Shown: positions 1 through 64,000 of the stretch, in pieces
Position numbering within the stretch: the first letter of the stretch is position 1
Layout of the letters: each line of letters starts with the position of its first letter
Assembly (NCBI RefSeq): GCF_019880245.1
Contig: NZ_CP082286.1
Coordinates: 2,746,521-2,810,520 of the forward strand
From: Halobaculum roseum
GTDB lineage: Archaea; Halobacteriota; Halobacteria; Halobacteriales; Haloferacaceae
Length of the DNA: 64,000 bases
Direction of reading: 5' to 3'
Program-made: the position numbers and the translations under genes
The notes under the pieces: generated by a model
The model's database searches: none
What the model was told of the DNA's origin: nothing
Seen by the model: only the letters and a program-made list of their open reading frames with translations

Positions 1-464
1 ATGATCTGGACGGGTTCGACGAGTACCTCGAGACCGGCGGCGCCCGCGACGCCGCCCACCGCCTCGCCGGGATGGGCGTTGACGTGACCTGGAGCGGCGA
101 CGCCGCGGCCCGACGGCGCACTGAGGCGACCGACGGCGGGATCGAGCGCCGCGACCTCGGCTGGAAGTACCGGGCGCTCGCGTACCGGCTCGCGAAGAAC
201 TACGGGATCCGCCCGACGGTCGTTCGCCGAACGATCAGCCACGCCGTCGGCGACGCCGTGGGCGCGATGCGCGACGTCCTCGGCGGCGAGGCGACCCCGA
301 CCTCGTGGGCGCGGAACGGACGCGACGTGGTCGTGGGGATCTCCCGGGGGGCGTCCGACGGGCTCGTCGCCCGCGCGCGGGACCGCTCGCCGAAGCGGAA
401 CCCGAACGGCGTCACCGTTCGGGCCGACCGGGCCGTCGCGCGGTACGACCGACGAACCGAGTAG
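1..464 (+). CDS. Glycosyltransferase, C-terminal part (partial)
   Basis: The gene runs in from the left edge: frame 3 is open from the first base and ends at 462-464, so about 153 residues are visible. The visible part contains 'GMGVDVTWSGDA', 'WKYRALAYRLAKNYG' and 'DRSPKRNPNGV', which resemble the C-terminal half of haloarchaeal family 2 glycosyltransferases, where a tryptophan-rich and basic segment follows the catalytic GT-A fold. The catalytic Asp motifs lie outside the window, so the assignment rests on remembered family resemblance. No membrane segment is seen. The ATG at 72 is internal and not a likely start. Confidence 0.5.
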   Translation, partial: DLDGFDEYLETGGARDAAHRLAGMGVDVTWSGDAAARRRTEATDGGIERRDLGWKYRALAYRLAKNYGIRPTVVRRTISHAVGDAVGAMRDVLGGEATPTSWARNGRDVVVGISRGASDGLVARARDRSPKRNPNGVTVRADRAVARYDRRTE

Positions 465-515
465 CCGACCGCTCGGAACCGATGGGTGCGGGATTCGGCC
501 GGGGACCCGGGCTGC

Positions 516-575
516 GGTTCAGAAGCTGGTTCTGGCGTCGATTCAGGAGCCGATTCTGCCGTCGGTTCAGGCGTC
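516..575. repeat. 12-bp degenerate tandem repeat, five units
   Basis: Five consecutive 12-nt units (516-527, 528-539, 540-551, 552-563, 564-575) share the pattern G[G/A]TTC[A/T]G followed by variable bases ending mostly GTC or GCC. They fill most of the gap between two convergent genes and run over the stop codon of the amidohydrolase-like gene (567-569). Confidence 0.75.
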
Positions 576-1400
576 GGCGCCGGGCGCCAGTCCCTCGATG
601 ACGCGCGCGGCGTTCTTCGAGAGCGCGCGGTCGAGGAGGTCCTCGGGCACGTCGAGCGTGAGCACCTCCATCACGCCCACGTCGGGGTGGGTGTCCGGCG
701 CGCCCGAGCCGAACAGCACGCGGTCGGGGTGTTCGAGGAGGCCGCGTTCGAGCACGTCGCGGAAGCGGACGAACGCGGTGTCGAGGTAGAGGTCGTCGTG
801 GGAGTCCAACAGCTCCAGGGCCTCGTCCATCAGCGTCCGGTCGAGGGGGTAGCCACCGAACGACGAGAGGATCGTCGGGAAGTCGTACGACAGCACCGTG
901 TCGGCGACCGCGCCGGGCGGGTAGCCGCGGCCGGCGTGGACGAGCACCGGTTCGCCGGCGGCCTCGATCTGTTCGAGCGTCGCCTCCGTGGGGAGGCCGT
1001 CGTTGACCGGGTCGAGCACGAAGCCGTGGAGGCGGCTGTCGTAGGCGTACTGCTCCACGTCGCCGGGGTCGGTGTGGTGGTCCTCGGGGGCGGCGGCGAG
1101 GTTGCGCAGCCGGGAGACGGGCGAGTCGCCGGGATCGCGCGGACCGTTCAGCCGGGCCATCGCGCGGAACGGCCGGTCGACCGAGAGGCGCGCGACCGCG
1201 TTGTTCGCGCGGAGGTACCCCTCGCCGGCGGGACGCGGGCCCGGCGCGACGGCCGACTGCACGACGCCGGCCTGGTGCATCTCGCGCTGGAGCCGCTCGG
1301 GAGTGATGTCGCGCCCGCGGGAGGCGACGACCGCGCCGTCGTCCGGGTCGAGGCGGGCGTGCACGTCGACCACGCGGAACCCGTGCTCCAACTCCAGCAT
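567..1400 (-). CDS. Amidohydrolase-fold protein with missing metal ligands
   Basis: 277 residues, the usual size of amidohydrolase-2 (TIM barrel) proteins. Recognisable landmarks are the first strand 'VVDVHARLD' (residues 10-18), 'VLVHAGRG' (H155) and the last catalytic loop 'VLFGSGAP' (229-235). In active relatives these positions read DxHxH, an invariant His, a further His on the next strand, and GSDxP. Here the second His of the first motif is Arg, the strand near residue 180 reads 'SSFGGYP' without His, and the final Asp is Gly. The fold is therefore supported, but canonical metal hydrolysis is doubtful. It is transcribed toward the glycosyltransferase and divergent from the thermosome gene. 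The start ATG at 1400 is the first good start in frame. Confidence 0.8.
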   Translation of the reverse strand: MLELEHGFRVVDVHARLDPDDGAVVASRGRDITPERLQREMHQAGVVQSAVAPGPRPAGEGYLRANNAVARLSVDRPFRAMARLNGPRDPGDSPVSRLRNLAAAPEDHHTDPGDVEQYAYDSRLHGFVLDPVNDGLPTEATLEQIEAAGEPVLVHAGRGYPPGAVADTVLSYDFPTILSSFGGYPLDRTLMDEALELLDSHDDLYLDTAFVRFRDVLERGLLEHPDRVLFGSGAPDTHPDVGVMEVLTLDVPEDLLDRALSKNAARVIEGLAPGADA

Positions 1401-1562
1401 CTATCACCCCCCAACGACGCGCTCGACTTGAGTGTTGCAGTCTCCGCGCGCCGGTCGAGATCCCGCCGGCCGTCGGGGCTTCGCCGACCGATCCGCCGGC
1501 GATACTGACGCGAGCTATCACGTCGCAGTCGGGTAGTTTCCAACCGGATCGGCTACGATAAC

Positions 1563-1572
1563 TTCATATAGA
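1563..1572 (+). promoter_or_regulatory. TATA box of the thermosome gene
   Basis: TTCATATAGA lies about 35 nt before the ATG at 1603. It would place transcription start roughly 10 nt before the start codon, a short leader as is common in haloarchaea. Confidence 0.5.
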
Positions 1573-1602
1573 ACCACAACCATCCTACTCGTTGATCACT
1601 CC

Positions 1603-3171
1603 ATGAGTTACATGCAGCAGCCCCTCTACGTCCTGACGGAGTCGACCCAGCGAACCAGCGGCGCCGACGCGCGCCGGTCGAACGTCGCCGCGGGTCGGGC
1701 CGTCGCCGACGCGGTCCGAACGACGCTCGGACCTCGCGGCATGGACAAGATGCTCGTCGACTCCTCGGGCGGCGTGGTCGTCACGAACGACGGCGCGACG
1801 ATCCTGACGGAGATGGACATCGAGCACCCCGCCGCACGGATGCTCGTCGAGGTCGCAGAGTCCCAGGAGGCGGAGGTCGGCGACGGCACGACGACGGCGG
1901 CGGTCCTCGCGGGCGAACTCCTCGCTCGCGCCGAGGACCTCCTCGACGACGACGTCCACGCGACGGCCGTGGTCGAGGGGTACCACGAGGCGCTGCGGCT
2001 CGCGCTCGACGCGGTCGACGGCATGCTGATCGACGGCGAGGTCGACCGCGAGGCGCTCGTGACGGTCGCCGAGTCCGCCATGACCGGCAAGGGCACCGGC
2101 GACATCGCGACCGGCGTCCTCGCGGGCGTCGTCGTCGACGCGGTCCTCCAGGTGGCCGACGACGACCGCCGCGTCGACCGCGACGACATCCGTGTGTTCA
2201 CCCGAACGGGCGCCTCCGCGGCGGCGACGGAACTCGTCCGCGGCGTCGTCTTCGAGGAGGGCCCCGCCAACGACAACATGCCCCGCAGCGTCGAGGACGC
2301 GACCGTCGCGGTGCTCGACATGAAACTCGACGTCCGCTCGGGCGAGGTCGACACCGAGTACACGATCACCTCCGTCGACCAGCTCGACGCCGCGCTCTCG
2401 GCGGAGGACGCCGAGCGCCGCGGCATCGCCGAGACGCTCTCTTCGGCCGGCGTCGACGTGGTGTTCTGCTCGAAGAAGATCTCCGACCCCGTCGCCGCGT
2501 ACCTCGCTGACGCGGGCATCCTCGCGTTCTCGAACGTGAAGGCGTCGGAGGCGCGCGCGTTCGCCCGCGCCACCGGCGCGCGCCGTCTCGGAACGCTCGA
2601 CGACATCGAGGCGGACGACCTCGGCACCGCCGCGTCCGTCCGCGTCGAGCGCCACGGCGGCGACGACGTTGCCTTCCTCGAGGGGAGCGACGACTCCCGC
2701 ACCGTGACGCTGTACGTGCGCGGCTCGACCGACCACGTGGTCGACGAGACCGAGCGCGCCATCGACGACGCCCTCGGCGTGACGGTCGCCGCCTACGAGG
2801 ACGGCGAGATCGTCCCCGGCGCAGGCGCCGTCGAGGTCGCGATCGCCGACCGGCTCCGCTCGGGCGCCAACGCGGTCACGGGCCGCAAGGCGCTGGCGGT
2901 CGAGGCGTTCGCCGACGCCGTCGACGCGATCCCGCGCACCCTCGCGGAGAACGCCGGGCTCGACCCCATCGACGCGCTGGTCGACCTCCGCGCGCGCCAC
3001 GACAGCGAGGGCGTCGCCGGCATCGTGATCGACGGGCCGTCCGTCGCGATCACCGACCCCCGCGAGGACCACGTCGTCGACCCCGCGGCCGTCAAGCGTG
3101 AGGCGCTCGAGTCCGCCACCGAGGCGGCGACGATGATCCTCCGCATCGACGACGTGATCGCGGCGAACTGA
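1603..3171 (+). CDS. ths: Group II chaperonin (thermosome) subunit, tail-less type
   Basis: 522 residues with the full equatorial-intermediate-apical plan of the thermosome/CCT family, which folds proteins inside an ATP-driven double ring in the cytoplasm. ATP-site motifs are '[10 protein letters not shown]' (41-50), 'NDGATIL' (62-68), '[12 protein letters not shown]' (93-104) and the C-terminal '[11 protein letters not shown]'. The protein ends at 'IDDVIAAN' and lacks the Gly-Gly-Met-rich tail found on the main haloarchaeal subunits. In that respect and in length it resembles the third, minor subunit (Cct3/ThsC type), so it may co-assemble with major subunits encoded elsewhere. It is transcribed alone, with its own TATA box and a repeat array behind it. 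Confidence 0.95.
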
Positions 3172-3210
3172 GGGGGCGACCGCTCCGCGGTCGACTCCCG
3201 AAATCTCCCG

Positions 3211-3264
3211 GTACTCCGGAACCCCTCTGTACTCCCGAAACCCCTCTGTACTCCGGAACCTCTC
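3211..3264. repeat. Tandem repeat of about 19 bp, three units
   Basis: Three imperfect units (3211-3228, 3229-3247, 3248-3264), each starting GTACTCC[G/C]GAA and ending CCTCT, lie 40 nt after the thermosome stop. A partial earlier copy (ACTCCCGAAATCTCC) precedes them. Nothing coding overlaps. Its role is unknown. Confidence 0.75.
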
Positions 3265-3323
3265 GTTCCTCCGCTCCGGGATCGGCCGTGCGAGTTTAGT
3301 TTTCGACGCGACCACCGTTCCCC

Positions 3324-4679
3324 GTGAGCGACGACGGATCGTTCGGCGTCGTCGAGGGGGTGTCGATGGCGCTGGGCGGCATGATCGGCGGGGGGATCTA
3401 CGCCGTCCTCGGCGTCGTGACCACGATCGCGGGGGCGACGACGTGGGCCGCGTTCGTGCTCGCGGGGGTCGTCGCGCTGTGTGCGGCCTACTCCTACACC
3501 GTCCTCAACGCGATCGCCGACCAGAACGGCGGGTCGGTGACGTTCGTCCAGTGTTTCACCGGCAACACCACGCTCGCGGGGATGACGGGCTGGACGCTGC
3601 TGTTCGGCTACGTCGGCTCGATGGCGATGTACGCGTTCGCCTTCGGCGAGTTCGCCGTCGCGCTTCCGGCGGTCCCCGAATCGGCGTTCGGGGTCCCGCT
3701 TCGCCCGGTCGTGTCCGTGGCCGCGGTGGCGGGGTTCACGGGACTGATCCTGCTCGGGTCGCGCGTAACCGGGCAGGCCGAGAACGTCCTCGTCGGCGCG
3801 AAGGTCGCCATCCTGGTCGCCTTCGGCGTCGGCGGGATCGCGTACGTCTACCTCGTCTCGCCCGACCCCGCCGAGTACGGGGTCGGCGGGGTGGCGTCGT
3901 TCGGGCCGATCATGGCCGCCGGCGTCTCGTTCGTCGCGTTCCAGGGGTGGCAGCTCCTCTTCTACGACCAGGAGAACATGAGCGACCCCGTCGGGACGAC
4001 CCGGAGGGCCGTCCTGATATCGATCCCCGCCGCGGTGCTCGTGTACGTGCTCGTCGCCGTCGCCACGTACAATCTCGCGCCGGAGGCGCTCCGGAGCCAC
4101 CCGCACACCGCGTTGACGGACGCCGCCGCGCGGATCGCGGGCGTGGTCGGCCTCGCGGAGGTCGGCGCGGTGATCATGTCGCTGTCGGCGCTGTTCTCGA
4201 CCGGGAGCGCGATCAACGCGACGCTGTTCTCGACGGGTCACTTCGCGAAGGGGCTGCTCTCGAAGGACCTGCTTCCCGACCGCGTCGGGGACGCGAGCGC
4301 CGACGGCGTCCCCGAGCGGACGCTGCTTTCGCTGGGTGTGATCACGGCCGCCCTCACCGTGGTCGGAACCCTGGGCGCGATCACGAACTTCGCGTCGATC
4401 GCGTTCATCGTCGTGTTCGCCGCGATGAGCGCGCTCGCGTTCCGCCACCGCGACGCCGACGCGGTCGATCCCGTCCCGCCGGCGGTCGGTGCCGTCGGCG
4501 CCGGCGCGTTCCTCCCCCTGATGACGTGGCACCTGTACACGACCCGGCCGGGCACCTTCTACACGGTCGTCGCGCTGGCGGCGTTCGTCGTCGGCGTCGA
4601 GCTGCTGTACTTCGAGCGGGAGACGCTCGCCGAGGAGATCGAACCGGTCGAGGAGATCCTCGACGACGTGGGCGGGTGA
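3324..4679 (+). CDS. APC-superfamily amino acid permease
   Basis: 451 residues with about twelve hydrophobic segments, characteristic of an amino acid-polyamine-organocation permease in the cytoplasmic membrane. The N-terminal 'GMIGGGIYAVLG' (about residues 18-29) matches the unwound first helix of APC permeases, whose GxG turn contacts the substrate backbone. The C-terminus is a short acidic tail. The start is GTG at 3324, preceded by 'GTTTAGTTTTC' about 28 nt upstream, consistent with a leaderless message. It stands alone between the thermosome gene and a convergent operon. Substrate cannot be told from the sequence. Confidence 0.85.
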   Translation: MSDDGSFGVVEGVSMALGGMIGGGIYAVLGVVTTIAGATTWAAFVLAGVVALCAAYSYTVLNAIADQNGGSVTFVQCFTGNTTLAGMTGWTLLFGYVGSMAMYAFAFGEFAVALPAVPESAFGVPLRPVVSVAAVAGFTGLILLGSRVTGQAENVLVGAKVAILVAFGVGGIAYVYLVSPDPAEYGVGGVASFGPIMAAGVSFVAFQGWQLLFYDQENMSDPVGTTRRAVLISIPAAVLVYVLVAVATYNLAPEALRSHPHTALTDAAARIAGVVGLAEVGAVIMSLSALFSTGSAINATLFSTGHFAKGLLSKDLLPDRVGDASADGVPERTLLSLGVITAALTVVGTLGAITNFASIAFIVVFAAMSALAFRHRDADAVDPVPPAVGAVGAGAFLPLMTWHLYTTRPGTFYTVVALAAFVVGVELLYFERETLAEEIEPVEEILDDVGG

Positions 4680-4728
4680 GCACGAACTGCACGGGCGGAC
4701 GGGGACCGGTGCGGGGTCGGCTCGCCGC

Positions 4729-5361
4729 TCACAGCGACGGCAGCGACCATCCGCGCCGAACCGCGAGCACCCGGAGCACGAACACGCCGAGCGCCACCCC
4801 GAGCGTCGCGGTCGCCCCGCGGACGCCGACCGCGCCGGCGACGACGTAGGCGACGCCGCCGCACAGCGCGGGCGTCGCGTAGAAGTCCTCCCGGAGGACG
4901 ACCGGCACCCGCGCGAGCAACAGGTCCGACAGCGACCCCCCGCCGACGCCGGTGAGCGTCGCGGTGACGACGACGCCGAACGCCGACAGCCCCGCCTCGG
5001 CGCCGACGGCGGCCCCCGAGGCAGCGAAGGCGGCGAGCCCGACGGCGTCGGCGACGAGGAACGCCGGATGGTCGCGGACGCGACCCGCCCCGCCGGACAG
5101 CGCCCACGCGACGAGGAGGCCGACGCCGACGCCCGCGAGCACGACGAGCACGTCGCCGGTCGAGCGCAGCGCGGCGGGGACGCGCCCGACGAGCACGTCG
5201 CGGACGGTGCCGCCGCCGAGCGCGGTGAGCACGCCGAGCGTGGCGACGCCGAAGGGGTCGAGTTCCGCGTCGGCGCCCTTGAGCGACCCCGCGACGGCGA
5301 ACGCCAGCAGGCCGACGAGGTTCATCGCGGTTACCGCGGCGACGGCGGTGACGACGCCCAC
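4729..5361 (-). CDS. TRIC/UPF0126-type membrane protein (YadS-like)
   Basis: 210 residues from a GTG at 5361, which starts 2 nt after the stop of the upstream gene; a longer reading frame continues upstream but would overlap that gene. The protein consists of two homologous halves of three helices, each with a 'GV.T..GGG..RD'-like signature: 'GVLTALGGGTVRDVLVGRVP' and 'ATLTGVGGGSLSDLLLARVP'. This is the glycine-rich duplicated motif of the trimeric intracellular cation channel/UPF0126 family. Bacterial relatives have been linked to glycine transport or cation conduction; the substrate here is unknown. It is the last gene of a three-gene operon with a SAM hydrolase and NadM. Confidence 0.85.
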   Translation of the reverse strand: MGVVTAVAAVTAMNLVGLLAFAVAGSLKGADAELDPFGVATLGVLTALGGGTVRDVLVGRVPAALRSTGDVLVVLAGVGVGLLVAWALSGGAGRVRDHPAFLVADAVGLAAFAASGAAVGAEAGLSAFGVVVTATLTGVGGGSLSDLLLARVPVVLREDFYATPALCGGVAYVVAGAVGVRGATATLGVALGVFVLRVLAVRRGWSLPSL

Positions 5362-5363
5362 GG

Positions 5364-6173
5364 TCAGGCCGTCGGCACCGTCGCCGCGAGCGCCTCCTCG
5401 AACGAGAGGGTCACGGCCCGGCCCGGCGCCAGGTCGAACGCCTCGTCGCCGCGCCCCTGGTTCGCGTCGCACTCCACGTAGCCGTGGCTGCCGACGGTGA
5501 CCAGCGGGTCGTGTTTGTTCACGTCGGCGAACGTCTCGACGACCGGCACCTCGCGGACGCCCGCGGCGGTCTCGACGGCGATCGTCTCGCCGACGCGCCC
5601 GTCGAGGAACGAGCCGGGGACGTTGGTGATCGCGTTACCGAAGTCGTCGACGACGAGCACCTCGCCGGCGGCCGTCTCCGCCTCGACCCACGCCCTCGGG
5701 ATCTCGAAATCGTCGTAGTCGTCGACCCGACGGAAGCCGTCGAGGGACCCGATCGCGTCGACGCCGGCCTCGTGGACGCGGGCGGCCGCGGGGGCGAACA
5801 CGTCCCGGCCGTGGAAGGTGCTGGACCGGGGGTCGGCCTCGTCGACCGCGAACACTTCCACGTCGCCCTCTTCGCCCGCCAACTCCCTCGCGGGTGGGAG
5901 CAGACAGCCGTTGTCGGGGCCGACGAGGGCGTGGTCGCCCGCGCGGACGCAGATCGCCGCGCGGTCGGTGCCGACGCCGGGGTCGACGACGACGAGGTGG
6001 ACGCCGGACGGGAACTCGGGGAGGACGAAGCGCAGCCAGAACGCGGCCGCGCGAGGATCGCCCTGGGGGAGGTCGTGGGCCACGTCCACCAGATCTGTGA
6101 CGCCGCGCGAGCGGAGGACGCCCTTCATCGCGGCGGGGTACGGCGAGCCGAAGTCGGAGGCGAGCGTCAACAT
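5364..6173 (-). CDS. SAM hydrolase (SAM hydroxide adenosyltransferase, DUF62)
   Basis: 269 residues with the complete signature of the DUF62 family, relatives of fluorinase and chlorinase that in archaea split S-adenosylmethionine with water to adenosine and methionine. Visible motifs are 'TLASDFG' at the N-terminus, 'VVVDPGVGT' followed by an Arg, 'GPDNGCL', 'TFHGRDVFAPAAA' with the catalytic-region His, and 'DDFGNAITN' in the C-terminal domain. The start ATG lies 7 nt after the nadM stop and the stop lies 2 nt before the next start, so the three genes are almost certainly one transcript. The cellular reason for destroying SAM is not established. Confidence 0.92.
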   Translation of the reverse strand: MLTLASDFGSPYPAAMKGVLRSRGVTDLVDVAHDLPQGDPRAAAFWLRFVLPEFPSGVHLVVVDPGVGTDRAAICVRAGDHALVGPDNGCLLPPARELAGEEGDVEVFAVDEADPRSSTFHGRDVFAPAAARVHEAGVDAIGSLDGFRRVDDYDDFEIPRAWVEAETAAGEVLVVDDFGNAITNVPGSFLDGRVGETIAVETAAGVREVPVVETFADVNKHDPLVTVGSHGYVECDANQGRGDEAFDLAPGRAVTLSFEEALAATVPTA

Positions 6174-6180
6174 CGGGGGA

Positions 6181-6744
6181 TCACGCCGGGTCGGCGGTGG
6201 AGCTGTCGTGGTCGAAATCGAGGGAGTCGCCGGTGCCGTTGGCGTCCGAGGAGGCCACCTGCCGGATCCGGTCGACGCCGTCGATCTCGGCGATCGTCTC
6301 GACGACCTCGTCGGGGACGAGGTCCTCCCAGCCGTCGCCGCGGATCATGCGATCGCGGAGCTCGCTTCCCTCCAGCACCTCCCGGCGGAACATCGGCGAG
6401 GAGCGCACCTCCACGCCGGCCTCCTCGAACAGGCGGACGACGAGGGGGTTGTTCGAGTACGCCACGTCGAACTTCGGCGACATCGACTGGACGTGGCTCA
6501 CCCACACGGAGTTGCGCTCCAGGTCCTCGATGGGGACCACGTAGGTGGTCAGGTCGACGTCCGCCAGCGCCTTCGTCACCATCATGACGCGCTCGCCGGC
6601 GGTGAACGGGTTGCGCCGGGTGTGGGAGTCGCCCGCGGAGCCGATGCCGAGGACGAGCTCGTCCACCTCGCCGGCGATCTCCTCGACCATGTGGTGGTGG
6701 CCGTTGTGATACGGCTGGAACCGCCCGATGTAGAACCCCCGCAT
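6181..6744 (-). CDS. nadM: Nicotinamide-nucleotide adenylyltransferase
   Basis: 187 residues. The N-terminal 'GRFQPYHNGHHHMVEEI' contains the (H/N)xGH nucleotidyltransferase motif, and 'NPFTAGERVMMV' plus the C-terminal 'SELRDRMIRGDGWEDLVP' with an ISGTxxR-like element are typical of archaeal NadM. The enzyme joins NMN and ATP to make NAD in the cytoplasm. A Ser/Asp-rich tail of about 20 residues follows the fold. It is the first gene of a leftward operon with a SAM hydrolase and a TRIC-type membrane protein, driven by a TATA box 24-31 nt before the ATG. Confidence 0.95.
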   Translation of the reverse strand: MRGFYIGRFQPYHNGHHHMVEEIAGEVDELVLGIGSAGDSHTRRNPFTAGERVMMVTKALADVDLTTYVVPIEDLERNSVWVSHVQSMSPKFDVAYSNNPLVVRLFEEAGVEVRSSPMFRREVLEGSELRDRMIRGDGWEDLVPDEVVETIAEIDGVDRIRQVASSDANGTGDSLDFDHDSSTADPA

Positions 6745-6766
6745 GACTGGACGTATCTCGCGGCGA

Positions 6767-6775
6767 GTTTAAAAG
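6767..6775 (-). promoter_or_regulatory. TATA box of the nadM operon
   Basis: Read leftward, CTTTTAAAC sits about 26 nt before the nadM ATG (6744), the spacing expected for a leaderless haloarchaeal transcript. Confidence 0.6.
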
Positions 6776-6863
6776 CCCGGCGAGTGCCGCGGGCGTCTTG
6801 GTCCGACGGATTCAGCGGCGCTACCGGCGGTTCTCGCTCGGGCAGGGGCGGCTCACAGGGGGA

Positions 6864-6873
6864 GAAAGTATAT
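6864..6873 (+). promoter_or_regulatory. TATA box of lonB, deciding its start
   Basis: GAAAGTATAT is the best TATA element before lonB. It overlaps the first in-frame ATG (6872), so transcription should begin near 6895 and translation at the next ATG, 6911, with a leader of about 15 nt. Confidence 0.6.
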
Positions 6874-6910
6874 GAATCGACGGACCCTGTTTTACGGTAG
6901 CGACGATTCT

Positions 6911-9043
6911 ATGAGCAACGATCGAAACGACAGCCGGGACGGCGGCGATGTCCTGGATCCGGAGGACGCCCCCGCCGATCGCGGCCCCGAGTCGAACGGG
7001 GCCGACGACGGGCGGTCCGGCGGCACGACCGGCGGCCGGTCGGTGGGTGCCTCCAACGATCCCTCCGACCAGGAGGCCGACATCGACGACCTCGGGAGCG
7101 ACGTCGAGATCGACGCCGAGATCGACGAGGAGATCGCCGAGGAGCACCTGCTCGGCGGCCTCCAGATCGACTCGACCGACGACATCGAGGTTCCCGACCG
7201 ACTCGTCGACCAGGTTATCGGGCAGGAACACGCCCGCGACGTAGTCATGAAGGCGGCCAAGCAGCGCCGCCACGTGATGATGATCGGCTCGCCCGGGACG
7301 GGCAAGTCGATGCTCGCGAAGGCCATGTCCGAGCTGCTCCCGAAGGAGGAGCTCCAGGACGTGCTCGTGTACCACAACCCCGACGACGGAAACAACCCGA
7401 AGGTGCGGACGGTGCCCTCGGGCAAGGGCGAACAGATCGTCGACGCCCACAAGGAGGAGGCCAGAAAGCGCAACCAGATGCGCAGCTTCCTCATGTGGAT
7501 CATCATCGCGGTGGTGCTGGGCTACTCGCTGCTCGTCGTGAGCAACATCCTGCTGGGCATCCTCGCGGCCGGTATCATCTACCTCGCGTTCCGCTACGGC
7601 TCGCGCGGCAGCGACTCGATGATCCCGAACCTCCTCGTCAACAACGCCGACGAGAAGTCCGCGCCGTTCGAGGACGCCACCGGCGCCCACGCCGGCGCGC
7701 TGCTGGGCGACGTGCGTCACGACCCGTTCCAGTCCGGCGGGATGGAGACGCCGAGCCACGACCGCGTCGAGGCCGGCGCCATCCACAAGGCGAACAAGGG
7801 CGTCCTGTTCGTCGACGAGATCAACACCCTCGACATCCGCTCTCAGCAGAAGCTGATGACCGCGATCCAGGAGGGCGAGTTCTCGATCACCGGCCAGTCC
7901 GAGCGCTCCTCGGGCGCGATGGTCCAGACGGAGCCCGTCCCGACCGACTTCATCATGATCGCGGCGGGGAACCTCGACGCGATGGAGAACATGCACCCCG
8001 CGCTGCGCTCGCGCATCAAGGGATACGGTTACGAGGTCTACATGGACGACACCATCGAGGACACCCCCGAAATGCGCCGCAAGTACGCCCGCTTCGTGGC
8101 CCAGGAGGTCGCCAAGGACGGCCGGCTGCCGGCGTTCAGCGAGGAGGCCATCGAGGAGGTCATCCTCACCGCCCGCCGCCGCGCCGGCCGGAAGGGCCAC
8201 CTCACCCTGGAGCTGCGGAACCTCGGCGGGCTGGTCCGCGTCTCGGGCGACATCGCCCGCGGCGAGGACGCCGAGCGCGTCACTCGCGACCACGTACTCC
8301 AGGCGAAGGGCCGCTCGCGCTCCATCGAGCAGCAGCTCGCCGACGACTACATCGAGCGCCGCAAGGACTACGAGCTGCAGGTCGCCGAGGGCTACCAGGT
8401 CGGCCGCGTGAACGGCCTCGCCGTCATGGGCGAGGACTCGGGCATCATGCTCCCGGTCATGGCTGAGGTCACCCCCTCGCAGGGGCCCGGCCAGGTGATC
8501 GCCACCGGCCAGCTCCAGGAGATGGCCGAGGAGGCCGTTCAGAACGTCTCGGCGATCATCAAGAAGTTCTCCGACGAGGACATCACCGAGAAGGACATCC
8601 ACATCCAGTTCGTCCAGACGGGCCAGCAGGGCGTCGACGGCGACTCGGCGTCCATCACGGTCGCCACCGCCGTCATCTCCGCGCTGGAGAACGTGGGGGT
8701 CGACCAGAACCTCGCGATGACGGGGTCGCTGTCGGTCCGGGGCGACGTGCTCCCGGTCGGCGGCGTCACCCACAAGATCGAGGCCGCGGCCAAGTCCGGC
8801 TGCGACACGGTCATCATCCCGAAGGCGAACGAGCAGGACGTGATGATCGAGGACGAGTACAAGGAGATGGTCGACATCATCCCGGTCGAGCACATCTCCG
8901 AGGTGCTCGACATCGCGCTGGAGGGCGAGCCCGAGAAGGACTCGCTGGTCGATCGTCTCAAGAGCATCACCGGCTCCGCGCTGGAGAAGACCGGCGAGGG
9001 CGCCGGCGCCGGCCGCGGGCCGACCAGCCCCAGCCCGCAGTAG
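6911..9043 (+). CDS. lonB: Membrane-bound archaeal Lon protease
   Basis: 710 residues from the ATG at 6911; the ATG at 6872 lies inside the TATA element. After an acidic N-terminus come Walker A 'GSPGTGKS' (126-133), an insertion carrying two adjacent membrane helices (about 192-232), Walker B 'VLFVDEIN' (298-305) and the Lon protease domain with the Ser-Lys dyad S579 ('GDSAS') and K622 ('THKIEAA'), 43 residues apart as in other Lon enzymes. It degrades misfolded and regulatory proteins at the inner face of the membrane. In Haloferax volcanii LonB is essential and controls phytoene synthase levels; a phytoene synthase gene lies in this same window. A CPBP protease gene follows after 9 nt. Confidence 0.97.
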   Translation: MSNDRNDSRDGGDVLDPEDAPADRGPESNGADDGRSGGTTGGRSVGASNDPSDQEADIDDLGSDVEIDAEIDEEIAEEHLLGGLQIDSTDDIEVPDRLVDQVIGQEHARDVVMKAAKQRRHVMMIGSPGTGKSMLAKAMSELLPKEELQDVLVYHNPDDGNNPKVRTVPSGKGEQIVDAHKEEARKRNQMRSFLMWIIIAVVLGYSLLVVSNILLGILAAGIIYLAFRYGSRGSDSMIPNLLVNNADEKSAPFEDATGAHAGALLGDVRHDPFQSGGMETPSHDRVEAGAIHKANKGVLFVDEINTLDIRSQQKLMTAIQEGEFSITGQSERSSGAMVQTEPVPTDFIMIAAGNLDAMENMHPALRSRIKGYGYEVYMDDTIEDTPEMRRKYARFVAQEVAKDGRLPAFSEEAIEEVILTARRRAGRKGHLTLELRNLGGLVRVSGDIARGEDAERVTRDHVLQAKGRSRSIEQQLADDYIERRKDYELQVAEGYQVGRVNGLAVMGEDSGIMLPVMAEVTPSQGPGQVIATGQLQEMAEEAVQNVSAIIKKFSDEDITEKDIHIQFVQTGQQGVDGDSASITVATAVISALENVGVDQNLAMTGSLSVRGDVLPVGGVTHKIEAAAKSGCDTVIIPKANEQDVMIEDEYKEMVDIIPVEHISEVLDIALEGEPEKDSLVDRLKSITGSALEKTGEGAGAGRGPTSPSPQ

Positions 9044-9052
9044 CGACCCGAC

Positions 9053-10003
9053 GTGACGCGCTGGACGGCGTTCGCGGGGCTGGCGACCGTCGTCCTGCTT
9101 CTCCTCTTGGGCCTCGCGAGGCTGTCCGAGGCACAGTTCGCACCCGTCGACGAGCCGGCGGCTCGCGGCGGCGACCGCACCGGCGACGGCGCCGCAGACG
9201 GCGCCACGGGTGCCACAGGTGGGACCGATGCCGCGCCGGAGGCTCACGGGCCCACGGCGACACCGTCACGTCCGGAGACGCCGTCACACCCGGCGACGAC
9301 TCCCGACGCGGACCGGTCGCTGTCGGCTCCCGAGCGCAGCCCCGTCGCCGCCGCGGAGGCGGAGGCGTCGCTGTCGGCGGGCGTGTTGCTGGCGAACGTC
9401 GCGCTCTCGCAGGGCGTCTTCGGCGCGATGCTCGTCGCCGCCGCGGTGTGGGCCGACGTGCCGGCCGCGGCGCTGGGGCTCGTACCGGCGGCGACGCTCC
9501 CGGATCTGGCGCTGGGCGTCGGCCTCGGCGCCGCCCTGTGGCTCGCCAGCGAGGCCGGCGGCCGCCTCGCCGAACGGGTCGGGATCGAGGTGAACGAGGC
9601 GCTGCGTGGCGCCCTCGCGCCCGACACGCTCGGCGGCTGGGCGATCCTGCTGCTCGCCGTGTTGCCGACAGTCGCGCTGTTCGAGGAGTTCCTCTTTCGG
9701 GCCGTGCTCGTCGGCGCCTTCGGCGTCGGCTTGGACGCGCCGGCGTGGCTGCCGGCGACGATCGCGGGCCTCGACCCGTGGCCATGGCTGCTGGCGGCCG
9801 GGTCGTCGGTCGCGTTCGCGCTCGGCCACGGCGCGCAGGGCCGCGCCGGGATCGTCGCCACCGGGGCGCTGGGGTTCGTGCTCGCGGGGGCGTTCGTGCT
9901 CACCGGGAGCTTCGCGCTCGTCGTCGTCGCCCACTACCTCGTGAACGCGCTCACGCTCGTCGTCCACGAGTTCGACCCGGCCCCGCTCGGCGCCCGCCGG
10001 TAG
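9053..10003 (+). CDS. CPBP-family intramembrane metalloprotease
   Basis: 316 residues from a GTG 9 nt after lonB. One N-terminal membrane helix (8-22) is followed by a low-complexity Thr/Pro/Asp-rich loop (about 35-100), then a multi-helix core. The three CPBP (Abi/Rce1-type) signatures are present: 'LFEEFLFR' (E211, E212, R216), 'FALGHG' and 'HYLVNAL'. Members are glutamate-type intramembrane proteases that act on prenylated or small membrane substrates. The tight spacing behind membrane-anchored LonB suggests co-transcription and possibly a joint role in membrane protein turnover (inference). A 26-bp direct repeat covers its stop codon. Confidence 0.88.
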   Translation: MTRWTAFAGLATVVLLLLLGLARLSEAQFAPVDEPAARGGDRTGDGAADGATGATGGTDAAPEAHGPTATPSRPETPSHPATTPDADRSLSAPERSPVAAAEAEASLSAGVLLANVALSQGVFGAMLVAAAVWADVPAAALGLVPAATLPDLALGVGLGAALWLASEAGGRLAERVGIEVNEALRGALAPDTLGGWAILLLAVLPTVALFEEFLFRAVLVGAFGVGLDAPAWLPATIAGLDPWPWLLAAGSSVAFALGHGAQGRAGIVATGALGFVLAGAFVLTGSFALVVVAHYLVNALTLVVHEFDPAPLGARR

Positions 10004-10042
10004 CTCCTCGCCCCGACGCCCGCCGGTAGCTCTTTGTCCCGT
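9991..10042. repeat. 26-bp direct repeat spanning a stop codon
   Basis: Two 26-nt copies (9991-10016 and 10017-10042) share CGCCCGCCGGTAGCTC at their left and TCCCG-like ends. The first copy contains the last codons and TAG stop of the CPBP gene; the second reproduces them in the intergenic space before the rhodanese gene. Confidence 0.75.
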
Positions 10043-10060
10043 GCTCGCCGCCTTCGATCC

Positions 10061-10534
10061 ATGAGCGACGTTGACAACCACGCGTGGGACATGGCCGCCG
10101 AGGCCGAGGAGGACGTCGAGGTGCTGAGCATAGACGAGGCTCACGAGGAGTGGCAGATGATCGGAGGCGACGACGGCGAAAACGACGACGGGAGCACCGA
10201 CGACGCCGCGGGCGACGCGGACACGTTCTTCCTCGACGTGCGCGACGTGCGCGAGCGGTGGATCGAGGGCGCGATCCCCGACGACACCCACGCCCCGCGC
10301 GGGATGCTGGAGTTCTGGGCCGACCCCGAGACGGAGTACTACCGCGACTACTTCGAGACGGACCGCCGGTTCGTGCTGTACTGCAACGAGGGCGGCCGGT
10401 CGGCGCTCGCGGCGAAGGCGCTGCGTGACATGGGGTTCGCGGACGTTGCCCACGTCGAGGGCGGCTTCACCGCGTGGCAGGAGGCGGGGTACGAGCAGGC
10501 CGACGTGGAGCAGCCGGACTACTCGGACCGGTAA
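10061..10534 (+). CDS. Rhodanese-domain protein
   Basis: 157 residues from ATG 10061; an upstream TTG is less likely. The rhodanese fold shows 'FLDVRD' (57-62) and the active-site loop 'YCNEGGRS' with catalytic C108, followed by 'AAKALRDMGFADVAHVEGGF', the usual C-terminal signature. It probably carries or transfers sulfane sulfur in the cytoplasm. The acceptor is not evident from neighbours. A 15-residue acidic insertion (about 35-53) separates the first helix from the fold. It has its own weak T-rich promoter and does not appear to be part of the lonB unit. Confidence 0.88.
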   Translation: MSDVDNHAWDMAAEAEEDVEVLSIDEAHEEWQMIGGDDGENDDGSTDDAAGDADTFFLDVRDVRERWIEGAIPDDTHAPRGMLEFWADPETEYYRDYFETDRRFVLYCNEGGRSALAAKALRDMGFADVAHVEGGFTAWQEAGYEQADVEQPDYSDR

Positions 10535-10612
10535 CTCCCGCGTCGGACGGACGGCGGACGATCGGCGGACGGCGACGCCACGCTTACCTACGTCCCGCCC
10601 GCGTCGTGCGGT

Positions 10613-10960
10613 ATGCACGCGTCGAAGCGGAGCGTCGACCTGTCGACCGGCGCGGCGGTGTTCCTCGCCTGTTCGGCCGTCGTCGCCGGCGTCGGCGGCT
10701 GGTACCGCGGGACGGTCCCGGTCGACATGGCCGTCGGTGCGGGAATGCTCGCCGTCGGCGTCCTCGCGAGCCAGCGGACGATGTGGCTGCACGGCTCGCC
10801 CACCGAGGCCGGCGCGCTCTCGAACGCGGGGCTGTTCGCGCTCGCGACGGGCGCGAAGATCGGGGGCGTCGACCTGGGGATCGCCCCGATGGAGACCGCG
10901 GGCGAGGCGCTGTTTCTCATCGCCCTCGCGTACTACCTCGTTCGCGCGTACGGTCGCTAA
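10613..10960 (+). CDS. Small membrane protein, function unknown
   Basis: 115 residues with about four hydrophobic helices, short polar loops and a basic N-terminus ('MHASKRSVD'). It contains 'SQRTMWLHGSPTEAGALSNAG' in the middle, a motif I cannot assign. Codon use matches its neighbours. The upstream 'CGCTTACC' about 30 nt before the ATG could be a TATA element. It ends 45 nt before the convergent alkyltransferase-like gene. Confidence 0.75.
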   Translation: MHASKRSVDLSTGAAVFLACSAVVAGVGGWYRGTVPVDMAVGAGMLAVGVLASQRTMWLHGSPTEAGALSNAGLFALATGAKIGGVDLGIAPMETAGEALFLIALAYYLVRAYGR

Positions 10961-11005
10961 CGGCCGGTTACCGCCCCGTCAGCGGCCGACCGGTCGCCGC
11001 GCCCG

Positions 11006-11497
11006 TCAGAACGACCGAACCCCCTCGATCTCCCTGAGCCGAGCGGCCACCGCCTCGGGCGTGGCGCCCCCGACATCGCGGACGCGGTGATCCGGGACGA
11101 CGATCGGGATCGGGTTCGCACGCAGGGCCTCCCGGGCGGTCTGCAGGTCGGCCTCGTCCTCGTGGTCGAGGCCGGCAGTCATCTTCGCGACCCGCGCGAG
11201 GTCGACCGACTCGCCGTACGGGACGTTCCGCACCGACTCCAGCACCGACCGCTGGTCGGTCGGCACGGTGATGGCGACCTCGACGTCGGCGAAGTCGTCC
11301 TCGGTGCCGGCGAGGTACTCGCCGATCCGGTCCAACAGCGCGTGCTCGCCGTCGGCGTCCGACGGGAGGGTCTCGGGGAACGAAACGGAGATGAGTCGCC
11401 CGCTCGCGGTTCCAAGTTCCACCGCCCGATCGATCGCGTCGAAGCGGCGCCCGAACACGCCGGTGTCGCCCGGGCCGCCGCCGATGGTCGCAGTCAT
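11006..11497 (-). CDS. Alkylguanine-transferase homologue lacking the active-site Cys
   Basis: 163 residues. The C-terminal half is the DNA-binding domain of O6-alkylguanine-DNA alkyltransferases, with the helix-turn-helix region 'SVRNVPYGESVDLARVAKMT' and the active-site strand region 'ANPIPIVVPDHRV'. Active enzymes read PCHRV; here the Cys is Asp (D136), so the protein cannot accept an alkyl group by the known mechanism. This makes it an alkyltransferase-like (ATL-type) protein, a group that in other organisms binds O6-alkylguanine and hands it to excision repair, usually with Trp or Ala at this position. The start ATG at 11497 gives a normal length. It is convergent to a small membrane protein gene and divergent from trpC. 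Confidence 0.82.
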   Translation of the reverse strand: MTATIGGGPGDTGVFGRRFDAIDRAVELGTASGRLISVSFPETLPSDADGEHALLDRIGEYLAGTEDDFADVEVAITVPTDQRSVLESVRNVPYGESVDLARVAKMTAGLDHEDEADLQTAREALRANPIPIVVPDHRVRDVGGATPEAVAARLREIEGVRSF

Positions 11498-11684
11498 GTC
11501 CGATCGAACGCGACGACGACGTTTCAATCCCGCCCGTCGCGGTCGCCGCCGCCGGTCCGATCGCGGGGCCGACGGCGCTCCGATCGAGGGGTCGACGGCG
11601 TCCGTGACTGCGACGGCGACGACCCCCGCAACGGCGACGGCAACGACCCCCGCGCCCACCGAGTCCCCGTCCGCGCCGACGCAA

Positions 11685-11694
11685 CACTTTTGAA
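11685..11694 (+). promoter_or_regulatory. Candidate TATA box of the trpCBA operon
   Basis: CACTTTTGAA lies about 30 nt before the trpC ATG (11720). The preceding 190 bases hold GACGGCGACG-type low complexity but no gene. I see no leader peptide or attenuator-like hairpin. Confidence 0.45.
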
Positions 11695-11719
11695 CGAAAG
11701 AGCCCACCGATGTACATAG

Positions 11720-12522
11720 ATGAACACACCAACCGAGGAGCTCGCGCCCGCGGTGCGATCGATCCTCGAGGCCGCGAGCGAGCGGTCCGGCGGCGACGAG
11801 CGCGTGTCCGTCGACGCGCGGTCGCTGTCGGAGGCGTTCGCGTCCGCGGAGGCCGACGGTCGCGTCCCGGTGATCGCCGAGGTGAAGCCGACGAGCCCGA
11901 CGACGGACGGCGCGCGCGACGACGACCCGGTCGCGCTGGCGGCGTCGATGGTCGAGGGCGGCGCCGCGGCGCTGTCGGTGCTGACCGAACCGGAGCACTT
12001 CGACGGCTCCGTCGAGAACCTGACGCGCGTCCGTGAGGCGGTCGACGTGCCCGTGTTACGGAAGGACTTCGTCGTCCGCGAGGACCAGCTCGACGCCGCG
12101 GAGGCGGACCTGGTGCTCCTCATCGCGCGGTTCGTCGGCGACGACCTCGCCGACCTGGTCGAGGCCGCGCGCGACCGGGGCTTCCAGCCGCTCGTCGAGG
12201 TTCACACGCGCGAGGAACTCGCCGCGGCGCTGGCGGCCGGCGCGGAGCTGATCGGCGTCAACAACCGCGACCTGGGGAGGCTGGAGGTCGACCTCTCGAC
12301 GTTCGAGACGGTCGCGCCCGAGGTGCCCGACCGGGTGACGGTGATCGCCGAGTCGGGGATCACGACGCCCGCGGACGCCCGACGGATGCGCGAGGCCGGG
12401 GCGGACGGGCTGCTCATCGGCTCCGCGATCATGGACGCCGAGGGCGGGGACGGGGCGGGAACCGGCGGCGACGTTTCTGCCAACACCCGTCGGTTTACGG
12501 CCGCGGAGTCCGAGGAGGAGGT

Positions 12523-12526
<4 letters not shown>
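11720..12526 (+). CDS. trpC: Indole-3-glycerol-phosphate synthase
   Basis: 268 residues of TIM-barrel IGPS, which closes CdRP to indole-3-glycerol phosphate in tryptophan synthesis. Characteristic strands are '[11 protein letters not shown]' (51-61, with the active-site Lys), 'VLRKDFVV' (K115, catalytic), 'GVNNRDL' (179-185), 'VIAESGI' and '[12 protein letters not shown]'. A 30-residue acidic/Gly-rich extension follows the barrel. The stop codon overlaps the trpB start (ATGA at 12523-12526), indicating translational coupling. It is the first gene of trpCBA. Confidence 0.97.
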
Positions 12527-13815
<1,289 letters not shown>

Positions 13816-13817
13816 CG

Positions 13818-14705
13818 ATGGCGGAGGACCGCCGCGGCGACGCCGGCGACGACCGGTCGGCCGGCGACCCCGTCGCCGACGCGTTCGCCGACGGCCCGGC
13901 GTTCGTCCCGTACCTCGCCGTCGGCGACCCGGACTACGAGTCGTCGCTCGCGTACGTCGAGGCGCTCGCCGAGGGCGGCGCCGACGTGATCGAACTCGGG
14001 CTCCCGTTTTCGGAACCGATCGCCGAGGGACCGACCATCCAGAACGCCGTCGCCCGCGCGCTGGAGGCGGGGATGACGCCGACGCGGTTCTTCGAGTTCG
14101 TCGAGGAGCTGGACGTGGACGTGCCGCTCGTCTGCATGACGTACTACAATCTGATCTATCAATATGGCAACGAGCAGGGTCCGCGCCCGTTCGTCGAGAA
14201 GGCGGCCTCGGCCGGAATCTCGGGGTTCGTCGTCCCGGACCTCCCCGCGGAGGAGGCCGGGCCGCTCCGGGAGGCCTGTGACGAGTTCGGGCTCCACCTG
14301 ATCTCCATCGTCGCGCCGACGACCGACGAGGGGCGCCTGGAGAAGCTCGTGGAGGTCTCCTCGGGGTACGTCTACGTGCAGGCCCGCCTCGGCGTCACCG
14401 GCGCGTCGTCGTCGGTGTCCGACCGGACCGGCGAGTCGCTCGCGCGTCTCTCGGACGTGGACCTCCCGAAGGCGGTCGGGTTCGGCATCTCCTCGGGCGA
14501 GCAGGCCGCGACGATCGTCGAGGCCGGCGCCGACGGGATCATCGTCGGCTCGGCGCTGGTGGACATCGTCGCCGAGGGCCACGAGGGGGGCGAACCGACC
14601 GAGGCGGTCGCCGACCGCCTGGAAGCGACGGCGCGCGAACTGAAGCGGGGCGCGCTCGACGGGTACGGGCGACGGACGCCGGCACCCGAAGGTACTTCCG
14701 ATTGA
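13818..14705 (+). CDS. trpA: Tryptophan synthase alpha chain
   Basis: 295 residues from ATG 13818, 2 nt after the trpB stop; a GTG at 13812 in the same frame is possible. TrpA splits indole-3-glycerol phosphate to indole and glyceraldehyde 3-phosphate. The catalytic region reads '[17 protein letters not shown]': E59 matches catalytic Glu49 of E. coli, while the second catalytic acid, Asp60 in E. coli, is Glu (E70) here. I believe this Glu is usual in haloarchaea. Other landmarks are '[15 protein letters not shown]' and '[11 protein letters not shown]'. The coding stretch also runs through out-of-frame trpB, which is not translated. Confidence 0.97.
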
Positions 14706-14719
14706 GCCGTTCGCAAGCC

Positions 14720-14726
14720 ATTTACG
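14720..14726 (+). promoter_or_regulatory. Candidate TATA box of the ADH synthase gene
   Basis: ATTTACG, 15 nt after the trpA stop and about 27 nt before the ATG at 14750, suggests that the shikimate-entry gene can be transcribed apart from trpCBA. Confidence 0.45.
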
Positions 14727-14749
14727 CCCGATCACGCCATACCACACCA

Positions 14750-15547
14750 ATGGAACACGCCGGACTCGCCGCACGCATGGATCGCATCTCCACGGACGAC
14801 CGAATCCTCATGGTCCCGATGGACCACGGGATCACGCTCGGGCCGGTACGGGGGCTCAAGGACATCGAGGGGACCATCGACGCCGTCACCCGCGGGGGCG
14901 CCGACGCGGTGCTCACCCAGAAGGGGATCGCCCCGCGCGTCCACGCCAACCTCAACGGCGCGGGCTACGTCGTCCACCTGAACGCCGGAACCTCGATCGG
15001 ACCGGACAGCAACGACAAACGCCCCACCGGCACCGTCAAGGGTGCCATCCGCTCGGGCGCCGACGCCGTCTCGATGCACATCAACGTCGGCTCGGACTAC
15101 GAACCGGGACAGATGACGTTCCTCTCGGAGCTGTGTGAGGAGGCGGCCGACTACGGCGTGCCCGTGCTCGCGATGGCGTACGCCCGCGGCGCCAACCTCG
15201 CAGGCGACGATCCCGAGCACGACGCCGAGAACCTCGCACACGCCGTCCGCCTGGCCGAGGAGTGCGGCGCGGACCTCGTGAAGACGGCGTACTCGGGCGA
15301 CTCCGCGAGCTTCGAACACGTCTGTGAGTCCACTCGACTGCCGGTCATCATCGCCGGCGGGTCGCCCTCGGGCGACCTCCGGACGCTGAAGGACGTGCGC
15401 GGCGCGATGGACGCCGGCGCCGCCGGCGTCTCGATGGGCCGCACCATCTTCCAGCACGACGACCCCGAGGCGATGACCGCGGCGGTCTCGGCGGTCGTCC
15501 ACGGGGACGCCGACGCCGAGGACGCCCTGTCGGCGTCGGGGCTGTAG
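14750..15547 (+). CDS. aroA': 2-amino-3,7-dideoxy-D-threo-hept-6-ulosonate synthase (AroA' type)
   Basis: 265 residues of the archaeal class I aldolase (DhnA) family. Landmarks are 'MVPMDHGITLGP', 'TQKGIAPR', 'MAYARG' (Y144) and the Schiff-base Lys K178 in 'DLVKTAYSGD', with the phosphate site 'IIAGGSPSG' and 'GVSMGR'. The family includes fructose-bisphosphate aldolases, but the setting beside trpCBA and upstream of dehydroquinate synthase II points to ADH synthase, the first step of the archaeal route to dehydroquinate from aspartate semialdehyde and a sugar phosphate. The ATG at 14750 is preferred to an upstream TTG because a TATA-like element sits about 27 nt before it. Confidence 0.9.
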   Translation: MEHAGLAARMDRISTDDRILMVPMDHGITLGPVRGLKDIEGTIDAVTRGGADAVLTQKGIAPRVHANLNGAGYVVHLNAGTSIGPDSNDKRPTGTVKGAIRSGADAVSMHINVGSDYEPGQMTFLSELCEEAADYGVPVLAMAYARGANLAGDDPEHDAENLAHAVRLAEECGADLVKTAYSGDSASFEHVCESTRLPVIIAGGSPSGDLRTLKDVRGAMDAGAAGVSMGRTIFQHDDPEAMTAAVSAVVHGDADAEDALSASGL

Positions 15548-15662
15548 GACCGGCCACGCGACGCTCGGGTCGCCACCGACGTCCCGGCCGGTGCTCGTCC
15601 AGTTCTCTGCCGTACTCGGTCGGTGCCCGGTTTTTTGTCCCCGCAGCTATCCTTGTGAGCGG

Positions 15663-15719
15663 ATGGCACCCAGACGAGCGCGCGTCCCGAGCCGTGATAC
15701 GGAGGGATCCGTCCCGTGA
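15663..15719 (+). other. Possible 18-codon upstream ORF ahead of the EamA gene
   Basis: An ATG at 15663 opens 18 codons (a basic peptide beginning MAPRRARVPS) that end in TGA at 15717-15719, overlapping the GTG start of the next gene by two bases. A T-rich element (TTTTTT around 15630-15635) would start transcription about 8-10 nt before it, and GGAGG at 15701-15705 sits 10 nt before the GTG. This layout fits a coupled leader peptide, but chance is possible at this length. Confidence 0.3.
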
Positions 15720-16129
15720 ACTACGTGTTCTGGGCGGTGGTGGCGATGGCGTGCTACTCGTTCGCGTTCCTGTTCATGAAGCTCGCGATGCACGACCTGC
15801 CCGCGTTCACCGTCATGCCGATCGCGGTCGTGACGCTGGCCGTGGGAGCGACGACCGTGACGGCCCTGTTCGGCGGCTGGTCGCTTCCCTCGGTGCGCAG
15901 CCTGCCGGTCGTGTTCGCCCTCGCGGCGGGGGTCTGTCTCGTCGGTGCCGTCGTCGGATACTTCCGGGCGCTCTCGACCGGCCCCGTCAGCGTCGTCGTC
16001 CCGATCTTCGGGATGTTCCTCGTCGGGGGCACGCTCCTCGGCATCGTCGTGTTGGGGGAGGGCGTGACGGCGAGGAAGGTCCTCGGCATCGCGTTCGGGA
16101 CCGTCGCGATCGTTCTCATCGCCACCTGA
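15716..16129 (+). CDS. Half-size EamA/DMT-family transporter
   Basis: 137 residues with about five hydrophobic helices, corresponding to one EamA repeat. Drug/metabolite transporters usually have two such repeats (about 300 residues), so this protein probably works as a dimer, as small DMT members do. The last two helices contain 'SVVVPIFGMFLVGGTLLGIVVLGE', the typical EamA end with a conserved Glu. The start is GTG with a good Shine-Dalgarno-like GGAGG 10 nt upstream. It lies between the two early shikimate genes, which hints at an aromatic compound or precursor as cargo (inference only). Confidence 0.8.
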   Translation: MNYVFWAVVAMACYSFAFLFMKLAMHDLPAFTVMPIAVVTLAVGATTVTALFGGWSLPSVRSLPVVFALAAGVCLVGAVVGYFRALSTGPVSVVVPIFGMFLVGGTLLGIVVLGEGVTARKVLGIAFGTVAIVLIAT

Positions 16130-16210
16130 GTCCGGGCCCCGTCTCGTTTCGTGTCGCCCTCGGTCGCCGTATCCGCCAACTTGAAGCGCCGTCCACGATA
16201 GCGACCCACA

Positions 16211-17407
16211 ATGACACGAACGCGGTCCGTCTGGATCCGAGCCGACGGCGACGTGGGCGACTGGGACGCGCGACGCGAACGAATCACCGCGGGCCTCGAG
16301 GCCGGCGTCGACTGGGTGCTCGTCGACGAGCGCGACGTGGCGAAGGTGCGCGAACTGGGCGACGTGAACGTCGCGGCCTTCCGCTCGGACGCCGACGTGG
16401 ACGTGATCGGCGACGCCGAGTCCGACGGCGACGAGGCGGTCGCGGACGCCTACATCGTCGGCAAGGACGGCGAGGGCGACGGCACGGTCGACCTCCCCTC
16501 GGACTTCTCCGGCTCGGCGGACCTGTCGACGCTCCGCCGCGGCGACAACCGCGCGCAGGGGGCGTTCGTCCGCATCTTCGACGAGGACTACGAGGCGTTC
16601 GCGGAGGCGGCCGCCCGCGACGCGGAGTTCCTCGTCGTCGCCAGCGAGAACTGGCAGATCATCCCGCTGGAGAACCTCATCGCCCGCATCGGCGACGACA
16701 CGACGCTCGTCGCCGGCGCGACGACCGCCGAGGAGGCCAGGACGGCGTTCGAGACGCTCGAACTCGGCGCCGAGGGCGTCCTGCTCGACACGGACGACCC
16801 CGACGAGATCCGCAAGACGGTGGAGGTTCGCGACGAGGCCGACCGCGAGACGCTCGATCTCACGACCGCGACGGTCACCGCCATCGAGCGCACCGGCTCC
16901 GCGGACCGCGTCTGCGTCGACACGGGGACGATGATGGACCACGACGAGGGGATGCTCGTCGGGTCGATGAGCAGGGGGCTGTTCTTCGTCCACGCCGAGA
17001 CGGCCGACTCGCCGTACGTCGCCTCCCGGCCGTTCCGCGTCAACGCCGGCGCGGTCCACGCGTACGTTCGCACGCCCGACGGCGGCACGAAGTACCTGAG
17101 CGAACTGCGCTCGGGCGACGAGGTGCAGGTGCTCGACACCGACGGGAAGACGCGCGAGGCCGTCGTCGGCCGCGTGAAGATCGAGAAGCGGCCCATGTTC
17201 CGCGTGCAGGCGGAGGTCGAAACCGACGACGGCGAGGTCGACCGCATCGAGACGCTCATCCAGAACGCCGAGACGGTGAAGGTCGCGACCGCGGACGGCC
17301 GCAAAGCCGTCACCGACCTCGCGGAGGGCGACGAGGTGCTCGTCTACTACGAGGACGTGGCCCGCCACTTCGGCGAGGCCGTCGAGGAGTCGATCATCGA
17401 GCAGTAG
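16211..17407 (+). CDS. aroB': 3-dehydroquinate synthase II (AroB' type)
   Basis: 398 residues of the archaeal dehydroquinate synthase II family, unrelated to bacterial AroB. It oxidatively deaminates and cyclises the product of ADH synthase to 3-dehydroquinate using NAD. Recognisable segments are '[14 protein letters not shown]' at the start, '[12 protein letters not shown]', '[18 protein letters not shown]' and '[13 protein letters not shown]', followed by a C-terminal beta-rich domain with '[14 protein letters not shown]'. Together with AroA' just upstream it supplies the shikimate pathway used by trpCBA; aroD lies 1.5 kb downstream on the other strand. Confidence 0.95.
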
Positions 17408-17444
17408 CGGGGCCGAGTTCGGCCCGACCGTCGGTCGCGGCCGG

Positions 17445-17894
17445 TCACCCCTCCGTCCGCTCGATCGGCTCCACGAATCCGTCCTCGAACGTGTCCACGA
17501 ATCCGTCCTCGAACGTGTCCGCGAGTCCGTCCTCGAACAGCTCCGCCGTCCCGTCGGGGCCCGAGATCCTGAGCCCGGTTTCCTCGTACGGCGGCGACAC
17601 CTCGATGCTGTAGGCGGCGAACGAACAGCATCGGCGCTCCGCCGAGACGAACCCGGCCACGTCCGCGATCGTCCCGTCGATTCCGTCGAACACGAGGACG
17701 ATCCCGTCCTCGGCGTCCCTCGTTCCTCGATACGCGTCCGCGAGCGTCGACCGTGCCCGCTCGGCGCGCTCGCTGCGCTCGTCCTCGGTCAGCGTACACG
17801 CGACCGCGAGATCGGCGGCGACCTCCTCCCGGTCGGCGGTCGGCTCGCTCGCGTCGCTCGCCTCGCCTTCGTCGTGTGTGTCGGGGTCGTTCAT
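17445..17894 (-). CDS. Small Cys-pair protein with in-frame 8-residue repeats
   Basis: 149 residues, function unknown. The core has a paired-cysteine motif 'AERRCCSF' followed by 'YSIEVSPPYEETGLRISGPD', which resembles small cysteine-pair proteins sometimes found beside metal-responsive regulators. The C-terminus is three copies of an 8-residue unit ('TFEDGFVD'-type), encoded by a 24-bp tandem repeat. It is divergent, with 79 nt between starts, from an HxlR-type regulator that itself carries a Cys-x-Cys near its N-terminus. Co-regulation of the pair is plausible but unproven. The ATG at 17894 gives an acidic N-terminal region of about 25 residues. Confidence 0.7.
   Translation of the reverse strand: MNDPDTHDEGEASDASEPTADREEVAADLAVACTLTEDERSERAERARSTLADAYRGTRDAEDGIVLVFDGIDGTIADVAGFVSAERRCCSFAAYSIEVSPPYEETGLRISGPDGTAELFEDGLADTFEDGFVDTFEDGFVEPIERTEG
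17471..17542. repeat. 24-bp in-frame tandem repeat, three units
   Basis: Units 17471-17494 and 17495-17518 are identical over all 24 nt (beginning CCACGAATCCGTCCTCGAAC). The third, 17519-17542, differs at several positions. Read leftward they encode the repeated FEDG octapeptides at the C-terminus of the Cys-pair protein. Identity of two copies suggests a recent duplication. Confidence 0.9.
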
Positions 17895-17973
17895 CGTCGG
17901 TCCGTGTTCGGGTGGCGGAGGGGTTAAGTTGTCAAGTAGCGATCATCGAAGCGACTTCGACCGATCGAAGCAC

Positions 17974-18342
17974 ATGACCGACCCAGCCCCCGACGCCGAC
18001 GACCGAGGCGAGCCGGACCGCGAGCGATGTTACTGCCGGCTGAACCCGCTGTTCGACCTGCTCTCCCGGCGCCACGCGATGGGAGTCGTCTGCATCGTCG
18101 GCGCGGCACAGCCGGTCAGATACTCGGAGATCGAGGCGACCTTCGGCGAGGTGAGCAGCTCGACGCTCTCGGCGCGCCTCGACGAGCTCACGGAGGCGGG
18201 CCTCCTCGACAGGGAGCAGCGGGAGACGATCCCGCCCCACGTGGAGTACGCGCTCACCGACGACGGCGAACGGCTCCGCGAACGGCTCGAGCCGGTCCGC
18301 CGCTGGACCGCCGATCGGTCCGAGCGATCTGACGGCCGGTGA
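17974..18342 (+). CDS. HxlR-type winged-helix regulator
   Basis: 122 residues from the ATG at 17974. The body is a MarR/HxlR winged helix: 'LFDLLSRRHAMGVVCIVG', recognition region 'VSSSTLSARLDELTEAGLL', then the wing 'YALTDDGERLRERLEPV'. The N-terminus has two close cysteines ('CYC', residues 19-21) as in several redox- or aldehyde-sensing HxlR proteins, and a third in 'VVCIVG'. A ligand or redox cue is therefore possible. It is divergent from the Cys-pair protein gene, which is a likely target. Upstream in-frame codons to 17878 would overlap that gene and are not favoured. Confidence 0.85.
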   Translation: MTDPAPDADDRGEPDRERCYCRLNPLFDLLSRRHAMGVVCIVGAAQPVRYSEIEATFGEVSSSTLSARLDELTEAGLLDREQRETIPPHVEYALTDDGERLRERLEPVRRWTADRSERSDGR

Positions 18343-18382
18343 ACGGGCTCGGGAAAGCACCCCGCTCGACCCCCGTCTCAGG

Positions 18383-18751
18383 CTACTCGTCGACGTACTC
18401 GAACTCGACCGAACAGTACCAGCAAAACCCGATCGAGAGGTCGACTCCCCGGCCGCATCGGGGACAGGCGATCCCGGTCGGGCGGGCGTCGCGCCGGGCC
18501 AACACGTAGGCGTCGGCCGCCGACAGCGCGAGCACGACCGCCAGCGGGACGCCGAGCCGAAGTCCCGCCGCCAGGGAGCGACCGAGCGACGCCGGAGCGA
18601 GCCCGTCGACGCCGAACACGCCGGCGAAGACGAGCGCCGACCCGGCCAGCAGCGCGAGCCAGGCGAGCCCGCGACTCCAGCGCCGCAGATAGACGTGTCC
18701 GAGCGCCGGCACGACCGCCAGTGCCGCCGCGAACGCCGGGCGTCGTCGCAT
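18383..18751 (-). CDS. Membrane protein with C-terminal zinc ribbon
   Basis: 122 residues: three or four hydrophobic helices (about 5-20, 28-50, 65-88) followed by a zinc-ribbon end with two CxxC pairs, 'CPRCG' and 'CWYC'. The ribbon would face the cytoplasm if the N-terminus ('MRRRPAFAA') does. Proteins of this layout are common in haloarchaea and have no known function. The gene is leftward, 100-odd nt from aroD and convergent with the HxlR gene. Confidence 0.78.
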   Translation of the reverse strand: MRRRPAFAAALAVVPALGHVYLRRWSRGLAWLALLAGSALVFAGVFGVDGLAPASLGRSLAAGLRLGVPLAVVLALSAADAYVLARRDARPTGIACPRCGRGVDLSIGFCWYCSVEFEYVDE

Positions 18752-18866
18752 ACCGCTCAGTCACCTCAGCACGGACAAGAAGGTTCTCACGCGGCGTCGG
18801 ACGCGTGTCCGCTCCGCGGCCGCCGGGCGTCGGATCCGGGAACCGGCCGCCGGTCGCCCGGTCGAG

Positions 18867-19574
18867 TCACAGGAGGTCGTCGACGAGCCGACGGAGCGTC
18901 GCGAGGTCGTACTGGCCCGGCGCCGTCGCGTCGGCGGCGTCGATCGGCGCGTAGCCGAGCCGGGAGCCGTACACCGGGGCGACAGCGCGGGTGTGGCTCC
19001 CGTGCTCGCCCATCGCCATCGTCGCCACGCGGTCGCCGCGGCCGGTCGCCCGATGGGTCGCCGACAGCAGCGCCAGCGCCTCGCCTTTGGTGCGCGCGGT
19101 GACCGCCAGCTTGCCCACGTCGCCGGCGGCGGCGGCCGCCCGCAGCAGGAGATCGAGCGTCGCCGCCGGCGGCGTCCCGTCGAAGTCGTGGACCGACGCG
19201 ACGACCGCCGCGTCGTGCTCGCGGGCGCGGGCGACCAGCCCCTCGGCGTCGACCTCGTTCGTTCCCGTCGGCCGCCCCCGCAGGGTCGCCAGCTCCACGT
19301 CGACGGCGGCGACCGCCCCGTGTTCGACCGCCGCGGCGAGGGCGTCGAGCCGGTCGTACGGGGCGGTCTCGCCGCCCTCCCAGCGCGGGCGGTTCGTCAC
19401 CAACAGGGGGAGATCGCCGTCGTACGTCGCCAGCGCGTCCAGCGGGTCGTCGGCCAGGTCCATCCGGAACTCGACGCAGTCGGCGTGCTCACGGGCGGCC
19501 GGTTCCGCCGCGAGGTCGGCGGTGCTGGCGCACAACGAGAAGGAGTCGAGGTCGATGGCGTACGCGTCGCTCAT
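18867..19574 (-). CDS. aroD: 3-dehydroquinate dehydratase, type I
   Basis: 235 residues of type I dehydroquinase, third step of the shikimate route. The Schiff-base Lys is K155 in 'GDVGKLAVTA' and the general base His is H129 in 'ASVHDFDGTP'. Substrate-binding segments 'CVEFRMDL' near residue 33 and 'GSRLGYAPI' near the end are present. It is on the opposite strand to AroA'/AroB', but the local grouping trpCBA-AroA'-AroB'-aroD fits a regional aromatic amino acid cluster. Confidence 0.95.
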   Translation of the reverse strand: MSDAYAIDLDSFSLCASTADLAAEPAAREHADCVEFRMDLADDPLDALATYDGDLPLLVTNRPRWEGGETAPYDRLDALAAAVEHGAVAAVDVELATLRGRPTGTNEVDAEGLVARAREHDAAVVASVHDFDGTPPAATLDLLLRAAAAAGDVGKLAVTARTKGEALALLSATHRATGRGDRVATMAMGEHGSHTRAVAPVYGSRLGYAPIDAADATAPGQYDLATLRRLVDDLL

Positions 19575-19632
19575 GGTCGGGGAAGGTCGGCCGTACGCAA
19601 AACCGTGGGTGGTCGCGGGTCGGCCGGCGACG

Positions 19633-20631
19633 TTACGCGACGAGGCCGTCCTCGGCCTCGAGCAGCTCGTGGTAGCGGTTGCGGATCGTGACCTCGGAGA
19701 TGTCGGCGACCTCCGAGACGGCCGCCTGCGTCGTCTTCTCGTTGGTCAACAGCGCGGCGGCGTAGACGGCCGCGGCGGCGAGGCCGACGGGCGACTTGCC
19801 CGAGTGGACGCCCTTCTCCTTGGCGTTCTTCAGGAGCTGTTTCGCGCGCATCTCCGACTCCTCGGAGAGGTCGAGCGAGGAGGCGAACCGCGGGACGTAC
19901 TGCTCGGGGTCGGCGGGCTTGACCTCCAGCTTCAGCTCGCGGACGACGTAGCGGTACGTGCGCGCGACCTCGTCCTTCGAGACGCGCGACACGTCCGAGA
20001 TCTCGTCGAGCGAGCGCGGGACGCCCGCCATCCGGGCGGCCGCGTACACGCAGGCCGTCGAGACGCCCTCGATGGAGCGCCCGGGGAGCAGGTCCTCGTC
20101 GAGCGCGCGGCGGTAGATGACCGAGGCGGTCTCGCGGACGTTGTCCGGGAGGCCCAGCGCCGAGGCCATCCGGTCGATCTCGCCGAGCGCCTGCTTCAGG
20201 TTGCGCTCCTTGGAGTCGCGCGTGCGGAAGCGCTCGTTCCACTTGCGCAGGCGGCGCATCTTCTGGCGCTGGCGGGCGCCCAGCGAGCGGCCGTAGGCGT
20301 CCTGGTCGCGCCAGTCGATGTTGGTCGACAGCCCCTTGTCGTGCATCGTGTTCGTCGTGGGGGCGCCCACGCGGGACTTCTGGTCCTTCTCGGCGGCGTC
20401 GAACGCGCGCCACTCGGGGCCGCGGTCGACGGAGTCCTCCTCGATGACGAGGCCGCACTCCTCACAGACCGTCTCGCCGTGCTCCTCGTCGGAGATGACG
20501 TTGCCCGAGCACTCGGGGCAGGCGAGCTCGTCGCCCGACTGCTCCTCCTGCTCGGATTCGTCCTGGTGTTCGTGTGCTGTTCGTCGGTCGCGCCCGGCGG
20601 GTCGCCGGCGGGTGTGTGTGTTCTCGCTCAT
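19633..20631 (-). CDS. tfb: Transcription initiation factor IIB
   Basis: 332 residues from ATG 20631; an upstream in-frame ATG (20721) would lie within the promoter region. The acidic N-terminus leads to the zinc ribbon (C38, C41, C56, C59; 'CPECSGNV' and 'CEECG'), the B-finger/reader region 'RGPEWRAFDAAEK', and two cyclin folds ('GLPDNVRETASVIYRRAL' and 'ALLTNEKTTQAAVSEVADI'), whose last helix-turn-helix contacts the BRE. TFB bridges TBP-DNA and RNA polymerase. Haloarchaea carry several TFB paralogues; which one this is cannot be told here. Confidence 0.97.
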   Translation of the reverse strand: MSENTHTRRRPAGRDRRTAHEHQDESEQEEQSGDELACPECSGNVISDEEHGETVCEECGLVIEEDSVDRGPEWRAFDAAEKDQKSRVGAPTTNTMHDKGLSTNIDWRDQDAYGRSLGARQRQKMRRLRKWNERFRTRDSKERNLKQALGEIDRMASALGLPDNVRETASVIYRRALDEDLLPGRSIEGVSTACVYAAARMAGVPRSLDEISDVSRVSKDEVARTYRYVVRELKLEVKPADPEQYVPRFASSLDLSEESEMRAKQLLKNAKEKGVHSGKSPVGLAAAAVYAAALLTNEKTTQAAVSEVADISEVTIRNRYHELLEAEDGLVA

Positions 20632-20661
20632 TGCGTCTGATGGGGCGGGAGCCCGAAAGGG

Positions 20662-20673
20662 GATACAAAAAAC
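20662..20673 (-). promoter_or_regulatory. Near promoter element of tfb
   Basis: Read leftward, TTTTTTGTATC lies 31-42 nt before the tfb ATG and is bracketed by GGGG and CCCC. A second TATA-like element, GTTTTATGTACT, sits at 20708-20719. Either could start tfb transcription, giving a very short or a roughly 55-nt leader. Confidence 0.45.
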
Positions 20674-20721
20674 CCCGGGTGACTCTGTGCCCAAAGGAAG
20701 CGCGATCAGTACATAAAACAA

Positions 20722-20759
20722 ACGGTGTGGAGATCACAGTGAGACACCGTCACGTGATC
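20722..20759. promoter_or_regulatory. Nested inverted repeats between tfb and the binding-protein gene
   Basis: ACGGTGT (20722-20728) pairs with ACACCGT (20744-20750), GATCAC (20732-20737) with GTGATC (20754-20759), and TCAC-A-GTGA forms a short palindrome at 20734-20742. They lie next to the distal tfb TATA element and 20 nt before the TATA of the rightward gene, a good place for an operator controlling both. Confidence 0.4.
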
Positions 20760-20780
20760 CGGAAACCGCCCGACGGGGAC

Positions 20781-20788
20781 TATTTATG
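20781..20788 (+). promoter_or_regulatory. TATA box of the BtuF-like gene
   Basis: TATTTATG in an otherwise GC-rich stretch, about 44 nt before the ATG at 20829, implies a leader of roughly 20 nt. Confidence 0.45.
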
Positions 20789-20828
20789 CGATCGACTCTC
20801 ACGGGCTAACGATGGTGATCGTTCCGCG

Positions 20829-21662
20829 ATGGTAACCGAACGGGTCGTCTCCTTGGCGCCCAGCGCGACGGCGATCCTCGGCGCGCTCGACGCGCTCGAC
20901 GCGGCCGCGGGGCCGCCAGGGCGGGAGTCCGCGGACGAATCGACGGCCACGGACGCACCGCTCGTCGCGGACACGCTCGTCGGGGTGACGCACGCGTGCA
21001 CCCCGCCCGCGGGGGCGTCGCCGACCGTCGTCGGCGGGTGGCCGAACCCCGACCTCGACGCCGTCGAGCGGCTGGACCCGACCGTCGTGCTGACGTGCGA
21101 CCCGCTTCAGCGCGAGACGGCCGACGCGCTTCGCGACCGCGGCCTGGTCGTCGAACACGCCGAGCCGACCCGACTGGCGGACGTGTACGCGTACGTCGCG
21201 GACGTGGGGGCGGCGGTCGGGCGACCCGGCGCCGGCGACCGGCTCGCGGGCGACCTGCGCGACCGGGTCGACCGGGTCCGGGCGGCGGTCCCCGGCGACC
21301 CCGCCGAGCGACCGGTCGTCTACGCCGAGGAGTGGGGGGATCCCCCGATGGCCGCCGGCAACTGGGTGCCCGACGCCGTCGCCGCCGCCGGCGGGCGGTG
21401 CCCGTTCGTCCCTGCGGGCGAGCGCTCACACGAGGTCGACCCCTCGGCGGTCGAACGTGCGGACCCGGATCACGCGGTGCTCCACTGGTGTGGCACGAAC
21501 CGCAGTCCGGGAGCCGATACGCTCGCGGACCGCGACTGGGATGTCGACCCCGCGGTCCACGTGATCGACGACTCCCTGTTGAACCAGCCGAGCCCGCGAC
21601 TGGTCGACGGGATCGAGACGTTGGCGGAACTGTTCCACGGCGTGAACGTGTCCGAGAAGTAG
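20829..21662 (+). CDS. BtuF-like helical-backbone metal/corrinoid binding protein, no signal peptide
   Basis: 277 residues of the class III periplasmic-binding fold used by BtuF/FepB-type proteins. N-lobe signature 'RVVSLAPSATAILGALDA' starts at residue 5, 'VVGGWPNPDLDAVERLDPTVVL' follows, then the long backbone helix and the C-lobe 'RPVVYAEEWGDPPMAAGNWVPDAVAAAGG'. Unlike transport receptors it has no signal sequence or lipobox, so it is probably cytoplasmic. No permease or ATPase gene is adjacent. It may be a sensor, a carrier or an enzyme-like derivative of corrinoid-binding proteins. Confidence 0.8.
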   Translation: MVTERVVSLAPSATAILGALDALDAAAGPPGRESADESTATDAPLVADTLVGVTHACTPPAGASPTVVGGWPNPDLDAVERLDPTVVLTCDPLQRETADALRDRGLVVEHAEPTRLADVYAYVADVGAAVGRPGAGDRLAGDLRDRVDRVRAAVPGDPAERPVVYAEEWGDPPMAAGNWVPDAVAAAGGRCPFVPAGERSHEVDPSAVERADPDHAVLHWCGTNRSPGADTLADRDWDVDPAVHVIDDSLLNQPSPRLVDGIETLAELFHGVNVSEK

Positions 21663-21665
21663 ACT

Positions 21666-21713
21666 GGATAGCCGGCCGGGCGGTCGACCGAATAGCGGGC
21701 CGGGCCGGTCGCC
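21666..21713. repeat. 24-bp imperfect direct repeat, two units
   Basis: Units 21666-21689 and 21690-21713, both of the form G[G/A]ATAGC[C/G]GGCCGGGC..GTCG.CC, occupy the gap between two convergent genes directly after the BtuF-like stop. Confidence 0.65.
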
Positions 21714-21723
21714 CTCGGAACGC

Positions 21724-21990
21724 CTACAGGTCCAGCGAGTAGAGCCGCTTGCGCGCGTCGGTGAACGAAAAGCGCGACTCGACGGCGTCCGCCTCCTCCA
21801 GCCGGGTCAACGCGTAACGGACGGTCCGCGGCGGGAGCAGCGTCTCCTCGGCGAGTTCGCTCTGGCTCAGTGTGTCCTCGTACTCCAGCACCTTCGCGAC
21901 CAGCTTCGCGCTCGGCGGCAGGTCGCGAACGCGTTCCCATCTGTCGATCGAGGCGTCGTCGACGACGGCCTCTGCGTCGGATGCGCTCAT
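21724..21990 (-). CDS. Small winged-helix DNA-binding protein
   Basis: 88 residues from ATG 21990. A short acidic start leads into a winged helix of the MarR/TrmB kind: 'LPPSAKLVAKVLEYEDTLSQ', recognition helix 'LLPPRTVRYALTRLEEADAV' and wing 'FSFTDARKRLYSL'. No ligand domain is attached. It is divergent from the PAN gene and has a clear TATA element (CTATTAAC, read leftward, 22018-22025) about 30 nt before its start. It could regulate its neighbour, itself, or distant genes. Confidence 0.85.
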   Translation of the reverse strand: MSASDAEAVVDDASIDRWERVRDLPPSAKLVAKVLEYEDTLSQSELAEETLLPPRTVRYALTRLEEADAVESRFSFTDARKRLYSLDL

Positions 21991-22012
21991 GCTGTCTGGT
22001 TCCACGCGATGC

Positions 22013-22048
22013 CGTTTGTTAATAGTTTCTATTCTCATTATTACCTTT
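22013..22048. promoter_or_regulatory. AT-rich divergent promoter region
   Basis: This is the most AT-rich stretch nearby. It carries a leftward TATA (CTATTAAC) for the winged-helix gene. For PAN it could supply a distal TATA (TCATTATTAC), while TCTCTTGGTA near 22088 is a nearer option 28 nt before the PAN start. Confidence 0.5.
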
Positions 22049-22117
22049 GGACATCCGATTCTCACGGTCCTCACCCCGACCCGAAGTCTCTTGGTACTCA
22101 CCGCCCTAGCCTCGCCG

Positions 22118-23335
22118 ATGACTGACACCGTTGACGACGTCGACCTCCCGTACGAGGAGGAGGCGGCGTCGCAGCAGGAGAAGATCGAGGCCCTTCAGGA
22201 GCGCCTCGAGGTTCTCGAGGGGCAAAACGAGGAGATGCGTGACAAGCTCCTGGACGCGAACGCGGAGAACAACAAGTACCAGCAGAAGCTCGAGCGGCTC
22301 ACCCACGAGAACAAGAAGCTCAAGCAGTCGCCGCTGTTCGTCGCGACGGTCCAGGAGCTGACCGACGACGGCGTCGTGATCAAACAGCACGGCAACAACC
22401 AGGAGGCGCTGACGGAGGTCACCGACGAGATGCGCGAGGACCTCGACCCCGACGACCGGGTCGCCGTCAACAACTCCCTGTCGGTCGTGAAGAAGCTGGA
22501 GAAGGAGACGGACGTGCGCGCCCGCGTCATGCAGGTCGAGCACTCCCCCGACGTCACCTACGCGGACATCGGCGGGCTCGACGAGCAGATGAACGAAGTG
22601 CGCGAGACGGTCGAGATGCCGCTGAAGAGCCCCGAGATGTTCACCGACGTGGGCATTCAGCCCCCGAGCGGCGTGCTGCTGCACGGTCCGCCCGGGACCG
22701 GGAAGACGATGCTCGCGAAGGCGGTCGCGAACCAGACCGACGCCACCTTCATCAAGATGGCCGGCTCGGAGCTGGTCCACAAGTTCATCGGCGAGGGCGC
22801 CAAACTCGTGCGCGACCTGTTCGAGGTCGCCCGCGAGAACGAGCCGGCGGTCATCTTCATCGACGAGATCGACGCCATCGCCTCCAAGCGGACGGACTCG
22901 AAGACCTCCGGCGACGCGGAGGTCCAGCGCACGATGATGCAACTCCTGAGCGAGATGGACGGCTTCGACGAGCGCGGGGAGATCCGCATCATCGCGGCGA
23001 CGAACCGCTTCGACATGCTCGACCCCGCGATCCTCCGTCCCGGCCGGTTCGACCGCCTCATCGAGGTGCCCAAGCCCGAGGCCGAGGGGCGCGAGCTCAT
23101 CTTCGAGATCCACACCCGCGACATGAACGTCGCCGACGACGTGGACTTCGCGGAGCTCGCGGAGCTCGCCGAGGGCGCCTCCGGCGCGGACGTGAAGGCC
23201 GTCTGTACCGAGGCCGGCATGTTCGCCATCCGCGAGGACCGCACCGAGATCACGATGGCGGACTTCGAGAACGCCTGGGAGAAGACCTCCCAGGCCGAGG
23301 AGACCGACGCCGACGACTCGCTCGCGTTCGCGTAA
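22118..23335 (+). CDS. pan: Proteasome-activating nucleotidase
   Basis: 405 residues. The N-terminal coiled coil (about 15-72), OB domain (about 73-140), AAA+ core with Walker A 'GPPGTGKT' (190-197), Walker B 'VIFIDEID' (245-252) and second-region 'AATNRFDMLDPAILRPGRFD' are all present. The hexamer unfolds proteins and feeds them to the 20S proteasome. The C-terminus, which in PAN opens the proteasome gate through a hydrophobic-Tyr-X motif, reads Ala-Phe-Ala, so Phe replaces Tyr. The ATG at 22118 is the first start consistent with family length. A 15-bp repeat array begins at the stop codon. Confidence 0.97.
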   Translation: MTDTVDDVDLPYEEEAASQQEKIEALQERLEVLEGQNEEMRDKLLDANAENNKYQQKLERLTHENKKLKQSPLFVATVQELTDDGVVIKQHGNNQEALTEVTDEMREDLDPDDRVAVNNSLSVVKKLEKETDVRARVMQVEHSPDVTYADIGGLDEQMNEVRETVEMPLKSPEMFTDVGIQPPSGVLLHGPPGTGKTMLAKAVANQTDATFIKMAGSELVHKFIGEGAKLVRDLFEVARENEPAVIFIDEIDAIASKRTDSKTSGDAEVQRTMMQLLSEMDGFDERGEIRIIAATNRFDMLDPAILRPGRFDRLIEVPKPEAEGRELIFEIHTRDMNVADDVDFAELAELAEGASGADVKAVCTEAGMFAIREDRTEITMADFENAWEKTSQAEETDADDSLAFA

Positions 23336-23411
23336 CGACCGGCGTTTCTACCGACCGCAGTTCGTCCGACCGCTGTTCTCCCGATCCCGTTTCTCCGATA
23401 ACCAGTTCTTC
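23336..23411. repeat. 15-bp degenerate tandem repeat, five units
   Basis: Starting in the base after the PAN stop, units 23336-23351 (16 nt), 23352-23366, 23367-23381, 23382-23396 and 23397-23411 follow the pattern CGACCG.[G/T]TTCT.C. No ORF is served. The pyrimidine runs in each unit (TTCTCC, TTCTTC) might act in termination. Confidence 0.7.
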
Positions 23412-23477
23412 CGGCCGCCCGCCCCTTGAGCGACCGCGCCCCGAGCGGCTTTTGGTCCGTGCGGCGAACCGACGCGT

Positions 23478-24014
23478 ATGACCCTGGAGGCAGCCGTCGC
23501 CGCGCCGTTTCGCGGCGCCGGCACCGACCGGATGGGCGAGGGCGAGTTCGTCGTCGCGCTCTCGCTCGATCGCGACTGGTTCTCCCCGGATCAGGCGAAG
23601 CGTCTCGTCGACATCGCGACGGCCCGGGGGCTGTTGGACGAGGAAGGCGGCGACCTCCGCGCGCAGTTCGACCCCGCGGAGGTGAACGTCCCCGCCGACT
23701 TCGCCCCCGACGAGTCGATCCTCCGCGAGCAGTCGACGTTCGAAAAGGCGGTCGACGCGGTCGTCGCGGACGGGATGGAGAAGCGCGACGCCGTCGCCGC
23801 GGCGAACCGTCGCCAGCGCGAAGCCGGCGTGACCCTGGAAACCGCGGCCGTACTCGTCGCCCGCGAGCGGGGCGTCGACGTGAGCGACATCGCCGACGCG
23901 GCACGCGAGGAACTGACGGCGGACGCGACCGAGGGGGAAGAACCGGACGGGTCGCCCGACGCCGCCGACGCCACTGACGACGCCGGCGACGACGCGTCCA
24001 CGGGGGGAGCGTGA
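23478..24014 (+). CDS. DUF2240-type conserved archaeal protein
   Basis: 178 residues. The first 75 match, from memory, the DUF2240 family of euryarchaea: 'EFVVALSLDRDWFSPDQAKR', 'ATARGLLDEEGGDLRAQFDP' and 'VNVPADFAPDESIL'. The middle is helical with 'VTLETAAVLVARERGVDV', and the last 35 residues are an acidic low-complexity tail. Function unknown. CTTTTGG about 27 nt before the ATG is a likely promoter. Its stop overlaps the next gene's start (TGATG), so the two are translationally coupled. Confidence 0.82.
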   Translation: MTLEAAVAAPFRGAGTDRMGEGEFVVALSLDRDWFSPDQAKRLVDIATARGLLDEEGGDLRAQFDPAEVNVPADFAPDESILREQSTFEKAVDAVVADGMEKRDAVAAANRRQREAGVTLETAAVLVARERGVDVSDIADAAREELTADATEGEEPDGSPDAADATDDAGDDASTGGA

Positions 24015-24445
24015 TGGTCGCCGACCGAACCACAGACGGCGTCCGCATCGCACAGCTGCTCGCCTCGGAGCTGGTCGGCGACGGCGACGCCCTCGCGGCC
24101 GTCCGCGTGAGCGACGCCGACCCCGACGTGGAGCCGACGACGCAGGGGACGCTCGCGTACCGGGTTCGGCTCGAAGACAGCGACGACGGCGAAGACGGAG
24201 CGGGCGCCGAGGGAAGCGAGGGCGCCGGCCGTCCGCTCGCGGAGGTGTACGTCCACCCCGAGCGCGCGCACGTCGAGTTCGTCGTCGCTCCCGACGCCGC
24301 CGCGACCGCGGCGGAAGACTCCGGCCTGCGCGTGCGCCCGAAGGCGGTCACGCCCCCGCGGACGGTCGTCTTCGTCGAGGACGGCGCACAGGTGAAGCGG
24401 GTGCTACCGGCGTTCGAGGCCGTCGTGAGCTCCGACGCAACGTAA
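24014..24445 (+). CDS. Conserved haloarchaeal protein coupled to the DUF2240 gene
   Basis: 143 residues from ATG 24014, which shares one base with the stop of the upstream gene; a GTG at 24011 is an alternative. The sequence alternates short strands and helices ('TDGVRIAQLLASELVGDG', 'TLAYRVRLED', 'HVEFVVAPD', 'PRTVVFVEDGAQVKRVLPAF') around an acidic loop. No catalytic motif or known domain is recognisable. The coupling suggests that the two products work together. Confidence 0.75.
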   Translation: MVADRTTDGVRIAQLLASELVGDGDALAAVRVSDADPDVEPTTQGTLAYRVRLEDSDDGEDGAGAEGSEGAGRPLAEVYVHPERAHVEFVVAPDAAATAAEDSGLRVRPKAVTPPRTVVFVEDGAQVKRVLPAFEAVVSSDAT

Positions 24446-24570
24446 CGCGGCAGGCACAGATACGGTAAGGGCGGCAGCGTCGGAGTGATGACGCCGCCGG
24501 CGACGCCGACGGCGACGGGGACAGTGGTGACGCCGATGGCAACGACGCCGGCGGCGGCGACAATGCCGGG

Positions 24571-25236
24571 TTACAGCTCCCGGAGGATGCCGGGGAGGTC
24601 CCGGGCGAGGCGGTCGCGTGCGACCGTCGCGTCCGCCTCCGGCGCGGGGTCGTCCCCCTCGCCGAGGACGTGGACGGTTCGCAGCCCCGCCGCGGCGGCG
24701 CCCCGCACGTCCTCGACCGGATGGTCGCCGACGAACGCCGTCTCGTCCGGGTCGCTCCCGAGCCCGTCCAACAGCGCTTCGAAGGCGCGCTCGTCGGGCT
24801 TGCCCGCGGGGAGGTCCCCCGAGATGTGGACGGTGTCGAACGCGTCCCACCAGCCGAGGTAGTCGAGCTTCGCCGACTGCGCGCGCACGGGGCCGTTGGT
24901 GAGCAGGCCGACGCGGTACTCCTCGCGGAGGGACGCCACGAGCTCCCGAACGCCGGGCACGGGGACGAGCGCGGTCGTCACCGCCTCGCGGTAGGCGTCG
25001 GCCAGGGCGGCCGGGTCCGCCTCCGCGTCGTGCGGTTCCAGCAGCTCGGCGAAGACGGGCTCCCTGCTGTCGGCGGTGCGGTGGTTGGCGTGGGCGTCGA
25101 GGTACGCCGCCCGGTCGACGGCGTCGGTCAACTCCGGGGCGCCGGCGGCGTCGAGCGCGTCCGCGAGGATGCGCGCCCGCGAGCGTTCCGGGACGGCGAG
25201 CGTGGCGTCGAGGTCGAACCCGACCGCGCGTATCAC
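24571..25236 (-). CDS. HAD-superfamily hydrolase
   Basis: 221 residues from GTG 25236, chosen because the HAD fold begins within six residues. Motif I 'FDLDAT' (D8 nucleophile, D10 acid), motif II 'LLTNGP', motif III Lys in 'LPAGKPDERAF' and motif IV 'FVGDHPVEDVRGA' are complete, so it should be an active phosphatase or related enzyme with a type I alpha-helical cap ('LADALDAAGAPEL...'). The substrate may be a small phosphorylated metabolite such as phosphoglycolate; the sequence does not decide. It is divergent from nurA. Confidence 0.9.
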   Translation of the reverse strand: MIRAVGFDLDATLAVPERSRARILADALDAAGAPELTDAVDRAAYLDAHANHRTADSREPVFAELLEPHDAEADPAALADAYREAVTTALVPVPGVRELVASLREEYRVGLLTNGPVRAQSAKLDYLGWWDAFDTVHISGDLPAGKPDERAFEALLDGLGSDPDETAFVGDHPVEDVRGAAAAGLRTVHVLGEGDDPAPEADATVARDRLARDLPGILREL

Positions 25237-25366
25237 GACCGGGGGAAGGGTGCGGGAGGGTATGAAGACAGCGACGCCGGCGGACCGGGCGGCGTGCGGG
25301 CGGGCGGGACGATTTCCCACGTCGCCGACCGCACCGCTTTTGCGCCGTCGGCGCCCGCGTTCGGCC

Positions 25367-26620
25367 GTGACGCTGGACCCCGTACACGTCGACACCATCG
25401 CCTACCTCGCCTCGGCCATCGCCGACGGGGTCGACGACGCCGACCACGACGACCTCGCGGGCACGGCGTGGGCGGAGTGGCTCGACCCCCTCCACGACGA
25501 CGGCCGGGTCGTGTTGGAGGCACTCGGCGACCACGAGCTGCGGCGCACGCCCGTCGAGGACGCCGCGCTCGCGGACCGACCGTTCGAGACGAGCCACGGC
25601 GTCGACTCCGGCACGCTCAACCCCACATCGTTCAAGAACGGCCTCGTGCTCGACGTGGCGCAGGCGGCGATGGGCGCCGAGCCGACGGATCTGGACCTCC
25701 ACCGCGCGCGCTCCATCGTCGTCACGGTCCACGCCAACGACGCGACGGTGGTCTTCCCCGACGTGCCCGACGGCTGGATGCCGTACGACGACGGCAACTC
25801 CGAGCGCCGGGTGCTGAAGGTGCCCCGGAGCCGCCGGTTCGCCGACGAGATGGTCCACGAGCTGGCGCTGTCGCTGGCGGAGTCCCACCACGCGCGCAAA
25901 CACCTCGAACGAGGCGAGGTGTCGGACCTGCTCGTGCTCGACGGCCCGCTGTACCCCAAACGCCTGCTCAACTGGGCGACCCGCGACCGGGAGCTGCGCG
26001 AGGTCGCCCACGGCGAGACGGTGCAGGAGGCGGTGCGGACGTACGTCCGGCTCGTCGAGTCGTGTATCGAGCGCGACGTGCCCGTGCTCGGGTTCGTGAA
26101 GAACCCGACCTCGGGGTACATCACCCGGACCCTCGACCGCAAGGGCGTCGAGGCGCCGTGGCCCGACGACGCCGCGCTGTTCACCCGGCTGCTGGAGCGA
26201 CGACCGGACGGCGAGCGGGCGGACGACGCGATCACGTTCACCTCGTGGCTGCGCTCGCGGGGCGGTTCGGATTCGCCGCTGGCGAGCGACGGCGACGCCC
26301 TCGGCGTCGAGCGCGACCTCGACCCGTCCGGGTACGAGGTGACGTTCATGCACGTGTACGAACCCCGCGAGGACGTGCTGTTCAAGGTCGAGGCGCCGGC
26401 GGCGTTCACGGACGACCCGACGACGCGCGAGCGCCTCACCCGGCAGGTGATCTCGGAGGTCGCCGCCGAGGCCGGCCCGCCGACGCCCGTGGCGAAGGCC
26501 GACGAGCTGGCGCGGATCGGCGTCGGCGAGACGAAGGCGCTGCGCGGGAAGTTCGAGGAACGCTTCGGCGCCGAGCACCTGCGGACGTACGACGACGTTC
26601 GGTGGACTGAGTCGGAGTGA
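25367..26620 (+). CDS. nurA: NurA-type DNA end-resection nuclease
   Basis: 417 residues from GTG 25367, with CGCTTTTGCG about 27 nt upstream as promoter. The opening 'LDPVHVDTIAYLASAIADG' and 'SHGVDSGTLNPTSFKNG' (D80, metal-binding region) and later 'LLVLDGPLYPKRLLNW' and 'VPVLGFVKNPTSGYI' match haloarchaeal NurA, an RNase H-like 5'-3' nuclease that works with the HerA hexamer to resect double-strand breaks. The gene for HerA lies 480 nt downstream, separated by one small opposite-strand gene. The identification rests on family resemblance plus this pairing. Confidence 0.85.
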   Translation: MTLDPVHVDTIAYLASAIADGVDDADHDDLAGTAWAEWLDPLHDDGRVVLEALGDHELRRTPVEDAALADRPFETSHGVDSGTLNPTSFKNGLVLDVAQAAMGAEPTDLDLHRARSIVVTVHANDATVVFPDVPDGWMPYDDGNSERRVLKVPRSRRFADEMVHELALSLAESHHARKHLERGEVSDLLVLDGPLYPKRLLNWATRDRELREVAHGETVQEAVRTYVRLVESCIERDVPVLGFVKNPTSGYITRTLDRKGVEAPWPDDAALFTRLLERRPDGERADDAITFTSWLRSRGGSDSPLASDGDALGVERDLDPSGYEVTFMHVYEPREDVLFKVEAPAAFTDDPTTRERLTRQVISEVAAEAGPPTPVAKADELARIGVGETKALRGKFEERFGAEHLRTYDDVRWTESE

Positions 26621-26662
26621 CGCCGGGGGCGGCATCGACCGAAGCGGCGTCGACCCGGACGG

Positions 26663-26998
26663 TCACTCGGGGTCGCGCTTCTCGACTTCGATCTCCACGT
26701 CCGCCTCGCGGACGCCGACGCGGGCGAACTGCGTTCGGACGTGTTCCTTCGCGGCAGCGAGCGCCTGCTCGCGGGTGTCGAACCCGCGGGGCGCGGGCGA
26801 CTCGAAGGCGACGCGGATCGCCTCGCCGTCGACGACCAGCTCCGAGCCGCCGGACTCCACCTCGTAGAACGCGTCACACACCCACACGTACGGCGCGTCC
26901 TCGTCGGGCGCGCCCTTGAACGTCGGCGCGCGCTCGCCGCGCTCGTACACCGTGCCGGTGAGCGCGGTGCCGCCGCCGCGCCCGCGGACGAGTAACAT
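26663..26998 (-). CDS. Conserved haloarchaeal protein inside the nurA-herA interval
   Basis: 111 residues from ATG 26998. It contains 'LLVRGRGGGTALTGTVYERG', 'DAPYVWVCDAFYEVESGG' and a C-terminal amphipathic helix 'TREQALAAAKEHVRTQFARV'. I associate this with a small haloarchaeal family, perhaps DUF7113, but have no function for it. It lies antisense in orientation between nurA and herA. CGCTTTTCC (read leftward, around 27023-27032) gives it a promoter that is back to back with that of herA. Confidence 0.75.
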   Translation of the reverse strand: MLLVRGRGGGTALTGTVYERGERAPTFKGAPDEDAPYVWVCDAFYEVESGGSELVVDGEAIRVAFESPAPRGFDTREQALAAAKEHVRTQFARVGVREADVEIEVEKRDPE

Positions 26999-27103
26999 AG
27001 CGAAAAGTAGCCGTCCGAGTCGGAAAAGCGGTCGCATCCGGGCCGAGCGCGGGCCCGTCGCCCGACGGATACGGTTTTCACCCCGGGTCACGCAGGCCGT
27101 GAC

Positions 27104-29128
27104 ATGACCGACGCCGGAGAGCCGAACCTCGGCGACTTCGAGGACCCCGGCCAGTTCGACGAGACGGGCAACGGCGACGCGAGCGGGGGCGAGGCCGACG
27201 ACCCCGAGGACGGCGCGGGAGACTCGGCAGACTCAGCCGACGAGGCGACGGGTGGGTCGGCGGACGAGCGGGCGGGCGCCGACGAGGGCGCGACCCGCGA
27301 GGGCGACGCCACGGCTTCCTCCACCGCCGGCACCGGCGACAGCGACAGCGACACCGACGCCGACGCGGACTCCGGGTTCGCACAGTACGCGATGGAGGCG
27401 GCGGAGGCGGGGACCGCCGACGGCATCGGGACCGTCTCGGTCGCCCAGGGGTTGCGCGTCGCCGAGGACGACGACGAGACGAGCCTCAAGGCGTTCGTCA
27501 CCGTCGGGAACCGTGACGACGTCCGCATCGGGAAGTACCTGATCGTGCCGTACCCCGACGGCGAGCAGTTGTTCTGTCGAATCACGGCGCTGGAGTACGA
27601 CCAGGAGTTCCGCACAGACGACGCGACCGAACTGACCGCGCGCCGGCGGATGCAGACGGGTGGGGGCGAGTTCACCGAGGCCGACTACAAGTATCTCGCC
27701 GAGCTGTCGCCCGTAGCCGTGTTGTTCGAGGACAGCGAGGCGCGAAGCGCCTCGGGAAGCCGGACGGAGTCCGGCGACGCCGACCTGAAGCGCCGGATGG
27801 TCGACCGCGTGCCCAAGCCGGGCGCGCTGGTCCGGCAGGCGGGCGACGCCGAGCAGATCAAGACCGGGCTCGCGATCCCCGAGGACGGCGTGTTCCTCGG
27901 CCACCTCTCGGTCGGCGGCGAGAAGGTGCGGACCGCGGCGGAGCCGCCGACCGTCGACTACCGGCTGAAGGACGACTACGCCGACGGCGACCCGCTCGTG
28001 TTCCGGCACACGCTCGTCGCCGGCGGCACCGGCTCGGGGAAGACCCACGGCGCCAAGAACGTCCTCCGACAGTACCTCGGGCGCACCTACGAGACCGACG
28101 ACGGGCGCGACGCGCGCGCGGCCGTCGTGATGTTCGACCCGCAGGACGAGTACGCCCAGATGCACGACGACAACCCCGCGCTCGACGAGGAGCTGGCGCG
28201 GCGGCTCGAACGCGAGAACGTCGCCTACGGCGGCCACGACGACACGATCGCGCTGGTGCCGAAGGAGGCGGGAGTCAGCTACCCGGGGCGCGGACATCGC
28301 GCGGAGCAGGTCGAGTTCACGATCCCGTTCTCGGTCGTGAACGAGTACGACATGCCCTGGCTCGTCGCCGGCGCGTCGCTCAACGAGAACCAGTACCCCG
28401 CGCTGCTCACGCTCATCAACCGCTTCTTCCGCAACTACGACGACGGCACCTACCGGCAGTTCCTGAACTTCCTCGACGATCCGGCGCTGAAGGAGGAGCT
28501 CGACGAGACCGGCCGCGTCCACGAGGCCACCTTCGACGCGGTGAAGCGGCGCGTGCGCAGCGTGCCCTCGGGTGTGTTCGACCAGGACGCGACGCCGATC
28601 ACGGAGCTAGACACGACGCTCGTTCGCCCGGGCGGGCTGACGGTCGTGCCCACCTACCACCTCTCGTCGGCGCGCGCTAAGGAGATGTTCGTGCTCGCGG
28701 TGTCGGCGATGCTCGTCGACGACAAGCTCTCGAACTCGCCGCGGAGCGCGCGGATCGACGAGACGCCGCTCGTGCTCGGCATGGACGAGGCGCACAACTT
28801 CCTCTCGGGCGCCGACAACGTCCAGGCGCGGCAGGTGGTGTCGAAGTTCACCGAGGCGGCCAAGCAGGGGCGCAAGGAGCGCCTGGGGCTGTTCCTCATC
28901 ACGCAGGACCCCCAGGACATCGCCGACCCGGTGTTCAAGCAGGTGAACACCCGGCTCGTGCTCAACCTCGGCGATGAGGAGGCGATCAAGTCGGTGAACA
29001 TCCCGCCGTCGCTCGCGAAGAAGGTGCCGTACATGGAGAAGGGACAGCAGGTCGTCTACTCCCCGGACAACTCCGAGCCTGTGGAGGTGACCGGGCTGCC
29101 GGTGTGTGTGACCCGCCACGGGGAGTGA
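27104..29128 (+). CDS. herA: HerA-type hexameric ATPase
   Basis: 674 residues. The first 95 are a highly acidic low-complexity tail. A HAS-barrel-like beta domain follows ('GNRDDVRIGKYLIVPYPDG'), then the FtsK/HerA ATPase core with Walker A 'GGTGSGKT' (307-314), 'MFDPQDEYAQM', Walker B 'LVLGMDEAHNFL' and the sensor/arginine region 'LFLITQDPQDIADPVFKQ'. HerA translocates DNA and stimulates NurA during homologous recombination. The first 90 residues lack defined structure and look specific to this lineage. CGGTTTTCAC about 30 nt before the ATG is the probable TATA element. Confidence 0.92.
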   Translation: MTDAGEPNLGDFEDPGQFDETGNGDASGGEADDPEDGAGDSADSADEATGGSADERAGADEGATREGDATASSTAGTGDSDSDTDADADSGFAQYAMEAAEAGTADGIGTVSVAQGLRVAEDDDETSLKAFVTVGNRDDVRIGKYLIVPYPDGEQLFCRITALEYDQEFRTDDATELTARRRMQTGGGEFTEADYKYLAELSPVAVLFEDSEARSASGSRTESGDADLKRRMVDRVPKPGALVRQAGDAEQIKTGLAIPEDGVFLGHLSVGGEKVRTAAEPPTVDYRLKDDYADGDPLVFRHTLVAGGTGSGKTHGAKNVLRQYLGRTYETDDGRDARAAVVMFDPQDEYAQMHDDNPALDEELARRLERENVAYGGHDDTIALVPKEAGVSYPGRGHRAEQVEFTIPFSVVNEYDMPWLVAGASLNENQYPALLTLINRFFRNYDDGTYRQFLNFLDDPALKEELDETGRVHEATFDAVKRRVRSVPSGVFDQDATPITELDTTLVRPGGLTVVPTYHLSSARAKEMFVLAVSAMLVDDKLSNSPRSARIDETPLVLGMDEAHNFLSGADNVQARQVVSKFTEAAKQGRKERLGLFLITQDPQDIADPVFKQVNTRLVLNLGDEEAIKSVNIPPSLAKKVPYMEKGQQVVYSPDNSEPVEVTGLPVCVTRHGE

Positions 29129-29171
29129 TCGGCGGCGGGGACGGGTGAGGGTCCGTCCGGCGCACGTCGCC

Positions 29172-29243
29172 ACCGTTCGTCGGCTCGCTCGGTTCTGTCG
29201 ATCCCGTCGGTTCTGTCGGTTGCGTCGATTCAGTCGGTTCCGT
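29172..29243. repeat. 9-bp tandem repeat, eight units
   Basis: Eight consecutive 9-mers from 29172 (ACCGTTCGT, CGGCTCGCT, CGGTTCTGT, CGATCCCGT, CGGTTCTGT, CGGTTGCGT, CGATTCAGT, CGGTTCCGT) form an array 43 nt after the herA stop. The period is strict although the sequence drifts. Nothing suggests translation. The next promoter (CCTTTTTCTC, 29258-29267) follows immediately. Confidence 0.8.
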
Positions 29244-29289
29244 CGCCCGCGGGAGGACCTTTTTCTCGTCGTACGGGGATCGTTCGGGT

Positions 29290-29715
29290 ATGACCGACCG
29301 CATCCTGATCGGCGTGGACGACTCCGAGCAGGCGCGCGACGCGCTGACGTTCGCGGCCGACGAGTGGCGCGACGCGGACCTGGTGCTGGTGACCGTGATC
29401 GACCCATCGGAGGCGGGACACACGCCGGGCGCGGGCATCCCCAGCGGGGCCGAGCAGTGGTACGAGCGCCGGAAGTCCGACGCCGAGGAGTTGCTCGCGG
29501 CGTCGGCCGACTCGCTCGACATCGCCGGCACCGTCGAAACCGCGACGACGGTCGGCAAGCCCGCGGCCGCCATCGTCGAGTACGCCGCCGACCACGACAT
29601 CGACCACATCGTCGTTGGGAGTCACGGTCGAAGCGGCATCTCGCGGATCGTGCTCGGCAGCGTCGCGGAGGCGGTCGTCCGCAACTCCCCGGTTCCAGTC
29701 ACCGTCGTCAGGTAG
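29290..29715 (+). CDS. UspA-family universal stress protein
   Basis: 141 residues, a single Usp domain. 'RILIGVDDSEQARDAL' opens the fold, and the ATP-binding loop 'GSHGRSGISRIVLGSVAE' follows the G-2x-G-9x-G(S/T) pattern of ATP-binding members, ending 'NSPVPVTVV'. It is cytoplasmic and probably dimeric, with a role in stress physiology not further defined. CCTTTTTCTC about 28 nt before the ATG is a good promoter, and a 9-bp repeat array lies just upstream of that. Confidence 0.92.
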   Translation: MTDRILIGVDDSEQARDALTFAADEWRDADLVLVTVIDPSEAGHTPGAGIPSGAEQWYERRKSDAEELLAASADSLDIAGTVETATTVGKPAAAIVEYAADHDIDHIVVGSHGRSGISRIVLGSVAEAVVRNSPVPVTVVR

Positions 29716-29815
29716 GACCGACGCGGACGACCGGCACGACCCCACGGCTCGACGCGGTTTCAACTTCGATAGCCGGGGGCGAGGGTTTAGGTCCGGGCCG
29801 GGACCCGCTGTGAGC

Positions 29816-30358
29816 ATGGGAGCGCGGAGCGCGGTCGTTCGCGGCGCAGTCGTACTGTTCATCGCGGCCCTGCTGGTCGGGCCGGCCGTCGGGGGGACGG
29901 CCGGCGCGCAGGCGGCGTCGTGTCAGGCGAACGGGAGCCAGCAGGTGTGTCTCACCGAGGCGAGCCTCGACGGGGAGACGCTGACGGCCGGGGAGTCGAC
30001 GGAGCTGTCGCTGACCGTCGAGAACACCGGGGAGGAACGGGCGACGGCGATCGTCGTCCTCAACGTCGTGAGCCCCGACAACGAGACGGACTCCTACGAG
30101 CTCCGGAAGCGCTCGCTGGAGCCCGGCGAGACGCTCACGGTCACGCAGTCGGTCGACGCGAGCACGCCCGGGGAGCACGGGCTGCAGGCGGTCGTCTACG
30201 GCGACGGCTACGAGCACCGCTTCGACGCCTCCGAACCGATGAGCGTCACCGTCGAGCGCCAGGGGCTCGGCGGCGACATCGACACGCCCGAGTACGCGCT
30301 CGCGGCGCTCGTCGGGTCGCTCGCGGTCATCGGCGGGATCGGCTACCTGCGGCGGTAA
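29816..30358 (+). CDS. Exported CARDB-like protein with C-terminal membrane anchor
   Basis: 180 residues from ATG 29816 (GTG 29810 also possible). A basic N-terminus and hydrophobic stretch 'VVLFIAALLVGPAVGG' form a signal peptide with likely cleavage after 'AGAQA'. The mature part has one cell-adhesion-type (CARDB/NEW3) beta-sandwich: 'LTAGESTELSLTVENTGEE', 'LEPGETLTVTQSV', 'GEHGLQAVVYGDGYEHRF'. It ends in a helix 'YALAALVGSLAVIGGIGYL' with two arginines, so it is anchored facing outward. Two cysteines near the mature N-terminus may form a disulfide. Function unknown. Confidence 0.8.
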   Translation: MGARSAVVRGAVVLFIAALLVGPAVGGTAGAQAASCQANGSQQVCLTEASLDGETLTAGESTELSLTVENTGEERATAIVVLNVVSPDNETDSYELRKRSLEPGETLTVTQSVDASTPGEHGLQAVVYGDGYEHRFDASEPMSVTVERQGLGGDIDTPEYALAALVGSLAVIGGIGYLRR

Positions 30359-30444
30359 CGGGCACGGTCGAACACGGTCGCGTCGGCGACGCCGTCGCTC
30401 GTCGGTCGCTTCGGCGGTCGTTCAAAGATCGGCCGCGGGCGCCG

Positions 30445-30858
30445 TCAGGCGTCGTCGTCGTCGATGACTTCGCCGACGGCGAAGTTGGATTTCACTTCGG
30501 TGATCTCGATCTTCACGCGCTCGCCGACCTCGGTGTCGGGGACGATGATCACGTACCCGCGCTCGACGCGGGCGATCCCGTCGCCCTGCTTCCCGAGGTC
30601 CTCGATCTCGACGTAGCGGATCTCGCCGCGCTCGACCGGCGGCTGCGGGCCGTCGTCGGTCGCGGTCGATCCCGCGGCGGTCGTGTCGCCGGCGTCGCCG
30701 CCGGCGCCCTCGCGCTCGATGAGCGCCACGCGGTACACGCCGCCGGGAGTCACCGACCCGGCGTCGACCTCGCGTTTCGGGATCTCGATCGTGTATCGGT
30801 CGTCGTCCTCGCGGACGTCCGCGCTGAACAGACAGATGAGTTCGTCGGAGATTTCCAC
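30445..30858 (-). CDS. TRAM-domain protein
   Basis: 137 residues. The C-terminal 60 form a TRAM RNA-binding barrel: 'VEIEDLGKQGDGIARVERGY', 'VIIVPDTEVGERVKIEITEV', 'NFAVGEVI'. Single-TRAM proteins in archaea act as RNA chaperones, including at low temperature. The N-terminal half ('LICLFSADVREDDDRYTIEI', 'VYRVALIERE') is a separate small beta domain linked by a Gly/Ala/Thr loop. The promoter candidate GGTATATGTC (read leftward) is at 30895-30904, about 40 nt upstream. Confidence 0.88.
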   Translation of the reverse strand: MEISDELICLFSADVREDDDRYTIEIPKREVDAGSVTPGGVYRVALIEREGAGGDAGDTTAAGSTATDDGPQPPVERGEIRYVEIEDLGKQGDGIARVERGYVIIVPDTEVGERVKIEITEVKSNFAVGEVIDDDDA

Positions 30859-30894
30859 GGAGATATCCCTCCACCCCGCACGTTCGGGCGATGT

Positions 30895-30904
30895 GACATA
30901 TACC
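30895..30904 (-). promoter_or_regulatory. TATA box of the TRAM gene
   Basis: Read leftward, GGTATATGTC stands out from GC-rich surroundings about 40 nt before the ATG at 30858, giving a leader near 12-15 nt. Confidence 0.5.
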
Positions 30905-30974
30905 TACCGCCGCACGGGAGCGACCCGCCCGCCGCGCCCGTCGGCGAGGGAAACCGATCCCGTCGCCCGCCGCA

Positions 30975-31748
30975 CTACCCGTCTCGCCGGCTCCCGTCCG
31001 GGTGTTTGGCGCCCTCGGAGTCGTGGACGACGACCTCCCCCGATTCAGTGGAGACGGGGTCGTAGTTGTCGCGGACGGCGATCGCCTCCTCCAACTCGCG
31101 GACGGCGCGCTCCTTCAGCGCCGCCGCGAGCGACTCGGCGTCCTCGCGGTCGATGTCGCGGCCGAGCCCCTCGCACTCGTGGGCGCGGACGGCCCCACCG
31201 GTGTCGTCGGTCTCGTCGGCTTCGTCGTCGGATCCCAGCGCGACGCTGTCGACGGCCTCGCCCATCGGCTGGCTCGTGCCCTCCAGATCGACCGAGAACG
31301 GATACGTCTCGCAGATGAGCGGCCGGTCGGCGTGGACCCCGCAGGCGCCGACGCCGTCCTCGTCTTCCTCGTAGAAGACGCAGTCGCCGCAGGAATCGGT
31401 TTGGAGCGCCCACTCGAACGTCTCACCGTCCGGCCCGTCGTCGCCGTCCACCAGCCCGTACGGCATCGGACGCGCCACGTCCCGCCAATCGCGGGCGTCG
31501 CCGCCCTCATCGCCGTCGCCGTCCGTCCTATCGCCCCCGTCGTCCTCGTCGGCGGTGCCGGCGGCGGCAGCCTCCTGCAGCCGCCGTACCTCGTCGGGGA
31601 ACACCGTCGCCGTGTGCGGGTCCTCGGCCTCGCTCTTACAACAGGCGCCACAGCGGGTGCACTCGAACCCGATAGTCTCGACGGCGTCGGCCAACTCGCT
31701 CACGTCGAGGGCGCGTGCGCGCTCCAGTTCGGCTTCAAGCGACTGCAC
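30975..31748 (-). CDS. YkgJ-type cysteine-cluster protein
   Basis: 257 residues from GTG 31748. The cysteine pattern is 'CTRCGACCKSE', 'CGDCVFY', 'GACGVHADRPLICETYPF' and a late 'HECEGLG', as in the Fe-S/zinc cysteine-cluster (YkgJ/UPF0153) family, whose members are thought to bind a metal cluster. A long acidic insertion (about 70-105) interrupts the first and second clusters, typical of haloarchaeal surface adaptation. Function unknown. CGTTTTGTTC, read leftward near 31769-31779, is a suitable TATA element for a nearly leaderless message. Confidence 0.85.
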   Translation of the reverse strand: MQSLEAELERARALDVSELADAVETIGFECTRCGACCKSEAEDPHTATVFPDEVRRLQEAAAAGTADEDDGGDRTDGDGDEGGDARDWRDVARPMPYGLVDGDDGPDGETFEWALQTDSCGDCVFYEEDEDGVGACGVHADRPLICETYPFSVDLEGTSQPMGEAVDSVALGSDDEADETDDTGGAVRAHECEGLGRDIDREDAESLAAALKERAVRELEEAIAVRDNYDPVSTESGEVVVHDSEGAKHPDGSRRDG

Positions 31749-31859
31749 GGTCGGTCGTGCGGCCCTTGCGAACAAAACGTCGTCGGGCCTCCCGACGAGG
31801 TCAGTTCGCTCTACACCGCTCGGGAGTGCTCGGTATCCGCCCGGACCTGTCTTAGCGAG

Positions 31860-31869
31860 GTTTAAGTAG
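31860..31869 (+). promoter_or_regulatory. TATA box of the 70-residue protein gene
   Basis: GTTTAAGTAG lies about 26 nt before the ATG at 31891, a textbook leaderless spacing. Confidence 0.6.
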
Positions 31870-31890
31870 TTTCGTCGTTTTGACACGAGT

Positions 31891-32103
31891 ATGTCGGCCG
31901 CATCCGACCGGTCACCCGAGGACGTGCGCACGCCCGACCCCCGCTTTTCCGCCCCGTCCGGGCTCCGAGCGGCGGTGGTTCGCCACGACGGCGAGCCGGA
32001 CCGGTGTACGGTGTATCCGGAGGACGCAGACGACGTGGCCCTCGTGACGACGTGGCTCTCGGTCGACGCCGACTGCCTCGTCGCCCTCGACGACGCCCGC
32101 TGA
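31891..32103 (+). CDS. Small conserved haloarchaeal protein (DUF7511-like)
   Basis: 70 residues. The C-terminal 45 ('LRAAVVRHDGEPDRCTVYPE', 'DADDVALVTTWLSVDADCLV') fit a short haloarchaeal family that I recall as DUF7511; members carry the 'RxDxxPDRCTxxPxD' signature. No function is known. It ends 6 nt before the end of the convergent metallo-hydrolase gene and is divergent from the cysteine-cluster protein gene. Confidence 0.75.
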   Translation: MSAASDRSPEDVRTPDPRFSAPSGLRAAVVRHDGEPDRCTVYPEDADDVALVTTWLSVDADCLVALDDAR

Positions 32104-32109
32104 CGACGG

Positions 32110-32934
32110 TTACTCCCCCTCGTGTGCGACCGGCGCGATCGACTCCGCCTCCGGATCCCACCGGACGCGCCGCTCGCGCGCCGACTTCTCGACGTGTGCC
32201 CGGACCGTCGCGCGTGCCAGATCCCGAACGCCCGCGAGATCCTTCTCGTAGGCGCGATCCAGGACCGCATCGGGATCGCTCGCGCCCGCGTCGACCGCCG
32301 CAAGGACGGACCGTTCGCGGTCGAGCCGGTGGGCGATCAGCCGCGCACACGTCGCCCGCGGGTCGTCGATCCGGGGCCCGTGCCCCGGAAACAGCGCCGG
32401 CGGGTCGCGGGCGTGGAGCCGGCGGAGCGCCGTCAGGTACGCGCGCATGTCGCCCTCGGGGGCGGCGACGACGACGCTCCCCTCGGCGACGGCCACGTCG
32501 CCGCAGACGACGCCGTTACCGGTCTCGAACCCGACTCCGTCCGGCGCGTGGCCCGGGAGATCGAGGACGGTCGCCGGGCCGACGCGGTCGCCGGGGCCGA
32601 ACGTTCGGTCGGGCTCGACGCCGGTCGCGTCGGCGAAGCGGTCCTCGTACCCTCGCCGCGCCCAGACCGTCGCGCCCGTCTCGGCGGCGTAGTCGGCGAC
32701 GGCGCCGACGTGGTCGGGGTGCGCGTGCGTGACGGCGACGTGGTCGGCGACCTTCTCGCGGACGACGGTGTCCAGCGTGTCGGTGCGCGCGGCCGGGTCG
32801 ACGAGCAGCGTCTCGCCGGTGCCGACGACGTAGGCGTTAGTCGTCCCGCCGGGCGCGCGCGTCTCGACGGGGACGGAGAAGCGGTCGACGTGGGTGTCGG
32901 CGGCGAGCGCGGGATCGGCGGCCCGTCGGGTCAT
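32110..32934 (-). CDS. MBL-fold metallo-hydrolase
   Basis: 274 residues with the zinc-binding motif 'THAHPDHVG' (H70, H72, D74, H75), later ligand sites 'LPGHAPDGVGF' and 'VVCGDVAV', and 'LFPGHGPRI' as final His. The C-terminal helical domain ('VLDRAYEKDLAGVRDLARATVRAHVEKSA') resembles the LACTB2-type tail, whose relatives are endoribonucleases or thioesterases. The start overlaps the stop of the radical SAM gene by one base (TGATG), implying translational coupling and perhaps a shared pathway. Confidence 0.9.
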   Translation of the reverse strand: MTRRAADPALAADTHVDRFSVPVETRAPGGTTNAYVVGTGETLLVDPAARTDTLDTVVREKVADHVAVTHAHPDHVGAVADYAAETGATVWARRGYEDRFADATGVEPDRTFGPGDRVGPATVLDLPGHAPDGVGFETGNGVVCGDVAVAEGSVVVAAPEGDMRAYLTALRRLHARDPPALFPGHGPRIDDPRATCARLIAHRLDRERSVLAAVDAGASDPDAVLDRAYEKDLAGVRDLARATVRAHVEKSARERRVRWDPEAESIAPVAHEGE

Positions 32935-34715
32935 CAGTCGGCGCTCCGCGGGGCGGGCGCGCCGGGGTACTCCGCATCGGCGTCGACGCCGGGGACGCCG
33001 GCGTCGGCGAAGCGCGTCAGGTCGGCGTCGGCGCCCGCGACCTCGGCGGCCTCGGCGGCGCTCGCGTACGGCCGGTTCACCACCAGGTCGCCCGCGGCCG
33101 ACCTCCCGATCCCCGGGATGGCGGTCAGCTCGTTCATCGAGGCGCCGTTGAGGTCCATCGGGTAGGGCACGCCCGTCACCGAGCGGTAGCCCCAGTCGAC
33201 GACCGCAACGTCGATCGTCCGCCCGAGTTCGTGTTCGCCGGGAATCCCGACGAGGATCGGGTAGGTGCCGAGCTGGCGCCCGAAGGTGGTCCCGTCCTCG
33301 TGGTACTCCAGATACACGTCCGGGAGGACGGTCCCGGTGGGCATCACGCGCTCCAGCATCGGCCGGTCGACCGTTTCGCGCACCTCGCGCTTGTACGACT
33401 GAAACTCCTTCTTGTGCTCGCGGGCGAGTTCGGCGCCCGTCTCGGCCATCTCGGTTCCCTCGAACGCCATCACCTGCCGGACGTTCACCCGGCGCAGCAT
33501 GAGCCCCTCGTCCATCACCGACTCGAGGAACTCCTTGTTGTGCTCGAAGGTGTCCGCCGTCTCGCCCTCCAGCCCGTGGACGAGGTTGATCCCGGGGAGG
33601 AGCTTGGGGAGTCGCCGCGGGGCCGAGTCGCCGAAGCTGGGCGCGTCGGCGGGGTCCTCGCCGGGGCGCCACCCGGCAGCCTCGTTGACGACGCGGACCG
33701 CCTCCAGGCACTCCTCGGCGCTGACGAGGAGGTTGTTCTTCTCTCTGACCTCGGGATCGGCCGATTCGAGGCCGAAGGCGGCCGTGTCGCCGGGCGTGTT
33801 GTGGCGGGCGATCACCTCGATGGCCTCCCGCGACGCCTCGGGGTAGTCGGTGATCGTGACGGGGTTCATGTTGTCGAGGTGGAGCGTGCGCAGGTCGGGC
33901 GCGACCTCGCGGATGCCGCCGTACAGTTGGCGGAGCGCGTCGGGGTTGGGCGCCTCGCCGTCGCCGCCGAACGCGAGGATGTCCGCCTGTCGGCCGAGTC
34001 GGAAGTGGCGCACGCCGTGGTCCGAGAGGGCGTCGACCTCCGAGACCACGTCCGGCGCCGTGCGGAAGTCGGGATCGCCGTACAGCGGCTCCGTGCAGAA
34101 CGAACAGCGGTAGGCGCAGCCCCGCGATGTCTCCAGTTCAGCGATGAGGTAGTCGGGGTGGTTGGGGTGCTGCTCGACGACGAACGCGCCCATGCTCGAC
34201 CAGCGGCTCACCTCGTCGTAGTCGCGGATGCGGTTGCCGAACCCCTCCAGCCCGCTCTCGACGATGTCGTAGGCTGCCGCCTCCACGTCGCCCATGGCGA
34301 CGAAGTCGTAGTCGAGGTCGTCGCGCTCCATCTCCTGGGCGCCGGCGTTCTCGTCGCCGACGCCGAAACGGACGGGGCCGCCCAGCAGGGTGACGCCGTC
34401 GGCGGTCCATGCGAGCTCGCGCACCTCGTCGGGCTCCGCGGGGGTGCCGCCGACGTACTTCCCGGGGACGGTCATCCCGCCGACGTAGATCATGAGGTCG
34501 GCGTCGGCGACGTCGCCCCACTTGCGCCGGTCGTCGCGCAGCTCGTCGATGGTGTGGTAGGTGACGTTCGACTGGGGGACGCCGGCGTCGACGAGCGCGC
34601 CCGCGGTGAAGCGCGGGTACGTCGAGACGTAGGGAGGGACGCCGAAGTGCGCCGGCTCGTCGACGTAGCCGTCGATTATCGTGACGGAGAGGCCGCTCGG
34701 GTCCGGCGCGGTCAT
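32934..34715 (-). CDS. Radical SAM protein with C-terminal helix-hairpin-helix
   Basis: 593 residues. An N-terminal cobalamin-binding-like Rossmann region ('DADLMIYVGGMTVPG', 'VTLLGGPVRFGVG') precedes the radical SAM barrel with CxxxCxxC at C200, C204 and C207 ('GCAYRCSFC'). The middle contains 'LLPGINLVHGLEGET', and the last 60 residues contain a helix-hairpin-helix 'LTAIPGIGRSAAGDLVVN' suggestive of nucleic-acid binding. This layout recalls archaeal radical SAM proteins of the YgiQ/MiaB-like kind, possibly modifying RNA, but the reaction is unknown. It is coupled by TGATG to the metallo-hydrolase gene downstream. Confidence 0.9.
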   Translation of the reverse strand: MTAPDPSGLSVTIIDGYVDEPAHFGVPPYVSTYPRFTAGALVDAGVPQSNVTYHTIDELRDDRRKWGDVADADLMIYVGGMTVPGKYVGGTPAEPDEVRELAWTADGVTLLGGPVRFGVGDENAGAQEMERDDLDYDFVAMGDVEAAAYDIVESGLEGFGNRIRDYDEVSRWSSMGAFVVEQHPNHPDYLIAELETSRGCAYRCSFCTEPLYGDPDFRTAPDVVSEVDALSDHGVRHFRLGRQADILAFGGDGEAPNPDALRQLYGGIREVAPDLRTLHLDNMNPVTITDYPEASREAIEVIARHNTPGDTAAFGLESADPEVREKNNLLVSAEECLEAVRVVNEAAGWRPGEDPADAPSFGDSAPRRLPKLLPGINLVHGLEGETADTFEHNKEFLESVMDEGLMLRRVNVRQVMAFEGTEMAETGAELAREHKKEFQSYKREVRETVDRPMLERVMPTGTVLPDVYLEYHEDGTTFGRQLGTYPILVGIPGEHELGRTIDVAVVDWGYRSVTGVPYPMDLNGASMNELTAIPGIGRSAAGDLVVNRPYASAAEAAEVAGADADLTRFADAGVPGVDADAEYPGAPAPRSAD

Positions 34716-34751
34716 ACCCGTCGATGGCGGGCCGAGCGGCTAAAGCCGTGC

Positions 34752-34813
34752 GGTCCGGGGTCGGTTCCCGGGAGGTCGGGTTCGGTTCTCGGCGGTCGTG
34801 GCTCGGTCACGCT
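34752..34813. repeat. Imperfect tandem repeat of 20-22 bp, three units
   Basis: Units at 34752-34773, 34774-34793 and 34794-34813 each start GGTC and contain TCGGTTC or CTCGGTC. They lie upstream of the leftward radical SAM gene and before the stop of the next gene. Confidence 0.5.
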
Positions 34814-34834
34814 CGCGGCAGCGGCGGCTCCCGC

Positions 34835-35077
34835 TCACCAGCCGCCGCGCGTCCGCGCGTCGCCGTCGGCCTCGAACCCGCCGACCTCCTCCTCGATGCC
34901 GCCGACGAGCGCCGCCTCCTCGTAGGTCACCCCGTCACCGTCGGCCAGCACGTCGAGCAGGTCGTCGACCGTCCGCGGCGGGTCGGCGACCGTCTCCGCG
35001 GCTGACCGTCGTTCCTCCCGGTCGGCGGCCTCCCGGGCGCGTCGCTCCCGCTCGTGTTCACGCCGTCTCGTGCGCAT
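34835..35077 (-). CDS. Small charged protein, function unknown
   Basis: 80 residues from ATG 35077. The first 30 are an Arg/Glu-rich helix ('RRREHERERRAREAADREER'), followed by 'PRTVDDLLDVLADGDGVTYEEAALVGGIEEEVGGFE', which reads like a small helical domain. No known family. The frame has ordinary haloarchaeal codon use, and the gene sits in line with the DUF429 gene on the same strand, which supports it being real. Confidence 0.55.
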   Translation of the reverse strand: MRTRRREHERERRAREAADREERRSAAETVADPPRTVDDLLDVLADGDGVTYEEAALVGGIEEEVGGFEADGDARTRGGW

Positions 35078-35158
35078 TGGTTTCACCCCACACGGTGTCG
35101 AACGTCATGGCTATTCAGTGTTGCGTCGGATCGCCGCTTGACGCCGGTCTCGACGCCC

Positions 35159-36052
35159 TCAGGCGTAAATTCGGGCTTCCCGTCGATCGCGGTCGACGCG
35201 CTCGGCGTCGGGATCGACCGCCGTCCGGTAGTTCCGGGCGGCGGCGTACGCGGCCGCGATAGCATCGAGCGCGTCGTCGGTCGCGACCGCGCAGTCCCGG
35301 GCCGCGTCGCCGCGAGCCGTCTCGTCGCGAAATCCGACGCCGGCGTCGGCGAGCGCCGCGACGTTTCGTCGTCGCACCTCGACGTGTCGGCGCTGGCTTC
35401 CCTTGTAGCCGGTCCGGTCGGCCCCGTCGAGGCGGTCGAACACCGACGCGGGGTACGTCTCCAGCACGGCGAGTCGGGGCGGCGAGTCGGGCTCGGCCCC
35501 GACCTCCGCGGGGGGAACCGCCGGCGGCACGCACACGCTCTCGCGTTCGATCAGCCGCCGGAGCACCACGGAGATGCCGTAATAGGTCTGGGTCTTGATC
35601 CGGAACCCGGCGGGGTCCTGTCCGCCGTGGGCGTCGTCGGTCGCGCGCCGGAGGCGTCTCCCGGCTTCCGGGTCGGCGGCGTCGCGCACCGCGTCGTACA
35701 GGTCGCGCGGGGTGTCGACCCCGTCGAGGATCCCCCACTCCTCGGGCGTGGCGGCGACGAACTCGCGCCAGGTCCGGTCGCCGAGCACCCACGCCGGGAG
35801 GCTGAACGGCACGTCGATCCCCGCGACGGCGGGACCGTCGACCCCGCCGAGGTGGGCCGCCAGCGCCGGAAGCACGTCCTCGCGGGCGGTCGAGTCGAGG
35901 TCGAGGAACTCGGCGGCGGACGCCAGCTCCGCGACGACGAGCGCGTCGCCGTCGACGACGCAACGGGCGACCCACGTGTCGGCGCCCGCACGCATGGCCG
36001 CGGCGCTGAGGTCGACGCCGTACACCGCGTTCGGCTCGGGGATACGGGACAC
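35159..36052 (-). CDS. DUF429 predicted nuclease
   Basis: 297 residues from GTG 36052, a few codons before the first strand 'AVYGVDLSAAAMRAG'. DUF429 proteins have an RNase H-like fold with metal-binding acids; here the first Asp is in 'GVDLS', with a further cluster in 'VAGIDVPFSLP' and the C-terminal 'ATDDALDAIAAAYAAA'. The middle motif 'RIKTQTYYGISVVLRRL' and 'LETYPASVFDRL' are characteristic. Members are predicted nucleases of unknown role. The ATG options upstream would reach into the promoter of the zinc-protein gene. Confidence 0.85.
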   Translation of the reverse strand: MSRIPEPNAVYGVDLSAAAMRAGADTWVARCVVDGDALVVAELASAAEFLDLDSTAREDVLPALAAHLGGVDGPAVAGIDVPFSLPAWVLGDRTWREFVAATPEEWGILDGVDTPRDLYDAVRDAADPEAGRRLRRATDDAHGGQDPAGFRIKTQTYYGISVVLRRLIERESVCVPPAVPPAEVGAEPDSPPRLAVLETYPASVFDRLDGADRTGYKGSQRRHVEVRRRNVAALADAGVGFRDETARGDAARDCAVATDDALDAIAAAYAAARNYRTAVDPDAERVDRDRREARIYA

Positions 36053-36159
36053 GAGCGTTCGAAGGGACGGGACACCCAAAGCCGCGACGGCTCCGGACGG
36101 CCGCGGGAGCGTCGCGCGTGCGACCGAGGGATACCGGAAGCCCCCGCCCGCCCCACGTC

Positions 36160-36168
36160 GTTTATGCC
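36160..36168 (+). promoter_or_regulatory. TATA box of the zinc protein-Hsp20 unit
   Basis: CGTTTATGC lies about 26 nt before the ATG at 36190, appropriate for a leaderless transcript. Confidence 0.5.
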
Positions 36169-36189
36169 GCGTGCGGTCCAAGTCCGGGT

Positions 36190-36348
36190 ATGCCCGCCAC
36201 GAAGGAGGTCAAGTGCCTCAGCGACGACTGCGAGCTCGACATGTTCGAGAACCACTACACCTACGACATCGCCGACGACCACACGGTCGCGGACCTGTCG
36301 TGCCCGCTGTGCGGGGGGACCGACTGTCTGGAGGAGATCGAGCTGTAA
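36190..36348 (+). CDS. 52-residue zinc-finger microprotein
   Basis: 52 residues with two Cys pairs in the pattern 'KCLSDDCELDMFENHYTYD' and 'LSCPLCGGTDCLEEIEL', enough for one zinc site. I recall similar sequences as a small conserved haloarchaeal family (perhaps DUF7559). It ends 2 nt before the start of the Hsp20 gene, so the two are on one transcript and probably translationally linked. Confidence 0.8.
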   Translation: MPATKEVKCLSDDCELDMFENHYTYDIADDHTVADLSCPLCGGTDCLEEIEL

Positions 36349-36350
36349 CC

Positions 36351-36962
36351 ATGCCCGAACGCGACAAATTCGCCGAGGGAACCGACCGCCTGAAGGACGT
36401 CGGCGAGTCCGCGATGAACACGGTGCTGGACCGCGTCGGCCGCGGCGTCGCGACCGTCCAGGAGAAGTCGCCGCTCGCGTACGACCTGCTGGAGTCGGAG
36501 GACGCCTTCCTCGTCGTCTTCGACGCCCCCGGCGCCGAGCGCAGCGACGTGCAGGTCCGGTTCAACGATGGCGCTGTCGAGGTGCGGATCGACCGCTTCC
36601 GCGACTTCCGCGAGGGGTTCGAGATGCGCTTCCCCGGGCGCGGGCTCGCGCTCGACGGGCGCGCGGAGCTTCCCCCGGGCGCGGCCGTCGAACCCGAGGA
36701 CGCCACCTCGACGCTCACCGACCACGGGACGCTCCGCGTCCGCGTCCCCAAGGCCGAGGGCGGCTCCGTCGCCGTCGAAGACGCCGAGAGCGACCGGAAA
36801 GCCGATGCCGACGCGGACGACGAGCCGGTTCAGTTGGACATGGACGAGGACGAGGCCGACCCCGACGAGGCTGCCGACGACGGCGCCGAATCCGACGAGG
36901 ACGCCGACGGCTCGGAGGGCGAGACCGACGACGCCGAGTCCGACGACGCCGACGAGAAGTAG
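36351..36962 (+). CDS. Hsp20/alpha-crystallin-family small heat shock protein
   Basis: 203 residues. A helical N-terminus (1-45) leads into an alpha-crystallin-like beta domain: 'EDAFLVVFDAPGAERSDVQV', 'GAVEVRIDRFRDF', 'FEMRFPGRGLALDGRAELPP' and 'GTLRVRVPKAEGG'. About 60 residues of almost pure Asp/Glu/Ala/Ser follow, a long acidic tail. The family holds unfolding proteins for refolding, fitting with the thermosome, PAN and LonB genes elsewhere in the window. The C-terminal IxI anchoring motif of classical Hsp20 is not obvious. Confidence 0.85.
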   Translation: MPERDKFAEGTDRLKDVGESAMNTVLDRVGRGVATVQEKSPLAYDLLESEDAFLVVFDAPGAERSDVQVRFNDGAVEVRIDRFRDFREGFEMRFPGRGLALDGRAELPPGAAVEPEDATSTLTDHGTLRVRVPKAEGGSVAVEDAESDRKADADADDEPVQLDMDEDEADPDEAADDGAESDEDADGSEGETDDAESDDADEK

Positions 36963-36977
36963 CGCTCCGATTCGCGG

Positions 36978-38171
36978 TCAGCTCCGGTTCTCCGCCCCGT
37001 CGTCCGTCTCGACGGCCATCCCCTCGCTTATCTCGAACTCCTCGTCGCCGTCGAAGCGACCGGGGTCGAACTGCGCGATTCCCCCTCCCTCGCCGAGCAC
37101 CTGCCCTGCGATCGCCTCTCCCGTCGCCGGCGCGCGCATGAACCCGTGGCCCTGCCAGCCGGCGGCGACGAGGACGCCGTCGGCGACCTCGCCGAGCAGC
37201 GGGTCGCCGTCTGGCGTCGCCGTGCACAGGCCGGCCCACGCCCGCTCCACGTCGGGGTCGTGGCCCGCACGCTCGCGCAGCGTCTCGCTCACGTCCGCGA
37301 GGAACCAGTCGTCGGCGTCGCGGTCCCAGTCGTCCGGGTCGGCCTCGACCGGGACGGTGCCGTCGCCCGCGAGCAGGCCCGTCGGGTGCGGGCGCGCGTA
37401 CACGCCCGCCGAGGCGTCGTACCACATCGGACCGTCGAAGGACCGCGCCGAGACGACCGCCTGCACGCGGTAGGGTTTGAGCGGGACCGCGACCCCGGCG
37501 TCCGCCAGCAGTTGCTTGGTGTGCGCGCCCGCGGCGACGACGACCGCGTCGAAGCGGCGCGTGACGGGCGCCTCGCTCGCGACGGCCACGCCCGGTGGCG
37601 CCGTCGACACCGCGACCGGGCTGTCCGTTCGGATCTCGGCGCCCGCCGAGGCGGCGAGGTCGGCGACCGTCGTCACGTAGCTCCCCGGGTCCGTCCAGCC
37701 GGCGTTGCGCGCGACGGCCGCGACGGCGACATCCCCGGTCCGGAGGCTCGGGAACCGTTCTCCCAGTTCGTCGCCGTCGACGGTCTCCACCTCGCGGCCG
37801 TGGACGCGCATCCGCTCTGCGGCGCCGCGGACCGCCTCCGCGAGGTCGTCGTCGCCCTCGCGCGCGAGCATCACGTACGGACACTCCGTGAACGAGAAGT
37901 CGCCGGTGCCCGAGAGAGCCCGAAAGCGCTCCAGCGCGCGGGCGCCGAGCTCGGCGTCGATGTCCTCGGCGTAGGCGTCGTAGAGGACGCCCGCGGCCCG
38001 GCCCGAGGCGCCCGACGCGACCTCCCCCTTGTCGAACAGCGTCACGTCCGCGCCGGCGACCGCCAGGTCGTGCGCCGCGGTGACGCCGACGGCGCCGGCG
38101 CCGACGACCGCCACGCGCACGCCGTCGCCGGCAGCCGAGTCGGCACCGGTGTCCGGGTCGCGCCCGGCCAT
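36978..38171 (-). CDS. DAO-type FAD-dependent amine oxidoreductase
   Basis: 397 residues. The N-terminal Rossmann motif 'VVGAGAVGVTAAHDLAVAG' (GxGxxG at 24-29), the ribose Glu/Asp region 'VTLFDKGEVASGASGRAAG' and the C-terminal 'GDPLLGEVADGVLVAAGWQG' plus 'GHGFMRAPATGEAIA' identify the D-amino acid oxidase/sarcosine oxidase/glycine oxidase group, which oxidises secondary or primary amines. It begins within the stop codon of a creatininase-family gene (TGATG), so the two enzymes are made together and may act on successive amide and amine substrates. Confidence 0.88.
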   Translation of the reverse strand: MAGRDPDTGADSAAGDGVRVAVVGAGAVGVTAAHDLAVAGADVTLFDKGEVASGASGRAAGVLYDAYAEDIDAELGARALERFRALSGTGDFSFTECPYVMLAREGDDDLAEAVRGAAERMRVHGREVETVDGDELGERFPSLRTGDVAVAAVARNAGWTDPGSYVTTVADLAASAGAEIRTDSPVAVSTAPPGVAVASEAPVTRRFDAVVVAAGAHTKQLLADAGVAVPLKPYRVQAVVSARSFDGPMWYDASAGVYARPHPTGLLAGDGTVPVEADPDDWDRDADDWFLADVSETLRERAGHDPDVERAWAGLCTATPDGDPLLGEVADGVLVAAGWQGHGFMRAPATGEAIAGQVLGEGGGIAQFDPGRFDGDEEFEISEGMAVETDDGAENRS

Positions 38172-38938
38172 CAGCGGTGCGGCTCCGGGGTGAGCGCGTC
38201 GAACGGCTGCTCGGCCAGCCAGCCGACGAGCGCGTCGAGTTCGCCCGTCGCCTGCTCGAACAGCTTCCGTCCCTTCTCGGCGGTCCCCTCGGTGGGCGTT
38301 CCGACGGCGCCCGACTCGGAGAAGTCGGCGGTGTCGAAGCCGACGGCGGCGCCGTGAACCGACTTCCCCCAGGAGTCGGCCGCGCCGGCTTCCGCCTCCT
38401 CCAGGAGGGCCTCGCGCACGAGGTCGCCGGCGAGGTGGGCGACCATGCTCGTCTCCATCGCGTCGGCGTGGCCGATGCCCGACGCCCCGAACAGCTCCTC
38501 GTCGAGCCCGGCGAGGCTCGACCACCAGTTCCACGGCGCGGCGTACGCGATCCGGTCGCCGCGGAGGCGCCGGGCGGCCCGACGGAGCGCGTCGCTGTTC
38601 CCCCCGTGGCCGTTACAGAACACGAGCTTGCGGACGCCGTGGCTCGCGACGGAGGCGGCGATCTCGCCGACGTAGTCCTCGAACGTCTCGGGCTCGGCCC
38701 ACAACGTCCCGTCGAACTGGCGGTGGTGTGCGGACACGCCGACCGGCACGGTCGGCAACACGACCGCGTCGTCGCGGTCGATCCCGCGGGCGACGGCCTC
38801 GGCCGCGAGGAAGTCGGTTCCCAGCGGGAGGGCCGGGCCGTGCTGTTCGACCGAACCGGTCGGGAGGATCGCCACCTCGACGCGGTCGTCGAACGCCTCG
38901 CCCGCGCTCGTCGTCGTCTCCTCGTGGAGCAGTCGCAT
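38171..38938 (-). CDS. Creatininase-family amidohydrolase
   Basis: 255 residues with the family's metal site: 'ILPTGSVEQHGPALPLGTD' (E31, H33, D42), 'VFCNGHGGN' (H111) and 'GHADAMETS'. Family members include creatininase, the archaeal pyrimidine deformylase ArfB and MftE-type peptidases, all hydrolysing amide-like bonds with two metals. Coupling to a DAO-type amine oxidase suggests an amide-then-amine oxidation pathway reminiscent of creatinine or sarcosine use, but without sequence proof of substrate. Confidence 0.88.
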   Translation of the reverse strand: MRLLHEETTTSAGEAFDDRVEVAILPTGSVEQHGPALPLGTDFLAAEAVARGIDRDDAVVLPTVPVGVSAHHRQFDGTLWAEPETFEDYVGEIAASVASHGVRKLVFCNGHGGNSDALRRAARRLRGDRIAYAAPWNWWSSLAGLDEELFGASGIGHADAMETSMVAHLAGDLVREALLEEAEAGAADSWGKSVHGAAVGFDTADFSESGAVGTPTEGTAEKGRKLFEQATGELDALVGWLAEQPFDALTPEPHR

Positions 38939-39022
38939 ACCGGCCGGTCCGCGTGCGGGAAGGTAGGCGTTCGGGTGGCGGGTGCGTCGACCGCGACTCG
39001 GGCGCGTCGCGGGCGTCGTGTC

Positions 39023-39829
39023 CTACCGAAGCGCGTCGACGCCGGTCGCCGGGTAGCCGACGACGTGGTCGACGCCGACGGCCTTCAGTTCGCGCACGCG
39101 CTCGCCGATCGTCTCGGGGTCGCCCACGAGCGCGAAGTCGCGCACCGCCGCCGAGAGCACCTCGCGGGCGCGTCCCGTGGCGGCGGCGTCGGTCTCGGCG
39201 CCCTCGGGGAGCGCCTCGCGGACGGGCCTGCGGCGGGCGGCGTAGTCGCCGACGGCGTCGAGCACGGCGTCCTCGTCGTCGGTCGGAACGACAGGGGCGT
39301 ACAGGGCCACCTCGCCGTCGAAGCCGGCCGCCCGCAGTCCGCGCACGTCCCGCTCGGTCGTCCGCGAGAGCAGGTCGTACTGGACGCCGCCGGCCGCGAG
39401 CGCGAGGCGCTCGACGCCCTCGGTGCCGACCCACGGCGTGCCGCCGGCCTCGCGAACCGCGGCCGCGGCGTCGCCGAGGCGGGGCGCGACCGCGCGCTTG
39501 CGCTCGGTCTCAGAGAGGTACGCGCCGTGGCCCGCGACGAGCACGCGCTTGGCGGCCTCGGGGAGTGTCTCGACCAGGGAGTCGTCGCCGCGGGGGTCGA
39601 AGCCGTCGGCGCGGACGGGCGTCGTCACGCGGAGGTCGACCGACTCCGCGAGGGCGGCGAGCGCGTCGGCGTCCGGTAGCGCCTCGCGTCCCTCGTAGTC
39701 GAGACACACCAGGTCGACAGGGAGGTCGACCGCGGCGGACACGTCGCACTCGGTCGGCTTGAGCGCGACCCCGTCGAGGTTCGTTCGGGCGACGACGCTG
39801 TCGGCGGCTTCGGATGCGGTGAGCTTCAT
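39023..39829 (-). CDS. Luciferase-like (LLM) TIM-barrel protein
   Basis: 268 residues. The C-terminal 'DFALVGDPETIGERVRELKAVGVDHVVGYPA' pattern is the hallmark of flavin/F420-dependent luciferase-like monooxygenases and methylene-H4MPT reductases. The protein is shorter than the usual 320-350 residues, and the N-terminal strands ('DLPVDLVCLDYEGREALPD', 'KRVLVAGHGAYLSETERKRA') are divergent. I associate it with a haloarchaeal subfamily (perhaps DUF7388). Whether it binds F420 or FMN is open. A hairpin-forming palindrome lies about 80-100 nt before its start. Confidence 0.7.
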   Translation of the reverse strand: MKLTASEAADSVVARTNLDGVALKPTECDVSAAVDLPVDLVCLDYEGREALPDADALAALAESVDLRVTTPVRADGFDPRGDDSLVETLPEAAKRVLVAGHGAYLSETERKRAVAPRLGDAAAAVREAGGTPWVGTEGVERLALAAGGVQYDLLSRTTERDVRGLRAAGFDGEVALYAPVVPTDDEDAVLDAVGDYAARRRPVREALPEGAETDAAATGRAREVLSAAVRDFALVGDPETIGERVRELKAVGVDHVVGYPATGVDALR

Positions 39830-39910
39830 GTGAGAGAGACGGTCGGGTGATCGGTGATCGGTCGAGGCGTCGAGCGGTCGGATCCGGATGTCGGTGTCGA
39901 TGCCGGCGTC

Positions 39911-39931
39911 GGTGTCGGCGTCGCCGACACC
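39911..39931. promoter_or_regulatory. Perfect 10-bp-arm palindrome
   Basis: GGTGTCGGCG (39911-39920), a single T, and its exact inverse complement (39922-39931) make the longest perfect inverted repeat I noticed. It lies in the 251-nt divergent gap between the luciferase-like gene and the tiny membrane protein genes, embedded in GTCGGTGTCG low complexity. It could be an operator or a transcript hairpin. The rest of this gap holds no gene that I can support. Confidence 0.45.
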
Positions 39932-40080
39932 GTCGGTGGAGAACTAGAACGGTCGCGGAACGCGATCCATCGCCTGTGCGGCCATACTACCGGTGAACAC
40001 GCTCGCGGGAATAAGCGTGGTGTTCTCGTCAGAATCGGCGAGGCCGGGGATTCTTGTTCCAGGGCGAACACGAACGCGAT

Positions 40081-40245
40081 ATGTCCGACGCGGGCGGCGC
40101 CGACAGGGGGCCGATCGTCACGAGCGGCGAGCGGTCGATCACTGACCGGTTCGGGAGCGTCGACGGCTGGGTGAAGGCGTCGATCGCGCTCGCGGGCGTC
40201 CTCGTGCTGTTCTTTCTCGCGCTCGTGGTCGTGAGCTACGTCTGA
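40081..40245 (+). CDS. Tiny single-pass membrane protein A
   Basis: 54 residues: a polar Gly/Ser/Asp N-terminus of about 30 residues, then one membrane helix ending 'GVLVLFFLALVVVSYV'. The next gene encodes a protein with nearly the same helix and C-terminus, so the two are likely a tandem duplication. No known family. GGGAATAAGC about 65-75 nt upstream is the only AT-rich element. Confidence 0.7.
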   Translation: MSDAGGADRGPIVTSGERSITDRFGSVDGWVKASIALAGVLVLFFLALVVVSYV

Positions 40246-40285
40246 GCGGCGCCGACTACTTGTAGAACCACAGCCTACCGGCGGT

Positions 40286-40426
40286 GTGGACCTCAGTAAC
40301 CTCTCGGTGGGCACCGAGGACGGCGGCCGGAGCGTCGTCCAGTCGAGCCGCGTCGTTTCCATCCTGGTGCTGGCCGGCGCGTTGGGGCTGTTCTTTCTCG
40401 CGCTCGTCGTCCTCAGTTACGTGTGA
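40286..40426 (+). CDS. Tiny single-pass membrane protein B
   Basis: 46 residues from a GTG at 40286 (ATG absent). A polar start 'VDLSNLSVGTEDGGRSVVQS' leads to one helix ending 'GALGLFFLALVVLSYV', matching protein A at 13 of its last 16 positions. Twenty nucleotides within the helix are identical in the two genes (40207-40226 and 40388-40407). Forty nt separate this gene from gene A. The reading frame is supported by this similarity rather than by length. Confidence 0.6.
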   Translation: MDLSNLSVGTEDGGRSVVQSSRVVSILVLAGALGLFFLALVVLSYV

Positions 40427-40456
40427 GCGCGGCTCCGCGGGTCTCACCGCCCGCGC

Positions 40457-41056
40457 TCACACCGGCAGGTCGGCGTCCGGGTCGACGACGCGGTCGACCT
40501 CCGCGGGCATCTCCCAGTCGGTGAGCAGTTCGAGCAGTTGCACGAGCATTCGGCCGGTCGCCCCCCAGACCGTGTACCCGTCGACGTGGAAGAAGTGCAG
40601 GCGGACCTCCCCGTAGTGGGGGTGGTCGCGGCGCTCGGACTCGTAGTTCTCGCGGGCGGTCAGCTCCGAGACGGGGAGGATCGCGATCTCGGCGACCTCG
40701 TCGTCGCTGGGGACGTACGTCCGGTCGGGCGCGGTGCCGACGAACGGCGTGACCGCGTACTCGGAGACGGTTTGGATGTCGTCGATGCGGCCGACGACCT
40801 CGACCTCCTCGGGCCGCAGGCCGATCTCCTCGTCGGCCTCGCGCAACGCCGTCGACGTGAGGTCCGGGTCGTGCGACTCGACGCCGCCGCCGGGGAAGCT
40901 CATCTGCCCGGGGTGGCTCCCGAGGTGGTCCGCACGCTTCGTGAAGAGGACGTGCGGCGCGCCGCCCCGGTCGACGATCGGCGCCAGCACCGCCGCGCGC
41001 CGCTCGGCGTCCGTCACCTCGACGGGGGCGTACCGACGAACGCGCTCGAAGTCCAT
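40457..41056 (-). CDS. CoA-pyrophosphatase-type Nudix hydrolase
   Basis: 199 residues. The Nudix helix is 'TALREADEEIGL' with the REx2-3EE core, preceded by the CoA-diphosphatase (UPF0035) motif 'LFTKRADHLGSHPGQMSFPG', which distinguishes CoA/acyl-CoA pyrophosphatases from other Nudix enzymes. It likely removes oxidised or surplus CoA by cutting the pyrophosphate bond with Mg or Mn in the cytoplasm. The C-terminal 'VDGYTVWGATGRML' is also typical of the group. Confidence 0.92.
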   Translation of the reverse strand: MDFERVRRYAPVEVTDAERRAAVLAPIVDRGGAPHVLFTKRADHLGSHPGQMSFPGGGVESHDPDLTSTALREADEEIGLRPEEVEVVGRIDDIQTVSEYAVTPFVGTAPDRTYVPSDDEVAEIAILPVSELTARENYESERRDHPHYGEVRLHFFHVDGYTVWGATGRMLVQLLELLTDWEMPAEVDRVVDPDADLPV

Positions 41057-41157
41057 ACCCCCTATGCAGGCCCGTCCGGCTTCAACCGTGCGGTCGTGTC
41101 GGAGGCGACGACCGGCCGCCGTCGCCCGAACACGTTCCGTGGTCGTCGGCCGTCACG

Positions 41158-42273
41158 TCACTCGCCGGTCACGTCGCCGTTCGCCGCGTCGCGCGCGTCC
41201 GCCTTCGCGGCGGCGGCCACGTCGTCCGGCGATAGCGCGACCTCGTCCCACGGCGGCAGCCGCGTGTCCGGCCCGGGTGCCGCGATCGACTCGGCGTACG
41301 TCCGAACCTGGTCGCGCTCGCCGCCGCGGTCGTAGGAGAGCCCGTTGAACGCGGCGTCGGCGGCGTAGCGGTTGACGTACGACTCGGCGACCGTGCGATA
41401 CGCCTCGGGCAGCGCGTCGTAGTCGGGGTCGACGCCGTGCTCCTCGGCGGCGCGCATCAGCGCCGCGCCGACCGACCGGCTCATGTCCGAGAGCCCGGTC
41501 GGGCCCGAGACCGCGCGGTGGTCGTGTTCGTAGCTGCCGAGGTCGACCTGCGCGGCGCCGTCGACCCCGACCGCGTCGTAGGCGGCCGCGAGCGTCCCGA
41601 CCTCCAGCCCCCAGGTGCGCTGGACGGGCATCGCGGCGACCACGTCGCCGGTCGCGGCGAACTCGCCGGCGAGCGCGTACCGGAACGCGGCCATGTACTC
41701 AAGGAACTCCGAGTCGGGGTGGGCCTCCCGCAGCGCGCGCACCAGCGGGGTGTAGAACAGCCGGAAGAGCCGCCCGTACAGCTGTCCGTTCTCGACGCGG
41801 GCGTAGTATCCCTTCGAGAAGTCGAACCCGTTCGCCAGCGGGAACAGCAGCCGCCGGACGTAGTCCCCCGAGTAGGACTTCGTGTCGGCGTCGTGGACGA
41901 CGACGTACTCCTCCTCCAGTGCGCGCCCCAGGGCCAGCCACACGTCCCGACCCTTCCCGCGCTCGCCGTCGAGTCCGGCGTCCGCGAGCAGATCCGCCAT
42001 GCGGGGGCCGTCACACCACAGCGTCTCCAGCGGGAGGTCGAAGCCGTCGAGCCACTCGCGGAAGGCGCCGACCCGCTCGGCGGGCGCCCGGAGGGGGACG
42101 ACCACCCGCGCGGGCTCCAGCGCCTCCAGCTCCGAGAGCACGCGCTCGGCGGCGAGGCCGGCGTACTCCCGCTCGGTCATCGGCACGACGACGGCCGCGC
42201 GGTCGGCGGGCGCGTCGGGCGCCCCCTCGCCGAACGCGTGGAGCGTGGCGACGCGCTCCTGCACGTATTCCAT
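41158..42273 (-). CDS. GpgS-like glycosyltransferase
   Basis: 371 residues from ATG 42273, where homologous sequence begins. A GT-A fold is shown by 'AAVVVPMTEREYAGLAAERV', the metal-binding DxD 'VVVHDADTKSYSGDYV' (D128, D130) and 'SKGYYARVENGQLYGRLFRL' with 'TWGLEVGTLAAAYDAVG', as in glucosyl- and mannosyl-3-phosphoglycerate synthases (GT81/GT55). The product would be a phosphorylated glycosylglycerate, precursor of an anionic compatible solute. No matching phosphatase is adjacent. The family's exact donor and acceptor cannot be read from the sequence. Confidence 0.8.
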   Translation of the reverse strand: MEYVQERVATLHAFGEGAPDAPADRAAVVVPMTEREYAGLAAERVLSELEALEPARVVVPLRAPAERVGAFREWLDGFDLPLETLWCDGPRMADLLADAGLDGERGKGRDVWLALGRALEEEYVVVHDADTKSYSGDYVRRLLFPLANGFDFSKGYYARVENGQLYGRLFRLFYTPLVRALREAHPDSEFLEYMAAFRYALAGEFAATGDVVAAMPVQRTWGLEVGTLAAAYDAVGVDGAAQVDLGSYEHDHRAVSGPTGLSDMSRSVGAALMRAAEEHGVDPDYDALPEAYRTVAESYVNRYAADAAFNGLSYDRGGERDQVRTYAESIAAPGPDTRLPPWDEVALSPDDVAAAAKADARDAANGDVTGE

Positions 42274-42380
42274 CCCGTGAACGCAGGGGGGCGCGGCGAA
42301 TAAATCCGGGGATGCCGGGCGCGTCGACGGGGAACCCGTTCGGTGTCGTCGCGGGCCCACCGGAGTGAACCGGGGGGTCC

Positions 42381-42420
42381 GAACCGAATCGAACCGGATG
42401 GAACCGGGACGGACCGATTC
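42381..42420. repeat. 10-bp tandem repeat, four clear units
   Basis: GAACCGAATC, GAACCGGATG, GAACCGGGAC and GGACCGATTC follow one another at 42381-42420. A looser fifth unit (GAGTCGGTCG) comes after and a GAACCGGGG copy comes before. The array lies in the 290-nt gap between the GpgS-like gene and the DUF3311 gene. Confidence 0.7.
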
Positions 42421-42481
42421 GAGTCGGTCGGACGCGTCCGGGTTCGGCGATTGAAACGGTTACGGAACCGGGATCGGTGTA

Positions 42482-42502
42482 TCGAAGAAATATTCTCTTC
42501 GA
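42482..42502. promoter_or_regulatory. Inverted repeat upstream of the DUF3311-symporter operon
   Basis: TCGAAGA (42482-42488) and TCTTCGA (42496-42502) are perfect 7-bp arms around the AT-rich spacer AATATTC, which itself could serve as TATA. It is the only clearly AT-rich site in the upstream gap and lies 61-82 nt before the preferred start, so it probably is a regulator site overlapping the promoter. Confidence 0.5.
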
Positions 42503-42563
42503 ACATGCTAACGGAGCGACGATCTGATAACATTCATGGTGTATGAATTACTACCACCAGGTG

Positions 42564-42791
42564 ATGACGCGAACTCGAAGTGACGCGCTGTGGATCGCGG
42601 CGTTCGGGCTGCTGGTCGCGTTCGCCGTCCCGTGGTTCCTCTGGGGCGACGCGACGGTCGTCGCGGGGCTGCCGCTGTGGCTGTGGTGGCACGTCGGCTG
42701 GATGGCGCTTGCGAGCGTGGTCTTCGCCGCGTTCGCGCGCGGCGGGGCGTGGGACCGCGGCGTCGACGCGGAGGTGATCCGCCGTGGCTGA
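42564..42791 (+). CDS. DUF3311 membrane protein, symporter partner
   Basis: 75 residues from ATG 42564; an in-frame ATG at 42543 would add seven residues. Two membrane helices with Trp-rich connecting loop: 'LWIAAFGLLVAFAVPWFLWG' and 'LPLWLWWHVGWMALASVVF'. DUF3311 proteins are short companions encoded directly before sodium:solute symporters, probably acting as an accessory subunit. The gene overlaps the symporter start by 8 nt (42784-42791). Confidence 0.85.
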   Translation: MTRTRSDALWIAAFGLLVAFAVPWFLWGDATVVAGLPLWLWWHVGWMALASVVFAAFARGGAWDRGVDAEVIRRG

Positions 42792-44262
42792 TCTGGGCGT
42801 CTCGCTGGGCGTCGTCGTGGGGTATCTGCTGATCGCGCTCGCGATCGGCGTGGTGGCGTACCGGCTCACCGACCGCACGGCCGAGGACTACTACCTCGCG
42901 TCGCGGTCGGTCGGAACGGTCGTGTTGCTGTTCACGACATTCGCGACGCTGCTGTCGGCGTTCACGTTCTTCGGGGGACCGAACCTCGCGTTCTCGGCGG
43001 GACCGGAGTGGATCCTCGTGATGGGGCTGATGGACGGCATCCTGTTCGCGCTGCTGTGGTACGCGATCGGCTACAAGCAGTGGCTCGTCGGGAAGGCCCA
43101 CGGCTACGTGACGCTCGGCGAGATGCTCGGGGACCGCTTCGACTCGACGGCGCTGCGGGGGCTCGTCGCCGGCGTGAGCCTGCTGTGGCTGTTCCCGTAC
43201 GTGATGCTCCAGCAGATCGGCGCCGGGCAGGCGCTCGTGGGGCTGACCGACGGCGTCGTCCCCTACTGGGCCGGCGCGGCGCTGATCACGGTGTTCATGG
43301 TCGCGTACGTCGGCCTCTCGGGCCTGCGCGGCGTCGCCTGGACGGACACGCTCCAGGGCGTGTTCATGCTCGGCGTGATCTGGCTCGCGGTCGCGTGGAT
43401 CGCGACCACCGAGGGCGGCGTCTCGGCGCTGACCGCCGGGATGACCGACTCCGCCCCGGAGTTCGCGGCGCTGGGGGGCGGGCTGTACTCGCCGCAGTGG
43501 ATGATCGCGCAGGCGGTCGTCATCGCCTTCGGCGTCGCGGCGTTCCCGCAGGTGAACCAGCGGTTCTTCATGGCCGACCGCGTCGAGACGCTCAAGCGCT
43601 CGTTCGCGCTGTGGCCGGTGCTGGTCCTCCTGCTGTTCGTTCCGGCGTTCCTGCTCGGGTCGTGGGCGGTCGGGCTCGGGATCGAGGTGCCCGACGGGAG
43701 CAACGTCCTCCCGCTGCTGTTGAACGAGTACACGCCCGCGTGGTTCGCGGCGCTGGTGATCGCCGGCGCGCTCGCGGCGATGATGTCCTCGTCGGACTCG
43801 ATGCTGCTGTCGGGGTCGTCGTACTTCACGCGCGACCTCTACCGGCCGCTCGTCGCCCCGGACGCGAGCGAGGCCCGCGAGGGGTGGGTCGCCCGCGTCG
43901 GCGTCGCCGGCTTCGCGGGGTCGACGTTCCTCGCGTCGCTGCTCGTCGGCGGCGGCGGGGGGCTGGACGTGCTCGTCACGCTCGGGGACACGGCATTCGG
44001 CGGCTACGCTCAGCTCACGATCCCGCTGCTCCTCGCGCTGTACTGGGGCGGGACGACCCGTAACGGGATGATCGCCGGCGTCGTGAGCGCCGAGCTGGTG
44101 TACCTCGCGCACGTGTTCCTTCCGCTGCCGGCGACGTACCTCACGTGGGACTTCGCGCTGTGGTGCATGCTGCTGTCGCTGGTCGTGACGGTCGCGGTGT
44201 CGACGGTGACGGCACCCGCGCCCGCGGCCAACGCCGAGAAGTTCGGCGTCGGCGCCGACTGA
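42784..44262 (+). CDS. Sodium:solute symporter (SSS family)
   Basis: 492 residues from GTG 42784, overlapping DUF3311. About thirteen hydrophobic helices in the LeuT-type SSS fold. Family landmarks are 'RTAEDYYLASRSVG' after helix 1, 'TFATLLSAFTFFGGPNLAF', 'VFMVAYVGLSGLRGVAWTD' and the sodium-site region 'AGALAAMMSSSDSMLLSGSS'. Transport of an organic acid, such as a carboxylate, is typical for DUF3311-linked members, but the substrate is not readable. The inverted repeat upstream suggests regulated expression. Confidence 0.92.
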   Translation: MADLGVSLGVVVGYLLIALAIGVVAYRLTDRTAEDYYLASRSVGTVVLLFTTFATLLSAFTFFGGPNLAFSAGPEWILVMGLMDGILFALLWYAIGYKQWLVGKAHGYVTLGEMLGDRFDSTALRGLVAGVSLLWLFPYVMLQQIGAGQALVGLTDGVVPYWAGAALITVFMVAYVGLSGLRGVAWTDTLQGVFMLGVIWLAVAWIATTEGGVSALTAGMTDSAPEFAALGGGLYSPQWMIAQAVVIAFGVAAFPQVNQRFFMADRVETLKRSFALWPVLVLLLFVPAFLLGSWAVGLGIEVPDGSNVLPLLLNEYTPAWFAALVIAGALAAMMSSSDSMLLSGSSYFTRDLYRPLVAPDASEAREGWVARVGVAGFAGSTFLASLLVGGGGGLDVLVTLGDTAFGGYAQLTIPLLLALYWGGTTRNGMIAGVVSAELVYLAHVFLPLPATYLTWDFALWCMLLSLVVTVAVSTVTAPAPAANAEKFGVGAD

Positions 44263-44308
44263 TCCGCGCCACGGCACGCTTTTCCCGTCACCCGATCACG
44301 GTCCGATC

Positions 44309-45244
44309 ATGCAGACGCACGTCGTCCCGGTCGGCTTCGACTACGACCGGCTCATCGCGCCGCTGGTTCGCGACCAGTTCGACGTGGACCGGGTCGTCCT
44401 CCTGGAAGGTGCGGTGGGGAGCGAGGCCAACGTCGAGTACTCCCGGAACCTCTCACAGAAGCTGGAGACGGACTTCCGGAACCTGCTGGGCGCGGAGACC
44501 GAGCGCGTCGAGATAGCCGACGTGTACGACTACGACGCCGCCTTCGAGCAGGCGTACGACCTGATCAACACCGAACTCGACGCCGACCGGGAGGTGTGGG
44601 TCAACGTCTCCTCGATGCCCCGCCCCGTCTCGTTCGCGTTCGCGACCGCCGCCCACTCGGTCACGCTGGAGCGGCAGGCCGACCGCGACCGCATCCACAC
44701 TTACTACACGGCCCCCGAGAAGTACCTGGAGACCGAGTTGGCCGAGGAGCTCCGGGCGAACCGCGACCTCCTGGGGGACCTGCTCGACGGCGTCGGCGAC
44801 GACGCGGCGGAGGTCGCCGGCGTCGACGCCGACCGGCTCCGCGAGCGCCTGTCGACGGCGACGGACCTGCTCGCGGAGTTCGACGAGCGCGGGACGACCA
44901 TCGGCGCCAAGGAGGTCGACGGGAAGCACATCATCGAGCTGCCGGTCGCGTCGTTCTCGAACGTGAAGCCCTTCGAGGAGGTGATCCTCTACAAGCTCGG
45001 CGAGGACGGCGAGTTCGAGTCGGTGAGCGAGCTCGCGAAGGCGCTGGCCGCGGAGTTGAACGAGGAGTACACCGACTCGTTCCGCTCGAAGGTGATCTAC
45101 AACGTCGACCGCCTCGGCCCCGGCGGGAAGGGGTACATCGAGCAGGAGTCACACGGGAAGTCCTACCGGACGCGCCTCTCGCGGATCGGGGAGCTGTGGG
45201 TGCGCGCGCACGCCGCGGAGGACGCGACCGACTACGACTGGTGA
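44309..45244 (+). CDS. CARF-like/winged-helix transcriptional regulator (HFX_2341/DUF6293 type)
   Basis: 311 residues. The N-terminal 140 form a Rossmann-like domain: 'HVVPVGFDYDRLIAPLVRDQ', a mid-domain loop, and 'VWVNVSSMPRPVSFAFATAA', which occupies the place of the NxTGGTK-type ligand loop of CARF domains. A linker is followed by a winged helix ('FESVSELAKALAAELNEEYT', 'SKVIYNVDRLGPGGKGYIEQ'). This is the layout of the haloarchaeal HFX_2341 family and of Csa3 regulators that sense cyclic oligonucleotides in CRISPR loci. No CRISPR or cas gene is nearby. ACGCTTTTCC about 30 nt before the ATG is the likely promoter. Confidence 0.82.
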   Translation: MQTHVVPVGFDYDRLIAPLVRDQFDVDRVVLLEGAVGSEANVEYSRNLSQKLETDFRNLLGAETERVEIADVYDYDAAFEQAYDLINTELDADREVWVNVSSMPRPVSFAFATAAHSVTLERQADRDRIHTYYTAPEKYLETELAEELRANRDLLGDLLDGVGDDAAEVAGVDADRLRERLSTATDLLAEFDERGTTIGAKEVDGKHIIELPVASFSNVKPFEEVILYKLGEDGEFESVSELAKALAAELNEEYTDSFRSKVIYNVDRLGPGGKGYIEQESHGKSYRTRLSRIGELWVRAHAAEDATDYDW

Positions 45245-45339
45245 CCCCCGCCTCGCCGACGGCCGGCGACCCCTGACAGATCGACGGCTCTTGACCGACC
45301 GGCGACCCCAGGTGCCGACCGACCGATCGGTCGCGCCGG

Positions 45340-46233
45340 CTACCTGTACCCGGTGGTCAGCCCGGCGACGATGTGGTCGTCGGCAAGCGCCAGCAGGAGG
45401 ATAACCGGGAGGAGCGCGGTCACCGCGGCCGCGGCGGCGAACGACGCGTCCGCCGGGGCGAGCCCGCGAAGCGGGGGAACGATCGGCGCCCAGTCACCCG
45501 GGTCGCCGTTCGTCATCAGCAGCGAGAAGAAGAACTCGGTGTACACCTGGAGGAACGTCAACACGGCCGCGGTCGCGATCCCCGGGCGCGACAGCGGAAC
45601 GATCACCCGGACGAGCGCGCCGAGCCGCGTCGTCCCCTCGACGCGCGCGGCGTCCTCGAGGGTGTCCGGGATCCGGTCGAAGAACGTCGTCAACACGAAG
45701 ATGGCCAGCGGCATCGTCAGCCCCGTCAGGGGGACGCCGGGCCCGGCAGGGGTGTTGAAGAGATCCGGGCTCGTCAGGGTGACCCCGAACGCCGACCAGG
45801 AGAGCGCCCCCGAGAGCAGCCGAAACAGCGGGATGACGAACGCCACCGGCGGGAAGTACGCGACACAGAGCGTGATCAGCAGCAACACCCGTTTTCCGGG
45901 GAACTCCAGCCGACCGAAGGCGTACCCCGCGAGGGCGGCGACGACGACCACGACGACGGTCGTGCTCCCGGCGATGACGAGGCTGTTGAACACGTACCTG
46001 AGGAACTCCGCCGCGGCGACCGCGAGGTAGTTCGCCGGGGTCGCCGCGGCGGGAACGAGCGCGGGGGACGTCCCCGTCGGCGTCACGGAGACGACCAGCA
46101 GCCAGTAGAGGGGAAACAGGGCGAACAGCAGGAAGAAGCCGGTCGCGACCACGAACAGGAGTCGGTAGACGGCGGTCGGATACCGGATCGCGTTGTCGGT
46201 CGCGCGTGCGATCCGACCGTCGTCCGTCGCCAT
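45340..46233 (-). CDS. MalG-type sugar ABC transporter permease (orphan)
   Basis: 297 residues, six membrane helices. The ABC-permease EAA loop is intact, 'EDAARVEGTTRLGALVRVIVP', so it should dock an ATPase. It matches the MalG-type half of carbohydrate transporters (N-terminal 'LFALFPLYWLLVVSVTPTG', C-terminal helix end 'GLTTGYR'). The usual partners, a MalF-type permease, a binding protein and an ATPase, are absent on either side, which is unusual. It is upstream-adjacent to nothing on the same strand except the enolase-superfamily gene 74 nt away. Confidence 0.9.
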   Translation of the reverse strand: MATDDGRIARATDNAIRYPTAVYRLLFVVATGFFLLFALFPLYWLLVVSVTPTGTSPALVPAAATPANYLAVAAAEFLRYVFNSLVIAGSTTVVVVVVAALAGYAFGRLEFPGKRVLLLITLCVAYFPPVAFVIPLFRLLSGALSWSAFGVTLTSPDLFNTPAGPGVPLTGLTMPLAIFVLTTFFDRIPDTLEDAARVEGTTRLGALVRVIVPLSRPGIATAAVLTFLQVYTEFFFSLLMTNGDPGDWAPIVPPLRGLAPADASFAAAAAVTALLPVILLLALADDHIVAGLTTGYR

Positions 46234-46307
46234 TGGTCGCCCGTGCGCGAGACGACGGATAACGGTTTACCTTCCGAGGGCGACGCCCCAGGCTTCGGGT
46301 CCCGACC

Positions 46308-47399
46308 TCAGAACTCGAAGCCGCGCGGGGCGGCCGCGGGGGCCAGCGGCGTCGCCGGAAGCCGGTCGGGCACGTCGGGGTCGTTGAACACGCGGGGGGC
46401 CACGTCGTTCGGCGCGTCCGGGTAGAACACCGACGCGAGCGCGTGCAGTTGGTCGCGGCCGACGCCCAGCTCGAACTGCCCGCCGCCGTACAGCGTCACG
46501 TCGCGCTCGCGGGCCCACTCGATCGTGTCCGACAGCGATTCCAGCGTCCCGAACCGCGAGGGCTTGACGTTCAGCCACTCCGGTTCCCACGGCAGGGCCT
46601 CGACGCTCTCGACGCCGTCGATCGGGTAGTCCCACGAGACGCGGTGCTCCTCGCCCTCGAAGACGTGCCGGGTCTCGTCGGTGATCGCGGGATCCTCGAT
46701 CACCGCGTTCGGGAACGACTCCAGCACCCATTCGTAGAACTCCGGGTCCGGCTCCTGGTCGACCTCCGTCCCCTCGTACAGCCCCTTCAGGTCGAGCACG
46801 CGAACCTGTTCGGTCGGGAGGTCGTCGACGACGGCGTCGGTCCAGTCGTCGGTGGGATCGAGCTTGAACCCGATTCCGGGGACACGCTCGGCGATGGCGG
46901 TCACGCGGTCCGCAGTGGGTGGCTCGCCCAGTCGGGTCGACGCCGCGAACGTGACGGGGGCCGCCTCGCGCCCGAGGATGCTCGCGAGGTCGGTGTCGGC
47001 CTGCCGGAGCGCGAGATCCATCGCCGCCGACTCGACGGCCCAGCGGCGGTAGGGGTAGCCCGTCTTCCGCTCGGGCTCGCCGACCGGGAAGAGGTCCACG
47101 TCGTCGAGGTGTCGGGAGAACTCCCGGAACGTCCACTCGCCGGCGAACGCCGCCTCGAACCCGAGGCCGTCGACGGTCGTCCGCGGGTCGCGCTCGGGAT
47201 CCGCGAACAGCGCGTCGTGATCCGGCGCGTCGTAGGTCACGTCCTCGCCCCGGCCGAGCTCCCCGCCGCCGCGCAGCCGAAACGTCGTGCTCACGCGCTC
47301 GAATCCCGAGGATGTGTCGCTGGCGCGACGCCGGAGCGCCACCGACTCGATCGTCAGCGGGAGGTCGGCGATCGCGCGAAAGAGTGTGGGTGTGCTCAC
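46308..47399 (-). CDS. Enolase-superfamily (mandelate racemase/muconate lactonising-like) enzyme
   Basis: 363 residues. The barrel shows 'GIGFKLDPTDDW' (Lys of the second strand), 'VRVLDLKGLYEG' (first metal Asp), 'NAVIEDPA' (metal Glu-Asp) and 'EWLNVKPSRFGTL' (Lys of the sixth strand), the layout of dipeptide epimerases, o-succinylbenzoate synthases and muconate lactonisers. The N-terminal capping domain is divergent. The reaction, an alpha-proton abstraction from a carboxylate, is typical; the substrate is unknown. The start is ATG 47399. Confidence 0.85.
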   Translation of the reverse strand: MSTPTLFRAIADLPLTIESVALRRRASDTSSGFERVSTTFRLRGGGELGRGEDVTYDAPDHDALFADPERDPRTTVDGLGFEAAFAGEWTFREFSRHLDDVDLFPVGEPERKTGYPYRRWAVESAAMDLALRQADTDLASILGREAAPVTFAASTRLGEPPTADRVTAIAERVPGIGFKLDPTDDWTDAVVDDLPTEQVRVLDLKGLYEGTEVDQEPDPEFYEWVLESFPNAVIEDPAITDETRHVFEGEEHRVSWDYPIDGVESVEALPWEPEWLNVKPSRFGTLESLSDTIEWARERDVTLYGGGQFELGVGRDQLHALASVFYPDAPNDVAPRVFNDPDVPDRLPATPLAPAAAPRGFEF

Positions 47400-47454
47400 G
47401 GTCGAATTCTCTCCCCCGCGGGGGATAGTCCTTACTCGCCGGGGGCGGCCGCCG

Positions 47455-48216
47455 TCACCGGGACGAGAGCGCGCCGGCCTCCAGCAGCTTCACCCGCGTC
47501 GCCAGCGCGAGGAACGTCGCCGTGAGCGTGAGGACCACTGCGCCGGCAGCGGCGATCTCGTGGGTCGGCGACGGGTGGGTGAAGCCGACGCCCGACTCGA
47601 GCAGCACCTGCCCGGGCATGAGCGTGTGGTGGGGCGTCCCGGCGACGGGGACGAAGTAGTCGACCACGTCGTTGAGGCCGTACCACGCGACGGCGACGGC
47701 GACCGCGCGCACCGGGAACCCCGAGATCCGGTAGAGGAGGAACCCCTCGACGGTCATCGCGAGGTGCGAGAACAGCAGGAACAGGTACATCGGAAGCGGG
47801 TTGGCGGCCGTGAAGCCGTCGGCGAACGCCAGGAGGACGAACGGCGTCCACAGCCCGAGCTTCCAGCAGCCGAAGAAGGCCAGCGCGTTCACGTACTCGT
47901 TCGACCGCCCCAGCGCCCACAGCCCCAGCGCGAGCGCGATGAACAGCGTCGCCACCGGCGAGTCGGGGACGAAGACCCACATGCTCGGGGGCGTCCCGGC
48001 GAGCTGCCAGGTGATCAGCGGGTCCGACAGCGGCAGCGGGTGGACGCCGTAGTACCAGAAGCCGAAGGCGGTGCCGACGAGGTTGATCGCGACGACGACC
48101 CACGCGATCCGGAGGCCGACGTTCTCGACCGCCCGCGGGAGCGGCGCGACGTACCACGGGAGGTCCGGGCGCTCGGGGAGTCCGTCGTCGTCGGTCAGGT
48201 CGGCGAGGAGGCTCAT
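47455..48216 (-). CDS. DUF1405 membrane protein
   Basis: 253 residues with seven hydrophobic helices. Landmarks 'TAFGFWYYGVHPLPL', 'SMWVFVPDSPVATLF', 'FFGCWKLGLWTPFVLL', 'FSHLAMTVEGFLLY' and 'YGLNDVVDYFVP' are characteristic of the DUF1405 family. Function unknown. The second DUF1405-like gene starts 221 nt away on the other strand, so the two form a divergent paralogous pair. Confidence 0.85.
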   Translation of the reverse strand: MSLLADLTDDDGLPERPDLPWYVAPLPRAVENVGLRIAWVVVAINLVGTAFGFWYYGVHPLPLSDPLITWQLAGTPPSMWVFVPDSPVATLFIALALGLWALGRSNEYVNALAFFGCWKLGLWTPFVLLAFADGFTAANPLPMYLFLLFSHLAMTVEGFLLYRISGFPVRAVAVAVAWYGLNDVVDYFVPVAGTPHHTLMPGQVLLESGVGFTHPSPTHEIAAAGAVVLTLTATFLALATRVKLLEAGALSSR

Positions 48217-48437
48217 TCGGGTGTGGCGTGTGGTGGCGCGTCGCCGGCTTAGCCGTGGCGATGATCGATACGGACCCGACGCACCGGTCGTCGTGGTCCC
48301 CGTCGTCGCCGCCGGCCCTCCGCCGGTCGACCCGTCGCGGACACCCGCCCGTGTCCCGTGAGGTATCGAGGGAGTCTCCCGAGTGGTTCCGAACCACGCG
48401 CCGTTAAGCCGTGGGCGGACGAAGCAGGCGACAACCC

Positions 48438-49148
48438 GTGGCCGACGACACCGCGACCCGAAACCCGCTTCCCGAGTCGCTGGCGGAGTTCTACCTCACG
48501 ACGCCGTTCACGCTGGGGCTGTTGCTGCTCGTCAACGCGCTCGCGTTCCTCGTCGGCGTCCGCTACTACGTCGAGACGATGCCCGCGGTGGCGACGTGGC
48601 TGTGGCCGCTGTACGGCGACTCGCCGACGGCGATCGCGCTCGCCACGCTCGTGCTCGCGGCGCTGGTCCCGTTCGCCGGCCGCCGGCTGTCGTCGGTTCC
48701 CCGAACCACCCTGCTGTCGGTGTTGTCGACGCTCGCGGTCGTCTGGCTGGTCAAGACCGGGCTGTGGACGTTCCTCGCGCTGAACGTGCCGTTCGTCCGG
48801 CCGGATCTCCCCGCCGACCTGTACGTCGGCTTCGACGCCGACTCGCTGTGGGCGTACTGGGGCATCCTCGCCACGCACGCGGCCTTCCTCGCGGAGGCGC
48901 TGTTGATCGCCCGCGTCGGCCGAACGTCGAGGCCGGTGCTTGGCGGCGTCGCGGTCCTCGCGCTCGCGAACGATCTCTTCGATTACGGCTTCCTTCTCGG
49001 GCTCCCGCTGTCGAACCATCCGCCGGTCCGCTATGAGCCCGGCTGGACGCTCGCGCTGGGGAGCCTCGCCGCGACGGTCGTCGCGGTCGCGGTCGCGGCG
49101 ACCGTCCTGCCGTCGATCGACGGCGGGCGTCGCCGACGCGGTGCTTAA
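48438..49148 (+). CDS. DUF1405-like membrane protein, divergent paralogue
   Basis: 236 residues from GTG 48438. Seven helices with motifs aligning to the neighbouring DUF1405 protein: 'GVRYYVETMPAVATWLWPLY' with 'GDSPTAIAL', 'VVWLVKTGLWTFLAL', 'ILATHAAFLAEALLI' and 'LALANDLFDYGF'. The aligned features (a Tyr-Tyr pair, DSP, K-x-G-L-W, H, E, N-D-x-x-D-Y) suggest common ancestry and perhaps shared ligand or metal residues. Its stop codon lies within the TATA box of the next gene. Confidence 0.75.
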   Translation: MADDTATRNPLPESLAEFYLTTPFTLGLLLLVNALAFLVGVRYYVETMPAVATWLWPLYGDSPTAIALATLVLAALVPFAGRRLSSVPRTTLLSVLSTLAVVWLVKTGLWTFLALNVPFVRPDLPADLYVGFDADSLWAYWGILATHAAFLAEALLIARVGRTSRPVLGGVAVLALANDLFDYGFLLGLPLSNHPPVRYEPGWTLALGSLAATVVAVAVAATVLPSIDGGRRRRGA

Positions 49149-49151
49149 ATA
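49145..49151 (+). promoter_or_regulatory. TATA box of the ArsR-type regulator, overlapping a stop codon
   Basis: TTAAATA at 49145-49151, with the upstream stop TAA at 49146-49148 inside it, stands 27 nt before the ATG at 49175 and predicts a leaderless transcript. Confidence 0.6.
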
Positions 49152-49174
49152 CGCCCGGCAGTTACCTCGGGTGT

Positions 49175-49921
49175 ATGGACTCCGCGGTGCTGCTTGATCT
49201 CCTGGGAAACGAGAACCGCCGGCGCATCCTCCGGCTGCTCTCGCACAAGCCGTGTTACGTCACCGAGATCAGCGAGTACCTCGGCGTGTCGCCGAAGGCG
49301 GTCATCGACCACCTGCGGAAGCTTGAGGACGCGGGGCTCATCGAGAGCCACACCGACGACCGCCGGCGCAAGTACTTCCACATCGCCCGCGACGTGCGCC
49401 TGGAGGTGAACGTCTCCCGGCACGGCTTCGGCACGAAGTCCGCCTACCCCGCCAACCCGAGCCTCGACATCCAGGGTCGCTGCCCGCACATGCACATCGA
49501 CCTGGAGCTTCGGTCGCTCGAACCGACGGCCGACGGCGACGGCGACGCGGCGACCGTCGACGGCGACGCGGGCACGGGCGACGCCGCCCGAGGCGCCGAC
49601 GACCGCCGGGGGGATCTGGCCCAGTTGGCCGCCGAGTTCGACGAGCTCCAGGACCTCGAAAACGAACTCTCGCTGGCCCAACGGTGGGTCCACGGCCGGA
49701 TGAGCGAGCTGCTCGACCGCGTGAACGACCGCCTCGGCGTCGACGCGGACTCCCGATTCTACGCCAAGTTGCTCGCGGCCGTCACCTCGACCGACGGGAG
49801 CCACCGCGCCGTCGTCGAGGAGGTCGACGCCGACCCGCAGGCCGTCGAGGACGGGCTGCAACGGCTCGCGGACGCGGACCTGCTCGCGCGCGAGTCCGGT
49901 CGCTGGCGGCTCGCAGGCTAG
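49175..49921 (+). CDS. ArsR-type winged-helix regulator with C-terminal domain
   Basis: 248 residues. The N-terminal winged helix is 'LLGNENRRRILRLLSHKPCY', recognition helix 'VSPKAVIDHLRKLEDAGLIE', wing 'HTDDRRRKYFHIA'. A middle segment 'GRCPHMHIDLELRSLEPT' contains Cys and two His close together that could bind metal. After an acidic linker, a helical region (about 140-190) and a second small winged-helix-like domain ('VVEEVDADPQAVEDGLQRLADADLLA') follow. Its target is not evident; it is monocistronic with its own TATA box. Confidence 0.85.
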   Translation: MDSAVLLDLLGNENRRRILRLLSHKPCYVTEISEYLGVSPKAVIDHLRKLEDAGLIESHTDDRRRKYFHIARDVRLEVNVSRHGFGTKSAYPANPSLDIQGRCPHMHIDLELRSLEPTADGDGDAATVDGDAGTGDAARGADDRRGDLAQLAAEFDELQDLENELSLAQRWVHGRMSELLDRVNDRLGVDADSRFYAKLLAAVTSTDGSHRAVVEEVDADPQAVEDGLQRLADADLLARESGRWRLAG

Positions 49922-49964
49922 GAACGCCAGAAGTTACCGCGCCCGGCTTTCGCGCGCCGGCCGG

Positions 49965-50489
49965 CTACTCGACGTCCCGCGTCAGGCCCGCCCGGAGGTC
50001 GCGCCCGAAGTACACGCCCGCGACCGACAGGAGCACGCCGACGGTGACGCCGACGCCCGCGACCGGGAGGCCGTAGTCGGCGAGCAGGCTCGTCCCGATG
50101 AGCAGGCTGCCCGTCGTGAGCGTTCCGAGGAGGAACGCGCCGCCCGCCGCGAGCGCGCCGGCGATGGCCGTCTCCAGATACGCCCGTCGCGAGCGACCCA
50201 GGCCGAGGGCGAACGCGGCGACGAACAGCCCGAGATACCGCGCGAGCCCGCCGACGAGCGGCACCGCGGAGCCGGCGATCAGTCCCCCGAGGAGCACCGC
50301 CAACGTGACGAGGAACCCCTTCGCCGAGAACGGCGTCCGGCCCAGCAGCGCGCGCGAGTCGTCAGCGTCGCTCCGGGGGCCGGGCTCGTCGTCCCCGTCG
50401 GTCGCCCCCGTCGACGAGTCGGCGGCGGGGTCGCCGGCGGCGCCGTCGCGCTCGGCGAGTTCCTGAAGCTCCTCCAGGCTCTTGGACAT
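49965..50489 (-). CDS. Membrane protein with acidic N-terminal tail
   Basis: 174 residues from ATG 50489. The first 65 are an acidic, Ser/Gly-rich cytoplasmic region starting with a short helix ('SLEELQELAERDGA'), followed by about four helices rich in Gly/Ala ('GFLVTLAVLLGGLIAGSAVP', 'YLGLFVAAFALGLG', 'AGALAAGGAFLLGTLTTG'). The Gly-rich helix pairs recall DUF456-type proteins, but I cannot assign it. It is divergent from gatD. Confidence 0.7.
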   Translation of the reverse strand: MSKSLEELQELAERDGAAGDPAADSSTGATDGDDEPGPRSDADDSRALLGRTPFSAKGFLVTLAVLLGGLIAGSAVPLVGGLARYLGLFVAAFALGLGRSRRAYLETAIAGALAAGGAFLLGTLTTGSLLIGTSLLADYGLPVAGVGVTVGVLLSVAGVYFGRDLRAGLTRDVE

Positions 50490-50661
50490 GGGTTCACCTG
50501 GGCGGCGCGCGCTCATGGCTCTTGTGCCGGTTCCGGGGGGACGCGATCGACCGGACGCGCGTGGGCGACCGCGGCAGTTCGACACACGGCGCGGCCACGG
50601 ACCCCGCACCCGGAACCGCGGACGGGCAGGTTCAAGTTCGCGCCGGCCGCTACCCTCCCGT

Positions 50662-51933
50662 ATGACCCCGAGCCCCGGAGACCGCGTCCGCGTCGAGCGC
50701 GCGGGCGTCACCGACGAGGGCGTGTTGATGCCGTCGAGCGACGAGGAGCACCTCGTGCTCAAGCTGGAGGGCGGGTACAACGTCGGCGTCGACCGCGCCG
50801 ACGCCGCCGTCGAGGTGCTGGAGCGCGGCGCCCGCGAGGTCGGCGAGGACGACAGCGCCGAGGACGACGCCTCAGAGGTCGCGTTCGACGACGACCTCCC
50901 GACCGTGGCGCTCATCTCCACCGGCGGCACCATCGCCTCCACCGTCGACTACCGCACCGGCGCCGTCACCGCCCAGTTCGACGCCGAGGACGTGCTGCGC
51001 GCCGTCCCCGACCTCGCGGGCCGCGCGAACTACCGCGGCCGCGTCGTCGCCAACATCCTCTCGGAGAACATGGACCCCGCGATCTGGACGGACCTCGCCG
51101 AGGCCGTCCACGAGGAGATCGCGGCCGGCGCCGACGGCGTCGTCGTCATGCACGGCACCGACACGATGCAGTACTCCGCGTCGGCGCTGTCGTTCATGCT
51201 CGACACGCCGGTCCCCGTCGTCTTCACCGGCAGCCAGCGCTCGGCGGACCGACCCTCCTCGGACAACGTGATGAACGCCGTCTGCGCCGTCGAAGCCGCC
51301 AAGTCCGACTGCGCGGAGGTGATGGTCTGCATGCACGGGACGCCCTCCGACGACTACTGCGCGCTCCACCGCGGCACGCGCGTCCGCAAGAACCACACCT
51401 CCCGCCGCGACGCCTTCGGGACCGTCGGCGCCGAACCGCTGGGTCGCGTCGACTACGGGACCGACGAGGACGACATCGCGGTGTCGTTCAGCGAGGGGAA
51501 GACGTACACCCGCCGCGGCGACGCGGGCCTCGCGATCGCGCCCGACCTCGTCGAGGACGTGGAACTGGTGAAGTTCACGCCCGGGATGGACCCGGCCGCG
51601 CTCGACTACCTCGACGGGAAGTCGGGCGTCGTGATCGAGGGCACCGGCCTCGGGCACGTCCACACCGACCTCATCCCGCGGTTCGAGGGTCTCGTCGACG
51701 ACGGCGCGACGGTTGTCATGACGAGCCAGTGTCTGGAGGGCCGCGTCTGCGACCGCGTGTACGACACCGGACGCGACCTGCTCGACGCCGGCGTCGTCGA
51801 GGCCGGCGACACGCTCCCGGGCACCGCGAAGGTGAAGCTGATGTGGGCGCTCGCGAACGCCGCGGATCCCGAGGACGCGATGGGACGCGATCTGGCGGGC
51901 GAGTTGACCGAGGAGTCCAAGCCCTGGGTATGA
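50662..51933 (+). CDS. gatD: Glu-tRNA(Gln) amidotransferase subunit D
   Basis: 423 residues. A short N-terminal beta domain ('GDRVRVERAGVTDEGVLMPS') precedes an L-asparaginase-type domain with the catalytic motifs 'STGGTIAS' (86-93, Thr nucleophile) and 'MHGTDTMQYSASALSFML', plus 'VFTGSQRSADRPSSDN'. GatD releases ammonia from amide donors and passes it to GatE, which amidates Glu-tRNA(Gln) in archaea. The gatE gene is not in this window. The stop overlaps the next start (ATGA). Confidence 0.96.
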   Translation: MTPSPGDRVRVERAGVTDEGVLMPSSDEEHLVLKLEGGYNVGVDRADAAVEVLERGAREVGEDDSAEDDASEVAFDDDLPTVALISTGGTIASTVDYRTGAVTAQFDAEDVLRAVPDLAGRANYRGRVVANILSENMDPAIWTDLAEAVHEEIAAGADGVVVMHGTDTMQYSASALSFMLDTPVPVVFTGSQRSADRPSSDNVMNAVCAVEAAKSDCAEVMVCMHGTPSDDYCALHRGTRVRKNHTSRRDAFGTVGAEPLGRVDYGTDEDDIAVSFSEGKTYTRRGDAGLAIAPDLVEDVELVKFTPGMDPAALDYLDGKSGVVIEGTGLGHVHTDLIPRFEGLVDDGATVVMTSQCLEGRVCDRVYDTGRDLLDAGVVEAGDTLPGTAKVKLMWALANAADPEDAMGRDLAGELTEESKPWV

Positions 51934-52883
51934 GCCGACGGGAGATCGCTCACGACGACCCCGACCACGAGTTCGCGATCCGGCAGGCCCGCGAGTCCGA
52001 CGTCGAACACGTCGTCCGGTTCACGCGCGACACCTGGGGCGACAGACACGGCGACTACCTCCCGGACGTGTTCGACGAGATGGTCGCGAGCGACGGACCG
52101 ACCCAGCACACGATGGTCGTCGACGTCGACGACGGCGACGACGTGGCCGGCGTCCTCCAGTGCGTCATGCTCTCGGACACGGAGGCGTGGGCGCAGGCGA
52201 TGCGCGTCAATCCCGACTACCGCGGCCGGAACCTCTCGCCGGAGCTCTCGCGGGCGGCCTTCCGATGGGCCCGCGATCGGGGCGCCGTGGTCTGCCGGAA
52301 CATGGTGTTCTCGTGGAACGTCGCGGGCCTCGGTCAGTCGCGCTCGGTCGGCTTCGGCCCCGCGACGGAGTTCCGCTGGCTCCAGCCCGAGCCGGACGCC
52401 GACGCCGACCCCGCGCCCGACGTGGTCGCCGACCCCGACGCCGCGTGGGCGTACTGGACGGCCAGCGACGCCCGCGAGCACCTCTGCGGGCTCGCGATGG
52501 ACGACGAGGAGTCGTGGGCCTGCTCGGAGCTGACCCGCGCGGACCTCCGGAACGCGGCCGACCGCGACGGCCTGTTCGTCGTCGCCGACGGCGGCACCCG
52601 GGCGATGTCGGCGCTGGCGTACACGTACGACCGGGAGAACGACGACGGGGAGACGGTGACGTGGGGGATCTACCACGCCGCGGCGTGGGACGACACCGGG
52701 GCGCTGGAGTCGCTCACGGACGCGATCGCCCGCGACGCCGCCGAGCGCGGGATCGATGCGACCCGGATCCTGATCCCCGAGGGGGTGCGGTGGGTGTCGG
52801 ACGCGGCCGCGACGCGCACCCCGGTCTCCGACGAGCCCGACTTCGTGCTCGCGGCGGATCTCACCGACGACTCGCTGTACTGA
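51930..52883 (+). CDS. GNAT acetyltransferase, probably tandem-domain
   Basis: 317 residues. The first half is a GNAT fold: 'FAIRQARESDVEHVVRFTRD', strand 'VAGVLQCVMLSD' and the acetyl-CoA loop 'VNPDYRGRNLSPELSRAAFR'. The second half has another set of strands and a helix ('LFVVADGGTRAMSALAYTYD', 'VTWGIYHAAAWDDTGALESL', 'GIDATRILIPEGVRWV'), like a degenerate second GNAT domain lacking the RGxG loop. The substrate is unknown. It overlaps gatD by 4 nt, so it is co-translated with a translation-fidelity gene. Confidence 0.85.
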   Translation: MSRREIAHDDPDHEFAIRQARESDVEHVVRFTRDTWGDRHGDYLPDVFDEMVASDGPTQHTMVVDVDDGDDVAGVLQCVMLSDTEAWAQAMRVNPDYRGRNLSPELSRAAFRWARDRGAVVCRNMVFSWNVAGLGQSRSVGFGPATEFRWLQPEPDADADPAPDVVADPDAAWAYWTASDAREHLCGLAMDDEESWACSELTRADLRNAADRDGLFVVADGGTRAMSALAYTYDRENDDGETVTWGIYHAAAWDDTGALESLTDAIARDAAERGIDATRILIPEGVRWVSDAAATRTPVSDEPDFVLAADLTDDSLY

Positions 52884-52923
52884 GCCGCAACAGCTTTCCG
52901 GCTTCTCGCTCCAGATTCGGGTT

Positions 52924-53178
52924 GTGTTCACCGTCATCGCGACTGCCACGTCTACGGTTCCGCTCCAGTTCGGCGTGCTCGATCCGAGCCTGTTCGGACT
53001 GCTCAACGTCATCGTGGCCGTGATCGTCGGCTACTTCACCTACCAGGACGCGACGGCCCGAAAGACCGACTCGCCGAAACTGTGGGCCGGCGGGATGGCG
53101 CTGGCGTCGCTGCTGTTGAACCTGTTGGGCTTCCTGGTCGCGTTCGCGGTGTACTACTTCGTCGTCATCCGCGACTGA
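52924..53178 (+). CDS. Small two-to-three-helix membrane protein with YQDA motif
   Basis: 84 residues from GTG 52924. A hydrophobic helix 'LFGLLNVIVAVIVGYF' is followed by 'TYQDATARKTDSPKLWAGG' and a second helix pair. The next gene encodes a protein with the same helix - YQDA - charged loop - LWA - helix plan, so they are paralogues. Function unknown. Confidence 0.7.
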   Translation: MFTVIATATSTVPLQFGVLDPSLFGLLNVIVAVIVGYFTYQDATARKTDSPKLWAGGMALASLLLNLLGFLVAFAVYYFVVIRD

Positions 53179-53233
53179 GTCGCGGCCGGCGACACCGACG
53201 GGATTTTTGTCGGACGCGTCGCAACGCTGGGAC

Positions 53234-53485
53234 ATGGTCCCCCTTCCACTGTTCGGCGGTATCCCCGGCGGCGTCGAGTTGCTGATCGTCTTCTTCATCC
53301 TCCTGTTGGTCTTCTCGCTGTTGCTCCCGGTCGGGATGGCCTACTGGGTGTATCAGGACGCCAAGGGCCGGCGCGACACCGACGAGACGTTGTGGGCGCT
53401 GGCGACGGTGCTCGCGGGGCTGTTCGTCTCCGTCTTCGGCGCCGGCGCGGTGCTGCTGCTGTACCTGCTCATCGAACGCGAGTAG
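53234..53485 (+). CDS. Small membrane protein with YQDA motif, paralogue
   Basis: 83 residues from ATG 53234. Helix 'LLIVFFILLLVFSLLLPVGM', then 'YWVYQDAKGRRDTDETLWAL' and a final helix ending 'LLYLLIERE'. It matches the preceding protein in the YQDA-loop-LWA core. GGATTTTTGTC about 28 nt before the ATG is a good promoter, so the two genes can be expressed separately. Family unknown. Confidence 0.75.
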   Translation: MVPLPLFGGIPGGVELLIVFFILLLVFSLLLPVGMAYWVYQDAKGRRDTDETLWALATVLAGLFVSVFGAGAVLLLYLLIERE

Positions 53486-53521
53486 GCTCCGGGATTCAGC
53501 GTCGGTGACGGTCGCGACCGT

Positions 53522-53974
53522 TCAGACCTGGACGACCCACGCCCGGTAGTCGTCGGGCTGGTCGTACACCTCCGCGAACGCCCGGTCGAGAAAACCCGCG
53601 AGCCGGTTGGCGTCCGAGCGCGCCGAGATGCGGACGTTCGTCCCCTCGGCGTCCTCGGGCGTCTCCTGCTCGTCGATCCGGAACTCCGGGTACTCGTCGA
53701 GGAGGTCGTGCAGGCGCTCCAGCTCCTCGTCGGTGCAGTCGAGGTTGAACGTCTTCTCGGCGAACTGGATCCACGGCGGGGGCGACTCGGCGTCGCCGTT
53801 GTCGGTCGGCTCCTCGGACTCGCCGTCGCCGCTCGGCTCGCCGAACTGCAGCTCCTCGCGCGGCGGCTCGACCTCTACCGTGAGGAACGCGCTGCCGCGC
53901 TCGCGGTGGGCCGTGACGGCGTCCGCGAACAGCTTTCGCCGGTCGGCGGGCGTGTCGGCGTCGAACCTGGTCAT
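53522..53974 (-). CDS. Conserved acidic haloarchaeal protein
   Basis: 150 residues from ATG 53974. Begins '[20 protein letters not shown]', with '[10 protein letters not shown]', an acidic insertion, then '[20 protein letters not shown]', '[20 protein letters not shown]' and a final strand. The pattern of strands and helices looks like a small alpha/beta fold. I recognise no family. It is divergent from adk. Confidence 0.72.
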
Positions 53975-54075
53975 GTGCGCCCGTAGGGTCAAGCGGGGTA
54001 AAAACCGGGCGCTCCGACCCCGCGAACCGCGCCGGATTCAGCACGCCTTTCACCGTGGCCCCGGAGCGTTCGGGT

Positions 54076-54702
54076 ATGACCGACCACCGAATCCTGCTGC
54101 TCGGTCCGCCGGGGGCCGGAAAGGGCACCCAGGCGACGCGACTCACCGACGAGTACGACCTCGATCACATCACGACGGGCGACGCGCTCCGCCAGAACAA
54201 GGAGATGGAGACGGAGTACGGCACGCCCGGCGAGTACATGGACGCCGGCGAGCTCGTCCCCGACCCCGTCGTCAACGAGATCGTCGTCGCCGCCCTCGAG
54301 GACGCCGACGGCTTCGTGCTCGACGGCTACCCGCGCAACCTCGACCAGGCGGAGTTCCTGAGCGAGGAGACCGACCTCGACCACGTCGTCTTCCTGAGCG
54401 TCCCCGAGGACGAACTCGTCGAACGACTCACCGGCCGCCGCGTGTGCGACGACTGCGGTGCCACCTACCACGTCGAGTTCGACCGGCCCGAGGAGGCGGG
54501 CGTCTGCGACGAGTGCGGCGGCGAGCTGGTCCAGCGCGGGGACGACACCGAGGACACCGTCCGCGAGCGCCTGCGCGTCTACCGCGAGAACACCGAGCCC
54601 GTCGTCGAGCACTACCGCGAGGAGGGAACGCTCGTCGAGGTGTCCGGCGAGGGTACCCCCGACGACGTGTTCGGCCGCCTGCGCGACGTGGTCGAGGCCT
54701 GA
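54076..54702 (+). CDS. adk: Adenylate kinase
   Basis: 208 residues from ATG 54076. The P-loop is 'GPPGAGKGT' (10-18), with the AMP site 'TTGDALRQN' and '[12 protein letters not shown]', and a zinc-type lid with four cysteines ('[10 protein letters not shown]', 'VCDECGGEL'). It interconverts AMP, ADP and ATP in the cytoplasm. This is the bacterial-type Adk rather than the archaeal AdkA trimer. It is followed by the DUF106 gene 77 nt downstream, a pairing common in haloarchaea. Confidence 0.97.
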
Positions 54703-54779
54703 CCCGGCGGTCCCGGCGTCGAGCCCGCGGCGCGCCGAGAGTACAACCTTCTTACGTGGCTATCGCTTAGCGACTGCCA

Positions 54780-55700
54780 ATGGCACGAATCGAGAAGCGC
54801 ACTCGGGAGCTCGCCGAGGAGCCCGAGATGCGCGAGGCGATCGAACTCGTCCTCGAGCGCGCGGAGGACGGCGAGATCCAGTGGGTCGACGTGCGCGAGG
54901 ACCTCACCAGCGGGCAGTGGGGTCGGCTCATCGAGCGCGGGCTCCTCGAGGACGGCGAGGCGGGCTTCGCGCTCGCCGACCGCGACGCGATCGAGGACGG
55001 GCTGGAGGCGCCCGACGACTCCGGCGGCGGCGCGAGCACGGGCGGCAGCAGCGTCGAGATCCCCGACTCCGACGGGGCGTCGTGGAGCATCTACGACAAG
55101 GGCGCGGCCGTCGTGACGCTGCTGTTCTTCGTCGGCTACTCCTACGGCCCGGTCCGGGACGTCGTTGGCAACGGGATCGACGTGATCTTCGGCCCGCTGC
55201 AGGACCTGCTGCCGCTGTATGCGGTCATCATGATCATCGCGACGCTCACGGGGCTGTACTCCACGCTCCTGCGGGCGAACCTGATGGACATGGACCGGAT
55301 GGCCGCCTACCAACAGCGGATGAAGGACATCCAGGAGCGGCGCAAGGAGGCCAAGGAGCGCGGCGACGACGAGGCGATGGACGCCATCCAGGAGGAGCAG
55401 ATGGAGGCCATGGGCGACCAGCTCGGTATGTTCAAAGAGCAGTTCCGCCCGATGGTGTGGATCATGGTGCTCACGATCCCCGCGTTCCTGTGGATGTACT
55501 GGGGGATCGGCTTCCGCGGCGCCGAGGGCGTCTGGACCGACCTCCAGCCGATCGTCCTCCCGATCTGGGGACAGGTCGGCTGGACCGAGAACATCCTCGT
55601 CATGCCCACCTGGATCATCTGGTACTTCCTGTGCTCGATGGCGTTCACCCAGATCATCCAGAAGGGGCTCAACATCTCGATGTCGCCGTCGACGTCGTAG
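54780..55700 (+). CDS. DUF106/EMC3-like membrane insertase-family protein
   Basis: 306 residues. The N-terminal 100 are soluble: helices plus 'VREDLTSGQWGRLIERGLLE', a small winged-helix-like unit, and a Gly/Ser linker. The rest is the DUF106 core with three main membrane helices, the long cytoplasmic coiled coil ('MKDIQERRKEAKERGDDEAM') between helices, and 'MVWIMVLTIPAFLWMYWGIG'. DUF106 belongs to the Oxa1/YidC/EMC3 superfamily, so a role in membrane protein insertion is likely. CTTCTTACG about 28 nt before the ATG is a probable promoter. Confidence 0.9.
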   Translation: MARIEKRTRELAEEPEMREAIELVLERAEDGEIQWVDVREDLTSGQWGRLIERGLLEDGEAGFALADRDAIEDGLEAPDDSGGGASTGGSSVEIPDSDGASWSIYDKGAAVVTLLFFVGYSYGPVRDVVGNGIDVIFGPLQDLLPLYAVIMIIATLTGLYSTLLRANLMDMDRMAAYQQRMKDIQERRKEAKERGDDEAMDAIQEEQMEAMGDQLGMFKEQFRPMVWIMVLTIPAFLWMYWGIGFRGAEGVWTDLQPIVLPIWGQVGWTENILVMPTWIIWYFLCSMAFTQIIQKGLNISMSPSTS

Positions 55701-55788
55701 ATCCGGCAACCTTCCGGTGTCCCCGGTTCCGCTTCCTCGCCTTTCGTAGCGACGTGCTCGGTCGCCTCGAACCCCTTCGGCGACGTGC

Positions 55789-56727
55789 TCAGGCGACTCG
55801 GTTGCGGAGCGGCTCGCCGTCCCTGATCCGCCGGACGTTCTCCTTCACGAGGTCGGCGATGTCGAGATGGTACCGGTTCGTCGCCGACCCTCGGTGGGGG
55901 GAGATGATGACCTCCTCGAACCCCCACAGCGGGTGGTCCTCCGGGAGGGGCTCCTCGGCGAACACGTCCAGCGCGGCGCCGGCGATGTCACCCGACTCAA
56001 GCGCCGACACGAGCGCGTCGTCGTCGACGATGGGCCCCCGGGCGACGTTGATGACGTAGGCGTCGTCGCGCATAACCTCGAACTCCGGGCCGGCGAGCAG
56101 CCCCTCGGTCTCGGGGGTGTGCGGGACCGTGACCGCGACGAACCGCGCGTCGCCGATCGCGTCGTGGAGGTCGTCCGGGTGGTAGCGCTCGGAGACACCG
56201 GGCACCGATTCGTCCGACCGCCGGATGCCGACCACCTCCATCCCCAGCGCGTCCGCCCGACGGGCGATACCCTCGCCGATGGTGCCGAGACCGATCACGC
56301 AGAGCCGTTCGTTCTCGACGGTGAACGGTCGCTCGTACGGCGGGGCGTACCAGTCGCGCTCGACCTGACGGTCGCGGTAGACGTGCAGCAGGCGCGCGAG
56401 CGAGAGCATGTAGCCGATGGCCATCTCGCCGACGGTGGTGTCGTGGATACCCGTGCTGTTCGTCAGCGGCACGCCCGCGGCCTCGTACGACGCCGTGTCG
56501 AACTCGTCGTAGCCCGCGCGGATACAGTGGACCCACGCAGCGTCGTGGAACTCCGGGCGGGGTCTGAACGACGCGACCGCGTCGGTCGGCCCTAACGACT
56601 CCCCGTCACCGACGACCTCCGTGGGGAGGTCGAGGTCGTCGAAGGCCGCACGGAACGACTCCGTCGGGAACTTGTTCTCGACCGATCCGTGGATGCAGAG
56701 CCGGTCGAGCGTCTCGATGTCCGACAT
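55789..56727 (-). CDS. D-2-hydroxyacid dehydrogenase
   Basis: 312 residues. Nucleotide-binding 'GLGTIG' (146-151) is followed by 'VVGIRRSD'; two arginines after the second strand favour NADPH. Catalytic residues are R230 ('NVARGP'), E259 ('VFAEEP') and H278 ('ISPHRGS'). It reduces 2-ketoacids to D-2-hydroxyacids in the cytoplasm; the physiological substrate is unknown. The length and motifs match the characterised Haloferax enzyme group. Stop TGA at 55789-55791; starts at ATG 56727. Confidence 0.93.
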   Translation of the reverse strand: MSDIETLDRLCIHGSVENKFPTESFRAAFDDLDLPTEVVGDGESLGPTDAVASFRPRPEFHDAAWVHCIRAGYDEFDTASYEAAGVPLTNSTGIHDTTVGEMAIGYMLSLARLLHVYRDRQVERDWYAPPYERPFTVENERLCVIGLGTIGEGIARRADALGMEVVGIRRSDESVPGVSERYHPDDLHDAIGDARFVAVTVPHTPETEGLLAGPEFEVMRDDAYVINVARGPIVDDDALVSALESGDIAGAALDVFAEEPLPEDHPLWGFEEVIISPHRGSATNRYHLDIADLVKENVRRIRDGEPLRNRVA

Positions 56728-56782
56728 CTCGTCCGGCGGTGTTGATTACCCCGTGGCGTTCCAATTCGGTTCGTGGTAATAA

Positions 56783-57001
56783 TTGACGATTCCGGTTGAC
56801 TTCGGGATGGCCTCGTACGACACGCCGTTCCCGGGGAACTACGCCGACCTCGCGGGGGCGCTCGACGGTCACGGCGAACGCGTGGAGGGCCCCGCCGAGG
56901 TGGGGCCCGCGCTCGAACGCGCCATCGGGGTCACGGAGGACGGTATCCCCGTGATGGCGGAGGTACCCACCTCGGAGGAGACCGACCGCTCACGGCACTG
57001 A
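56783..57001 (+). pseudogene. Remnant of a thiamine-diphosphate enzyme C-terminus
   Basis: An open frame of 72 codons (TTG 56783 or ATG 56807) reads like the end of acetolactate-synthase-type enzymes: 'FPGNYADLAGALDGHGERVE' is the pattern 'DFVALAEAFGAYGERVE', followed by 'PAEVGPALERAI' and 'GIPVMAEV'. The frame is closed by stops just upstream (TAATAA at 56777-56782), so the other 450-500 residues of such an enzyme are missing. It is best read as a truncated relic; a small expressed protein cannot be excluded. No remainder of the gene was seen on either side. Confidence 0.6.
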
Positions 57002-57080
57002 ATCGCACGGCTTCCCCGTCGATCGTTCCGTACGCCTACGTCGCCGCCGTCCGTCCATCCGTTCGTCGCCCACGCGTGTC

Positions 57081-57779
57081 CTACCGCGTCGCCGACTTCC
57101 ACTCCCGGAGCCCGACGACCCCGCCGCCGTGCTCGTCGGGATCGGCCTCGGTGACCGCCCACACGAACATCGGCGCCACCTCCTCGGGGTCCCGTCCGCC
57201 CTGATCCCCCGTGAGCGCGGTGTCGACAACCCCGAGATCCAGCGTCATCGCCGTCGCGTCGAGGTCGGCGTGCGCCTGCCGGACGACCGCCTCGGCGCCG
57301 GCCTTCGAGACGGCGTACGCGCCCATTCCCGGCTTCGTCTCGCGGGCGATCGACCCCGAGGGGACGAGGATCCGCGCGTCGTCGGCCAGGTACGGGACCG
57401 CCTCCCGGACCGTCGCGAACACGCCGCGGACGTTCGTGCGGAGCGTGTCGTCGAACCGGCTGTACGACTCGCCGTCGAGCGGCATCTCGCCGGGCGCGCC
57501 GTGGGTGATGCCGGCGTTTGCGACGACCGCGTCGATCCCCTCTCGCTCGCCCGCGCGATCGGCGTGCTCCATGAGGCGTTCGAGGTCGAACTCGTCGCGC
57601 ACGTCCGCACGCAGTCCCGAGGCGGCACCCGAGCGCGAGAGCTCGTCGACCGTCCCGTCGACCGCGCCGCCGTCGCGCGAACAGACGACGACGTGGGCGC
57701 CGGCGTCGGCGAACGCCGAGGCGACGGCTCGCCCGACGCCGCGCGTTCCGCCGGTGACGACCGCGGTGGTTCCGTCCAT
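57081..57779 (-). CDS. Short-chain dehydrogenase/reductase
   Basis: 232 residues from ATG 57779. The cofactor motif 'TGGTRGVG' (9-16), 'VVANAGI' and the catalytic set S141/S143, Y155, K159 ('GAYAVSKAG') are complete. The Arg in 'VVCSRDGGAV' after the second strand favours NADP. The C-terminus ('DEHGGGVVGLREWKSA') is close to 3-oxoacyl-ACP reductase-like SDRs. The substrate is unknown. The carotenoid cluster starts 148 nt away on the other strand, but there is no evidence of a functional link. Confidence 0.88.
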   Translation of the reverse strand: MDGTTAVVTGGTRGVGRAVASAFADAGAHVVVCSRDGGAVDGTVDELSRSGAASGLRADVRDEFDLERLMEHADRAGEREGIDAVVANAGITHGAPGEMPLDGESYSRFDDTLRTNVRGVFATVREAVPYLADDARILVPSGSIARETKPGMGAYAVSKAGAEAVVRQAHADLDATAMTLDLGVVDTALTGDQGGRDPEEVAPMFVWAVTEADPDEHGGGVVGLREWKSATR

Positions 57780-57893
57780 GGGATAGCCAGGAACCGGCGG
57801 GAGGTAGTGGTTGCGGGCCGCGGCGCCGCGGATGGCGGGTCGGTGGGTGACGAGAGGGGGCTCGTCGGCGAGCACGGCCCCGCCCGTGCGCCC

Positions 57894-57902
57894 ATATTTA
57901 TA
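57894..57902 (+). promoter_or_regulatory. TATA box of the bacterioruberin operon
   Basis: ATATTTATA, the strongest TATA element in the region, is 25-33 nt before the ATG at 57927 and should drive crtD-lyeJ-cruF. Confidence 0.65.
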
Positions 57903-57926
57903 CGCCGCCCCGCCGTAACACGGTTA

Positions 57927-59531
57927 ATGCGTGACCCTCGTGACCGCTCCTCGCTGGCCGGCGAGGACGTGGTCGTCATCGGCGGCGGCTTCGGCGGGCT
58001 GTCGACGGCCTGCTACCTGGCCGACGCCGGCGCCGACGTGACCCTCCTGGAGAAGAACGAGCAGCTCGGGGGCCGGGCCTCCACGCTGGAGGCCGAGGGC
58101 TTCCGGTTCGACATGGGGCCGTCGTGGTACCTGATGCCCGACGTGTTCGAGACGTTCTTCGGCCACTTCGGCCGGGAGCCCTCGGAGTACTACTCGCTGT
58201 CGCGGCTCGACCCGCACTACCGGATCTTCTTCAAGGACGGCGATCGGGTGGACCTGGTCCCCGATCTGGAGACGAATCGCGAGACGTTCGAGTCGTACGA
58301 GGCCGGAGCCGGCGACGCCTTCGACGACTACCTCCGCAAGTCCGAGCGCAACTACGAGATCGGGATGGAGCACTTCGTGTACGAACACCGCGACGACCTC
58401 GCGGACTTCGTCGACCCCGACGTGCTGCGCTACTCGTGGGGGCTGTCGCTGATCGGGTCGATGCAGGACCACGTCGAGGACTACTTCGATCACCCGAAGC
58501 TCCAGCAGATCATGCAGTACACGCTCGTGTTCCTCGGGGGATCGCCGCACAACACGCCGGCGCTGTACAACCTCATGAGCCACGTCGACTTCAACCTCGG
58601 CGTCTACTACCCCGACGGCGGCGTCGGCGCCGTCGTCGACGGCATCGTCGAGTTGGGGGCGGAACTCGGCGTCGACTACGTGGCCAACGCGCCGGTCACC
58701 GCGATCAAGGGACAGCGCGGCGGCTTCAAGGTGGAGACCGCCGTCGGCGACGGCGGGGCCGACGCCGGGATGGCCGGGGTCGCCGCCGACGGCGCCGGTG
58801 GCGCGGCGGGCACGTCAGCCGACGCGCCCGCCGCGATCACGACCGGGGGCGGCGAGAGTTACTTCCCGGACCTCGTCGTCAGCGACGCCGACTACGCCCA
58901 CACCGAGCAGGAGCTGCTCGCGCCGCGCAAACGGCAGTACGACGCCGACTACTGGGACTCGCGCACGTACGCCCCCTCCGCGTACCTCCTGTACATGGGC
59001 GTCGAGGGCGACGTGGAGGAGCTCGCCCACCACACGCTCGTGCTCCCGACCGACTGGGACGAGCACTTCGAGCAGATATTCGAAGAGCCCGCCTGGCCCG
59101 ACGACCCCGCCTACTACCTCTGTGTCCCCTCGAAGACCGACGACACCGTCGCCCCCGAGGGGCACTCGAACCTGTTCGTCCTCGTCCCGGTCGCGGCGGG
59201 ACTTGAGGACACGCCCGAACTCCGGAGTCGGTACCACGAACTGGTCCTGGAGGACATCGCCGAGAACACCGGCGTCGACCTGCGCGAGCGCATCGTCTTC
59301 GAGGAGGAGTTCTGCGTCGACGACTTCGCGACGCGGTACAACTCGATGAAGGGGTCGGCGCTGGGGCTCGCACACACGCTGCGCCAGACGGCGCCGTTCC
59401 GCCCCGGCCACGAGTCCTCGGAGGTCGACGGCCTCTACTTCACGGGGTCGACGACGACGCCCGGGATCGGGGTTCCCATGTGTCTCATCTCGGGGCTGCT
59501 CACGGCCGAGACGATGGCGGAGTCGTCCTGA
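57927..59531 (+). CDS. crtD: Carotenoid 3,4-desaturase / phytoene desaturase family
   Basis: 534 residues of the CrtI/CrtD family. The FAD motif 'VVVIGGGFGGLSTACYLA' begins at residue 15, followed by 'GGRASTLEAEGFRFDMGPSW', and the C-terminal 'FTGSTTTPGIGVPMCLISG' is the second flavin region. In haloarchaea the desaturase encoded just before lyeJ and cruF is CrtD, which desaturates the 3,4 position during bacterioruberin synthesis; sequence alone does not separate it from CrtI phytoene desaturase. A Gly/Ala-rich insertion (about 271-308) interrupts the middle. It is membrane-associated. Confidence 0.88.
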   Translation: MRDPRDRSSLAGEDVVVIGGGFGGLSTACYLADAGADVTLLEKNEQLGGRASTLEAEGFRFDMGPSWYLMPDVFETFFGHFGREPSEYYSLSRLDPHYRIFFKDGDRVDLVPDLETNRETFESYEAGAGDAFDDYLRKSERNYEIGMEHFVYEHRDDLADFVDPDVLRYSWGLSLIGSMQDHVEDYFDHPKLQQIMQYTLVFLGGSPHNTPALYNLMSHVDFNLGVYYPDGGVGAVVDGIVELGAELGVDYVANAPVTAIKGQRGGFKVETAVGDGGADAGMAGVAADGAGGAAGTSADAPAAITTGGGESYFPDLVVSDADYAHTEQELLAPRKRQYDADYWDSRTYAPSAYLLYMGVEGDVEELAHHTLVLPTDWDEHFEQIFEEPAWPDDPAYYLCVPSKTDDTVAPEGHSNLFVLVPVAAGLEDTPELRSRYHELVLEDIAENTGVDLRERIVFEEEFCVDDFATRYNSMKGSALGLAHTLRQTAPFRPGHESSEVDGLYFTGSTTTPGIGVPMCLISGLLTAETMAESS

Positions 59532-59539
59532 CCGCGCCC

Positions 59540-60502
59540 ATGCCGACCGCCACCGACCCGACCGAGTCCGGCGACGCGGATGCGACCGACTCCGTCGACG
59601 GCGACCCGATCGACCACGCCGGCGACGGCGATCCGATCGACCGCGCCGGCGTCGCCGCAAGCGCCCGCTACCTTCTGAAGCTCTCGCGCCCGCGTTTCTG
59701 GCTCTATCTCGCGGGGCCGATCCTCGTCGGCGTCGCCTTCGGCGCGGCGAACGTGGCCGAGCTATTCGCCCTGGAGAACGTCCTCCTGTTCGGCTACTTC
59801 CTGCTCCCGGCGAACCTGTTCCTCTACGGCGTCAACGACGTGTTCGATCGAGACGTCGACGAGGAGAACCCGAAGAAGGACGGCCGGGAGGTCCGCTACG
59901 GGGGCGATCGCCTCGTCCCCGCGGTCGTCGTCGCGTCGCTGGTGCTGGGCGCGGGGACGTTCGCGATCACGCCGCCGGCGGCGTGGCCGTTCCTCGCCGG
60001 GTTCTTCCTCCTCGGTGTGGAGTACTCGGCGCCGCCGCTGCGGTTCAAGACGACGCCGCTGCTGGACTCGCTGTCGAACGGGCTATACGTCCTCCCGGGC
60101 GCCGCGGCGTACGCGCTCGTCGCCGGCGCTGCTCCCCCGGCCGCCGCCCTCGCGGGCGCGTGGCTGTGGGCGATGGGGATGCACACGTTCTCGGCGATCC
60201 CCGACATCGAGCCGGACCGCGCGGCGGGCATCCGGACGACCGCGACCGCGCTCGGCGAGTCGCGGACCCTCGCGTACTGTGCGGGCTGCTGGCTCGCCGC
60301 GGCGGGCGCGTTCGCGGCGGTCGACCCGCGGATCGGCGCGGTGTTGCTCGCGTACCCGGCGCTCGTCGGGGCCATACGCCTCGCGGGCGTCGCCGTCGAC
60401 CGCGCGTACTGGTGGTTCCCCGCGATCAACACCGCCGTCGGCGCCGTACTCACGATGGGCGCGCTCACTCGGATCGTCCCCCCGGAGGCGGTGTTGCCGT
60501 GA
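59540..60502 (+). CDS. lyeJ: Lycopene elongase/hydratase (UbiA prenyltransferase)
   Basis: 320 residues. After a polar N-terminal tail of about 45 residues holding a 9-residue tandem duplication, seven to nine membrane helices follow. The two aspartate motifs of UbiA enzymes are 'NDVFDRDVDEE' (N99, D100...) and 'DIEPDRAAGIRT' (from D222). LyeJ adds C5 units to the ends of lycopene and hydrates them, giving bisanhydrobacterioruberin precursors. The stop overlaps the cruF start (GTGA) and the start lies 8 nt after the desaturase stop. Confidence 0.93.
   Translation: MPTATDPTESGDADATDSVDGDPIDHAGDGDPIDRAGVAASARYLLKLSRPRFWLYLAGPILVGVAFGAANVAELFALENVLLFGYFLLPANLFLYGVNDVFDRDVDEENPKKDGREVRYGGDRLVPAVVVASLVLGAGTFAITPPAAWPFLAGFFLLGVEYSAPPLRFKTTPLLDSLSNGLYVLPGAAAYALVAGAAPPAAALAGAWLWAMGMHTFSAIPDIEPDRAAGIRTTATALGESRTLAYCAGCWLAAAGAFAAVDPRIGAVLLAYPALVGAIRLAGVAVDRAYWWFPAINTAVGAVLTMGALTRIVPPEAVLP
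59600..59653. repeat. 27-bp in-frame duplication in lyeJ
   Basis: Copies 59600-59626 and 59627-59653 differ at only four positions and encode 'GDPIDHAGD' and 'GDPIDRAGV'. They lie in the non-conserved N-terminal tail, so the enzyme core is unaffected. Confidence 0.85.
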
Positions 60503-61416
60503 GCCCGGAGACCCGCCCGGGACGGCTGGCCGAGCTCCGGGAGGCGATGCCGGCGGATCGACGCGAGGCGGAGGCGAGCCTCGACGCGCTCGTGCGCGAG
60601 AACCGGTTCACCATCTCGGTCGTGTTCCCGGTCGTGGGCGCGGTGCTGCTCGTCGCCAGCGCGGAGGGCGCGTTCGCGGGCACGCCGCTCGCCCCGCTGG
60701 CGTTCAACGGCGGCATGATCCTGCTCGGGACGCTCGTGATGCGCTCGCCGTTGGTCGTCGGGCTCGCGCCGCTGGTCGGCAGACGCGAACTGGCGGGGAT
60801 CGGGCTGCTGTCGGCGTACGCGTACGCCATCGAGTACGTCGGCGTGACGACCGGGTGGCCCTACGGCGAGTTCGAGTACCTCGTCGCGCTCGGGCCGGAG
60901 CTGGGCGGCGTTCCCCTGGGGCTGCCGGTGTTCTTCCTCCCGCTGGTGGCGAACGCCTACCTCCTGTGTCTGCTCCTGCTCGGTGACCGGGCGGAGCGCG
61001 CGGCGGTGCGGCTGCTCGCGGTCATCGCGCTCGTGCTGGTCATGGACGTGGTGCTCGATCCCGGGGCCGTCGCGCTGGGCTTCTGGGCGTACGAGGGGGT
61101 CGCCGACGCGGGCGCCGTCGGCGTGCTCTCCGGGGCGGGCTTCTACGGCGTCCCCCTGTCGAACTACGCCGGCTGGGTCGTCTCCGCGACCGTCGCGGTC
61201 GTCGTGCTCGACGCCGCCTTCGACCGCGCGGCGCTGCGCGCCCGCCTCGCCGACTGCGAGTTCATGCTCGACGACATGGTGAGCTTCGTGCTGCTGTGGG
61301 GCGGCGTCAACCTCTGGTTCTGGAACCCCGTCGCCGCCGCGGTCGCGGCGTGCATCGGTATCGGACTGGTCCGGGCCGACCGCTTCGACGCGTCGCTGTT
61401 CAGGCAGGCGTTCTGA
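60499..61416 (+). CDS. cruF: Bisanhydrobacterioruberin hydratase
   Basis: 305 residues from GTG 60499, overlapping lyeJ by 4 nt. Eight or so helices in the CruF/DUF422 family, with 'AYAIEYVGVTTGWPYGEFEY', 'PVFFLPLVANAYLL', 'MDVVLDPGAVALGFWAY' and 'GFYGVPLSNYAGW'. CruF adds water to the terminal double bonds to make bacterioruberin, the red membrane carotenoid of haloarchaea. Co-translation with lyeJ fits their sequential roles. Confidence 0.94.
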   Translation: MSPETRPGRLAELREAMPADRREAEASLDALVRENRFTISVVFPVVGAVLLVASAEGAFAGTPLAPLAFNGGMILLGTLVMRSPLVVGLAPLVGRRELAGIGLLSAYAYAIEYVGVTTGWPYGEFEYLVALGPELGGVPLGLPVFFLPLVANAYLLCLLLLGDRAERAAVRLLAVIALVLVMDVVLDPGAVALGFWAYEGVADAGAVGVLSGAGFYGVPLSNYAGWVVSATVAVVVLDAAFDRAALRARLADCEFMLDDMVSFVLLWGGVNLWFWNPVAAAVAACIGIGLVRADRFDASLFRQAF

Positions 61417-61502
61417 AGGGGGCACGAGGAAAGAGAGACCGGGGGTTCGGTGGCGGAGCCGGAACCGGCGGCGTCGGCGCGCGAGAACGGCGACCCGCGG
61501 CG

Positions 61503-62462
61503 TCAGCGTGCGGGGACGCGGTCCGCGTGGCCGGCGCCCGAGCGGTTCGGCTCGCTGTCGCCGTACCGGACGCAGGAGACGCGGCGGAACACGGTCTCGG
61601 GGTCCTTACAGCGGAACCACGCCCAGCGCGTCCTGACGAACAGCTTCAGATTGCGGACCGTCCCCAGATCCGGCGTCTCGGTGAGCGTGTCGAAGCCGCG
61701 CTCGCGGATGAGCGCGTGGTGCTCGGCGTACAGCACCGCCGCCAGCAACACGGCGAACTGGCAGTCCTCGGGGAGGTACTTGATCCCCGCGACGCCCTCC
61801 TTGTACAGCGACTCCGCGCGGCGAAGCTCGTGGCGCATCGCCGCCTCGACGTTCCCGTCGAACTCGAAACGCTTCAGCTGCTCCTCGGTGACGCCGTACT
61901 CGCGAAGCGTCTCCTGGGGCAGGTACACCCGGTCCAACTCGACGATGTCCTCGCGCACGTCCCGCAGGAAGTTCGACAGCTGGAACGCGTCGCCCAGGGC
62001 GGTCGCGTGTGGGAGGGCTGCTTCGGGATCCTCGGGGTCCATCACCGCCGTCATCATGCGACCGACGGCGGAGGCGGAACCGTCCATGTACGCCTCGAGG
62101 TCATCGTACGTCTCGTAGCGGTCGGTGTCGATGTCCGAGCGCATCGCCGCGATGAACGTCTCGACGTCCTCCTCGGCGATGTCGTGTTCCTCACACAGCT
62201 CGGCGAACGCCGAGAGGACGGCGTCGTCGGTCTCCTCGCGGCCGAGCGCGGCCTCGCGGAGGCGATCCAATTCCCGGCGCTGTTCCTCGGGCGAGCCCGT
62301 CTCCGCGCCGTCGACGACCTCGTCGGCGACCCGGAAGAACGCGTACAGCACGTACGTCGGCTCGCGAACCCGTTCGGGCAGCACCCGGGTCGCGAAGTGG
62401 AAGGTCTTCCCCGTGCGCTGTTGGATGCGCTTGCTCCGGGCGATCTGGTCGTCGGCTACCAT
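61503..62462 (-). CDS. crtB: Phytoene synthase
   Basis: 319 residues of the squalene/phytoene synthase family. The two aspartate-rich motifs are 'RVADEVVDG' (D47 and D51) and 'QLSNFLRDVREDI' (Q161, D168, D172). It condenses two geranylgeranyl diphosphates to phytoene, the entry step to bacterioruberin. The gene converges on cruF. In Haloferax volcanii phytoene synthase is degraded by LonB; lonB is in this window too. The C-terminal 30 residues are polar and variable. Confidence 0.97.
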   Translation of the reverse strand: MVADDQIARSKRIQQRTGKTFHFATRVLPERVREPTYVLYAFFRVADEVVDGAETGSPEEQRRELDRLREAALGREETDDAVLSAFAELCEEHDIAEEDVETFIAAMRSDIDTDRYETYDDLEAYMDGSASAVGRMMTAVMDPEDPEAALPHATALGDAFQLSNFLRDVREDIVELDRVYLPQETLREYGVTEEQLKRFEFDGNVEAAMRHELRRAESLYKEGVAGIKYLPEDCQFAVLLAAVLYAEHHALIRERGFDTLTETPDLGTVRNLKLFVRTRWAWFRCKDPETVFRRVSCVRYGDSEPNRSGAGHADRVPAR

Positions 62463-62485
62463 CGTCGCCCCGGCGCGTCCCGCAC

Positions 62486-62495
62486 GACGTTTTCA
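62486..62495 (-). promoter_or_regulatory. Candidate promoter element of crtB
   Basis: Read leftward, GTGAAAACGT lies about 27 nt before the crtB ATG. An AT-rich patch further out (GTAGAATTCCTTAC, 62518-62531) is the other candidate. The remaining gap to 62671 shows no gene. Confidence 0.35.
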
Positions 62496-62671
62496 CTGTC
62501 CCGTCCTCGCATCTGAGTAGAATTCCTTACGACGGCCGACACCATAACAGTTGGTGCCGGTTCGGGCGTGCGGTTTCGGCCGATCTCGATCGGAATTTTC
62601 CCGCCGTGAGCCACGTCGCATTGCGCCCGCTCGGCGCGGCGGTCCCGACGGTGTCCCGGACGAGGCGGCGG

Positions 62672-62809
62672 TCAGCCGTAGAACGGGTCCGAACAGTCGA
62701 AGACGACGCCGTGTTGCGGACAGACGTACTCGCAGTGGCGGTGGACCATCGACGCCCCGCAGTAGGGACACGGGCGCGTCCGCTTCGTCGACTCCTCGGG
62801 TTCGCTCAC
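62672..62809 (-). CDS. 45-residue zinc-finger protein (HVO_2523-like)
   Basis: 45 residues from GTG 62809. After a charged start ('VSEPEESTKRTR') comes 'CPYCGASMVHRHCEYVCPQH', a compact Cys/His cluster for one or two zinc ions, then 'GVVFDCSDPFYG'. This matches a haloarchaeal CPxCG microprotein family that in Haloferax lies directly beyond phytoene synthase, as here. Function unknown. A longer frame to 62935 exists but lacks conserved sequence. Confidence 0.8.
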   Translation of the reverse strand: MSEPEESTKRTRPCPYCGASMVHRHCEYVCPQHGVVFDCSDPFYG

Positions 62810-63001
62810 GTTCGGGCCGTCGTGGCGCGACGACAAAGCGGTTCTGACCGTGCGGCGCCGTTCGACGGCGACAGCGTCCACCGCCCATCCGCCGGCGACC
62901 GTCCATCCGGCGACCGCGGCGCCGCCGGCGACCATCTCTTCGCCGCCCCGACGATAACCCCACCGTGCGCGTTTTACCGCTGGAAGCCCGTATACGCACG
63001 A

Positions 63002-64000
63002 ATGACTCCACCTCGCGTCCGGCGCGTCGCGGTCGCGACCGCCTCCGGCGTCGCGGTCGCGGCGGGCACGTTCCTCGTCGCCGGCTTCTCGCCCCGGTGG
63101 GTCGTCGTCGCGATCGCCCAGACCGTGCTGCTCGCGCTCCCCGACGCGGTGCTGGCGGCCGGGATCCAGGGACTCGGGAGCACCGGTCAGCCGTTGCTGG
63201 TCGCCGGCTCCGCCGGGCTCGCGGTGGCGCTGTTCGGCGGGCTAGCGCTGTTCGCGCTCCGTCTCGGCCGGGTCGCCGACAGGGACCGTGCAGAGATAGT
63301 CTTCCTCGTCGGGGCGCTCCAGGCGCTCGCGGCGTTCCTCCTGGCGGTGAATCCGGCGGCGGCCGTCGTCGGGGGCGCGCTCGGCGCCGCGGCCGTCGGG
63401 CTGGCGGGCGCATCCGCGACCGGAACCGGGGAGGTCTCCCGGGCGCGACGCGGGCTGTTGCGGTCGGCGGGCGCCGCCGCGGCGGCCGTCGGCCTCGCGG
63501 GAGCCGGACCGTTCGCGCGGGCCATCGGCGGCGGTGCGGACGGACGCGACCGGGCGGAGCCGGGCGAGCGCGACCCCCTCGTCGAGCGCCTGCTCGATGC
63601 CGCCGCGGCGAACTCGTTCGACCTGGCGGGCGCGGAGCCGCTCGTCTCCGAGTCGTTCTACGTCGTGGACAAGAACGCGGCCGACCCGCGGGTCGACCCC
63701 GACTCGTGGTCGCTGCGGGTCACCGGCGCCGTCGACGAGGAGGTCGAGGTCGACCTCGACGCGGTCGAATCGCGGCCCGCACAGCACCGGTTCGTCACGC
63801 TGCGGTGCGTCGGCGACACGGTGAACGGGCGGAAGACCGACACCGCGGTGTGGACCGGGATCCCCGTCGCCGACCTCCTCGAGGAGGCGGGCGTTCGACC
63901 CGACGGCTGCTGTGTCATGGTCCGCGCCGCGGACGACTACTACCAGGCGTTCCCGCTGGAGGCCCTCACGGACGGCCTGCTCGCGTACCGGATGAACGGG
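63002..64000 (+). CDS. Membrane-anchored sulfite-oxidase-type molybdoenzyme (partial)
   Basis: 333 residues are visible from ATG 63002; the gene runs off the right edge. The first 145 contain four membrane helices, followed by an Arg-rich segment and a further hydrophobic helix, then the sulfite-oxidase molybdopterin domain: 'SESFYVVDKNAADPRVDPDS', 'HRFVTLRCVGDTVNG' with the molybdenum ligand C269, and 'WTGIPVADLLEEAGVRPDG'. It probably acts outside the membrane on an oxo-anion or oxidised side chain. Fusion of a multi-helix anchor with the Moco domain is seen in several haloarchaeal proteins. CGTTTTACC about 30 nt before the ATG is the promoter. Confidence 0.88.
   Translation, partial: MTPPRVRRVAVATASGVAVAAGTFLVAGFSPRWVVVAIAQTVLLALPDAVLAAGIQGLGSTGQPLLVAGSAGLAVALFGGLALFALRLGRVADRDRAEIVFLVGALQALAAFLLAVNPAAAVVGGALGAAAVGLAGASATGTGEVSRARRGLLRSAGAAAAAVGLAGAGPFARAIGGGADGRDRAEPGERDPLVERLLDAAAANSFDLAGAEPLVSESFYVVDKNAADPRVDPDSWSLRVTGAVDEEVEVDLDAVESRPAQHRFVTLRCVGDTVNGRKTDTAVWTGIPVADLLEEAGVRPDGCCVMVRAADDYYQAFPLEALTDGLLAYRMNG

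Follow-up and report, generated by a model that had tools for sequence, protein, structure and literature searches.

The regulator gene and its genomic setting

The window, i.e. the whole 64,000-nt stretch of DNA that was analysed, lies on contig C1 of the 3.72-Mb genome of Halobaculum roseum, which is assembled in four contigs. At positions 44309 to 45244 of the forward strand it includes a 311-aa open reading frame, with the same coordinates as in the initial annotation, that encodes an HFX_2341/Crr-family CARF-winged-helix transcriptional regulator. The start is backed by 80 related loci, where the N-termini read M[Q/A/H]TH[I/V/M]VPVGFDY. The nearest named relatives, from Halobaculum gomorrense (L039) and H. 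saliterrae (L040), are each 95% identical in the alignment. The dN/dS ratio was 0.07–0.20 in six comparisons with relatives, and the gene is therefore under purifying selection.

A sodium:solute symporter gene (42784 to 44262, forward strand) ends 47 nt upstream of the regulator gene on the same strand, and co-transcription of the two is possible. Downstream, a gene for a binding-protein-dependent transport permease is convergent with the regulator gene. The window neighbours that Pfam recognises encode transporters, DUF1405 proteins and regulators; one neighbour has no Pfam match. The two DUF1405 genes, at 47455 to 48216 (reverse strand) and 48411 to 49148 (forward strand), are divergent and lie head to head; an ArsR-type helix-turn-helix regulator with a Cmi2 C-terminal domain is encoded at 49175 to 49921 (forward strand).

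Neighbours were compared by clustering across 81 loci (the 80 related loci and the window), using heuristic gene calling that missed the regulator itself in 5 of the 81, and ten proteins were scanned, four from the window and six cluster representatives. Recurrent neighbours among these ten were the sodium symporter, DUF3311, DUF1405, SOR/SNZ (PdxS-like) and Toprim proteins, together with DUF92, class I tRNA synthetase, YqcI_YcgG and GHMP kinase proteins. The genomic settings of the regulator are varied, with recurring housekeeping neighbours. A search for linked cyclase genes across genomes had been suggested in the initial annotation; neither a diadenylate cyclase, another cyclase nor a cas gene was present among the ten neighbour proteins scanned. 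As far as these cas genes are concerned, the remark that no CRISPR lies nearby holds beyond the neighbours, as Cas1, I-B Cas7 (PF05107) and Cas10 were not found by profile search of the whole assembly. PF01905 was dropped as a test for Cas7 because it gave no match in the Haloferax volcanii control; PF05107 was positive there and was used instead.

In the upstream regions of the 80 loci, no palindrome common to them that could represent an autoregulatory site was found (the best dyad occurred in 4 of 80). The TATA-like word TTTATAA was enriched in these regions, being present in 19 of 80 compared with 9 of 1038 controls.

Family assignment and predicted structure

Residues 1–303 of the protein match positions 1–298 of the 299 in NF051475, the NCBIfam equivalog model 'HFX_2341 family transcriptional regulator', at 583 bits, with the curated cut-off being 500 bits. 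The best PADLOC model was CARF3 (521 bits). The Csa3 model, TIGR01884, gave 21.8 bits, below its cut-off of 60.2, and matched only the N-terminal part. Hence, the window gene is the Halobaculum ortholog of HFX_2341/Crr and belongs to a class-wide family related to the Csa3-type CARF-winged-helix regulators. HFX_2341/Crr has been studied in Haloferax mediterranei (PMC11434293), where its likeness to Csa3a in HHpred and the occurrence of homologs in CRISPR-negative species were reported. The two proteins belong to the same equivalog family, are similar in length (308 aa in H. mediterranei) and share their domains and class-wide presence; as far as tested, the window copy differs in its host alone, a genome in which Cas1, I-B Cas7 and Cas10 were not found.

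Three domains can be delimited. The CARF (Rossmann) domain occupies residues 1–139 (44309 to 44725, forward strand) and corresponds to Pfam HFX_2341_N (residues 3–139, 99.2 bits). It is followed on the same strand by a DUF7776 insert (residues 140–217, 44726 to 44959; 107.7 bits), both Pfam scores being above cut-off, and by a winged helix-turn-helix (residues 218–302, 44960 to 45214), in which 23 of the 24 positions from 253 to 276 are invariant among the orthologs; the putative DNA-reading part is thus conserved. In an AlphaFold2 model built with 81 orthologs, a Rossmann domain is joined to a winged helix through the insert, which forms two long helices and a hairpin. Confidence in this model is moderate (mean pLDDT 71.7, pTM 0.47), and residues 102–104 of the pocket loop have pLDDT below 50.

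The best match of the model in a Foldseek search of the PDB was Csa3 (2wte, E 1.2e-5), and Csm6, Cam1 and Can2 were among the other leading matches. In VIA-align, residues 3–137 aligned with cA4-bound Can2 (Z 13.5, rmsd 1.9 over 107 residues) and residues 214–311 with RosR (Z 14.0, rmsd 1.9 over 91 residues). The alignment with Csa3 spans both domains (Z 10.8 over 191 residues); its rmsd of 15.7 suggests a different placement of the domains in the predicted model. A profile of the wider family likewise aligned with both domains of Csa3 at 99.7% probability. The Rossmann-type CARF sensor recognised in the initial annotation is thereby borne out, as its predicted structure superposes on the CARF domains of Csa3, Can2 and Cam1, and so is its fusion to a winged helix as in Csa3. 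When the PDB was searched by sequence, neither the window protein nor the ortholog profile retrieved a CARF chain; the wider-family profile did reach CARF chains, weakly (E 0.007–0.008).

Csa3 (Sso1445; PDB 2WTE, 6WXQ and 6W11), which binds cA4, shares with the window protein the combination of CARF and winged helix, the V-G-F-D of pocket motif 1 and the arginine of motif 2, but it has no DUF7776 insert; unlike Csa3, the window regulator is not linked to cas genes. The CARF fold is also common to the ring nucleases Sis0811 and Sso1393 and the effectors Can2, Cam1 and Csm6, from which the window protein differs in having an arginine for a lysine, in that no nuclease domain was found in it, and in that no Cas10 was found in the survey of its class. 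By architecture it can also be likened to MM_0565 of Methanosarcina mazei, a CARF-winged-helix protein reported to affect many genes and to be stabilised by salt stress, which differs in being linked to a I-B CRISPR locus (PMC7465815). The likeness to RosR (VNG0258H) of Halobacterium salinarum is confined to the winged helix, as the RosR chain of 110–114 residues is too short for an additional CARF domain.

The putative ligand pocket

Two motifs, 1 and 2, have been defined for cA4 binding in Csa3, and each of the mutants F10A, F14A, G96A and R98A is reported to lose cA4 binding (PMC8844856). In the window protein, motif 1 corresponds to VGFDYDR (residues 8–14, 44330 to 44350, forward strand) and motif 2 to VNVSSMPRP (residues 98–106, 44600 to 44626, forward strand). 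The latter loop had been placed at the CARF ligand site in the initial annotation, and the alignments agree: VNVSSMPR falls on VNISGGMR, the motif-2 loop of Csa3, and the wider-family profile sets the loop on INATAGLKP of Sis0811, with R105 over K169 as counted on the printed coordinates. G9, F10 and D11 have the same numbers in Csa3, whereas R14 takes the place of Phe14, M103 that of Gly96 and R105 that of Arg98.

These positions are fixed in the family. In motif 1, V8, G9, F10, D11 and R14 are each present in 81 of 81 orthologs, and M103, P104 and R105 are likewise invariant. A lysine or arginine after strand 4 is a feature of the CARF superfamily (PMC4012209), and R105 provides it in all 81. 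Judged from the aligned residues, the pocket thus retains one adenine-stacking residue (F10) and one phosphate-binding residue (R105), with the two others replaced.

The two replacements do not carry the same weight. Among 18 Csa3 proteins, taken from 24 loci of the phylum, the position of Gly96 is G in 17, that of Arg98 is R or K in all 18, and that of Phe14 is F in 9; Phe14 was conserved in just 6 of 10 in PMC8844856. The loss of Phe14 is therefore weak evidence by itself, and the replacement of Gly96 argues more strongly. Only 6 of 26 sequences of the wider family have G at the Gly96 position; relatives outside the HFX_2341 family have thus lost this glycine as well. M103 may accommodate a ligand in ways invisible to sequence comparison.

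The CARF domain could in principle be a mere dimerisation scaffold within a constitutive global repressor that has no ligand. Such a role would fit the reports that overexpression of HFX_2341 alone increases repression (PMC11434293) and that Csa3a binds DNA in vitro independently of cA4 (PMC8699464). However, the pocket-side loops are more invariant than the remainder of the CARF domain, with 37 of 54 positions compared with 35 of 89 (Fisher p 0.001, with loop boundaries picked from the predicted model; the value is descriptive only, the orthologs being non-independent). Moreover, G9 and N99 are kept in 26 diverse relatives, and D13, R14 and S101 nearly so. A scaffold without ligand is rather unlikely.

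Distribution in the class and candidate ligands

Of the 292 class genomes surveyed, 283 have the regulator, and all 77 genera are represented among these. Seven of the nine genomes without it belong to genus g2 and two to genus g45; the g2 absences may represent one clade and one loss. Cas1 was detected in 102 of the 292 genomes, and the regulator accompanied it in 101 of these and was present in 182 of the 190 others (Fisher p 0.17). Its presence does not track that of Cas1.

The palm2 model of Cas10 (PF22335), which was positive in control archaea, matched none of the 292 class genomes, and none had a Csm1 match (TIGR02578) above the 170-bit cut-off; the Cmr2 model of Cas10 was outside this survey. 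Weak TIGR02578 matches of at most 27.4 bits occurred in 189 of the 292 genomes and, among the matches listed, lay within the start of the model (to position 152). They are presumably due to other HD-domain proteins. Halobacteriales are described as having no type III systems, and in extracts of H. volcanii cA4 was below detection while c-di-AMP was present (PMC8646023). With no enzyme for its synthesis found in the class, and two of the residues required for cA4 lost from the pocket, a Cas10-made cyclic oligoadenylate is not expected to be the ligand. The HFX_2341 family has been described before, as have its CARF character and the conjecture that its messenger is something other than cyclic oligoadenylate; cAMP or c-di-AMP was proposed as the signal (PMC11434293). 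What is added here is a class-wide, residue-level argument against cA4, which was not found in the literature searched; nor was a report of ligand binding by the HFX_2341 family. Its testable core is that, in a class where no Cas10 was found, all aligned orthologs have other residues at two positions that Csa3 needs for binding cA4. The suggestion in the initial annotation of a different nucleotide messenger thus stands in its negative part, and the ligand itself is a candidate only.

Cyclic oligonucleotides might still be sensed if another enzyme makes them, such as a CBASS CD-NTase, and the regulator would then be linked to defence. The genome of the window does carry a type II CBASS operon on contig C2 (L180:2915-7628, about 211.9–216.6 kb of the contig, minus strand) that encodes a CD-NTase of 374 aa, a fused E1-E2-JAB protein of 778 aa and a TIR-SAVED effector of 415 aa, and overexpressed HFX_2341 is reported to repress cas genes in H. 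mediterranei (PMC11434293). However, this operon has a SAVED sensor of its own, the motif-2 glycine is replaced by M103, and a core gene of the whole class would hardly rely on one accessory island, CBASS having been sought in the window's own genome only. Such a defence-linked role is very unlikely.

The regulator is probably a Csa3-derived housekeeping protein with a small ligand made neither by Cas10 nor by CBASS. The probability placed on this is the sum of two parts, one for c-di-AMP and a larger one for other metabolites. Deletion and overexpression indicate that HFX_2341 is a transcriptional repressor, possibly acting indirectly; its deletion in H. mediterranei is viable and, by RNA-seq, chiefly raised expression, with strong effects on transport and metabolism genes in particular (PMC11434293). 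By analogy with homologs, two subunits would pair so that their CARF domains enclose a two-fold pocket, and a ligand bound there would shift the winged helices and thereby alter how far transport and metabolic genes are repressed.

The leading single candidate for this ligand is c-di-AMP, tentatively and at rather low probability, because it is two-fold symmetric, has two adenines and is made by the universal DacZ; c-di-AMP from DacZ could engage the retained pair of Phe10 residues and the pair of Arg105 residues. The diadenylate-cyclase (DAC) domain is present in 292 of 292 class genomes, including the nine without the regulator, and, being universal, it cannot single out c-di-AMP by co-occurrence. 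In addition, dacZ is essential in H. volcanii but the HFX_2341 deletion is viable, and c-di-AMP would therefore have other targets. All 34 genomes of genus g2, the genus with seven of the nine regulator-negative genomes, have two DAC-domain matches.

Alternatively, the CARF pocket may bind another small anionic metabolite, such as Ap4A, pApA, cAMP, a 2',3'-cNMP or a dinucleotide cofactor, in which case the regulator would sense nutrients or stress and have no connection with c-di-AMP. Ap4A, pApA, cAMP, cGMP and 2',3'-cNMPs are reported from H. volcanii (PMC8646023), genes for transport and metabolism are abundant in the HFX_2341 regulon (PMC11434293), and the one aromatic residue and one arginine kept per subunit would suit many nucleotides; specific support is absent for any single one of these compounds. 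Together they fall somewhat short of an even chance, and Ap4A and the other H. volcanii nucleotides are jointly at least as likely as c-di-AMP.

If the ligand is c-di-AMP, a more specific and more doubtful scenario can be drawn, in which a Csa3-like receptor for infection alarms would have been re-tooled early in haloarchaea into the standing transcriptional c-di-AMP receptor of the class. With the glycine of motif 2 and the second phenylalanine for stacking gone, a pocket for the four adenines of cA4 would have shrunk to one for two adenines, and the ancestral defence sensor would now couple c-di-AMP to nutrient transport. A c-di-AMP ligand would give archaea a transcriptional receptor for this messenger and provide an example of a CARF domain that has departed from CRISPR signalling.

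The HFX_2341_N domain extends beyond the class, as 120 of 216 genomes sampled from the phylum have a match at E ≤ 0.001, 37 of the 120 being within the class. Several class genomes encode two to four HFX_2341_N proteins. One of them, G003, has the canonical gene and, on its contig C2, a second family copy (L154:5542-6453, reverse strand) that is 43% identical and has VNISSMPRT as the loop.
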